DNA of 38,875 nt, from assembly GCA_018701395.1 (NCBI GenBank), contig JABIWU010000035.1, positions 1-38,875 of the forward strand, written 5' to 3'. Every line of letters starts with the position of its first letter. The stretch's first letter is position 1. Both the position numbers and the translations under genes were made by a program. The notes below the pieces were generated by a model, which saw only the letters and a program-made list of their open reading frames with translations, ran no database searches and was not told where the DNA came from. This document shows positions 1 to 38,875 of this stretch, piece by piece. Origin of the DNA: Phycisphaerae bacterium (lineage in GTDB: Bacteria > Planctomycetota > Phycisphaerae > Phycisphaerales > SM1A02).

Positions 1-1344
1 ATTTCTTCTGATGGTACTGAAATGAGTGAAGAAGAAATTGAAGAGTTAATCGCATCGGGTGAATTGCAAACAGCAGTTGAATTTTCAACTGACGGCTCAA
101 CCGAAGTCAGCGGAAGCTTTGCTGTTGGCAGAACAATGAACGAAGTAGAAGTCGATGAATTTGATGAAACCGAATTGAATAACATTTTTATGCGTAGTGG
201 TGCAGTATTACCAGAGCCGATTACTCCGACATTTCCAAAGCGAGCTTCATCTGTTCTTGGCCTTGAAGATAATAGTGAATTTATTATTACTTCTATCTAC
301 GATGATTACCGTGAAAGTTATGCTGAGGCAAAAAAAACAATCTCCATGAAATCAATGGAAACACAGAATGATAAAACCCTATCTTCTGGTGCACGGATGC
401 GGAAGACTAGAGAAGACAATGATAAAGCAGCCGGTGTAGTTGCTCAACTTGATGTATCTTTTTTTGATGACATTGCAACGATCACGGGACTTGACCGCGA
501 AGACGTAAATTTAAAAATGTTAGAAAATCATCGTCAGCGGCAACGTACTTCAGCACCAGATAACGCATTTGGTTGGCGAGGAAGCGAGGGTGACTCTATC
601 GACTTGGTTGGACTCTATGTGATGTCGGATGAATCAGATGCGCTCTTTGACGGTTTGACAGCAACATCTAGCACTACCATCCATGCTGCGATGCAAAAGT
701 ATCACAGTAACGTAGTTGGAGCGCACGATGCTTATGTTAAAGCAACGTATGAATTGAACCATTTGCAAGATGCACTTTGGGTAATGGATGAGGCAAATTC
801 ACAAGGAGGCGGTACCGAGGTTGTGCAAAAGCGTTGGCGTGATTCGTTATTAAGCGTTAGAGATACAAAGAGAGAATTAATGCTAATCAATCAAAATGTT
901 ATGGACACGATCTTGCGTACGATAGATGACTCAGATTCTTGGAAAGTTCGTATGGAGTTTGTAACAAAGGCATATCCTGAAGTGTTTAAAAAAGGTTCTG
1001 ATGCAACACCAATGTTAAGCGCTGCGAAATCAATTACTACTTTAGATGCATCTCAACAAAGTAAACTTGAGACAATTGCTTCAGCATATAAATATGATTA
1101 TTGGAATTTGTGCGAGCGGATGATTGAGAATTACCAGTCAGATGCAAGTTCAAAAGGTGGCGAGGGTATGATGAGTAAAGATGATGTTCACCGCCAAATT
1201 CAATTTGAAACGTTACGATTCGAGCGCAAAGAAATGAATGATAGGCTTCAAATGCGATTAAGAATGGTGCTACTTAAGGACCAAATTAAGCATGTGCCTG
1301 GACTTAGGCCATCGGTTGCAACTGCTAGCGAGTGGTCGGACTGA
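1..1344 (+). CDS. Unknown mostly helical protein, 5' end outside the window
   Basis: The reading frame is open from the first base to the TGA at 1342-1344. The first ATG is at 22, but the codons before it are also open and no Shine-Dalgarno motif precedes it, so this is probably the C-terminal part of a longer protein. The visible 447 residues are hydrophilic and acidic at the start. From about residue 200 they are rich in predicted helix, with a TLDASQQSKLETIASAYKYD stretch and a very charged C-terminal part full of Glu, Arg, Lys and Met. No signal peptide or membrane segment lies in the visible part. I do not recognise a family. The helical, Met/Arg-rich tail loosely recalls periplasmic helical proteins of planctomycetes, but that is only an impression. 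It converges on the secreted protein gene at 1480-5247. Confidence 0.7.
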   Translation: MSSDGTEMSEEEIEELIASGELQTAVEFSTDGSTEVSGSFAVGRTMNEVEVDEFDETELNNIFMRSGAVLPEPITPTFPKRASSVLGLEDNSEFIITSIYDDYRESYAEAKKTISMKSMETQNDKTLSSGARMRKTREDNDKAAGVVAQLDVSFFDDIATITGLDREDVNLKMLENHRQRQRTSAPDNAFGWRGSEGDSIDLVGLYVMSDESDALFDGLTATSSTTIHAAMQKYHSNVVGAHDAYVKATYELNHLQDALWVMDEANSQGGGTEVVQKRWRDSLLSVRDTKRELMLINQNVMDTILRTIDDSDSWKVRMEFVTKAYPEVFKKGSDATPMLSAAKSITTLDASQQSKLETIASAYKYDYWNLCERMIENYQSDASSKGGEGMMSKDDVHRQIQFETLRFERKEMNDRLQMRLRMVLLKDQIKHVPGLRPSVATASEWSD

Positions 1345-1371
1345 TAGTAGCAATAACTTCCAGAGGATGTA

Positions 1372-1397
1372 AAAGAGAAATGTTTTCGATTCTCTTT
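1372..1397. terminator. Weak hairpin between convergent genes
   Basis: AAAGAGAA (1372-1379) and TTCTCTTT (1390-1397) form a perfect 8-bp stem around a 10-base loop, between the ends of two convergent genes. There is no long T run after the stem on either strand, so it is at best a weak bidirectional terminator. The rest of 1345-1479 shows nothing else I can name. Confidence 0.35.
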
Positions 1398-1479
1398 GCT
1401 TGGCTATAACAGGAATACCCTGTGGTTAGTGCGTAGATAATTTTTCAAGCATTAATGCAAGAATGCTACCACACTAATT

Positions 1480-4400
1480 TTACGGGCAAGGACCCCATGA
1501 GGCAACAACTGTTAACAAATCACTCACGTCAACAACACCATCATTATTAACATCTGCCGATGGGTCATTCGTTCCCCAAGCAGAAATGATTGCAAGAAGA
1601 TCTCCAACAGCAATTGAACCATCACCATCAATATCTTCTGGGCAATTCACAACAACGGCTGTTGAATTGAAGTAAATACCAACACCAGGTCCGTCTACTC
1701 CTTGGTCAATGATTGAAGCGAGGTCTTCAAGCCCATCACCATCAAAATCACCATGTTCTACAAGAGTTGGCGAACTTCCCGATCCAGCAGTATCACCTTC
1801 CGAAAGGATAATAGTTTCACCGGCTGAAGGCGTATCATTTCGGATTACAGTAAGTTCACGGTTGCTAGACAACACGCCGATTGCTGAAACGACAAGGTCA
1901 GTATCACCATCATTATCAAAATCATGTGCAACAAGTGAACTTGGACTGGAGCCAACAACAAATGTAGAGGCGTTACCTAATTCTGTACCAGATCCAAGAA
2001 GAACGCTGAGCGAATCACTACCTTCATTGACGGTTATGGCATCTGGGAAGCCGTCAAAATCAAGATCTGCAAAATGTAATTCAACGGGTTCACTACTTGA
2101 TGGGAGTGGGTTTCCAATAACAGACATCGGAGGAGTGGAACCTGCTCCTGTACCTCTAAGTACACGAACTTCTTCGCTTGGTGAATCAAGTATTACAAAG
2201 TCAAGATCTTTATCGTGATTGACATCGCTTGGTTCAATATCACCCGCAAGAGGAATACTGATTGAACTTGTATGCGAAAAATTTATTGTTCGCGAACGAA
2301 AAGACGAAGAGTTGGTTAAAACTGATCCGTTGAATGAACTGCATGCAACAAAAATATCATCTCTGGTGAGTCCAATTTCTTCAACATAATCTCCAACCGC
2401 TATATGCATTGGACCAATATCTGTTGAAACATCTGTTTTTGTAAAGATTCCGCTATTGTCATTTGACAAAATGGAGACGGTATTACTTCCATTATTTGCG
2501 ATGACTAAATCGTTTGTGGAACCATCAGAATTAAAATCGCCAATCTCAATATCCATAGGATCGATGCCTACAGAAATTGGTGTTCCCTCAGTAAATCCAA
2601 GCCAGGTGTTTCCACTCATTCCGTTATTAATCAGAATCACAACGCTACCATTTGCTCCACCAATATTTTGAACTGTCATTGCAATATCGGGGTTCGAGTC
2701 ACCATTTAAGTCTGCTACAACCATATCAGTGGGGATAATTGATGACGCTAAATCCTGAGCATTTTCAGCACCAAATAAAATTGGTCCTGTAGTTTCAACT
2801 ATAACTCCACCACCTGCGTGAAAGGCAGAAGGGTTCGCCCACCGAATAGCAAGATTTGAGGGAAGCCCGCTTGAGTAGACAAGAGAAGGAGAGCCAGAAG
2901 AGGTATCGGCAACGACTAGGTCAAATGTATCACCAGCAGAAGCCGTGTAATCTCCACCCCATTTCAGATCAATTGAGCAAGCCATATCTGCAGCGCCAAA
3001 AACTATTAATGCATCGTAATCTACACCTTGGCTTGTTCCTTGTATATCAAAACCAATTGAACCAACAAGGTTGCCAGTAGGATTGCGTTTTTCCATATTT
3101 ATTAAATCGCCATTGAGGGTAAATTCACCAACGCCTCTGCCAGAAGGTTCTAACTTACCGCCAAGATTTATAAGATCGCTAGTTGAAACACCATCAAACC
3201 CAAGGTAGGAGTTATCAAGAAGAATAATTTTTGGAGCATACAGTGCGATATTATCCTCGAAAGTTACCTCGCCTTGGAATAATGTAACATCTGCTGCAGT
3301 TTGTACGGTTCCACCACCATGAAATCGTAAGGTGGAGGGTTGATCGGTTCCGCCTACTACAATTGGGTTCGAAGTAGCATCAAGTTGAAACAATGAGCCA
3401 ACTAAATCAATTTCGACATTACCCGCCGAAACAACTAATTTATTTATTGCTAATTGATCCAATAGTTGTGTAGGCATGGGGTCAATGGAGTTGAATAACA
3501 AATTCGACCAAGTGGTTTGCTTCCAAAAAGGCAACCAGTTTTGTGGGTTTTCGAGGACGCCACCACTTGAGGGTCCATTCCAAATGTAAATATTGTTACT
3601 GTCGAACGCAAGTTCATACGCTCCCATGTCGACGACTGCGCCACTGCCATCGGCGGTGTATGGGTCATCTAAAATCCGATCGTTTCCTCCAAGGCCCAAA
3701 AGTGTTGTTACTACTGCATTGTCAGCCACATCAATACAAGGTGAAAGCGGTAATAATTGAAAGTTCTCATCGCCGGTTCTTGCTTGACCGTCCGCACCAA
3801 ATTCGTTCATAAACAATGGATTTAAAGTAATATTTCCTAGGTCATCTAAAGTGTCAGGTAAGTTTTCGACACAATTGTATCTCCCAAGCCATGATCCAGA
3901 TTGGACTATTATTTGACTATTCTCGCCATTAACATCTGTGTTTCCCCAGAAAATACTATTGAAACAGGTTGCCGTTCCGCCAGTTAAAATTAAACCCCCA
4001 CCAAAATCAGCTTCGTTTTGTGTGATAGTTGTGTTTATCAATGTGGATTGTGAATTGCCGTCGCTCATAAATGCTGCGGCATCATGAGCGGAATTCCCAA
4101 CAATCAGAGAATTTGTAATAGATGTCAGCCCGTTGTTATATAGAGCTCCGCCGTACGTGAGTGCAGTGTTACTAGAAAAAACCGTTCGATCCAAACTGAC
4201 GCCGTCGGTTGCTGAATACACAGCAACTGCTCCGCCTATTGAAGCGACATTAGATTTAAAAGCACAATAATGAACAAATGGAAACGATGAAATTCCAGCA
4301 GGATAATTCCAAACTAAAAGACCAGCGCCATAATTATTAACTGCACCAGAGTTTGCGTGACCCGAAACTATGATAAGCCCATCTAAAATAGGAGCATTTG

Positions 4401-5247
4401 CTATGGCACCATCCGCTTGAACTACATGGTATGCATTTTCGCTATTGTCACCACCAGTGTCATCATCTCCATTAAGGTCGCCAGAAAGGAATACTCTATA
4501 AATATAAGGGAGCCTATCAGAGAGGGAATTTTCATTTCCTTGAAAACCGCCGTACAGTTCGATATTAGATCTCAGGCGGAAAGACGCTTCACGTAAGTCA
4601 GTCGTACCATTTGTGTCAGTGGGGATATACAAACCTTCAGCAATCCAAATTTGGTCATTCCCGGTTGCAATATTGAGTGCATCTTGCAAAGTATTAAATG
4701 CAGATGACCAATCCGAGCCAGAACCCGGAGATGGATTGTCTATATCGACATACCAAATGTTGACGCCGCTTCCCGCAGGTGGATCAATAGTTAATATCCC
4801 GGGCCCAGTGGTACCATTGAAGCCTCCAATGCGGATGTAATATGGAACTTGAGCAGTTAAACTGTACTCAAGAGCAGAATGGTAAGGTTGGCAACCGCTT
4901 TCAGTTGGAGCATCCCCGTTACATGCAACTTGCAAAGTGCAACTGCTTTCGTATAGTACCATCGACGTGTCGAAACTGGTTGCGTCACATGTAGTGAAGT
5001 TGTGAACCCCAGAATCTGTCGGAACAAATTTAAACCAAACATCAGGGCTAGAAGTCCAGTTAAGATAAGTACCAGGGCATTGTGACTCATCTGGTTCTGG
5101 CAAAGTTGGAGTATTGTTTGTTGTGTCAAAACTGTTTAGTCCAACAATGGCATTGATTGGGTCTGTACAGAAATCGCCAAGACCGCCCGCATAAACACCA
5201 CTTTGAAAAAGTATTAGCGCTGAAATTACCTTGATTATACTTCTCAT
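1480..5247 (-). CDS. Secreted mosaic protein: beta-helix, FG-GAP-like repeats, C-terminal dockerin-like repeats
   Basis: This 1255-residue exported protein starts with a signal peptide (residues 1-20, likely cleavage after VYA). Residues about 30-158 resemble a PPC-like beta-sandwich with several cysteines (SPDVWFKFVP, YYIRIGGF). Residues about 165-550 look like a right-handed beta-helix ending in VDMGAYEL, as in choice-of-anchor Q proteins. About 550-815 is Gly- and beta-strand-rich, like autotransporter passenger repeats. About 830-1190 carries FG-GAP/VCBS-type calcium loops (DLNGDSNPD, DVNHDKDLD, DLDFDGFPD, DFDNDGDTD, DFDGDGLED). The last 55 residues hold two dockerin-like EF-hand loops (DIDGDGSIAVGDLL, DVNNDGVVDVSDLL) and a terminal PCP. 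An AGGCGAG Shine-Dalgarno motif sits 6 bases before the ATG. It is probably a surface or secreted adhesive or carbohydrate-interacting protein. No catalytic residues are recognised. The gene stands alone between a tRNA and a convergent gene. Confidence 0.85.
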   Translation of the reverse strand: MRSIIKVISALILFQSGVYAGGLGDFCTDPINAIVGLNSFDTTNNTPTLPEPDESQCPGTYLNWTSSPDVWFKFVPTDSGVHNFTTCDATSFDTSMVLYESSCTLQVACNGDAPTESGCQPYHSALEYSLTAQVPYYIRIGGFNGTTGPGILTIDPPAGSGVNIWYVDIDNPSPGSGSDWSSAFNTLQDALNIATGNDQIWIAEGLYIPTDTNGTTDLREASFRLRSNIELYGGFQGNENSLSDRLPYIYRVFLSGDLNGDDDTGGDNSENAYHVVQADGAIANAPILDGLIIVSGHANSGAVNNYGAGLLVWNYPAGISSFPFVHYCAFKSNVASIGGAVAVYSATDGVSLDRTVFSSNTALTYGGALYNNGLTSITNSLIVGNSAHDAAAFMSDGNSQSTLINTTITQNEADFGGGLILTGGTATCFNSIFWGNTDVNGENSQIIVQSGSWLGRYNCVENLPDTLDDLGNITLNPLFMNEFGADGQARTGDENFQLLPLSPCIDVADNAVVTTLLGLGGNDRILDDPYTADGSGAVVDMGAYELAFDSNNIYIWNGPSSGGVLENPQNWLPFWKQTTWSNLLFNSIDPMPTQLLDQLAINKLVVSAGNVEIDLVGSLFQLDATSNPIVVGGTDQPSTLRFHGGGTVQTAADVTLFQGEVTFEDNIALYAPKIILLDNSYLGFDGVSTSDLINLGGKLEPSGRGVGEFTLNGDLINMEKRNPTGNLVGSIGFDIQGTSQGVDYDALIVFGAADMACSIDLKWGGDYTASAGDTFDLVVADTSSGSPSLVYSSGLPSNLAIRWANPSAFHAGGGVIVETTGPILFGAENAQDLASSIIPTDMVVADLNGDSNPDIAMTVQNIGGANGSVVILINNGMSGNTWLGFTEGTPISVGIDPMDIEIGDFNSDGSTNDLVIANNGSNTVSILSNDNSGIFTKTDVSTDIGPMHIAVGDYVEEIGLTRDDIFVACSSFNGSVLTNSSSFRSRTINFSHTSSISIPLAGDIEPSDVNHDKDLDFVILDSPSEEVRVLRGTGAGSTPPMSVIGNPLPSSSEPVELHFADLDFDGFPDAITVNEGSDSLSVLLGSGTELGNASTFVVGSSPSSLVAHDFDNDGDTDLVVSAIGVLSSNRELTVIRNDTPSAGETIILSEGDTAGSGSSPTLVEHGDFDGDGLEDLASIIDQGVDGPGVGIYFNSTAVVVNCPEDIDGDGSIAVGDLLAIISAWGTNDPSADVNNDGVVDVSDLLTVVASWGPCP

Positions 5248-5410
5248 TTTTCTCGCCTATGTCTAGATTTTATTCTCTCAAATAATAAACACTATGGAAT
5301 GCAATAATTTACTATGGCACATATCGCTAACAAAGTCGAGAAAAAATGCTTAAATAACGTATTTTTCTGTGTTAAATAGCCATGTGTTCAAAATTGATTC
5401 AAAAATCGAC

Positions 5411-5447
5411 ATAATAAAAACCCCATTGAAATTTAATCCAAATGGGG
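5411..5447 (-). terminator. Rho-independent terminator after tRNA-Pro
   Basis: Read on the minus strand, CCCCATT (5447-5441) pairs perfectly with AATGGGG (5427-5421) and is followed at once by TTTTTATTAT (5420-5411). It lies 8 bases past the 3' end of tRNA-Pro, so it should end the tRNA transcript and any read-through from nuoA. Confidence 0.85.
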
Positions 5448-5454
5448 CTTTAAA

Positions 5455-5528
5455 TCGGGGTGACAGGATTTGAACCTGCGGCCTCTTGTTCCCAAAACAA
5501 GCGCTCTGCCAAGCTGAGCTACACCCCG
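5455..5528 (-). tRNA. tRNA-Pro (anticodon UGG)
   Basis: The minus strand folds as a complete 74-base cloverleaf. The acceptor arms are CGGGGTG (5528-5522) and CACCCCG (5462-5456) with discriminator A at 5455. The D arm contains AGCTCAGCTTGGCAGAGC, the anticodon stem-loop is CTTGT-TTTGGGA-ACAAG with anticodon TGG, and the T arm contains the GGTTCGAATCC signature. CCA is not encoded. It lies 43 bases downstream of nuoA on the same strand and is followed by a strong terminator. Confidence 0.97.
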
Positions 5529-5571
5529 TGGTAAATGACGGGAGGGGGGCATTCTACATGAATTTAGATAA

Positions 5572-5949
5572 TCAATCCCAGTTGAATACGCCTTTTTTCC
5601 AAGCGTAAATATACGCAATGATCGAGGTTCCAAGGAAAAACAGAATTCTTCCGAGGAATAATGTTGCTTCTTCGCTGCCTTGGGCGAGTTGAGAAAAATC
5701 AACTGCCCATGGGTAAAGAAAGATAATTTCAATATCAAAGACTAAAAAGGTCATTGCTAAGATGTAAAAACGAATATTAAATCGCTTTCGTGCAGTCCCA
5801 ATCGGATCTACACCGCACTCATATGTCGAATCTTTTATTTTGCCAGAACGCTTTGGTCCAAGTAATCCTGAAGCAACGATGTTCACGACGCTGAAGCCCA
5901 CTGCCATACAAATTATGAGTAAGACTGGGATGTAATTTGTGAAATCCAT
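5572..5949 (-). CDS. nuoA: NADH-quinone oxidoreductase subunit A (NuoA)
   Basis: This 125-residue protein is the NuoA/ND3 membrane subunit of respiratory complex I, which couples NADH oxidation and quinone reduction to proton pumping. Three membrane segments are visible (about 6-28, 62-82, 97-117). The conserved loop after TM1 carries YECG (43-46) followed by DPIG, and TM2 contains FDIEIIFLYPWA with the conserved acidic pair D72/E74. Length and features match the family. No other nuo gene is present on either side. It lies between the terminator of nrdJ and tRNA-Pro, so complex I genes are split in this genome. A TACAAT box ends 9 bases before the ATG and no Shine-Dalgarno motif is seen, suggesting a very short leader. 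Confidence 0.96.
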   Translation of the reverse strand: MDFTNYIPVLLIICMAVGFSVVNIVASGLLGPKRSGKIKDSTYECGVDPIGTARKRFNIRFYILAMTFLVFDIEIIFLYPWAVDFSQLAQGSEEATLFLGRILFFLGTSIIAYIYAWKKGVFNWD

Positions 5950-5958
5950 CAGAAGGGG

Positions 5959-5964
5959 ATTGTA
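5959..5964 (-). promoter_or_regulatory. Putative -10 box for a near-leaderless nuoA mRNA
   Basis: TACAAT on the minus strand, 9 bases before the nuoA ATG, would place transcription start about 3 bases before the start codon. No clear -35 box is found at normal spacing. The same arrangement recurs at other first genes in this window. Confidence 0.45.
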
Positions 5965-6010
5965 ACAAATGCAATTTGGATTTGCTCTTGTGACTTATTA
6001 TTTGTTCTTA

Positions 6011-6056
6011 TAAAAAACCCCCCCAAGACGGTGGTGGGTCCGTCTCGGGGGGGGGG
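6011..6056 (-). terminator. Strong GC-rich terminator after nrdJ
   Basis: On the minus strand a C-rich arm plus AGACGG (6056-6040) pairs with CCGTCT plus a G-rich arm (6031-6018) around an 8-base loop, with one A/C mismatch. The stem is followed by TTTTTTAT. Only the minus strand has the T run, so it terminates the dcd-nrdJ transcript and insulates nuoA. The homopolymer arms (7 C and 10 G on the plus strand) are unusually long for this AT-leaning window. Confidence 0.85.
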
Positions 6057-6063
6057 AAGAGAA

Positions 6064-6090
6064 GGAGTTTCACCATTATTGGGAAACTCC
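6064..6090 (-). repeat. Second hairpin in the 3' region of the nrdJ transcript
   Basis: GGAGTTTC (6064-6071) and GAAACTCC (6083-6090) form a perfect 8-bp stem with an 11-base loop. It lies 7 bases before the main terminator on the minus-strand transcript and lacks its own T run. It may protect the mRNA 3' end or help pause polymerase. The rest of 6091-6306 holds only the small candidate gene listed next. Confidence 0.5.
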
Positions 6091-6106
6091 GCACAGGTGC
6101 CTCAGT

Positions 6107-6262
6107 TCATCCTTGATCTGGGCGAAGGTCACAATTGAAGGAGTTACATTTTTTGTTAATGGTGTTCAACCCTATTGGGACTGAACGTGAGAAGAGCGCC
6201 GTTCCATCGGCGTACATCTCAAGCAAGTGGTTCCTTCCTCTTACTTTTACATCAACAATCAT
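6107..6262 (-). CDS. Possible small protein (51 residues) downstream of nrdJ
   Basis: A 51-codon frame begins with ATG 44 bases after the nrdJ stop and ends just before the tandem hairpins, so it would be the last gene of the dcd-nrdJ transcript. A GGAG lies 11 bases before the ATG, a workable but long spacing. The peptide (starting MIVDVKVRGRNHLLEMYADG) alternates hydrophobic and charged residues as a small beta-rich protein would, and ends with two cysteines in CNSFNC. The frame stays open upstream into nrdJ, so the start is uncertain. I recognise no family. It may be a real small gene or chance coding in an otherwise unexplained 200-base stretch. Confidence 0.3.
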   Translation of the reverse strand: MIVDVKVRGRNHLLEMYADGTALFSRSVPIGLNTINKKCNSFNCDLRPDQG

Positions 6263-6306
6263 CCGTGTTTTTGCTCCAACAATCCCCAGCCAGCTCTCTC
6301 CAAAGT

Positions 6307-9300
6307 TTATGAACAACCCAGCGAGTTGCCGCAGTTCATACATTTGTAACAAGTTCCATTTCGAATCGTGATTTCTCCACAAACAGGGCAAGCAGGCGCA
6401 TCACCTTGCAATTTCGCAGTCGCTTGACTTAATGAGGATTGCATGGTGGTTTCTTCGATTTGTACTCCGCCCTGGGTAGCTTGCGTAGTTGTTTGCCGTT
6501 GAGTAATAACAGTCTGCTCTATCTTCGCCTCGCCTGTAGTTATCTTCGGTGTTATTCCAACAGAGGATGTGGTCGTTGAATTCCGGCGAGGTGTAATTGA
6601 ATTGTTGTCTGCATTTTCTGTACATCGTTCGTCCTCCTTGACGGGTGTTGTGCGTTGCGTTGCTATGTTGTTCATTGGTAGTGTCGAGGTACTAGCACGA
6701 TTTGGTATATTCGCTTCGCGATACCCATCGATAAATTGCATCCCCATCCATTGGAAAATGTAATCAACGAGGCTTTTCGCAAACGGAATGTCACGGTTTG
6801 TTGTAATTCCTTGTGGTTCAAAACGTTGGAATGCAAATTTAGTTACTAGACTTTCAATAGGAACTCCGTATTGCAATGCAACACTAATAGCAGTCCCAAG
6901 ACTATCCATTAAGCCGCCAATTGTTGACCCCTCTTTTGACATCGTAATAAAGAGTTCGCCAGGTCCACCGGTTTCATACACGCCAACGGTGAGGTACCCC
7001 TCATGTCCAGCAACATTGAAGTGGTGTGTAACACTGTGGCGAGTGTCAGGTAGACGTTTTCGCATTGGGCGTTCGATGATTTTTTCAACGATTCGTTCAA
7101 CTACTTCTGGCTTATCATTTTCTGCCATGTCAGCAGCGGCAACAACTTCTTTAGCGACTTCATCGTGCGCTGCAAGTAGTTCAGCGGTGTCTTCATCGTT
7201 TTCAAGTGTGACATCGACCTTTGCATTGAGTGGCTGACTTAATTTGCAGCCGTCTCGGTAAAGTGCATTTGCTTTTAGCCCTAGTTCCCAACTTAACCAG
7301 TATGCATTGGCTATGTCATCAGTTGTCGCGTCATTGGGCAAGTTGATTGTTTTTGAAATTGCACCGGTAATGAATGGCTGGCAAGCAGCCATCATTCGGA
7401 TATGACCTTCTGCTGCGATGTATCGAACACCAGTTTCGCCACAACGGTTTGCGCAGTCGAACACTTCTAAATGTTCCTCTCTTAAATCTGAAGCACCTTC
7501 AATAGTACCTGTACCACAGATTCTTCGATTAAGTTCCAAAATTTCATCTCTGGTTAAACCGAGTAACTGTAATCCGTTGAATGAAGGATTATTTGTCGCT
7601 TGGTCGCGCGTGATTCCGTGTGCTTCAAGAACGTGGTCTGGCATCGCCCACGCAGCAAATGCAAACGAAAGATCAAATACGGTTGGAAGTGAATCGCTCA
7701 TACTAGCAATGTCTTTTTCGGTGTACCCATTGTTGAGAAGGAAAACATTGAAGGGAATTTGTTCTCCGTCGTCGGAGACAGTTTTTGGCATTGGTGTATC
7801 GAGTGACAGAGTACCCATGACATATTGCATCATCTGGTCAACTTCAATTGCTGAATACCCTAAAGTAAGCAAGGCGGGCCTTAGTGATTGGTTTGCAATT
7901 TTGAAATAACCACCACCGGCGAGTTTTTTGAATTTGGTTAACGCAAAGTCTGGTTCAACTCCAGTTGTGTCGCAATCCATAAGTAATCCGATTGTCCCAG
8001 TCGGAGCGATAACTGTAACTTGCGCATTTCGGAAACCATGTCGTCCACCTAGGTCGAGTGCTTCGTCCCATGCTTGGACAGCTCTGCCGAGAAGGTCACC
8101 CGCATTGTTAATGTTGATGGAGTCATCTAGGAAGAGTGCATGGTTAATTGGAACTGGTGCAAGGCGAAGTTTTTCATATTCATTGCTATCACGGGCAATT
8201 CCATTCGCCGCTCGGCTGTGGTTGCGGATTATTCGAAGCATATCTTCGGCATTTTCAGCGAAGCCATCGAATGGTCCAAGTTCACCAGCCATTTCAGCGC
8301 TTACAGCATACGATCGACCAGTAAGTGTTGCTGTGATTGCACCGCAGACAGCTCGGCCCGCGTCGCTATCGTATGCAATCCCTGCTTGCATGAGCATTGC
8401 ACCAAGGTTCGCAAATCCAAGGCCTAGTGTTCGGAATTTCCAGCTTTGATGTGCGATTGCTTCACTTGGGAATGCAGCCATCAAGACGGAAATTTCTAAA
8501 ACGATTGTCCAGAGTCGAATTGCGTGTTCGAATGAATCAACATCGAACATGCGTGTATCACTGTTGTAAAACTTCAGCAAGTTTAGCGATGCTAGATTGC
8601 ACGCTGTGTCATCAAGGAACATGTATTCACTGCAGGGGTTAGATGCATTGATTCTGCCGCTTTTTGGACAAGTGTGCCAGTCATTAATAGAAGTATCAAA
8701 TTGTACGCCAGGATCTGCGCAATGCCATGCCGCGTCGCAGATGGTGTTCCATAGTCCATTGGCTGGAATTGATTTTGCTACTTCACCATCAGTTCTTCTG
8801 ATGAGGTCCCATTGTTCTTCACGGCTAACAGATTCAAGGAAATCGTGTGATAGACGGACGGAGTTATTAGAGTTCTGACCGGCTACTGTTTGGTACGCTT
8901 CGCCGTTGAAATCGTAATCGAGGACTAGGTTTAACTCTTTTGCTTGTTGTTGTTGTGTTTGTGAGAGGTGTTTCATGCCTTCAACGAGTGCTGCAACTTT
9001 TAGTTCTTCGCGAACTTTCCAAGATACAAATTCTTCAATATCCGGATGGTCAACATCAAGGCAAACCATTTTTGCTGCGCGGCGAGTTGTGCCACCAGAT
9101 TTGATTGCGCCTGCTGCTCGGTCACCAATTTTCAAGAAACTCATTAAGCCACTGGATTTGCCACCACCGGAAAGTGGTTCTTCGCCGCCACGAACTTGCG
9201 AGAAGTTTGAACCCGTACCAGAACCATATTTAAAGAGTCGAGCTTCTCGAGTCCAAAGGTCCATGATGCCGCCTTCATTGACAAGGTCATCACTTACGGA

Positions 9301-9858
9301 TTGAATAAAGCACGCGTGTGGTTGTGGATGTGAATAGGCGTCATCAGCTAGCGAGACATTGCCAGTTTCAGGGTCAGATACAAAGTGACCTTGCGCAGGA
9401 CCGGAAATGCCATACGCCCAGTTCAGGCCGGTGTTAAACCATTGAGGGCTATTTGGTGCACTCATTTGATTGAGCATCATCCAACAAAGTTCGTCATAAA
9501 ACGATTCAGCATCTTCAGGTGTGTCAAAATAACCGTGGGATTCGCCCCAACTTCGCCAGCAACCAACGAGTCTGTGAATGACTTGTTTTGCTGAATGTTC
9601 TGGTCCTGTTACTGCTTGTCCATCTTCATTTAATTCTGGTGTGCCATTTTCCTGTATTTGAGGAACGCCCGCTTTGCGGAAATATTTGCTCACCATAATG
9701 TCAGCGGAGAGTTGACTCCAATCGGCGGGGATCTCAGCGTTGTTCATTTCGAACACGATGGATCCGTCTGCGTTTGTAATTTTAGTTGAGCGTGATGTCC
9801 AATCGACTGTGTTCCATACGCATTCGCCAGCTGTTGTAAATCGTCTTTGTATTTTCAT
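6307..9858 (-). CDS. nrdJ: Vitamin B12-dependent (class II) ribonucleotide reductase
   Basis: This 1183-residue NrdJ reduces ribonucleotides to deoxyribonucleotides using adenosylcobalamin, independently of oxygen. Key residues visible by family comparison are [10 protein letters not shown] (136-145) opening the catalytic barrel, a redox-active Cys pair C183 and C420, GSGTGSNFS (212-220), and NPCSE (407-411) with the thiyl-radical Cys C409 and E411. [21 protein letters not shown] (618-638) follows, then a TSCPD domain at about 935-1050. A Thr/Gln/Ser-rich linker (about 1055-1150) leads to a zinc-ribbon-like tail with CxxC at 1157/1160, C1170, CxxC at 1173/1176 and a terminal GCS. The length is that of the long NrdJ form, and no intein is seen. 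It follows dcd on the same strand after 99 bases. Only a weak GGAAG lies upstream of the ATG. Confidence 0.97.
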   Translation of the reverse strand: [1183 protein letters not shown]

Positions 9859-9932
9859 CTGTACTGTCTTGCTTCCGTGCTTTTCTTATGTTCTTGGTTT
9901 ATATTGTTGTTTGTCTTGGTTGTTTTGTTATT

Positions 9933-9952
9933 GGAAACCACGCTTGGCTTCC
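9933..9952 (-). repeat. Small hairpin in the dcd-nrdJ intergenic leader
   Basis: On the minus strand GGAAGCC (9952-9946) pairs with GGTTTCC (9939-9933), 7 bp including one G-T wobble, around a 6-base loop. It lies 6 bases after the dcd stop. The rest of the leader up to the nrdJ ATG is rich in A and C, so it should be unstructured. It could mark an RNA-processing point between the two genes. No cobalamin riboswitch signature is visible in these 100 bases. Confidence 0.3.
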
Positions 9953-9958
9953 ATGAGG

Positions 9959-10531
9959 TTATGTGTCGACCATCGGGAGTGTTAATCCTTCTTGGTCTTG
10001 GTACTTTCCGTTTTTATCTGCGTAACTCACGTCACAAACTTGTGATGCTTTGAGAAAGATAAGTTGTGCAATGCCTTCATTTGCATATACTTTTGCCGGT
10101 AGTGGGGTAGTGTTACTTATTTCAAGTGTAATTTTTCCGCGCCATTGTGGTTCAAGTGGAGTTACATTTACAATTAAGCCGCAACGAGCATAGGTGCTTT
10201 TGCCAACACAAATAGCAAGGATATCGCGAGGGATTTTAAATACCTCAACGGTTTCGCAAAGAACAAAACTGTTGGGTGGAATAATGATGTAATCGTTTTC
10301 TGTATCTGCAGTATCAACAGATACAAACAAATCATCAGTGAAATTCTTAGGGTCAATCACTGCAACACCACCGGAAGTTGCATTTGTAAAAATTTTAAAT
10401 TTTGTGCCAACTCGAACGTCGTATCCATAACTGGATACACCGTACGAAACGGTTCCGGCCCTCGATGCATTCTTTTGAAAGGGTTCAATCGAAATTAGTT
10501 CTTCTATTTGCCTGTCGCAAAGTACTGTCAT
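9959..10531 (-). CDS. dcd: dCTP deaminase
   Basis: The 190-residue Dcd converts dCTP to dUTP and ammonia, feeding dTMP synthesis. Diagnostic blocks are [10 protein letters not shown] (31-40), [10 protein letters not shown] (82-91), [20 protein letters not shown] (110-129) and [20 protein letters not shown] (134-153), with E137 as the expected catalytic glutamate. Length and order match standard bacterial Dcd. It is the first gene of a dcd-nrdJ unit, which places dCTP deamination and ribonucleotide reduction under shared control. A GAGAGA motif about 9 bases before the ATG serves as Shine-Dalgarno site. The upstream region carries overlapping palindromes that may be an operator. Confidence 0.96.
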
Positions 10532-10594
10532 TTACTCATCTCTCTTCTGTCTAGAATCTTAAAACTCGAAATACACTTTTTCCCTTGAAAAACG

Positions 10595-10644
10595 ACACTA
10601 TTTGTGGCTTTTGTCTGCGTTTTACTACAATTTGTAGTACAAAT
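10595..10644 (-). promoter_or_regulatory. Overlapping palindromes upstream of dcd-nrdJ, candidate operator
   Basis: TACTACAA-T-TTGTAGTA (10623-10639) is a perfect 8-bp inverted repeat with one central base. It overlaps a second perfect one, ATTTGTA-G-TACAAAT (10630-10644). ACACTATTTGTGG at 10595-10607 loosely matches the left half of the NrdR box consensus. NrdR boxes normally occur as pairs near nrd promoters, so NrdR control is a possibility, but the match is imperfect. The rest of the 373-base gap 10532-10904 holds a 6-bp hairpin (TTGGGT/ACCCAA near 10693-10712) and the pcrA promoter. I see no RNA gene there. Confidence 0.4.
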
Positions 10645-10869
10645 CATTGACTGAACAGTAACCGCCACACATGCTTATCGTACCACTACATCTTGGGTCT
10701 GCAATAACCCAAAGCACAAAATATCGTACCCTTTTTAAAATAACTGTAAATGCACCTACTATCGGAAGTTACAAAGCGAGCTGGGCTGACCACCCCTGTG
10801 GATAGACTGTCGCTCGATGTTAGGAGTTCAGATTTTCGCCATTATTGTAGAAATATGAGCGATGTACGC

Positions 10870-10898
10870 TTGGATATGCGGTCTCTTGGTATTACACT
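10870..10898 (+). promoter_or_regulatory. Putative promoter giving a leaderless pcrA-queG mRNA
   Basis: TTGGAT (10870-10875), a 17-base spacer and TACACT (10893-10898) form a sigma-70-like promoter. The start codon begins exactly 7 bases after the -10 box, so the predicted first transcribed base is the A of ATG. No Shine-Dalgarno motif is present. Confidence 0.5.
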
Positions 10899-10904
10899 GC
10901 CGAA

Positions 10905-13139
10905 ATGAATATGGGCACGGATGCACAAGCAAATACTTTAACTACAGCGCAAAATGAAGCCGTAGAGCACATGAACGGACCGCTACTCGTGCTTGCTGGG
11001 CCGGGTTCGGGCAAGACAACGGTTGTTACCAAGCGGATAGCGAATCTCATTACAAAAGGTGTTCCACCATGGCAAATTTTAGCGCTGACCTTTACGAATA
11101 AAGCAGCAAAAGAAATGCGAGAGCGAGTTTTTAACGTACTCGATTCTCAAGGACTGCATGGGCGGGGGTTAACGGTATCAACCTTTCATGCATTCTGTGC
11201 TCGCGTTCTTCGCGATTGGGGTGATCGAATAATTGGAACAACGACGTTTACTATTTACGATACGGCAGATCAACGTAGTGCTGCAAAAGCAGCAATACGT
11301 GCGTGTAACTTAAATAATTCGAACTGGAAACCTGCGAGCGTTCTCTCTGTAATTAGTTCAGCAAAAAATAAATTAATAGACGTTGATACATTTCAAAATG
11401 AAGCGTCAGATTTTTACGCTAAATCGATTGGAAAGATTTATCGAGCCTATGAGAATATTTTACGCGGTAATGACGCAGTAGATTTTGATGATCTTCTTTT
11501 GAAAACAGCTCAATTGCTTTTTCGCGATGAAGAAGTCAAGCAAAGTTTGCAAGACAGATATCAGTATTTGATGATTGACGAATACCAAGATACAAATCAC
11601 ACGCAGTTTGTAATTGCTGACAATATCGCCAAAAACCACAGGAATATATGTGTCGTTGGCGATCCAGATCAGTCAGTGTATGCTTGGCGAGGTGCGGATA
11701 TTTCCAATATTCTTGATTTTGAAGATCAATACAATGATGCAACAATTGTTCCTCTTGGAAGAAACTTCCGTTCGACTGGACATATTGTGGCGACCGCTGC
11801 AAAATTAATTGAATATAACTCTCAGCGAAAAGATAAAAAACTGTATACCGAACTTGAAGACGGACATTTTCCAATTATTCTTTCTTTAGAAGGCGAACGA
11901 GAAGAGGCAGAAGCAATTACAAATGAAGTTCTTCGACTTCGTGGCGAAGGTGTCTTGTTAAAAGAGATGGCAGTACTTTATAGAGTGAACGCATTAAGCC
12001 GAGTATTGGAAGATGCTTTTCGCACTGAAGGCATCCCGTATGTTGTTGCTCGCGGAACAGCGTTCTACGCTCGTCAAGAAATTAAGCAAGCTCTTTCATA
12101 TTTGCGTTTGTTAGTGAACCCTAAAGATGACGTTGCTTTTGTTCGGATAATCAATACACCAACGCGTGGTATCGGTGCAACGTCTATCAATAGACTGGAA
12201 CAGCTTGCACAAACGAACGGCCTGTCAATGCTCGATGCAATATCAGAAGTGTCAAAAGAGCGGGGGTTTACTGCGCGTTCAGTAACTTCAATGAAAAAGT
12301 TCGCAGGTATTTGCCACCAATGGCAAAAAGACGGTTGTTCAGAAGAAAGTCTTACTGCAGCGGGGTCACTTGCTGATTTAGTTGAAAGAGTTGTTCGCGA
12401 ATCTGGCTTGGAACAGTTTTATTCAAAGAACGCTGCCGAAGATGACTTGGAAAGATTGGAAAACTTAGAAGAACTAATTTCAGCTGCTTCTGAGTTTGAA
12501 GAACGCATCGAATTTGAAGAAGACAGCCCGCCAACTCCATTGTATATGCTCTTTTCTTTCTTAGAACATGTTGCATTAGTAAGTGATGCAGATGCAGTTG
12601 ATCCAGAAAATGGCGCAGTTACTTTGATGACACTGCATGCGGCAAAAGGATTGGAATTCGATTTCGTTGCTATCGCAGGCCTTGAAGAGGGCCAGCTGCC
12701 ACATGAGCGATCGCTGTTTGACGATACACAAATGGAAGAAGAGCGCCGTTTATGTTACGTAGGAATAACTCGCGCGAGAAAACATCTGCTTTTAACGAAT
12801 GCTAGAAGAAGAACGCAACGAGGTATGTCGAATCGCACGATGGGTAGCCGATTCATCCGAGAAATGTCTGGCACATCTGTGCATGAAGAAGTAGCGATTG
12901 AACCATGGGATATTCCAGACGCAGATCCATCAAGTGCCACCGAACAAGAAATTACAACTGGTTCAGTTGTTCGACATAAACGATTTGGCGTTGGCAAGGT
13001 GCAACGAATTATCAGGCGGACTCGCGGCTCAACTGTGACAGTGCAATTTGACGGTGGTGTGAAACACCTCGTACTTGAATATGCAAAATTAGAACTATTG
13101 CCACCGAACACTTCAACTGGCCCAAATGCAACCTACTAA
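10905..13139 (+). CDS. pcrA: UvrD/PcrA-family superfamily 1 DNA helicase
   Basis: This 744-residue 3'-5' helicase would unwind DNA during repair and clear replication obstacles. All SF1A motifs are visible: Q motif (Q16), Walker A AGPGSGKTT (31-39), motif Ia LTFTNKAAKEM (61-71), Walker B DEYQD (225-229), motif III GDPDQSVYAWRGA (252-264), motif IV NFRS (287-290), motif V TLHAAKGLEFDFV and motif VI ERRLCYVGITRARK. The C terminus carries a PcrA-type Tudor-like tail (VRHKRFGVGKVQRI ... VQFDGGVKHL) that in PcrA binds RNA polymerase, which favours PcrA over Rep. A second in-frame ATG lies at 10911. The stop overlaps the queG start in TAATG, so the two genes are cotranscribed. Confidence 0.93.
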   Translation: MNMGTDAQANTLTTAQNEAVEHMNGPLLVLAGPGSGKTTVVTKRIANLITKGVPPWQILALTFTNKAAKEMRERVFNVLDSQGLHGRGLTVSTFHAFCARVLRDWGDRIIGTTTFTIYDTADQRSAAKAAIRACNLNNSNWKPASVLSVISSAKNKLIDVDTFQNEASDFYAKSIGKIYRAYENILRGNDAVDFDDLLLKTAQLLFRDEEVKQSLQDRYQYLMIDEYQDTNHTQFVIADNIAKNHRNICVVGDPDQSVYAWRGADISNILDFEDQYNDATIVPLGRNFRSTGHIVATAAKLIEYNSQRKDKKLYTELEDGHFPIILSLEGEREEAEAITNEVLRLRGEGVLLKEMAVLYRVNALSRVLEDAFRTEGIPYVVARGTAFYARQEIKQALSYLRLLVNPKDDVAFVRIINTPTRGIGATSINRLEQLAQTNGLSMLDAISEVSKERGFTARSVTSMKKFAGICHQWQKDGCSEESLTAAGSLADLVERVVRESGLEQFYSKNAAEDDLERLENLEELISAASEFEERIEFEEDSPPTPLYMLFSFLEHVALVSDADAVDPENGAVTLMTLHAAKGLEFDFVAIAGLEEGQLPHERSLFDDTQMEEERRLCYVGITRARKHLLLTNARRRTQRGMSNRTMGSRFIREMSGTSVHEEVAIEPWDIPDADPSSATEQEITTGSVVRHKRFGVGKVQRIIRRTRGSTVTVQFDGGVKHLVLEYAKLELLPPNTSTGPNATY

Positions 13140-14185
13140 TGCAGGCGCCAACGACACAAGCAGTGATAGACCTGTGTATTTCGCAAGGGTTTGCGATTGC
13201 GGGTGTTGCATCTGCTACTAGAAGCGCACATGATGATAAATTATGGCAATGGCTCGAGGATGAAAAACAGGGTGAGATGGAATGGATGAATCGAAATGTT
13301 GATGTTCGTCTTGACCCAAGAAATTTAGTTGAAAACGCAAAATCGGTCATCTGTATTGCTGACAGGTATGGCATTCTTGAAGAAGACGATAATTCACATA
13401 ATTCTGGGAAAGTTGCAAGGTACGCCCAAGGAAAAGATTATCACAAGGTGATGAAAAAGCGACTGCATGCAATTTGCGACACATTTAAGCAGCAGTACCC
13501 AAATGAAATTTTCAGAAGTTGCGTAGACACAGCACCGTTGCTAGAACGTGAGTTCGCTCAGAAGGCAGGAATTGGATCAGTCGGTAAACATACACTTGTA
13601 ATCGAGCAGGGGATTGGAAGTTGGCTTCTGTTAGGAGCGATTGTTACGACTGTAGAAATTCAACCATCAGCACCATCAGCGCCAGATCCTTGTTCAACTT
13701 GCACGCGGTGTATCGATGCCTGCCCAACAGATGCGATTACGCCGTGGGAAGTAGACGCGAGAAAATGTATTAGTTATCTCACAATCGAACATCGAACTGC
13801 AATTGATCTTGCGTTCTATGAAGGCATAGGACACTGGATATTTGGTTGCGATATTTGCCAAGAGGTTTGCCCGCACAATCAACCGAATGAACGCTCTGCG
13901 CACTCTGTCATTCATGAGGCATATGCACCAGTCGTGAAATCTCTTGATGTGCTGGATGTTCTTCATTGGGACGAAGAAGCAAGAATGCACCACTTTCGTG
14001 GTTCATCAATGAAACGAGCGAAATTAAATATGATTCGGCGGAACGCCGTTATTGTTGCAGGGAATATTCTTGCAGAGATTGATAACCCAGAATTACTTGC
14101 AAAAATAAAGGAAATCGCATCGAGTCCTTCAGAAGACCCGTTGGTGTCTAACGCCGCGAAGGTAGTTTTGAAGAAGAAGAATTAA
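13139..14185 (+). CDS. queG: Epoxyqueuosine reductase QueG
   Basis: The 348-residue QueG reduces epoxyqueuosine to queuosine in tRNA, the last step of queuosine synthesis, using cobalamin and two 4Fe-4S clusters. CVDTAPLLERE (128-138) holds the expected catalytic Asp (D130). GIGSVGKHTL (144-153) is typical of the cobalamin-binding part. Cluster ligands lie in CSTCTRCIDACP (C185, C188, C191, C195) and CDICQEVCP (C237, C240, C244). The C terminus looks like the usual HEAT-like repeat. The start codon overlaps the pcrA stop by one base and lacks a Shine-Dalgarno motif, so translation is probably coupled. It is a second B12-dependent enzyme near nrdJ. Its 3' end overlaps the convergent gene by 4 bases. 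Confidence 0.95.
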   Translation: MQAPTTQAVIDLCISQGFAIAGVASATRSAHDDKLWQWLEDEKQGEMEWMNRNVDVRLDPRNLVENAKSVICIADRYGILEEDDNSHNSGKVARYAQGKDYHKVMKKRLHAICDTFKQQYPNEIFRSCVDTAPLLEREFAQKAGIGSVGKHTLVIEQGIGSWLLLGAIVTTVEIQPSAPSAPDPCSTCTRCIDACPTDAITPWEVDARKCISYLTIEHRTAIDLAFYEGIGHWIFGCDICQEVCPHNQPNERSAHSVIHEAYAPVVKSLDVLDVLHWDEEARMHHFRGSSMKRAKLNMIRRNAVIVAGNILAEIDNPELLAKIKEIASSPSEDPLVSNAAKVVLKKKN

Positions 14186-16092
14186 AAGGGTGAGGCTTGG
14201 TCTGCAGCTTCTATAGCTTCGGTAAGTTGGTTAAGCGATGTAATTTCGCCAGCATTTAATTTGTCAGTCATCGTATCCATAATATCAGCTAATGAACTAA
14301 ACGATTCTAGCATCATCATTTTGAATTCCGCAACTTGAGGGTCTTCATTGTTCGTTGCTTTTAAATTAATTTTCCACCCTTGAGCGGTAAGGAGTAAATG
14401 CATGGTTTTGCCATTTACATCCACAATCGTTGCATTCGAGTCGCTTGATTCAACAATGGTATCCAAATTTAGTTCCGCAAGTAAACCACTACCTGCTGGC
14501 GATGATGCTTGAGATTCCGAATTTAATTGTTGTAATGCGGCCTCGCCAAGATTAGTACGAACTGCAATGGATAAATTTGCTACAGAGTTTGAAATTTTTT
14601 GCAATAGCAAAAGAAAATTTTGAGCACTTGCTCCTTCACTTTCTACATACAGTAACAAGTTAGTTGCTGGTGCTATACCATCCGCTCTTTCAAGTGGCAA
14701 AATTGCATTTACTGCTTTTGCTAATTCAAGAGGCGTAGAGAATCCTGCACCTGCACCGAAAGGGGCATTTGATTGGGTAGTATTTGTTTTCCCAATAGGC
14801 GTCTGTACTTCTCCATTTAGAACAGCAATGCGAGTTGTAATCATTGCCTTAATCATTTCACTCTTTGCACCAGCATTATCTGCGAGGCGAATAGCATTGT
14901 CATAGGCAGCGTTTGCACTGAGAGAAGTGGCTTCAATTTCAGATGCTATCGTATGTTCTAACTCAACCCATTTATTCGCGGATGTCACAATGCCATTTGC
15001 AATAATAGAGTTTAGTGCGTGGGATTCACTTCTAAGGAATTGAAGTTTAGATTCTTCAATGCCACCAAGAATTAATTCCATATCGAGTTTCCAAATTGCT
15101 CGAGATGTTTTGGCTTCTTTTGATGTTTTTCGGTCTTGTCCCGCACTTTTAATGGCATCATGAAGAAGTGAAGAGGTGCCACTCCATTTCTTCTTGAGTA
15201 AGTTCGCTTTCGCAACGGTTTCATCGAGCAATGCTGCAGTTTCGTTATCAAGTTCATCTGCAATTTGTCGTAGGTTTGCAGACGTGGCAACTGCATTGTC
15301 GTTTAGTTGGCGAAGTAAATTTGCTGTTTGTTCTAAACCGAGGAGTTTCCTTCCAATGGCTTCTAATTCTGCTTTCGCTTCTTCTCGTCTAGGTGTTTCT
15401 CGATTCTGCGATTCTAAATGGAGGTTTGCAGCAGCCATGTCTGTTTTTTGTGAATCGCGCATTATTTTTGCGCCAGACTTGTATGTTTTATGCCCGTTTA
15501 TAAGGCCTGCTTTTTCAGCTTTCGATAATAGTGCGTCCGCTTTTTCGCGAAGGTCATCAGCTATATTTTGATTTGAAGCAATTTGCGATTCTAAACTTTC
15601 GATTGAAGATGTCGCTTCTATAAGTTGACTTTCGTATAAATCTTTTAAATCGTGTAACGCTATTTTTTTTGCGTTGCTTAAATCGTAATATTGATTTGTC
15701 CCACTTGCTGAAGAATTTGCAGCAATTCTTAATATTGAAATATCGTTACTTTGAGTTACCGCGCGTTGAAAATCAACACTAATTGCATTCGCTTCTGCGC
15801 TAATAGATTGAAATGAAAGTTGAGCAAGTTTTTCATTTGCAGTTGCAAGAATGATATTTTTGCTTTGCAATTGCGATGGAATAGTAGGTCGTAATCGTTT
15901 TGTTTTTGCTATGACACTTTCAAGTGCGCTAGTATTGCTTCCACGCAAGGCAGAATCCAGGTTCAAAATGGCTTGATCTAATTCTGACTGAATGGCGTTT
16001 TCGCTATCTGGTGCATCTTCACATGCAAAGGGCATGATTGTGAGCATGGCAATGAGAACGAATGAGCGAGTAAATCGATTGAAAATTTGCAT
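14182..16092 (-). CDS. Exported, lipoprotein-like coiled-coil protein of unknown function
   Basis: This 636-residue protein has an export signal (MQIFNRFTRSFVLIAMLTIMPFAC) with a Cys at 24 followed by Glu-Asp. That resembles a lipoprotein signal, although the residues before Cys (MPFA) are not a classical lipobox. Residues about 30-420 are Ala/Leu/Lys/Glu-rich with heptad-like spacing and probably form long coiled coils. Residues about 440-600 contain a compact part ending in MHLLLTAQGWKINLKA, which resembles the tail of small alpha/beta domains but is not assigned. No family is recognised. It lies downstream of the DUF4139 gene, with a TATACT box 5 bases before its ATG, so it may have its own leaderless transcript. 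The gene end overlaps queG tail to tail. Confidence 0.75.
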   Translation of the reverse strand: MQIFNRFTRSFVLIAMLTIMPFACEDAPDSENAIQSELDQAILNLDSALRGSNTSALESVIAKTKRLRPTIPSQLQSKNIILATANEKLAQLSFQSISAEANAISVDFQRAVTQSNDISILRIAANSSASGTNQYYDLSNAKKIALHDLKDLYESQLIEATSSIESLESQIASNQNIADDLREKADALLSKAEKAGLINGHKTYKSGAKIMRDSQKTDMAAANLHLESQNRETPRREEAKAELEAIGRKLLGLEQTANLLRQLNDNAVATSANLRQIADELDNETAALLDETVAKANLLKKKWSGTSSLLHDAIKSAGQDRKTSKEAKTSRAIWKLDMELILGGIEESKLQFLRSESHALNSIIANGIVTSANKWVELEHTIASEIEATSLSANAAYDNAIRLADNAGAKSEMIKAMITTRIAVLNGEVQTPIGKTNTTQSNAPFGAGAGFSTPLELAKAVNAILPLERADGIAPATNLLLYVESEGASAQNFLLLLQKISNSVANLSIAVRTNLGEAALQQLNSESQASSPAGSGLLAELNLDTIVESSDSNATIVDVNGKTMHLLLTAQGWKINLKATNNEDPQVAEFKMMMLESFSSLADIMDTMTDKLNAGEITSLNQLTEAIEAADQASPF

Positions 16093-16097
16093 GGGGG

Positions 16098-16103
16098 AGT
16101 ATA
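16098..16103 (-). promoter_or_regulatory. Putative -10 box for the 636-residue protein gene
   Basis: TATACT on the minus strand ends 5 bases before the ATG, implying a start of transcription at or just inside the start codon. No good -35 hexamer is present at 16-18 bases, so support is modest. Confidence 0.4.
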
Positions 16104-16122
16104 TTCCTAGATTCCAAATTTA

Positions 16123-16140
16123 TGGGCATACTATTGCCCA
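16123..16140 (-). promoter_or_regulatory. Inverted repeat upstream of the 636-residue protein gene
   Basis: TGGGCA-TACTAT-TGCCCA is a perfect 6-bp inverted repeat with a 6-base spacer, centred about 28 bases upstream of the putative -10 box. It could be an operator or a small RNA hairpin ending the transcript of the upstream gene. There is no T run to support a terminator. Confidence 0.3.
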
Positions 16141-16241
16141 CAATAAATGACGTATTGAGCCACACAGTGTACCAATCAAGGGCGGTTTTAGTTGCTTCTT
16201 ACACACTTAGATTCGCTTGCAAATGCCAGAAAACCTCGTTA

Positions 16242-17957
16242 TCACTCTGGAAGTGGGGTTAATTTTACATCTTTTCCGCGTGCAATTTCAACTTGCCACG
16301 ACATAGTAAAACTTTGGTCCCCGGTATTATTTGCTGGGATGGATAGATCCCAACGGAGTATGCCCTGTTGCTGGTTTGTAGAAACAAACGTGGCATCTGT
16401 TGAAAGTGGAGAGGAAAGGTTTTTTACAAGGATTTCAATTTCTTCATTTTGTGAAACGGGGATTCGGTCGTATACGTGAATGTCGATTGCTGAATCCTCA
16501 CCATTGGAGATGGAGATACGGTAATCGTACATCGTTTGTATTCCAGAACCAAATAGACCAGTTGACGAGGTAGTTTTTTCTACGAGCGTTCTGGTCGAAG
16601 TTACTTTTGGCGCGATTCCCAAGTCAAGCGAAAAAGTTTCATTTGGCGAGATGGTTTTCATTGACGTTTTGCCAACGTAATCGCTACCATGGAAAATGGA
16701 AGCTGTACCAGGCAGTAAAACATATTCACTCTTGTTTGTAACTTCACTTCTAATAAAGACACGATCAGTCAACATTGGAACAGCAATTAAAAAATGTTCT
16801 GCAGTTGTTTCGATTGTCGCAATGGATGTTGTCTGTGCATCTTCTTTATTGGAAGGCACAGTAACTGTCCTTGGAAGTACGAAACTTATAGCTGGACCAT
16901 CACCGACAATAGACGCAGCAGCAGATGCCGATTCGACAATTTTTTCATTCGTGTCCATACCAAACGCCATACCAAAGCTATCCTCAGCGACACTTCTAGC
17001 TTCCGAGGGTCTTGAGGTTGCACGACGAGTAGCTACTGGTTGTGGAGTTGGCGGAGTATACACATCAACAAACCACGGATTGGGCATTGGAGGAGTTATG
17101 GATTGCTGTGGCTGTGCGGTTGAGAGAGTTAAGGAGACGTCAGTCCAGTTTTCACCAGTTTTTTGTGCTAATTTAGCATCGTAGTCAATTGCAATTTTGT
17201 CACCTTTAGAATTCGCTCGTACAGAATAGGCGGGTGTCCAACCAGCGTTGTAAACAAGATACGTCAATTGGATTTCGACAGTACCAGCCAGTGTAACACC
17301 GATATCCACGATGGCGTTGGTTTGCGTTCTTCGATGCGAAGAAACATTTCGTTTTCGTTGGTTAAGGTGTTGCAGTAATTTGTTAAGTTCTTGTATTTCT
17401 AAAGTATTCTCAGCACTGCTCGCAGATAATTCTTGCATGCGAGTACCAATAAATTGTATTTGCGCATCAAAAGCATCGATGTCAACGGGAGGCGTTTTAT
17501 CATTTGTCGCTTTTTCAATAAGTGTTTTCAACATTTCAATTTGCAATGAAATGGATTCGCCTTTAGAACTTGATAAAGATAGTTTTGCTTCTACCTCTTT
17601 TATGTCAGCATTAATTTTTGCAACAAGAGAACTAGTGTCTTCGATGATTGGAATGTTTGAAGTTTCTACGGATAGTAGTTTTGCATTTCCGTGTATACGT
17701 GCTTGGACAGAATCAAGGTATGCTGATTCTGGTAAGTCTCTAAAGAAAATAGAGTGACCGCCAGCATCAAGGTCTAAGGTTGCAGTACGAGTAATCGAAG
17801 CACGATTACGGTATAGTGTTACATCTGAAATAATAGAATCGGCATCTGATGGAAGCATTTCAAGTGAAACTTGTGCATGGACACTTTTCACGCCATAAGT
17901 TAAGCAAACTCCAATTGATATGCCTGCGATGAAAATTGAAAGCAAAGGATTACGCAT
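16242..17957 (-). CDS. Exported DUF4140/DUF4139 (MuiA-like) protein
   Basis: The start at 17957 is chosen because a perfect AGGAGG lies 4 bases before it and the protein then opens with a clean signal peptide (MRNPLLSIFIAGISIGVC ..., cleavage after VHA). An upstream ATG at 17990 would overlap gdh and has no such site. The 571-residue product has an N-terminal DUF4140 region (ISDVTLYRNRASITRTATLD). A coiled-coil segment follows, then a DUF4139 region (VEIQLTYLVYNAGWTPAYSV, LTLSTAQPQ) interrupted by a Pro/Ala/Ser-rich linker as is common in the family. Related proteins are named mucoidy inhibitor A, but their molecular role is poorly defined. It probably acts in the periplasm. It follows gdh by 29 bases and is likely cotranscribed with it. 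Confidence 0.85.
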   Translation of the reverse strand: MRNPLLSIFIAGISIGVCLTYGVKSVHAQVSLEMLPSDADSIISDVTLYRNRASITRTATLDLDAGGHSIFFRDLPESAYLDSVQARIHGNAKLLSVETSNIPIIEDTSSLVAKINADIKEVEAKLSLSSSKGESISLQIEMLKTLIEKATNDKTPPVDIDAFDAQIQFIGTRMQELSASSAENTLEIQELNKLLQHLNQRKRNVSSHRRTQTNAIVDIGVTLAGTVEIQLTYLVYNAGWTPAYSVRANSKGDKIAIDYDAKLAQKTGENWTDVSLTLSTAQPQQSITPPMPNPWFVDVYTPPTPQPVATRRATSRPSEARSVAEDSFGMAFGMDTNEKIVESASAAASIVGDGPAISFVLPRTVTVPSNKEDAQTTSIATIETTAEHFLIAVPMLTDRVFIRSEVTNKSEYVLLPGTASIFHGSDYVGKTSMKTISPNETFSLDLGIAPKVTSTRTLVEKTTSSTGLFGSGIQTMYDYRISISNGEDSAIDIHVYDRIPVSQNEEIEILVKNLSSPLSTDATFVSTNQQQGILRWDLSIPANNTGDQSFTMSWQVEIARGKDVKLTPLPE

Positions 17958-17961
17958 GGGG

Positions 17962-17967
17962 CCTCCT
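17962..17967 (-). promoter_or_regulatory. Perfect Shine-Dalgarno motif that fixes the MuiA-like start
   Basis: AGGAGG on the minus strand, 4 bases before the ATG at 17957. It is the strongest ribosome-binding site in the window and excludes the upstream in-frame ATG at 17990. It contrasts with the missing Shine-Dalgarno motif of the upstream gdh gene. Confidence 0.8.
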
Positions 17968-17986
17968 AATAAATATGTGGGTTGTG

Positions 17987-20944
17987 TCACGAATTGTGTC
18001 GTTTGCCCATTGTTGAGAATATTCCTGCATCATGTAACAACGCTGCAACCCTGTGTTTGTATTGCAAATCGGATTGTAAAATATTTTCGGTTAGTACATC
18101 TCGTTCTTGTTCTAAATGTAGGTATCGGAGCGCAAGTCCTGCTAGGTCAGCATCTTCCATTGTTTCAAGATATTCGAATCCTTCGCGATAAACAATTTTT
18201 GCTGCGAGTGACTTTGCCATCATCCACTGCAAATATGCCTCTGGCATCTTTGACCAAAGCGAGTCTCCAACCCGTTCTAGAAGAATTGGTGGAAGGTGCT
18301 CAAGCACAAGGGTTTTGAGATTGTTGGTTTGCGCTTCGTCCATTTTCGCCCAATTTGCGATGAGTGAATCTGAAACTCTTGACATCATTTTACTAATTCG
18401 AATACTCATTTCTGGCAGTGGGGAATGTGGGTGATGTTCGTGCAAGCGAGCGAGTAATTCCGCTTCTTCGCGTGCAAGATGTCGAAGCCGTGTTAGAACT
18501 TGGTCAACAAACGCCTTCTTGATTTCCATAAACTGAGATTCGTCAAGCAACATGCAAGCTCCAATTTCAAAACTGGAACAGATAACACCACACTTATTTG
18601 CGGATGAATCTTTCAAAATGAGAGCGCCTGCCTTTGAAAGTTCTTTTCGTGCATCGGGGGTTAGGAATAAATTAGCACCTTCGACAATGACACGAGAACT
18701 TGGGGTTCCGTCTTCTTTCAGGAAGTTTTTCCAATTGCCACCGTGGATTGTTGCTGGCCGTCCACCACACGGAATAAAAGCGTCTGCTTCTATTCGGTCA
18801 TGCATTGTGTTACGCAGGTGGACGCCCTCTGGGTCATCGATAGTCGCTATTATTCCGCTTGGACCCAGTTTAGATTTGTTGTAACTTGCAATTGGAAGTG
18901 CTTCCTTAAATAAACGAAGAAGTTCAGGATGATCGAGCCCATCTGGGTCTTCACCACAACCAGAACCGTCTGCGATTCCTAGGATTTTGACTCGGTCACC
19001 ATATTCACGGTTCAAAATGCGAATGCCATTTCCAGCAACATCTCCATCTGGTCCACCAGTAATTTTGACGGTGAATGTGTCTTCGTCTGGGTTGATTCCA
19101 ACAGCCCGAAGCGCTGCATCAAGGAAAACGACAACGCCTTCACTTGTTACACCGTATTCTTTGTGGTTAATGCCTGCGCCTGGCTTTGAACTCATCATCG
19201 CAGTTGGCATTGGATATCCTCGACGGCGAGCACGATCAACAATCCAGTTAATTAACTTAGGCGTGATGTTTTCGTCTGGACCTAAGTAAATTAATTCTTC
19301 ATGATTCAACCGGTCGACAACTCTTGATTTGGTTGACAAGGCAGGGGTAATTAAATCAAGTATTGAGTTAACGAAAGCTTTTACACTTCTACTAACGCGA
19401 CCATTTGGGTGCACAAGCAAAGCCGCTTTAGAACCACCTTCAGGGATGTCCTTGTTTTTCAATTGTTGCGCAAATGCCAAGTTGTACGCTTCGTCATACA
19501 GCCGTTCTTGCTCGCGAGTAAATTGTTCGATGCCACGCGGGTGAATTGCACGCACCCCACCGCGAGCGATATCTCTGAATCGCACATGAAAACCGTTGAA
19601 TTCTCTGCCATGAACGAAGAAAACTCCAAACGGACATTCAGTTCGATCCTCAGTTGTAAGGAATGACGCATCAATTCTGAACGCAAGTGCATATCTATCT
19701 TCAATAAATAAATTTGTTCTGCGAACTGAGTTGATCGCTTCAAGCATTTTTGTAAACAAAGTACGAGTGTCTTCTAGGTCAACGGTGTTGTCGATTAGGT
19801 CAAATAATTCTGTTCGTTTATCTTCATATTCAACGTCAGTTAATGCGTTAACCGGATTGAACCGTTGCCTTAATAAGTCGGCAATCAAAGATGCAATTTC
19901 AATATTGCATTGCACTAATGTGTTTAATCGAGTTGGGTTGAAAGCGTAAGCGTTTTTCTTTACGAGAACTTGGTACACCAAATCGAGAAGGGCAGTGATA
20001 ATTTCTGCAGTTTCCAGCGTTAGCTCTGGGTGAGAATAGCCAAGACGCATTGTGCGAGGATCGAGCCATTTCAGTCGAAGTAAGTCAGCGCGAACTTCAG
20101 CCCAAAGTGGACTTTTCTCATCGATTGGTCCACCGTCTGGACCTTGTACAACACAGCCAACGAGTGTAATCCAACCATTTTCATCGTCATCAATACTGTC
20201 AAGGTATGCTCGGTGAATGTTGATTCTTGATTTACTCAATCTTGTTGCAATTCGTTGAAGCATTGAGCGTCTAGTCGAATTACTTACCGCAACAATTATT
20301 CTGCTTAATGATTTGTCAGTCTCGCGTTCAAGTACAACGGTGGTTCCATCTGTTCCTGTCAATTGTTGAACAAGTTGCCAATGTTTTTCCATTCGCAAAG
20401 GTGTAATCGTTGCGAGATAATCTTCAGAGCAACGCGTAAAGTAATCTCGAATTTCATTTGATTCCCAAGGAAGTGCATGTTCTTTGGCATACTCAATAGT
20501 TTCTTCAACTTGCGCCGCGTGCGCTGGATTGTCTAAGGAGAAAGACTCTACTTCTCCAAATTCAAATGTGTCAAGAACTAAGCCTCCATCTGAAGCTGTG
20601 TGGATTTTCGCTGCACGAAGCGTTTCGTCGATTGGGAGTTCTTGCATCAACTCAGCAAGCACTCCAGGGTAGTCTAGTGGTCGTATGCATGTCCACTCGG
20701 AACCATCTTCAGAACGAAGAGTAAGTTCGATTGGTCTGTCGGATGCTTTTGCAGCGATGATCGCTCGCAAATGTGCAAGTTGTGTTACTTCATCTGTATC
20801 CTGAAAATACATGAGCGGCATTTGTTCAAGGAACCAAGGGACAGTATTTTCCGCTGTTGTTCGAAAGCTATTTGTGACTTTGTCAATAACAGTGGTAGGG
20901 TTTTCTGGTTTGCTGCCGATTGGCTGCTTTGATTGGGTTGCCAT
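17987..20944 (-). CDS. Large NAD-dependent glutamate dehydrogenase (115-kDa-class-like)
   Basis: This 985-residue enzyme would oxidise glutamate to 2-oxoglutarate and ammonia with NAD, linking nitrogen and carbon metabolism. The N-terminal third is regulatory in style, with an ACT-like stretch at about 75-135. The catalytic core carries DIARGGVRAIHPRG, a substrate-lysine region KDIPEGGSKAALLVHPNG, and YLGPDENITPKLINW. Further on are SSKPGAGINHKEYGVTSEGV, the dinucleotide-binding ITGGPDGDVAGNG and IADGSGCGEDPDGLDHPE. These match large NAD-GDHs rather than the 450-residue hexameric type. The size fits the 115-kDa class and not the 180-kDa class. The gene has a TTGAAT-17-TCTAAT promoter 7 bases before the ATG and no Shine-Dalgarno motif. 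Confidence 0.92.
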   Translation of the reverse strand: MATQSKQPIGSKPENPTTVIDKVTNSFRTTAENTVPWFLEQMPLMYFQDTDEVTQLAHLRAIIAAKASDRPIELTLRSEDGSEWTCIRPLDYPGVLAELMQELPIDETLRAAKIHTASDGGLVLDTFEFGEVESFSLDNPAHAAQVEETIEYAKEHALPWESNEIRDYFTRCSEDYLATITPLRMEKHWQLVQQLTGTDGTTVVLERETDKSLSRIIVAVSNSTRRSMLQRIATRLSKSRINIHRAYLDSIDDDENGWITLVGCVVQGPDGGPIDEKSPLWAEVRADLLRLKWLDPRTMRLGYSHPELTLETAEIITALLDLVYQVLVKKNAYAFNPTRLNTLVQCNIEIASLIADLLRQRFNPVNALTDVEYEDKRTELFDLIDNTVDLEDTRTLFTKMLEAINSVRRTNLFIEDRYALAFRIDASFLTTEDRTECPFGVFFVHGREFNGFHVRFRDIARGGVRAIHPRGIEQFTREQERLYDEAYNLAFAQQLKNKDIPEGGSKAALLVHPNGRVSRSVKAFVNSILDLITPALSTKSRVVDRLNHEELIYLGPDENITPKLINWIVDRARRRGYPMPTAMMSSKPGAGINHKEYGVTSEGVVVFLDAALRAVGINPDEDTFTVKITGGPDGDVAGNGIRILNREYGDRVKILGIADGSGCGEDPDGLDHPELLRLFKEALPIASYNKSKLGPSGIIATIDDPEGVHLRNTMHDRIEADAFIPCGGRPATIHGGNWKNFLKEDGTPSSRVIVEGANLFLTPDARKELSKAGALILKDSSANKCGVICSSFEIGACMLLDESQFMEIKKAFVDQVLTRLRHLAREEAELLARLHEHHPHSPLPEMSIRISKMMSRVSDSLIANWAKMDEAQTNNLKTLVLEHLPPILLERVGDSLWSKMPEAYLQWMMAKSLAAKIVYREGFEYLETMEDADLAGLALRYLHLEQERDVLTENILQSDLQYKHRVAALLHDAGIFSTMGKRHNS

Positions 20945-20951
20945 ACTGCGT

Positions 20952-20980
20952 ATTAGACCTACAAATTCCCCTCAATTCAA
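20952..20980 (-). promoter_or_regulatory. Putative promoter of gdh, leaderless configuration
   Basis: On the minus strand TTGAAT (20980-20975), a 17-base spacer and TCTAAT (20957-20952) match sigma-70 hexamers at 4/6 and 5/6. Only 7 bases separate the -10 box from the ATG, so the mRNA would have zero or one leader base. Confidence 0.55.
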
Positions 20981-21043
20981 GTGATTAGACAATAGGATGG
21001 GTAATTATTAATTTCGACAGCACAAGCAGTTCGATTTCCGAAT

Positions 21044-21057
21044 ATTGTGCACACAAT
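21044..21057 (+). promoter_or_regulatory. Short palindrome upstream of ribF
   Basis: ATTGTG-CA-CACAAT is a perfect 6-bp inverted repeat with a 2-base spacer, 17 bases before the preferred ribF start. It may be an operator. I see no FMN riboswitch upstream of ribF. The remaining divergent gap has no other clear signal. Confidence 0.3.
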
Positions 21058-21074
21058 CAGCGAAAGAAAGTACT

Positions 21075-21977
21075 TTGAAGACTGCTATAACTATTGGAAA
21101 TTTTGATGCCGTTCATGTAGGACATGTCGCTCTTGTTGAAAGAGCTCGGGTCGCTGTAGGTGACGCTGGGCGGGTTGAAGTTTGGAGTTTTGACCCACCA
21201 CCGGTGACAATTTTGAACCCAAATTTTCGCACTGATGCCCTGACTACGTTTGACCAGCGTTCTACGCGTTTACTTGAGGTTGGAGCAGATAAAGTCAGGA
21301 AAATCACGCCTTCAAAGGCACTTTTGTATCAATCACCCGAGAGTTTTATCGCTGATGTTGTTGCCGAATCTTCTCCTGATTTTATTGTCGAAGGGACTCA
21401 ATTTCAATTTGGCAAAGACAGAAAGGGGACATCCGAAACTCTACGTGCAATTGGCTTGAATTCGGGTTTTGAATATATCGAAATAGATGGCGTCGAAGTA
21501 ACTCTTTCAACAGGTGAAACGCTTCGCGCGAGCAGTTCAATGGTTAGGGAGCTCCTCAGTAAAGGATGTGTGGAAGAAGCAAGCCGAATGCTTGGGCGCG
21601 CGTATGAGATTTCAGGCATAGTGACTTCTGGTGACAAGCGTGGGCGTGAAATGGGAGTTCCCACTGCGAATGTTTCTCAAATAGCAACGATGTTGCCAAA
21701 AGATGGAATTTACGCAGGAACAGCTACAGTTGACAATAAACTTTATATTGCTGCGATAAGCATAGGAACAAAACCTACTTTTGGCGAGAACAAAAGAGTT
21801 TTTGAAGCTCATCTTATTTCATTTGATGGTGATTTGAACCATTACGAATGGCCTTTGACTGTTACTATTTCGAGTCGGATACGAGAACAAATAAAATTTA
21901 ATTCAATGGACGAGTTGCGATTGCAAATTTTTTCAGACATTGAAACTGCAACAAGATTGATAGAAAGCAAAAGATGA
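21075..21977 (+). CDS. ribF: Bifunctional riboflavin kinase/FAD synthetase RibF
   Basis: RibF phosphorylates riboflavin to FMN and adenylates FMN to FAD. The N-terminal FAD synthetase part begins TIGNFDAVHVGH, with further landmarks VEGTQFQFGKDRKGTSETLR and ASSSMVRELLSKGCVEEASRML. The C-terminal kinase part has REMGVPTANV and DGIYAGTA, followed by FEAHLISFDGDL. No ATG precedes GNFD. The TTG at 21075 gives a normal start (MKTAITIGNFD) after a purine-rich GAAAGAAAG, while another in-frame TTG at 21045 would add 10 residues without a visible ribosome site. The product is about 300 residues, usual for the family. The stop overlaps nrnA in ATGA, so they are coupled. ribF and nrnA are also neighbours in the widespread infB-rbfA-nrnA-truB-ribF cluster. 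Confidence 0.93.
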   Translation: MKTAITIGNFDAVHVGHVALVERARVAVGDAGRVEVWSFDPPPVTILNPNFRTDALTTFDQRSTRLLEVGADKVRKITPSKALLYQSPESFIADVVAESSPDFIVEGTQFQFGKDRKGTSETLRAIGLNSGFEYIEIDGVEVTLSTGETLRASSSMVRELLSKGCVEEASRMLGRAYEISGIVTSGDKRGREMGVPTANVSQIATMLPKDGIYAGTATVDNKLYIAAISIGTKPTFGENKRVFEAHLISFDGDLNHYEWPLTVTISSRIREQIKFNSMDELRLQIFSDIETATRLIESKR

Positions 21978-22999
21978 CAACGCAAGCAAACGTGTATGAA
22001 TCCACAACAAGTTTCTCTGGGCTAGCAAAACGAATAAACGATTCGCAACGCATTATTGTTACAACGCATCGAAAGCCAGATGGGGATGCCATCGGCTCTG
22101 TTGTGGGGCTTTGTAGGGGGCTTCAATCTATTGGTAAGGACGCAACAACCTTGTTGATTGGTCCGATTGAACATGGTTTGCGTTGTGCTGTTGGAGACAT
22201 AGAACTAAACGTAGTTGAAGAAATCGGTTTGCCAAAGGAAGACCCAGATCTAATTATCGTTGTGGATACGGGAGCATGGTCACAACTTGAAGCGCTTGAA
22301 CAATGGTTACGTGACCAAAGTGAAATTGTAATTGGCATGGACCACCACGCCAACGGCGATGCTGTTGCTGGCGATAGAGTTGTTGACACTTCGGCCGCAG
22401 CATGCACACAATTGGTGATGGAATTATTTGAAGTGATGAATATTCCACTTGGCTCTGGACGTAATTCAGTAGCTGAAGCGTTATTTATTGGAATAGGAAC
22501 TGACACTGGTTGGTTCCGTTTTTCTAATGCTGACGCTCGATGTTTTTCAGATGCATCAAGGTTGCTTGAGCAGGGAATTGACAGATATCAACTATATAGA
22601 ACACTAGAAGAAACAGCGCGGCCAGCCAGAATGCAACTCTTGGAACGAATGCTTTCTAGTCTTGAGTATGTTGGCCCAGTTGCAATTATGTGTATTCGCT
22701 CCACGGATTTTCAAGAAACGGATGGGTCAAGTACTGACCTCATTGGATTAGTGAATACACCGATGGTTTTAGAAAATATTCAGGCGTCTATTTTATTGAC
22801 AGATACAGACCCAACCGTAACAAAAATGAGTTTCCGCTCAAAACCAAGCTTACCTGGACAACCGACTTCCTTAATTGATGTGAATCAACTCGCAAATAAA
22901 TTTGATGGTGGAGGGCACATTCACGCAGCTGGAGCACGTGTTTTTTCCACTTTAGAGGATGTTAAAGCGCGCCTAATCGAATTACTGAAAGAAATTTGA
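21974..22999 (+). CDS. nrnA: DHH/DHHA1 phosphoesterase, NrnA-like (nanoRNase/pAp phosphatase)
   Basis: This 341-residue DHH-family enzyme probably degrades very short RNAs and dephosphorylates 3'-phosphoadenosine-5'-phosphate. Metal-site motifs are visible in order: THRKPDGDAIGS (31-42), VVDTGAW, the DHH block GMDHHANGD and ALFIGIGTDTGWFRF. The DHHA1 signature FDGGGHIHAAGA is near the C terminus. The length is typical of NrnA. The start overlaps the ribF stop by 4 bases. NrnA is the expected member because of the ribF linkage, although a c-di-AMP phosphodiesterase activity cannot be excluded from sequence alone. Confidence 0.9.
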   Translation: MTTQANVYESTTSFSGLAKRINDSQRIIVTTHRKPDGDAIGSVVGLCRGLQSIGKDATTLLIGPIEHGLRCAVGDIELNVVEEIGLPKEDPDLIIVVDTGAWSQLEALEQWLRDQSEIVIGMDHHANGDAVAGDRVVDTSAAACTQLVMELFEVMNIPLGSGRNSVAEALFIGIGTDTGWFRFSNADARCFSDASRLLEQGIDRYQLYRTLEETARPARMQLLERMLSSLEYVGPVAIMCIRSTDFQETDGSSTDLIGLVNTPMVLENIQASILLTDTDPTVTKMSFRSKPSLPGQPTSLIDVNQLANKFDGGGHIHAAGARVFSTLEDVKARLIELLKEI

Positions 23000-23021
23000 T
23001 TCAGAATTTATCTTGTTGACA

Positions 23022-23027
23022 TACAAT
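23022..23027 (+). promoter_or_regulatory. Possible -10 box at the head of the MoxR/VWA operon
   Basis: TACAAT ends 11 bases before the ATG at 23039 in the 39-base gap after nrnA. No good -35 hexamer is found at proper distance, since the nearby TTGACA abuts it directly. No Shine-Dalgarno motif is present. Confidence 0.3.
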
Positions 23028-23038
23028 TAAATACGTAA

Positions 23039-24658
23039 ATGGAAACACTTAATCGAATCGCAAATAAAGCAAGAATGAGAATGCAATTCAACGTAACCGT
23101 TTCGAATTGCATTCACTGGTTTTTGTATGTTTGTTGTGCGGTGCTTTTGCTAGCCATCATTGATAGAGTTGGCGCCTCTCCATTGTTTTCATGGAATATC
23201 GTTTTCATTATTGCAGGGGTGGGTGGGATATTTATATTAATATTAGAGTGGACTGCAAATAGTTTTTCAACTGTTGAGGCTGCATATGAATTAGACGATC
23301 GAATGCAACTACGCGATCGCATTTCTTCTGCGTTGGCATCGAAAGATATTGATACTCCATTTTCAAAAGTAGTGTTAGAAGATGCATTACAAATTGTGGA
23401 AAGCAAACAAGTCGTTGCTTCAATGCCAAAACATTTTCCAATAGTATTGCCTAAGAGATTTAACTGGGTACTAGGAGTAATAGCCGCAACTGTGATGGTG
23501 CTGTGGACCCCGCAATGGGGGTTCTTTCAATCAGACAACAATACTTCAGTTGCTTCGGCTGTGATTGCGTCGAGGGAAAATATTGAAACTTCAATAGATG
23601 CTGTTCTTGAAGAATTGCAGTCAGACAAAGAATTAAACGAGGCCCTCGAAGAGGAACTCGCCGAACTTGCTGCTACAACCCAAAACAATGTAGTAGATCC
23701 AGAAACAATGCGCCGCGATGCATTGCGAAAAATGACAGATTTGCAAAAACGTCTCGATGAAATGTTACAAGACGAAAATGCACTCGCATTTGAAGAAATG
23801 TTACGTCGGATGCAACAATTGAAACTGCCAAAATCTGGAAACACAGTACCAATGGTTGCCGCGCTGAAGAACGGAAACTTCGATAAAGCAAAAAAAGAGT
23901 TTGACACACTTCAAGAGAAAATGGAATCGGCCACTCTTACAGAACAAGAACGTAAAGAACTCGAAAAACAACTCGAGGCATTATCCGAACAACTAAATAA
24001 ATTAAGTGATTTAAACGAATCTCTAGCGTCTGCGTTGTCGGCGGCAGGCATGAATAGCGCACTTGCAAAAAATGCAGAAGCAGCAGGAAAAGCAATAAAA
24101 AACGCAAAAAATTTAAATGCTGAACAAAAACAAAAGTTATTAAAAATGCTTAAAGCACAGCAACTAGCAAACAAGATGTGCGAAAAAATGAGCGAGGGTT
24201 GTAAACAGTGCGCAGGTGGAAAATCTGGAATGCCTACCGTAAGCGAATTAGAAAAAATGCAGGCAATGCAGTCGTTTAAAACTAAAGCGCAAATGGCTAA
24301 AAGTGCCTGCAAACAAGCAGGCGCAAATATGTCTGCAACTGGTGGTGAAGGTAAGGGAAATGGTGGTTCGAACCCCACGACAGAAACGGAATCAACCATG
24401 GTTGCCCAGCGGACAGCAGTCTCTACTCTAGATGGAACAATAATTGCTAAACAATTGTTTGAAGGCGGTATGCTGACAGCGGGTGAATCTACTTCAGAAG
24501 TGAAGGATACAGTCCTAGCGCAAAGAATTGCAGCAGAACAAGCGATTACAGACGAGGAGATTCCTCGAAAATATCACGATCTTCTTCGTCATTATTTTGG
24601 AAAACTTGAAGAAATGACCGAGACGTCTAGAAACGATGACACCGATAACAACGATTAA
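23039..24658 (+). CDS. Three-TM coiled-coil membrane protein, DUF4175-like style
   Basis: This 539-residue protein has membrane segments at about 24-43, 53-72 and 147-165. The short region between TM2 and TM3 is amphipathic (STVEAAYELDDRMQLRDRIS). After TM3 comes a long charged coiled coil (about 185-400) with many Glu/Lys/Gln/Met heptads and a CxxC-like KMSEGCKQCAGG at about 385. The tail ends in a Gly/Ser/Thr linker and a terminal helical segment with DEEIPRKYHDLLRHYFGKL. That final motif and the membrane-plus-coil layout resemble proteins that accompany MoxR-DUF58-VWA operons in planctomycetes and DUF4175-type proteins. I cannot confirm the family. It is the first gene of the operon, and the next gene overlaps it by 23 bases. 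Confidence 0.75.
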   Translation: METLNRIANKARMRMQFNVTVSNCIHWFLYVCCAVLLLAIIDRVGASPLFSWNIVFIIAGVGGIFILILEWTANSFSTVEAAYELDDRMQLRDRISSALASKDIDTPFSKVVLEDALQIVESKQVVASMPKHFPIVLPKRFNWVLGVIAATVMVLWTPQWGFFQSDNNTSVASAVIASRENIETSIDAVLEELQSDKELNEALEEELAELAATTQNNVVDPETMRRDALRKMTDLQKRLDEMLQDENALAFEEMLRRMQQLKLPKSGNTVPMVAALKNGNFDKAKKEFDTLQEKMESATLTEQERKELEKQLEALSEQLNKLSDLNESLASALSAAGMNSALAKNAEAAGKAIKNAKNLNAEQKQKLLKMLKAQQLANKMCEKMSEGCKQCAGGKSGMPTVSELEKMQAMQSFKTKAQMAKSACKQAGANMSATGGEGKGNGGSNPTTETESTMVAQRTAVSTLDGTIIAKQLFEGGMLTAGESTSEVKDTVLAQRIAAEQAITDEEIPRKYHDLLRHYFGKLEEMTETSRNDDTDNND

Positions 24659-25631
24659 ATTTTTCGTTTGTTTGTTTTTAATCGGTTGTTCAATGAACTC
24701 GAATGAAAAACCGGTATTGACAGTCTACGTTTCTGCAGACGAACAGATTGCACGAGAAGTTTTCGCTGTCTTTACTGAAAAAACTGGAATAGAAATTGAA
24801 TGGGTAGGTGATACAGAGTCTTCAAAAACAACAGCTCTTGTTCAGCGGTTAATTAGGGAAAAAGAAAACCCAGTCGCCGATGTATTTTGGTCATCTGAAA
24901 TTTTAGGTACAATACAACTTGCAAAAGCGGGTGTATTTGCTTCATCAAACACAAATACTTGTCTTTCTTGGCCAAAAGAGCATAGAGATTCTGAATATCA
25001 ATGGTTTGCTTTTTCGCCAAGAGCAAGGGTAATAGCGTATGACCCACAAAAAGTTCAAGAAGATTCCTTGCCAAAAACGTGGTGGGAATTTGGGACAGCA
25101 TCAATGGCCGACCCGAGGTTCGGTACTACTGGTACGCATGTCGCCGTGATGGCTACTGTTTTTCCAGAGGAGTTTGCGAATTTCTTGCAGGAGATGGAAG
25201 GAACGGTATTGCTTGGTGGTAATGCTGCAACAGTGCAATCGGTTATTGATGGTACGGCTTTATTCGCTATGACAGACAGTGATGATGTTCACGCTGCAAT
25301 CGAAAGGGGAGAATCAATAGCGATGCATTACCCAAAGCACAGAACTGGCGCTGGTGGCGGCACATTATTGATTCCAAACACCGTTGGAGCGATAAGAAAT
25401 TGCTCAAATCAAAAACTTGCAGAAACGTTTATAGACTTTATGCTCAGCGATGAAGTTGCAACAATACTTGCTTCATCTGCATCTAAAAATATTCCGTTGC
25501 AACATTCAGTTTTGGGTTCATTTCCTGAATTGATTGTTGAAAATCCACTTGAAGTTTCATTTCAAGCGGCTGCTTTTTATAGAGAAAAAGCTATCAACCG
25601 TGTAATGGAAGCGCACAGAGATGGCGATTAA
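24636..25631 (+). CDS. ABC-transporter substrate-binding lipoprotein, iron (FbpA)-like but atypical
   Basis: This 331-residue lipoprotein has a signal ending FLIGC with lipid-accepting C18. The mature part follows the periplasmic binding-protein fold of ferric/spermidine-type SBPs: VLTVYVSADEQIAREVFAVF, FTEKTGIEIEWV, VADVFWSSE, and GGGTLLIPNTVGAI ... FIDFMLSDEV. In FbpA the iron is held by a Tyr pair in the C-terminal half. Here the corresponding stretch reads ALFAMTDSDDVHAA with no Tyr pair, so the ligand may not be ferric iron. The gene overlaps the permease gene by 11 bases, so they form a transporter pair. No ATPase gene lies in the operon. Confidence 0.85.
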   Translation: MTPITTIKFFVCLFLIGCSMNSNEKPVLTVYVSADEQIAREVFAVFTEKTGIEIEWVGDTESSKTTALVQRLIREKENPVADVFWSSEILGTIQLAKAGVFASSNTNTCLSWPKEHRDSEYQWFAFSPRARVIAYDPQKVQEDSLPKTWWEFGTASMADPRFGTTGTHVAVMATVFPEEFANFLQEMEGTVLLGGNAATVQSVIDGTALFAMTDSDDVHAAIERGESIAMHYPKHRTGAGGGTLLIPNTVGAIRNCSNQKLAETFIDFMLSDEVATILASSASKNIPLQHSVLGSFPELIVENPLEVSFQAAAFYREKAINRVMEAHRDGD

Positions 25632-28026
25632 GAAAAATAATTTCTTGACTTTTATTGGTTTAGGAATTGTCTTTGTAGTTGTTGTGTACCCTGCGATTCT
25701 ATCGCTGTTTTTAGTTTCAGTCAAAAGCGAAATTTCGTCTGTTTCATCGCCATCTTCGATGGAAATAGTACTACGCACAATGATTTGGTCCTTTTTTGTA
25801 GGCATTGTTGCAACAGCGATTGGCTGGCCAGTTGGTATACGGCTTGTTTCGTTAAAGCGGAATTCGCAACGTGCTTTGCTAGCAATGTTTGTCATGACGC
25901 TGATTATTCCAGCGTATGCAATATTTTATGTGTGGTGGCAAGCATGGCCTTCAGGAACTTGGTTGCATGCAATTATTGTTGAGCATGGCTACCTAGGTGT
26001 TGCGTCAAAAATTTGTCTTGCAATTGCGCTCATTGCATGGTCTTGGCCAATACCTGCGCTTGTATCATCAATGATTGCCCGTTCAGATAATACGTTGTCG
26101 ATTCTGCACCAATTGGACAACACATCTTTCTTTCGAAAAATCGTGTTGCGAATTCAGAAAGATATAAAAATTATCAGTTTGTCAATTTTAATTGTTGCAG
26201 CTATAACCGCATCGAATACAACTTGTTTTGACCTAGCCCAAGTTGTAACTATTGGAAATGAGTTGCGCAGTGTTATTGCTTCAGGCAATTCGCTTTTTTC
26301 TGTACCTCTTTTAAGTTTTTCTGGATTGACCATTGCGGTTATTTCAGCGGTATTACTTATTCGATTTTCATCTAAAAGCCAAGTCTCCATTCAAGCAAAG
26401 CACAAAACTGCAACCCCTATTTTTATACTTTGGTTTGCATTGTCTGGCTTGCCACTTTTTGTAACTTTTATAATTACAAAAAGTAATATTATGGAATTCA
26501 TCAAACTGTACCAAGGTGACATTGCCAAAAGTTTGCTTATAGCTTTTGGCGTTGCTTGCGTGAGTGTGTTTATCCTCATAGCTTCTGCAACAATGCATCT
26601 TTCATCGTCTTCAGCGACAAAAACGATCGCAAAAGGTATAGACTTTAGTTGGATAGTCGTAGCTTTTTTGCCAGCAAGTATTATTGTTTCTTTCTATTCA
26701 ATTTCTTGGCACTCAACTGGAATTGATTGGATGTATCGAACACCAGTCATTCTCATTTTCGCTCATTTAACAAAAGTTGGCTTCGTTGCTTCATTAGGTG
26801 GAAAGTGGGTTGCTTCATGTAGCTCAATTAAAACGTTATTTGCATTAGATAATACGCAAAGTATAAAGCAAACCTTAACAGCACTCTTTCCTAGATTAGT
26901 TATTTCATGCGTTGTACTTGTTGGAGTTTCATTTGCAGTTTCTCTTAGTGAGGTTGCACTTACCAATCAACTTTCTCCGCCGTCTACAAATCAGCCAATT
27001 GCTGTTGCTCTTTTGAACGCGATGCATTACCAACGACCTCAGACAGTCATTTCGGCGCTTTTAATAGTAATTCTTGTTGCAGGGTGTAGTGGCTTGGTCA
27101 TAGCATTCGCAAATCGTAAACTTGTAACACTGCTATGTATAGTGTGCATTGGGTCATGTAACTCCTATGAACAAAATCCAATTGCTGATGCTATTCAGAT
27201 CGGGGGAGCCGGTCGCTCTGACGGCAGGTTTACAACACCAAGAGCAATTGCAACAAACAATGATGTTGTAGTTGTTATCGATAAATCTGGTCGGTTACAG
27301 AAGTTCAACCATGATGGCGTGTTTCTTTCATCTTGGGAATTGAAATTGTCAGGTACCGGTTATCCAACAGGAGTTTCTATTGATAGCGACGGTTCTATCT
27401 GGATTGCTGACACGCATCAACAACGAATTCTCGTATTGAATCAAGATGGCAAAGAGCTCTTCCATTTCGGTTCGTACGGAACTGAAGATGGTCAATTTTT
27501 ATACCCTACTGACATAGCATTTGGCAAACAAGGTGAAGTGTTCGTTTCTGAATATGGAGGCAATGAACGTATAAATGTTTTTAATCTTAGTGGAGAATTT
27601 CAATATGCGTTCGGTCATTTTGGAAGCGACGAAGAAGGATTCATCAGACCACAGTCAATTGCAATTTCACCAACGACAGGAAACTTATTTATTACTGATG
27701 CCGGCAATCACCGAATTGTTGAACGAACTCCAAAAGGAGAAGTTGTTCAGATTATTGCTTCTGCCGGTCGTGAAATTGGCGAACTTCTTTACCCTTACGG
27801 TATTGTTTTCGATTCGGATAATTCCATAATCGTCTGTGAATTTGGCAACAATCGACTACAGCGGTTTTCTACGGATGGTGAAGTAATCGAAGTATTTGGG
27901 GGCGCCGGAGATACCAATGGTTTGTTTAAAACGCCGTGGGCGATTGAGATTGTTCCAAATGGTTTCATTGTTGCTGACACAGGAAACAACCGTCTGCAGC
28001 GGTTGCCCGATATGATGGCATTCTAA
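25621..28026 (+). CDS. ABC permease (FbpB/ThiP-like) fused to a six-bladed NHL propeller
   Basis: The 801-residue frame has two parts. Residues 1-500 form a double-length inner-membrane permease with about 12 hydrophobic segments. The second half shows the iron/thiamine permease pattern SLSEVALTNQLSPPSTNQPI ... NAMHY (442-470). The cytoplasmic EAA loops that dock the ATPase, expected near 159-180 and 401-424, are degenerate: both read xLDNT where EAAxxLGA is usual. Residues 501-512 are hydrophobic and end in IGSC513, like a lipobox. Residues about 525-801 hold six NHL blades (PTGVSIDSDGSIWIADTHQQ, FITDAGNHRIV, VCEFGNNRLQRF, VADTGNNRLQRL). A GGAAG precedes the ATG by 9 bases. An alternative is two genes, with an internal TTG at 27094 starting an NHL lipoprotein. 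The ligand is unknown. Confidence 0.85.
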   Translation: MAIKKNNFLTFIGLGIVFVVVVYPAILSLFLVSVKSEISSVSSPSSMEIVLRTMIWSFFVGIVATAIGWPVGIRLVSLKRNSQRALLAMFVMTLIIPAYAIFYVWWQAWPSGTWLHAIIVEHGYLGVASKICLAIALIAWSWPIPALVSSMIARSDNTLSILHQLDNTSFFRKIVLRIQKDIKIISLSILIVAAITASNTTCFDLAQVVTIGNELRSVIASGNSLFSVPLLSFSGLTIAVISAVLLIRFSSKSQVSIQAKHKTATPIFILWFALSGLPLFVTFIITKSNIMEFIKLYQGDIAKSLLIAFGVACVSVFILIASATMHLSSSSATKTIAKGIDFSWIVVAFLPASIIVSFYSISWHSTGIDWMYRTPVILIFAHLTKVGFVASLGGKWVASCSSIKTLFALDNTQSIKQTLTALFPRLVISCVVLVGVSFAVSLSEVALTNQLSPPSTNQPIAVALLNAMHYQRPQTVISALLIVILVAGCSGLVIAFANRKLVTLLCIVCIGSCNSYEQNPIADAIQIGGAGRSDGRFTTPRAIATNNDVVVVIDKSGRLQKFNHDGVFLSSWELKLSGTGYPTGVSIDSDGSIWIADTHQQRILVLNQDGKELFHFGSYGTEDGQFLYPTDIAFGKQGEVFVSEYGGNERINVFNLSGEFQYAFGHFGSDEEGFIRPQSIAISPTTGNLFITDAGNHRIVERTPKGEVVQIIASAGREIGELLYPYGIVFDSDNSIIVCEFGNNRLQRFSTDGEVIEVFGGAGDTNGLFKTPWAIEIVPNGFIVADTGNNRLQRLPDMMAF
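27094..28026 (+). other. Alternative internal start: stand-alone NHL-repeat lipoprotein
   Basis: An in-frame TTG at 27094 (residue 492 of the fused frame) would start a 310-residue protein beginning MVIAFANRKLVTLLCIVC and reaching IGSC: a basic n-region, a short hydrophobic core and a lipobox-like Cys. AGGG lies about 9 bases upstream. If used, the NHL propeller would be made as a separate lipoprotein, either instead of or in addition to the fusion. Only experiment or comparison with relatives can decide. Confidence 0.35.
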
Positions 28027-30908
28027 TGATGCTTCCGATTCAATTCGATCGACCTGGTTGGCTTTTATTGCTCTTGCTTATAGTTCCAGTTCTGTATTTG
28101 GCTTGGGGTGGATTAACAAGAACTGGCTCTCGAAGCAGAGCAATTGCTTCAACTAGTACGAGGTGTATTGTCGTTGCTCTACTGGCAGTAGCAATCGCCA
28201 AACCAGTTTGGAAAAAGGCAGGCGAAGGTGTTACGGTTATTGCAGTGTTGGATAGAAGTCAATCTATTCCTCGCAACTTGCAAGACCAAGCAGTTTCAAC
28301 GTTGCAGAATTGGACTTCACCCGAACACCGTGGAGAAAACAACCGACTCGCTGTGATAAGTGTTGCTAAAGATGCTGTCATCGGTTCGATGCCAAGCGAA
28401 TTAACAATGTTTGAACCAGCTGCGAATGACCCGGTTGGGAGCGAAACAAATTTAGCAAAGGGTGTGCAACTTGCACTCGCACTGTTACCAAAAGATACTG
28501 CCTCTCGAATCGTAGTGATTTCTGATGGCAATGAAACGGATGGTCTGGTTCAATCGACTGCAAACTTAGCAAAAGCCAATGGCGTTCCAATTGATGTACT
28601 GCCATTGCACTATGAACATGTAAATGAAGTGATGATTGAGAGAGTAATTGTTCCGTCCCAAACTAGGATTGGTCAATCTATTCCAATTCGAATCATCCTT
28701 CGAAGCGTTGGTTCTTCTAGTGGAACTTTGCATCTATTGCAAAATGAAATTAAAATTGATATTTCACAAGAGGAGCAGGGAACTGGATTGCCTTTACGGT
28801 TGAAAAGTGGAGCGAATGCAATAGTGTTCGACATTCCAATCGTGCAGAGTGGTCCTCAGATTTTTGAAGCGATGTGGGTGCCTGATCATGGGTCCGACAC
28901 AATCACCGCAAACAACACAGGTCTGGGGGTTTCGTTTGTATCTCAGGGTGGTCTCATTTTACTTGTAACTCAAAATAAGGTTGCAACCGCACCGTTGCAA
29001 GAAACACTAGAGTCTTCAGGTCTCAAAATTGAAGTGCGAACACCACAAGAAATACCTCGAAGTAGTATTGGATTTTCTGCTTTTGATGCTGTGATACTCG
29101 CAGATATTCCACGTTGGTCAATCGACGATTTGCAAGAACAAAACTTGTACACCTTCGTTCATGATGTAGGTGGAGGGCTAATTATTACCGGAGGCCCAAA
29201 TTCATTTGGCGCTGGCGGTTGGATCGGTTCTAAGTTAGAACAAGCAATGCCACTTAAATGTGAACCGCCCCAAACTCGCCAACTTCCTCAGGGTGCACTT
29301 GCATTAATTATGCACTCATGTGAAATGCCAGAAGGTAATTATTGGGGCCAACGAATGGCGAGCGCTGCAATAGAATCGCTAAGTGAATTAGATTACATTG
29401 GAATCATCGAATACGATTGGAATGGTGGAAATGGGACGTTAAATAATTCTGGTTGGACATTGCCGATGCAACTTGCTGGCGACAAAGTTGCGGCGATGGA
29501 TGCAATTAATAGTTTAGTGTTTGGTGATATGCAAGATTTTGAATCGCCAATGCAATTAGCATTAGATAGTTTTAAGGATCTTAGTGCAGCTCAGCGCCAT
29601 GTCATCATTATTACCGATGGCGATCCTGCTGGCCCATCGCAGGGATTACTTGAAGCATATAGGTCTGCAGAAGTTACTATTTCAACAGTGATGGTGGGTG
29701 GACATGGTTCAGCAATGGACCAACAAAAAATGCAGGGTATTGCAACGGTAACTGGCGGTAGATTTTACATGGTCAACGACCCGAATTTACTACCGAGTAT
29801 TTTTATTAAAGAAGCGCAATTAAATTCTCGTTCTTTAATGCAGGAAGGAAATACTTGGGACGTTGAAATTCAACAGAGTATATCTGGTCCAGTAAGTGAA
29901 ATTCAATTTGTTCCGCAACTTAATGGATATATAGTTACTGGAGGCAAGGGTGGCCTTGCGCAGACACCTTGGGTTGTTCCCGTTATAGACGGAGACGACC
30001 CGCTTCTTGCATGGTGGCACTTTGGGCTGGGTAAATCTGTTGCTTTTACAAGTGACCTTGGTGATAGATGGGCAACGCAGTGGCCGAACTGGTCAGCTTT
30101 TCAAGAGTTTTGGGAAGCGACAACTCGTTGGGCAATGCGAGGTGCATCACCTCCGAACATGATGGTGATGTCTAAGATTGAAGGCGGGAGAGGAATTGTT
30201 GATATCGAAGCTGTTGATGACGAAGCTTCATTTTTAAACTTCATGCAATCTAAAGCTGTCGTCATTAATCCAGAAGGAGAGGCGCAACCGTTAACTTTGC
30301 AACAAACTGGACCCGGCAGATACCATGCAGAATTCGATGCTGAAGAAGCTGGAGCATGGCTCGTGAATATTGCCTTCCAAGATGCAAAGGGTGAGATGAC
30401 AGGGCGTATTCCAACTGCGATTGCAGTTCCTTACGCGCAAGAATACGCGTCTACATCTGCAAACGGAGCATTACTACACAACCTCGCAAACAGTACGGGT
30501 GGCAGAATACTCTCACTTTCAGATGTGGAATTTATTGATTTGTTTGATGGTGATAATCTTGAAGTTCCTCAAAGTCCACAGCCAATTTGGGATTTACTCG
30601 CAATACTTGCGGCATCTATTCTGATTCTTGATGTTGCAATTCGTCGGCTTTGGATTGACAAAAAAAGTATGCAGTCAATGCTTGCTCCAGTTGGAAAAGT
30701 ATCTTCAGTTTCAGTCGATGCTTTACGAAAAGTTCATAAGTCAGTAGATCGTAATGTAACTACAGCGGAAGAGACTAATTCTGAAGTAGATTCTCTCAAA
30801 GAGGAAGAGCCAAGTCCTACAAAGAAGAAAATTGAGAACCGAGATGACAATTTAAGTCAGTTGTTGAAAAACAAACGGAAGCGAAGCGGTGAAGGGGACG
30901 ATGTATGA
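28026..30908 (+). CDS. Membrane-anchored VWA/GATase1-like protein of a MoxR operon
   Basis: This 960-residue protein starts with two BatA-style membrane segments (about 11-28 and 43-61). A VWA domain with MIDAS-type DRSQS (about 76-80) and VISDGNET follows. A Rossmann-like GATase1-type segment (about 310-420, GGGLIITGGPNSFGAGGW) leads to a second VWA-like domain (about 425-610, HVIIITDGDPAGPSQG). Its metal site has become MHSCEMPEG instead of DxSxS, so it probably does not bind metal in the usual way. A beta-rich region follows, then a C-terminal TM (PIWDLLAILAASILILDVA) and a charged tail of about 80 residues. The bulk should face the periplasm. Stop/start overlaps (TAATG before, ATGA after) couple it to both neighbours. 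It is likely a substrate or partner of the adjacent MoxR ATPase. Confidence 0.85.
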   Translation: MMLPIQFDRPGWLLLLLLIVPVLYLAWGGLTRTGSRSRAIASTSTRCIVVALLAVAIAKPVWKKAGEGVTVIAVLDRSQSIPRNLQDQAVSTLQNWTSPEHRGENNRLAVISVAKDAVIGSMPSELTMFEPAANDPVGSETNLAKGVQLALALLPKDTASRIVVISDGNETDGLVQSTANLAKANGVPIDVLPLHYEHVNEVMIERVIVPSQTRIGQSIPIRIILRSVGSSSGTLHLLQNEIKIDISQEEQGTGLPLRLKSGANAIVFDIPIVQSGPQIFEAMWVPDHGSDTITANNTGLGVSFVSQGGLILLVTQNKVATAPLQETLESSGLKIEVRTPQEIPRSSIGFSAFDAVILADIPRWSIDDLQEQNLYTFVHDVGGGLIITGGPNSFGAGGWIGSKLEQAMPLKCEPPQTRQLPQGALALIMHSCEMPEGNYWGQRMASAAIESLSELDYIGIIEYDWNGGNGTLNNSGWTLPMQLAGDKVAAMDAINSLVFGDMQDFESPMQLALDSFKDLSAAQRHVIIITDGDPAGPSQGLLEAYRSAEVTISTVMVGGHGSAMDQQKMQGIATVTGGRFYMVNDPNLLPSIFIKEAQLNSRSLMQEGNTWDVEIQQSISGPVSEIQFVPQLNGYIVTGGKGGLAQTPWVVPVIDGDDPLLAWWHFGLGKSVAFTSDLGDRWATQWPNWSAFQEFWEATTRWAMRGASPPNMMVMSKIEGGRGIVDIEAVDDEASFLNFMQSKAVVINPEGEAQPLTLQQTGPGRYHAEFDAEEAGAWLVNIAFQDAKGEMTGRIPTAIAVPYAQEYASTSANGALLHNLANSTGGRILSLSDVEFIDLFDGDNLEVPQSPQPIWDLLAILAASILILDVAIRRLWIDKKSMQSMLAPVGKVSSVSVDALRKVHKSVDRNVTTAEETNSEVDSLKEEEPSPTKKKIENRDDNLSQLLKNKRKRSGEGDDV

Positions 30909-31960
30909 CATTTACTGCTGAAAATCTTCCTTGTGAAATTCAAACAACAGATGATGTGCGTACAGCTTGCTCAGTAATTAAAACCGGTTTTATGCACATG
31001 CGAAACGAAGTGGGTAAAGTGATTGTGGGACAAGAGCGGGTGGTCGATTTAGTTTTGGTTGCGATTCTCGCAGACGGACACGCTCTTCTTGAAGGTCCGC
31101 CGGGATTGGGTAAAACACTTTTAGTGCGAACACTTGGTGATGTATTAAAACTTTCAATTGGGCGGATACAATGTACTGCGGATTTAATGCCGGCGGATAT
31201 TGTTGGGACTACTGTTGTTGACGAAGACCCTGCGACAAAAGCGAGGCGTTTTACATTTCGCGAAGGTCCAGTGTTTAGCCAGTTATTGCTTGCTGATGAA
31301 ATAAATCGAGCAACTCCCAAATGCCAATCAGCACTTCTTGAATCTATGCAAGAACACTCGGTTTCAGTAGATGGGAATACGCGGGATTTGCCAGAACCAT
31401 TTTTTGTACTTGCTACGCAAAACCCAATTGAACAAGAAGGCACCTTCCCACTTCCGGAAGCGCAACTTGATCGTTTTATGTTCAAAATAGATGTGGACTA
31501 TGCATCACGAGAGGAACTATTCAAAATTGTTTCACGAACTACAGGTGAGAAAACTCCAAATGCTGAAGTTGTAGTAGATGGTGATTTTATTCTCGCTTCA
31601 ACGCAAATAATTCGCCATGTTGTGATTGCGCCACACATTCAAGATTACATCACGCGACTGGTTTTATCAACGCATGCAGATTCTTCGCACGCACCAAATT
31701 GGGTTCAAGAAAATATTAGTATTGGAGTTAGCCCTCGGGGCGCTCAGGCAATTGTTTCAGCAGCAAAAGTGGCAGCAGTTGTTGATGGCAGGTTTGCAGT
31801 TTCTAGGAAAGACATCAATGCCGTTGCAATTCCTGCGTTGCAACACAGGATTGTTCGAACTTTTGAAGCCGAAACGGGCGCTCGTTCATCAAGTTCATTA
31901 ATTGCTCGTCTAGTAGATGAAATCCCGTGTTTTGAAACCTGGGAGAGTTTTGATGTCTGA
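30905..31960 (+). CDS. MoxR-family AAA+ ATPase
   Basis: The 351-residue MoxR protein is an ATP-driven chaperone thought to activate or assemble VWA-domain partners. Walker A EGPPGLGKTL (63-72), Walker B LLLADEINRA (127-136), sensor 1 ATQNPIEQEG (170-179) and the LDRFMFKI segment with a conserved Arg (R190) are all present. The C-terminal lid region contains GVSPRGAQAIVSAAK, typical of MoxR. Size is normal. Its ATG overlaps the stop of the VWA gene by 4 bases, with AAGGGG upstream as ribosome site, and its end overlaps the DUF58 gene. The MoxR-DUF58-VWA order is the classical arrangement. Confidence 0.95.
   Translation: MTFTAENLPCEIQTTDDVRTACSVIKTGFMHMRNEVGKVIVGQERVVDLVLVAILADGHALLEGPPGLGKTLLVRTLGDVLKLSIGRIQCTADLMPADIVGTTVVDEDPATKARRFTFREGPVFSQLLLADEINRATPKCQSALLESMQEHSVSVDGNTRDLPEPFFVLATQNPIEQEGTFPLPEAQLDRFMFKIDVDYASREELFKIVSRTTGEKTPNAEVVVDGDFILASTQIIRHVVIAPHIQDYITRLVLSTHADSSHAPNWVQENISIGVSPRGAQAIVSAAKVAAVVDGRFAVSRKDINAVAIPALQHRIVRTFEAETGARSSSSLIARLVDEIPCFETWESFDV
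31942..31947 (+). promoter_or_regulatory. Shine-Dalgarno motif fixing the DUF58 start
   Basis: GGAGAG lies 5 bases before the ATG at 31953, inside the end of the MoxR gene. It favours this start over the in-frame ATG at 31917, which would overlap MoxR by 44 bases. Confidence 0.7.
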
Positions 31961-32882
31961 GTTCGGAAAAACAGTTCATTCTCGACCGGACAAAGTGGAT
32001 GCTTTATTGGGCTCTACGTTGATGGCGTCATTAGACAAACTCGATATTGTCGCTAGAAAGATTTTTAGCGGAAAAACCCAAGGCGAACGAAGAAGTCGCC
32101 GCCGGGGAATGAGTGTGGAGTTTGCTGACTATCGACAATACACTTCCGGTGATGATTTACGATTTATTGATTGGAATGTGTATGCTCGGCTTGATAAATT
32201 GTTTATGAAAATCTTTTTAGAAGAAGAAGAGTTGACGCTGGGAATTGCAATCGATGCAAGTGCTTCAATGGAATTTGGCAACCCAAATAAATTCGATTTT
32301 GCTCGCCGACTTGCAATGGCGCTTGGCTACATTGCCCTGAGCAGTCACAATAAAGTTTCTCTTTTTTCTTTTAATGATCAGGGCGTAAAGAGATTGTCGG
32401 CTCTTCGTGGGAGAAAACGAACTCGTGATGTTGGGCAATGGTTGTTAGATTTAATACCACAGGGCGGAACAGCGTTTGTTGATGCATGCAAAACAATTTC
32501 AACTGCAAGGCAAGGCAGAGGTGTATTGGTTGTAGTAAGCGATTGTTTTGACATTGAAGGTACGAAGCAAGGATTGTCGTATCTAGTTGGCGGCGGTTGG
32601 GATGTTTTCGTTATGCAAGTGTTGTCTCCTGAAGAAATTAATCCACTACGATCTGGTCTTGAGGGTGATTTGCGTTTAGAAGATGCAGAAACAGCGGACA
32701 CTTGTGAAATTACGGTTACTGCTCCGCTTGTCGACAAGTATATGCAACGACTCCAATCGTACTGCGAACAAATTCGTGACCAATGTAAGAGAGTCGGCGC
32801 AGGAAATGTAAAAGTTTCAACTGATATTGATATGGAGCAATTACTTGTTGAGTATTTGCGCAGCAGGGGGCTGTTGAGATGA
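31953..32882 (+). CDS. DUF58-domain protein of the MoxR operon
   Basis: This 309-residue protein belongs to the DUF58 family that is almost always encoded next to MoxR. The signature GMSVEFADYRQYTSGDDLRF-IDWNVYARLDKLFMKIF is complete. It is followed by a VWA-like core with DASAS (MIDAS pattern) after TLGIAI, and later VVVSDCFD. No membrane segment is present, in contrast to DUF58 proteins with N-terminal TMs, so it should be cytoplasmic. The start at 31953 follows GGAGAG. It overlaps the MoxR stop by 8 bases and its own stop overlaps the next start in ATGA. Confidence 0.92.
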   Translation: MSEFGKTVHSRPDKVDALLGSTLMASLDKLDIVARKIFSGKTQGERRSRRRGMSVEFADYRQYTSGDDLRFIDWNVYARLDKLFMKIFLEEEELTLGIAIDASASMEFGNPNKFDFARRLAMALGYIALSSHNKVSLFSFNDQGVKRLSALRGRKRTRDVGQWLLDLIPQGGTAFVDACKTISTARQGRGVLVVVSDCFDIEGTKQGLSYLVGGGWDVFVMQVLSPEEINPLRSGLEGDLRLEDAETADTCEITVTAPLVDKYMQRLQSYCEQIRDQCKRVGAGNVKVSTDIDMEQLLVEYLRSRGLLR

Positions 32883-34864
32883 CTTGGGTAACGCCTGAAA
32901 CTGGATTAATTCTTGGCGCAGTTACAGTTCCACTTTTATTGTTGTTGTATTTTCTACGGCTACGCAGGCAACCACTTCGAATTTCCTCGACAATGTTATG
33001 GGTTGGTGCGGTTGAAGACTTGCATGCAAACGCTCCCTTTCAACGGTTACGCCCAAGTCTTCTTCTTCTATTACAACTGATCGCACTTTGCCTTATCGTT
33101 CTATCTCTTATGCGACCTTTAGTTGAAGGTGGAGCAATAAAAGAAGGCAAGCACGTGATTCTTATAGATCGTTCTGCCTCTATGTATGCAGACGTGCATG
33201 ATGGCGAGACTAGATTTGACAAGGCAAAACTAGAAGCAAAAGAATTAATTACACAAATTCACGGCGGCGGTCTATTTTCAGCAAGTGGTGGAGAGACGAT
33301 GGTTATCGCATTTTCAGAATCTGCTGAAATTGTAATTCCATTTTCAAATTCAGAACAGCAACTTAATTCTGCGATAGACGCAATAGATCCTTCTCATGGT
33401 AAATCCAATATAGAAGATGCGTTGAAACTCGCTCGCGCCTATACCACGAATGTAGATCCAGAACAAAACGGGATGTCGATGGGAAACTCTGCTCAGTTAG
33501 AATTATTTAGCGATGGAAATATCAGCGATTTGAATTTGCAAGCACTTCAACGTGGCGAGACGATCAGATATCATCAAATTGGAGACGTGAATGATTACAA
33601 CGTTGGCATTACAATGATTAGTGCTAAGCGACTTTCTGAAGCAAGTGATGAAGTGCAAATATTTTTGTCGTTGGTTAATTCAGGAACAAAAACAGTAACT
33701 ACGGATGTCGAAGTTTCATTTAATGGAATTCCAGTTGGCATTCAGCAAGTTCAAATCCCACAAAGAGATGGCGACATGCTCGGTAGTAAGAGCGTTGTCT
33801 TTGCACCATTTGAAATTCCGACAGGCGGGGTGGTGCATGCGGCAATTTCTGCAAAAGATTTGTTGGAAATTGATAATATTGCATCTCTTATTATTGCTCC
33901 ACCAAAAGAACTTAAAGTTTTGCTCTGTGAAAATGGTGAGCAATTAATTCGGACAGTATTGGAAGGAATGCCATTAGAAAAATTGCATGTTGTTAGTCCT
34001 CAAACCTTAGTAAGTATGATCGAAACAGGAGAAACATCTCAGTTTGATGTTGTTGTAGTACGAGACGTTCAATTAAATTCATTACCTCAGGGTAGGTACT
34101 TGCTTTTTGGACCTCCCCCAAAATTAAACGTATTTTCCACTTTTGTTGAAGGCGAAGCGCAAGTTATGTTGGTTGCAAGAGAACGACATCCCGTTATGCG
34201 ATTTGTGCGTTTTGAAGATATCGTTGTTTCGAAGGGGTACGAAATAGTAACAGACACAAATGTTGAAATATTACTCGAAGGTAGTGGTTGGCCAGCGGTC
34301 ATGGGTGCACGAGAGAACGGTATTCAAATAATCTATGTAGCATTTGATCCACTAGAAAGTAACTGGCCATATTTACGAAGTTTCCCTTTCTTTATTTATA
34401 ATGCAGTGCAATACCTTGGTAGAGGTGGGGATGCAATTTCAAACGCTCACCGAAATGTCGGACAAACGATGGCATTTGATATTCCCTCTGGTGTTGACGT
34501 TGTGACAATCGAAGAATCAAATGGCGATCAACATGCCGTTCAAGTTGATGTTAATGGGACAATAACTTGGGGTCCAGTTCGGCTCAGCGGTCTTCACAAG
34601 ATTTCATGGGACGGCAAGGTGCAACGAAGAGTCGCGGTGAATGTTCCTACAGAGGAATTAGATATTTCAAGTAATGCTTCGATTTCGATTGGCGCAACAA
34701 AAGTAACATCTAGTGGAACAAGTGAAAGTTCATTCGTTCAACTTTGGCCATGGGCGCTTGGCTCAGTTCTTGTAGTTTTGCTTGCTGAGTGGTGGGTATA
34801 CCAACGTAAAACAGGCGGTGTTAGTAGGTTTCATAAATCAAGGTCGACACAGTCATGGACATGA
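32879..34864 (+). CDS. BatA-like membrane VWA protein
   Basis: The 661-residue protein opens with the BatA N-terminal region: TM1 (about 8-25), LRLRRQPLRISSTMLWVGAVEDLHAN, and TM2 (about 61-78). A VWA domain with a complete MIDAS start DRSASM (97-102) follows. The remaining 400 residues are beta-rich and probably periplasmic, ending in a C-terminal TM (LWPWALGSVLVVLLAEWWVY) and a short basic tail. Two N-terminal TMs plus one C-terminal TM would leave the VWA and beta domains outside the membrane. A strong AGGGGG site lies 8 bases before the ATG, which overlaps the DUF58 stop. It is a probable MoxR client. Confidence 0.9.
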   Translation: MTWVTPETGLILGAVTVPLLLLLYFLRLRRQPLRISSTMLWVGAVEDLHANAPFQRLRPSLLLLLQLIALCLIVLSLMRPLVEGGAIKEGKHVILIDRSASMYADVHDGETRFDKAKLEAKELITQIHGGGLFSASGGETMVIAFSESAEIVIPFSNSEQQLNSAIDAIDPSHGKSNIEDALKLARAYTTNVDPEQNGMSMGNSAQLELFSDGNISDLNLQALQRGETIRYHQIGDVNDYNVGITMISAKRLSEASDEVQIFLSLVNSGTKTVTTDVEVSFNGIPVGIQQVQIPQRDGDMLGSKSVVFAPFEIPTGGVVHAAISAKDLLEIDNIASLIIAPPKELKVLLCENGEQLIRTVLEGMPLEKLHVVSPQTLVSMIETGETSQFDVVVVRDVQLNSLPQGRYLLFGPPPKLNVFSTFVEGEAQVMLVARERHPVMRFVRFEDIVVSKGYEIVTDTNVEILLEGSGWPAVMGARENGIQIIYVAFDPLESNWPYLRSFPFFIYNAVQYLGRGGDAISNAHRNVGQTMAFDIPSGVDVVTIEESNGDQHAVQVDVNGTITWGPVRLSGLHKISWDGKVQRRVAVNVPTEELDISSNASISIGATKVTSSGTSESSFVQLWPWALGSVLVVLLAEWWVYQRKTGGVSRFHKSRSTQSWT

Positions 34865-36105
34865 AATTCTTAAATAAAAATGTAACCGTGATGGGGCTCG
34901 GTAGGTTCGGCGGAGGCCTCGGCGTAACGCGATGGCTTCTAGACCAAGGCGCAAAGGTTTTGCTGACAGATCTCGCAAATGAAGACGAACTTACGAAACA
35001 AATCAAAGAACTTGGATCACATACAAATTTGCAAGTCGTTTTTGGCGAACACAGAATGGAAGATTTTTTAAGAGCTGACGTAGTAATTGCAAATCCTGCA
35101 ATTCAAACGCCATGGAATAATGTGTTTTTATGTGCAGCGTGGGAAGCAAATATTCAAGTTACAACGGAAATAGAAATGCTTGTGGATCGGTTACATCGTG
35201 AACGTGTTATCGGGGTGACGGGTACTTCTGGTAAATCAACAACTGCAACGATGCTATACGAAGGTCTTAAGAATGCCGGAATCACATGTCATTTAGGGGG
35301 CAATATCGGTGGAAGTTTGCTTAATTCTCTCTCAGAGATTAACGAAACTGATGTTGTTGTTTTAGAATTATCTAGTGCGATGTTGTGGTGGCTTAATAAA
35401 AATACCTCATGGTCGCCAAGCACAGCAGTTTTGACAAACATCGAACCAAATCATGTAGATTGGCATGGTTCTTTTGAAGAATATAAGTTGTGCAAAGAGT
35501 TATTGTTTGCGAATCAGACCGAGGGAGATATCGCAATTACACAAGATCAAAATGCCTCGTTCACTGGCCTTATTGTTCCTGGAAAGCATAATCAAAAAAA
35601 TGCAGCCGTAGCTTTTTTAGCTGGAGTCGCAATTGGCGCAGACCCAACTTTAGTACGAGAAGGGATTCAAAGATTCCGCGGCTTGCCGCATAGATTGCAA
35701 TTAGTTTGTGACGGGTACTACAATGATTCAAAATCTACTACGCCAAAAGCTACAGAACTCGCAGTCGATGCTTTTGCTGATGCTAAAAGAATCCACTTGA
35801 TAGTCGGCGGATACGACAAGAAAATTGATTTGACATTACTTGCAGCACAGGCAAAACGTGTTGCATGTATGTACGCAATTGGTGAAACTGCAAATGCAAT
35901 TGCAGTACTAGCTTCTGGAAATATAAAGCAATTTAAAAATCTTGAACAAGCAGTCGCAGAGGCAATGAAAAACATGAATTCAGACGATGTGCTTTTATTA
36001 AGCCCAGGGTGTGCGAGTTGGGATCAATTTGTACACTTTGAAGCACGCGGCGAATTGTTCTGCACATTAGTTAATGAATCGAAAGCGCACCAACAAGTTC
36101 ATTAA
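34855..36105 (+). CDS. murD: UDP-N-acetylmuramoylalanine--D-glutamate ligase (MurD)
   Basis: MurD adds D-glutamate to UDP-MurNAc-L-Ala in the cytoplasm, an early step of peptidoglycan synthesis. The 416-residue protein has the N-terminal Rossmann motif VTVMGLGRFGGGLG, the ATP-binding GTSGKSTT (123-130), LGGNIGGSLL, LELSSAMLWWL and NIEPNHVDWHG. Later come NDSKSTTPKA, LIVGGYDKKID and LLSPGCASWDQF, all typical of MurD. Two starts are possible: 34855 and 34861. The latter gives the ATGA overlap seen at other junctions of this operon. It is the last gene after the BatA-like gene, outside any division/cell-wall cluster. Its 3' end overlaps convergent pyrD by 35 bases. Confidence 0.95.
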   Translation: MDMKFLNKNVTVMGLGRFGGGLGVTRWLLDQGAKVLLTDLANEDELTKQIKELGSHTNLQVVFGEHRMEDFLRADVVIANPAIQTPWNNVFLCAAWEANIQVTTEIEMLVDRLHRERVIGVTGTSGKSTTATMLYEGLKNAGITCHLGGNIGGSLLNSLSEINETDVVVLELSSAMLWWLNKNTSWSPSTAVLTNIEPNHVDWHGSFEEYKLCKELLFANQTEGDIAITQDQNASFTGLIVPGKHNQKNAAVAFLAGVAIGADPTLVREGIQRFRGLPHRLQLVCDGYYNDSKSTTPKATELAVDAFADAKRIHLIVGGYDKKIDLTLLAAQAKRVACMYAIGETANAIAVLASGNIKQFKNLEQAVAEAMKNMNSDDVLLLSPGCASWDQFVHFEARGELFCTLVNESKAHQQVH

Positions 36106-36997
36106 TTGAATTGCATCCTTGTCGTTGAACCCATTTTTCGAGTTTCTTTGAAATGGTTGGTGCAATTGCTGGATTCACAAAGGATGCTGTTCCAATGCCA
36201 ACAGCGCTTGCGCCAGCAAGGATAAATTCTGCTGCATCTTCCCATCGCATGATGCCACCCGTGCCGATGATTGGTATGGAAGCTTCTTTGGCGACATCTC
36301 GATATATTTCATGCACAATTCGAACGGCAATTGGATGAATTATTTCACCGCTAAGACCGCCGACTTCTCTGGAAATTTTTGGATTTCTAGATTCAACATC
36401 TATCGCTAGAGAAGGGATGGTGTTTATGAGTGTTAGCGCATCTGCGCCGCATTCGATAGCCGCTTTTGCGTGGGGCCGAATATCCCCAGGTGTTGCAGAG
36501 AGTTTTACAAGCATTCCAGTATTCGTAAGAACTGGTTTAATTTCATTCAGTAATGAGGAAAGTCGTTTTGGGCAACCACCAAACTCAAGTCCGTCTGAAG
36601 TATTTGGACATGACACATTTATTTCAACCAAGTCAATGCCATCGATTTCGTTCATTGCATTTGCAACTTCAACGTATCCATCAATACTATCGCCAGCAAC
36701 CGAGCCTATGACTGTTGCGTTGATGGAGGTTGCTTTTGCAGATTGCTTTTCAATAAAAGATTGAATACCTTCATTTGCCAAGCCAATCGCGTTCAACATT
36801 CCATTTGAAAGCGTTGTCATTCGAACTGGGGCATTGCCAACACGAGGATCTTTAGTAATTGATTTAGTTGTAATTGCGCCGATGGTTGAAAGATTAATTG
36901 CATCCTTAATCTCACCCATGACCCCGCAAGTTCCTGCAGCTAATACAACTGGATTGCGAAGCGTCGTATTCCCAAGTTTTACCTGCATCACTGTCAT
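36071..36997 (-). CDS. pyrD: Dihydroorotate dehydrogenase, class 1B type (PyrD)
   Basis: This 308-residue FMN enzyme oxidises dihydroorotate to orotate in pyrimidine synthesis. Family marks are NPVVLAAGTCG (15-25), TTKSIT (43-48), NGMLNAIGLANEG, EINVSCPNT with catalytic Cys C130 (the Cys indicates class 1), and the FMN phosphate loop IIGTGGIMRWEDAAEFILAG. The sequence is closest in style to class 1B, which normally needs PyrK. No pyrK is in the window. The start at 36997 has a TACAAT box 8 bases upstream and no Shine-Dalgarno motif; an in-frame ATG follows three codons later. Confidence 0.95.
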   Translation of the reverse strand: MTVMQVKLGNTTLRNPVVLAAGTCGVMGEIKDAINLSTIGAITTKSITKDPRVGNAPVRMTTLSNGMLNAIGLANEGIQSFIEKQSAKATSINATVIGSVAGDSIDGYVEVANAMNEIDGIDLVEINVSCPNTSDGLEFGGCPKRLSSLLNEIKPVLTNTGMLVKLSATPGDIRPHAKAAIECGADALTLINTIPSLAIDVESRNPKISREVGGLSGEIIHPIAVRIVHEIYRDVAKEASIPIIGTGGIMRWEDAAEFILAGASAVGIGTASFVNPAIAPTISKKLEKWVQRQGCNSINELVGALSIH

Positions 36998-37005
36998 GCA
37001 TTACT

Positions 37006-37011
37006 ATTGTA
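37006..37011 (-). promoter_or_regulatory. Putative -10 box for near-leaderless pyrD mRNA
   Basis: TACAAT on the minus strand, preceded by AAGG, ends 8 bases before the pyrD ATG. The predicted mRNA leader is about 2 bases. A convincing -35 box is not found at 16-18 bases. Confidence 0.45.
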
Positions 37012-37023
37012 CCTTATGGTTGC

Positions 37024-37043
37024 TTTTGTACTTAATTACAAAA
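37024..37043. promoter_or_regulatory. Inverted repeat between divergent pyrD and TPR genes
   Basis: TTTTGTA-CTTAAT-TACAAAA is a perfect 7-bp inverted repeat with a 6-base spacer. It lies in the middle of the 83-base divergent promoter region and overlaps the expected -35 zones, a good position for a repressor. Its TTTGTA/TACAAA half-sites also occur, with a one-base spacer, in the palindrome upstream of dcd at 10630-10644. Confidence 0.4.
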
Positions 37044-37068
37044 TAGTTCAGAAAATCAAGTGAAAGGG

Positions 37069-37074
37069 TACAAT
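37069..37074 (+). promoter_or_regulatory. Putative -10 box for the leaderless TPR-YggX gene
   Basis: TACAAT, preceded by AAAGGG, lies exactly 6 bases before the ATG at 37081, so the predicted first base is the A of the start codon. It mirrors the pyrD box on the other strand. Confidence 0.5.
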
Positions 37075-37080
37075 GCCAAT

Positions 37081-37674
37081 ATGAGCGATTTACAAGATAA
37101 AATTGATAGATTTCAGAACATGGCAATGGCTGACCCATCGAATGATATGGCGCATTTCAGTTTAGGTTCTGCCTATCTTGAAGCAAAGCGTTTTGGTGAA
37201 GCGGTTACAAGTTTTGAAGCATGTGTAGAACTAAACCCGGAAATGACAAGAGCAATGGAACTTGGAGGTTCAGCATTGATGCAAATGGGGAATACCGCAG
37301 ATGCCAAAGTTTTGCTCATTCGCGGGTACGAACAAGCAGCAGCAAAAGGTGAAATGCGAGTCAAAGACGGAATAGCATCCATTCTTACTGAATCTGGAAT
37401 TGAACTCCCAACAGTTGAACAAGCATCTCCGGGTGAAACTGGTAAATCATTGGACAAGCAACCGTTGCCCGGTAAAATTGGAAAGTGGATTTTAGAAAAT
37501 GTGGATGAAGCTCAATGGGATGCTTGGATTGGGCAAGGAACAAAAGTTATTAATGAACTACGATTGGATTTTTCAAGCGTAGAAGATCAAAGTAAATATG
37601 AAGAGTACATGGCAGAATATCTGGGGATACCTGCAAACATAATCGCCAAAGACCTAGAGGATGAGAACAAATGA
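37081..37674 (+). CDS. TPR protein with a C-terminal Fe(2+)-trafficking (YggX)-like domain
   Basis: The 197-residue product begins MSDLQDKIDRFQNMAMADPS. Residues about 15-85 form two TPR-like repeats (NDMAHFSLGSAYLEAKRFGE, EMTRAMELGGSALMQMGNTA). Residues about 138-190, LPGKIGKWILENVDEAQWDA followed by WIGQGTKVINELRLDF and EEYMAEYLGI, align by eye with the YggX family pattern (PGxLGxxIxxxxxxxAWxxW...INExxL). YggX is linked to iron handling and protection of Fe-S enzymes. The conserved N-terminal Cys of YggX (FCxF) has no counterpart; the only Cys is C43 in the TPR part. A GTG at 37060 is an alternative start but conflicts with the -10 box. The stop overlaps the next gene in ATGA. The YggX-like assignment is my own alignment by eye. 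Confidence 0.75.
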   Translation: MSDLQDKIDRFQNMAMADPSNDMAHFSLGSAYLEAKRFGEAVTSFEACVELNPEMTRAMELGGSALMQMGNTADAKVLLIRGYEQAAAKGEMRVKDGIASILTESGIELPTVEQASPGETGKSLDKQPLPGKIGKWILENVDEAQWDAWIGQGTKVINELRLDFSSVEDQSKYEEYMAEYLGIPANIIAKDLEDENK

Positions 37675-38378
37675 ATATGATCGATGAACTTACAGTTGAA
37701 ACGAATCAAACACAAAGAAGTGGTTTAGCGACTATTGCAATGGTTTGTTCTTTTATAATATGTTGCCCAATTACTACAATTGTAGGCCCAATCCTCGGTG
37801 TTATCGCATTGCTAACTCTTAGAGGGAAGCCACAATTGACAGGAAAAGGTTTTGCATGGACTGCGATTGTCGTAGGACTTATTTCGACAATAATCTGGGT
37901 TGGAGCAGGATTATTTTTTGGCAGAATGGCATTGAAGTTTATTGAGCAAGCCGGCGAAGTAACCACGACGACTATCCAAGCAGGATTCGACAAAGATTAC
38001 ACAACTTTTCGAGCAGGGCTTTCGCAAAGTTCATCGGATGTAACCGATGAGGAAATCGATCAATTTATTACTGAGTTAGAATCGAGATACGGTACATTTG
38101 ATTCTGCAGTAATGAATATGGAAGAGCAACAGCAAGGAATAAAGCCAACGGCAAATGAAGCACCGTTACCAATTCGGCTATTGTTTGAAACCACTGATGT
38201 CCCAGCAGATGTATTGATGGAAGTCATACCTAGTGGAGGATTTGAATTTGAATTTAAACTTGGTTGTATTCGAATTAACGACGCAAAACTTGGTGACTTA
38301 ATTTTTCCAAAGGGTTCTGCTTGTGACACGGCTCCTGAAGAACCAACAAAAGAGGAATCAGACGAATACCGCAGCTAA
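37671..38378 (+). CDS. DUF4190-like small membrane protein
   Basis: The 235-residue protein has two membrane segments in a DUF4190-like block (about 16-45 and 60-88: GLATIAMVCSFIICCPITTIVGPILGVIAL in two pieces, then GKGFAWTAIVVGLISTIIWVGAGLFF). An acidic extracytoplasmic or cytoplasmic region of about 145 residues follows, with DEEIDQFITELESRYGTFDS and a beta-rich end. Function is unknown. GAGGA lies 9 bases before the ATG, which overlaps the TPR gene stop. The following gene begins inside its stop codon (TAATG) and encodes a similarly built protein, so they look like a tandem duplicate pair. Confidence 0.8.
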   Translation: MNMIDELTVETNQTQRSGLATIAMVCSFIICCPITTIVGPILGVIALLTLRGKPQLTGKGFAWTAIVVGLISTIIWVGAGLFFGRMALKFIEQAGEVTTTTIQAGFDKDYTTFRAGLSQSSSDVTDEEIDQFITELESRYGTFDSAVMNMEEQQQGIKPTANEAPLPIRLLFETTDVPADVLMEVIPSGGFEFEFKLGCIRINDAKLGDLIFPKGSACDTAPEEPTKEESDEYRS

Positions 38379-38875
38379 TGCAGAAAAAGAAAATCAACCC
38401 TTGGTCTCTCGTCGCAGTTTTTAGTGCAATTGGATTTTGCCCTCTCTTTACGATTGCAGCAATCCTGTTTGGCATCCGTGCGTTAGTTGACATCTCTGCA
38501 AAAGGGGATACTCGCGGGGTTCGGCTTGCATGGTTTTCTATTTTGTTCGGATCACTCATGACAGGGTTATGGGGTGGTGGAATGTATTGGTGGAATTTGA
38601 ATGTTCGCTCTCAAATCGAACAAGGCCCAGTTAAAATGATTGCTCTTGGACAAGACGGTAATATTGAAGCGTTCGAGTCATTGTTTATTACGAATGGCTC
38701 CGATGAAGATGCAGCAAAATTTTTATCATTGCTTCATACTCGGTACGGCTCTTTACTTGAGGGCTCACTCGACCAAGATGTTGGTGAAGCAGATGTTGAT
38801 GGTGATAAACTTTTTCTAGGCATGGTTCCAATTGAAGCAGAGCTTGAATACGTACTTCAATTTGAAAACCAAAAC
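38378..38875 (+). CDS. Second DUF4190-like membrane protein, 3' end cut by the window
   Basis: An ATG at 38378 overlaps the previous stop (TAATG) and the frame stays open for 166 codons to the window end. The protein starts MQKKKINPWSLVAVFSAIGF with two membrane segments (WSLVAVFSAIGFCPLFTIAA and VRLAWFSILFGSLMTGLWGG). It then has a soluble region with IEAFESLFITNGSDEDAAKF and LLHTRYGSLLEGSL. That parallels the QFITELESRYGTFDSAV region of the preceding protein, supporting a common origin. It lacks a clear Shine-Dalgarno motif and is probably translated by coupling. The C-terminal end is outside the window. Confidence 0.75.
   Translation, partial: MQKKKINPWSLVAVFSAIGFCPLFTIAAILFGIRALVDISAKGDTRGVRLAWFSILFGSLMTGLWGGGMYWWNLNVRSQIEQGPVKMIALGQDGNIEAFESLFITNGSDEDAAKFLSLLHTRYGSLLEGSLDQDVGEADVDGDKLFLGMVPIEAELEYVLQFENQN

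Follow-up and report, generated by a model that had tools for sequence, protein, structure and literature searches.

Studies of YggX go back to about 2001 and treat it as protecting iron-sulfur (Fe-S) clusters; SoxRS control, Fe(II) binding and protection from superoxide also count among the traits of the canonical protein. Work by Gralnick and Downs from 2003 reportedly found its Cys-7 to be essential in Salmonella, and studies by Gralnick and Downs from 2001 and by Velayudhan from 2014 are said to be the sources cited for its part in Fe-S protection and repair. Passages in PMC11078426 and PMC1360075 bear on this role and on the essential Cys-7. In structural terms, the pertinent passage of Kaur and Subramanian, 2016 (PMC4999995) counts E. 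coli YggX as one of several novel treble clefs with no zinc in their known structures. The described forms (E. coli b2962, PDB 1yhd and 1xs8; P. aeruginosa PA5148, 1t07; and 2mzy) are stand-alone proteins of about 90 residues, and the Cys-7 column is occupied by Cys in 12 of 12 canonical YggX rows.

The gene described here lies in the window, by which we mean the whole 38,875-nucleotide stretch of Phycisphaerae DNA that was analysed. Its product has a domain homologous to YggX over about 60-75 residues and has the core positions W39, W42, N51, E52 and L55 (E. coli numbers) in common with it. However, this domain stands behind tetratricopeptide repeats (TPR) in a protein of 197 residues, is without Cys-7 and the FC segment, misses the cut-off of the NCBIfam equivalog model, and is encoded beside pyrD and a DUF4190 gene, as opposed to the mutY-yggX arrangement of E. 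coli. A second point of comparison is offered by the treble-clef zinc fingers. Certain relatives of the window protein with four Cys residues resemble these, with one CxxC beside a hairpin and another at the start of a helix, whereas in the window protein all four ligands are missing and no hairpin is predicted. We found no report of a TPR-YggX fusion or of four-Cys YggX forms in the passages of open-access literature that were searched, a body of text to which subscription papers and supplements did not belong.

A cysteine-free YggX domain fused to TPRs

The earlier note on this DNA had recognized by eye a YggX-like domain, at residues 138-190, in the C-terminal part of a TPR protein. Comparison with the YggX family profile gives a significant match: PF04362 (Iron_traffic/YggX), for which the gathering score is 27, aligns with residues 122-181 at 43.9 bits (E = 2.1e-11), and the last 70 residues by themselves score 38.8 bits (E = 8.1e-10). 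A PDB sequence search with residues 115-182 recovered 2mzy (1.8e-7), 1t07 (9.6e-7), and 1xs8 and 1yhd (4.9e-4 each), all of them YggX structures. The score against NF003817, the NCBIfam YggX equivalog model, is 45.7 bits and thus below its cut-off of 74. Judged by these profile and sequence searches, the domain is a homolog of YggX and not its equivalog. The TPR fusion was likewise correctly perceived, with TPR_16, TPR_8, TPR_2 and TPR_19 of Pfam scoring over their cut-offs, all inside residues 24-86. So was the missing signature Cys: the YggX-like part has no Cys at all, the sole Cys of the whole protein being Cys48 in the TPR part. The residues standing at the columns of the four Cys of its relatives are Q, P, D and Q (Table 1). 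The ATG start is common to 12 of 12 full-length sequences of the genus; in the window gene, a GTG 21 bases upstream is likewise open.

Table 1. Features of the window discussed in the text, with positions counted from its first letter
Feature	Positions	Strand	Remarks
TPR-YggX fusion gene	37081..37674	+	197 codons and stop, intact, ATG start
TPR domain, residues 1-108	37081..37404	+	Pfam TPR models over cut-off; AF2 block with pLDDT 90-98
Linker with the eroded knuckle segment, residues 109-126	37405..37458	+	AF2 block with pLDDT 56 at 111-120; no strands of at least 3 residues
YggX core, residues 127-183	37459..37629	+	Pfam match 122-181 = 37444-37623
D142-xx-Q145	37504..37515	+	Columns of Cys 3 and Cys 4 in four-Cys relatives = S35, A38 of E. 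coli YggX
I157-N158-E159	37549..37557	+	Present in 59/59 domains of the order
Dihydroorotate dehydrogenase (pyrD) family gene	36071..36997	-	Divergent neighbour
DUF4190 protein	37671..38378	+	4-base overlap with the stop of the fusion gene
Bat/MoxR-type cluster	28026..34864	+	vWA protein, MoxR AAA ATPase, DUF58, BatA-type vWA protein, then MurD
801-aa ORF	25621..28026	+	Permease-like by eye; C-terminal NHL repeats
Solute-binding protein	24636..25631		Directly before the 801-aa ORF

An AF2 model of the window protein (66 sequences; pLDDT 91.0, pTM 0.59) has six predicted TPR helices, at residues 2-17, 22-34, 38-51, 56-68, 72-89 and 92-104, and its TPR part superposes on 3wxx over 108 residues with a Z score of 16.6 and an rmsd of 2.0. 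In the YggX part, the helices are retained and strands of at least three residues are lacking. The pTM of this model is such that it does not fix the arrangement of the domains relative to each other. With the entire model as the query, only TPR-type chains appear among the top 50 Foldseek matches. The structure alignments of the kind that gave the 3wxx match also listed TPR chains alone, and the absence of YggX from that list is no evidence.

Spread of the fusion and its cysteine states

PF04362 matches over the cut-off were recovered in 58 of 61 genomes drawn from the genus, family and order of the window, and the window genome has no further such match. The fused layout is found in 58 of the 59 proteins recovered from the order, the remaining one (L032) being cut at a contig end. 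One genome of the genus (G008) has two different TPR-YggX genes (L028, L029); with a stated contamination of 6%, its bin may be mixed. An FxC-type segment, mostly FxCxRTG, lies between the TPRs and the YggX core in 35 of the 59, with its Cys on the YggX Cys-7 column; 34 of these have this residue, Cys 1, alone and one has two Cys. The columns of window residues 109-126 are those that read FxCxRTG or FxCxRC in relatives. Thus, the proposal of the earlier note that the TPRs had taken the place of the Cys-bearing end of YggX does not hold, since relatives have both; the segment in the window genus has been eroded and shortened, not replaced. The families f5 and f6 have zero Cys in 10 of 11 proteins and two Cys in one.

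In the genus of the window, represented by 13 sequences from 12 genomes, no Cys occurs at the columns present in 13 of 13 (12 of 12 full-length sequences, and L032, which is missing the first two columns). The window genome is in 102 contigs, and an assembly error, frameshift or pseudogene in one metagenome-assembled genome might produce such a gene. However, the 13 sequences concur and are all open, and the domain bears the marks of purifying selection described below; the genus sample refutes this explanation, which we regard as extremely improbable. Cys48 of the TPR part, which is common to 25 of 32 one-Cys rows of the tree and 12 of 12 genus rows, was also considered as a stand-in ligand. 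It was rejected, as it is Ala in 8 of 9 zero-Cys rows of f5 and f6 and occupies position 27 of the TPR motif, where small residues stand.

Outside the order of the window the fusions are mostly of a different type, C-x-x-C ... C-x-x-C-W, as are two stand-alone genes; the exceptions are a one-Cys fusion (L064) and one-Cys stand-alone forms of f22 and other families. An order outside the class (f77, f90, f96) has the four-Cys fusion with CxxC...CxxC in 10 of 10 genomes. In all, we compared 160 non-identical domains, obtained by reducing 171 proteins to 148 through removal of identical ones and adding 11 stand-alone forms and E. coli YggX: 62 have four Cys, 2 have two, 73 have Cys 1 only and 23 have none, and Cys 2-4 without Cys 1 was not found in any of the 160. 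The CxxC between the TPR and YggX parts that the earlier note had envisaged in relatives is therefore present in 62 of 160 domains, along with a second CxxC further on. Six rows labelled as stand-alone (L126, L157, L169, L178, L181, L185) are probably fused genes with misplaced starts. Some stand-alone one-Cys forms (L063, L065-L068, L070, L071, L079, L092), mostly from f22, have an insertion of about 13 residues that separates the Cys segment from the helical core.

From 409 relatives the best 80 were taken; leaving out L119 and L132 and adding the window gives 79 rows, of which 51 have the second CxxC, 26 have S..T, one has S..A and the window has D..Q. The labels of these best 80 name Planctomycetota groups except for three 'uncultured bacterium' and L142, L144 and L171 (labelled Bacteroidia, Vicinamibacteraceae and Leptolyngbya), which we read as mislabelled bins. 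A plasmid search for forms outside Planctomycetota returned 39 records, all with less than 60% identity; the comparison extended to the names of 20 of these matches, each of which is called either an oxidative damage protection or an Fe(2+)-trafficking protein.

The four-Cys form and the treble clef

All four Cys are invariant in an alignment of 12 four-Cys domains. The profile made from these recovers the YggX structures with strong significance (2mzy 1.1e-15, 1t07 1.6e-15, 1xs8 1.8e-13, 1yhd 4.3e-13), and its alignment with E. coli YggX is gapless and sets the four Cys on C7, L10, S35 and A38, so that Cys 1 corresponds to the YggX Cys. An AF2 model of one four-Cys protein, L091 (47 sequences; pLDDT 94.2, pTM 0.69), has strands at 124-126 and 133-136 next to the first CxxC, a helix at 144-153, and a helix at 156-173 that begins at the second CxxC. 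A Foldseek comparison aligns it with 1t07 over 71 columns with an rmsd of 1.4, a TM score of 0.80 by target length and 32% identity. The model fits a reading of this domain as a treble clef, with an extra helix between the hairpin and the second CxxC. The series of Cys forms lends support from sequence to the structural claim of 2016 by which YggX is a treble clef devoid of zinc.

Polarity of the cysteine changes

To place these states on a tree, we thinned the 139 fused rows at 72% identity and used the 95 that were left. On this tree, 6 changes account for the Cys labels, as against 44 when these are shuffled, and 40 of the 41 rows on the side away from Phycisphaerales have four Cys. The number of changes is still 6 on a tree made without the Cys columns and their neighbours. 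With the out-of-class order as its outgroup, represented by L110 and five rows from genomes of that order (six rows in all, the domain sequence of L110 being identical to L195 of that order), parsimony puts four Cys at the root of this second tree. Good support is confined to 12 to 14 inner branches in each tree. We infer that four Cys are ancestral for the planctomycete fusion family, a polarity that depends on the root. By the distribution of the states, Cys is lost in the window genus and, separately, in f5 and f6. L064, a fused protein with Cys 1 only and the canonical C..L and S..A, groups among four-Cys proteins, and collapse to the same lone Cys therefore seems to have occurred more than once.

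The opposite polarity, with one Cys ancestral and the four-Cys site gained in planctomycetes, would draw on the single Cys of canonical YggX in 12 of 12 rows: used as an outgroup, these forms might favour gain, and the short tree of the domain that includes them, made without the Cys columns, has too few columns for rooting. This reading has to contend with the rooted count, with the four-Cys fusion in 10 of 10 genomes of the out-of-class order and the predominance of four Cys in the tree rows away from Phycisphaerales, as well as with the passage of PMC4999995 that, from structure alone, counts E. coli YggX among treble clefs that lack zinc. We consider such a gain unlikely.

Constraint on the cysteine-free domain

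We compared the window sequence with each of 11 sequences of its genus by uncorrected pN/pS, dN/dS being mostly saturated. In 10 of the 11 comparisons the YggX core has a pS of 0.56-0.91 and a pN/pS of 0.13-0.39; in the eleventh, with the near-identical L030, the values are 0.09 and 0.40. The segment that was formerly the knuckle (109-126) is looser, with a pN/pS of 0.28-0.69. Constraint on the TPRs (0.16-0.34) and on the YggX core (0.13-0.40) is about equal. W-x-x-W (or F-x-x-W) and I-N-E are present in 59 of 59 sequences of the order; as our row pattern demands N-E-x-x-L, the conservation of these letters is quoted only from these 59, which were picked without it. These ratios indicate that the Cys-free YggX domain is still under purifying selection.

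This bears on the possibility that the YggX-like part of this genus has lost its role in iron or redox chemistry and survives as a simple module for interaction or scaffolding, with the TPRs doing the main work. The loss of all Cys, the shortened and relaxed knuckle segment and the missed equivalog cut-off are what one would expect of such a module. Yet, the genus keeps W-x-x-W and N-E-x-x-L just as canonical YggX does, and its core is held about as tightly as the TPRs; we regard this alternative as somewhat unlikely.

Gene neighborhoods and distribution across genomes

The commonest neighbour in the 85 loci compared is the pyrD-family gene, which is at most four genes away in 27 and directly upstream and divergent in 25 (window included). 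In 11 of 13 window-genus loci (window included) a second DUF4190 gene comes next. Other recurrent neighbours, named by eye only, are of phosphoglycerate mutase, FHA and GreA types. We found no clue to iron among the recurrent neighbours of the TPR-fused genes in the 85 loci, pyrD saying little about it.

In two of two genomes of another order (f84), the stand-alone four-Cys gene directly follows sufC-sufD-sufS-sufU on the same strand, whereas such SUF genes for Fe-S assembly are not near the window gene. The assignments rest on NCBIfam scores of 336.7 for SufC (L191; cut-off 212.8), 547 for SufS (L190; cut-off 475.1) and 156.6 for SufU (L191; cut-off 92.5); SufD scores 220.9 in L190 against a cut-off of 222, and Pfam SUFBD is far over its cut-off in both L190 and L191. 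The SufU-like gene just before the four-Cys YggX gene in one of these loci (L190:6512-7312, minus strand) has an apparent frame change near its 3' end. By tblastn at 1e-10, SufC, SufD, SufS and SufU have no match in the window or in the examined flanks of TPR-fused loci, the only matches being in the two SUF-linked genomes. SUFBD proteins are encoded elsewhere in the window genome and occur in 105 of 298 genomes of the class and 18 of 65 of the order; since these are a minority, the TPR-YggX fusion is not dependent on SUF.

The distribution of YggX-type genes follows that of the terminal oxidase subunit COX1: both occur in 165 of the 298 genomes of the class, YggX alone in 6, COX1 alone in 19 and neither in 108 (Fisher test 1e-52, and 8e-38 outside the order, values that overstate independence as the genomes are related). 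This co-occurrence fits an oxygen-linked role, but many genes of aerobes would be expected to show such a link, and the common descent of the genomes inflates it as well.

In surroundings that resemble a treble clef, two CxxC pairs typically point to structural zinc. The four-Cys form might be a structural zinc finger with no relation to iron, binding for instance nucleic acid or protein, and to speak of Fe(2+)-trafficking would then mislead for the whole planctomycete branch, a reading that also agrees with the lack of SUF neighbours in the examined flanks of TPR-fused genes. We hold this to be improbable in view of the clear homology to YggX, the tracking of COX1, and the position of the stand-alone four-Cys gene at the end of the SUF gene row in both genomes that have it.

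Functional and evolutionary implications

We propose that the window protein is a TPR-addressed factor of Fe-S protection or repair, built on a degenerate treble clef that would no longer need a thiol; we put the chances of this at about even. The N-terminal TPRs would dock a partner protein and bring the YggX-type domain to it, and the core of this domain may cover or serve a labile Fe-S site by way of W-x-x-W and I-N-E-x-x-L. As all Cys are lost and the core is still selected, the domain would have to act through its protein surface and carboxylate and amide side chains rather than a thiolate, and such a surface could bind and shield an Fe-S enzyme or apo-protein. The suggestion of the earlier note that this is a planctomycete iron or oxidative-stress factor with an altered mechanism may point in the right direction; what speaks for it is indirect, namely the terminal oxidase co-occurrence, the four-Cys relative in a SUF operon and the selection on the Cys-free domain.

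In evolutionary terms, the ancestor of the fusion family may have held a metal ion by its four Cys, with one CxxC in the knuckle and the other at the start of the long helix. Metal would have stabilised this ancestor, which may also have served as a carrier of metal, and later forms would have dropped it. In the order of the window, Cys 2-4 would have been lost and Cys 1, the equivalent of Cys-7 in enterobacterial YggX, kept. In the genus of the window, Cys 1 and part of the knuckle would then have been lost as well, with selection holding the helical core and its W-x-x-W and I-N-E-x-x-L. What would have unfolded here is the loss of a presumed metal site by a domain that remained under selection.

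This points to the idea that the cysteine of YggX may be a dispensable relic. A more far-reaching version, which we think possible but on balance doubtful, is that an Fe-S assembly factor once had a treble-clef metal site with four Cys, since lost, and that Cys-7 is the one ligand left of it. Such a site would have collapsed three times to Cys 1, in canonical YggX, in the L064 lineage and in Phycisphaerales, and two lineages would have lost Cys 1 too, Fe-S protection continuing via the N-E core and the TPR-addressed surface. If this were true, the mechanism commonly ascribed to YggX, which relies on a thiol, would be secondary. The natural series from four through one to no Cys, with a four-Cys form beside SUF genes, offers a direct test of iron handling by YggX and of its need for the one Cys.

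Other genes of the window

Upstream in the window lies the Bat/MoxR-type cluster listed in Table 1. Genes of the vWA type occur near the TPR-YggX gene in 20 of 85 loci and those of the DUF58 type in 18 of 85. The 801-residue protein is a permease-like membrane protein by eye, with no Pfam permease match, and its C-terminal repeats match Pfam NHL at 4.7e-28. The best NCBIfam matches of the adjacent solute-binding protein are of the phosphonate type and lie far below cut-off.
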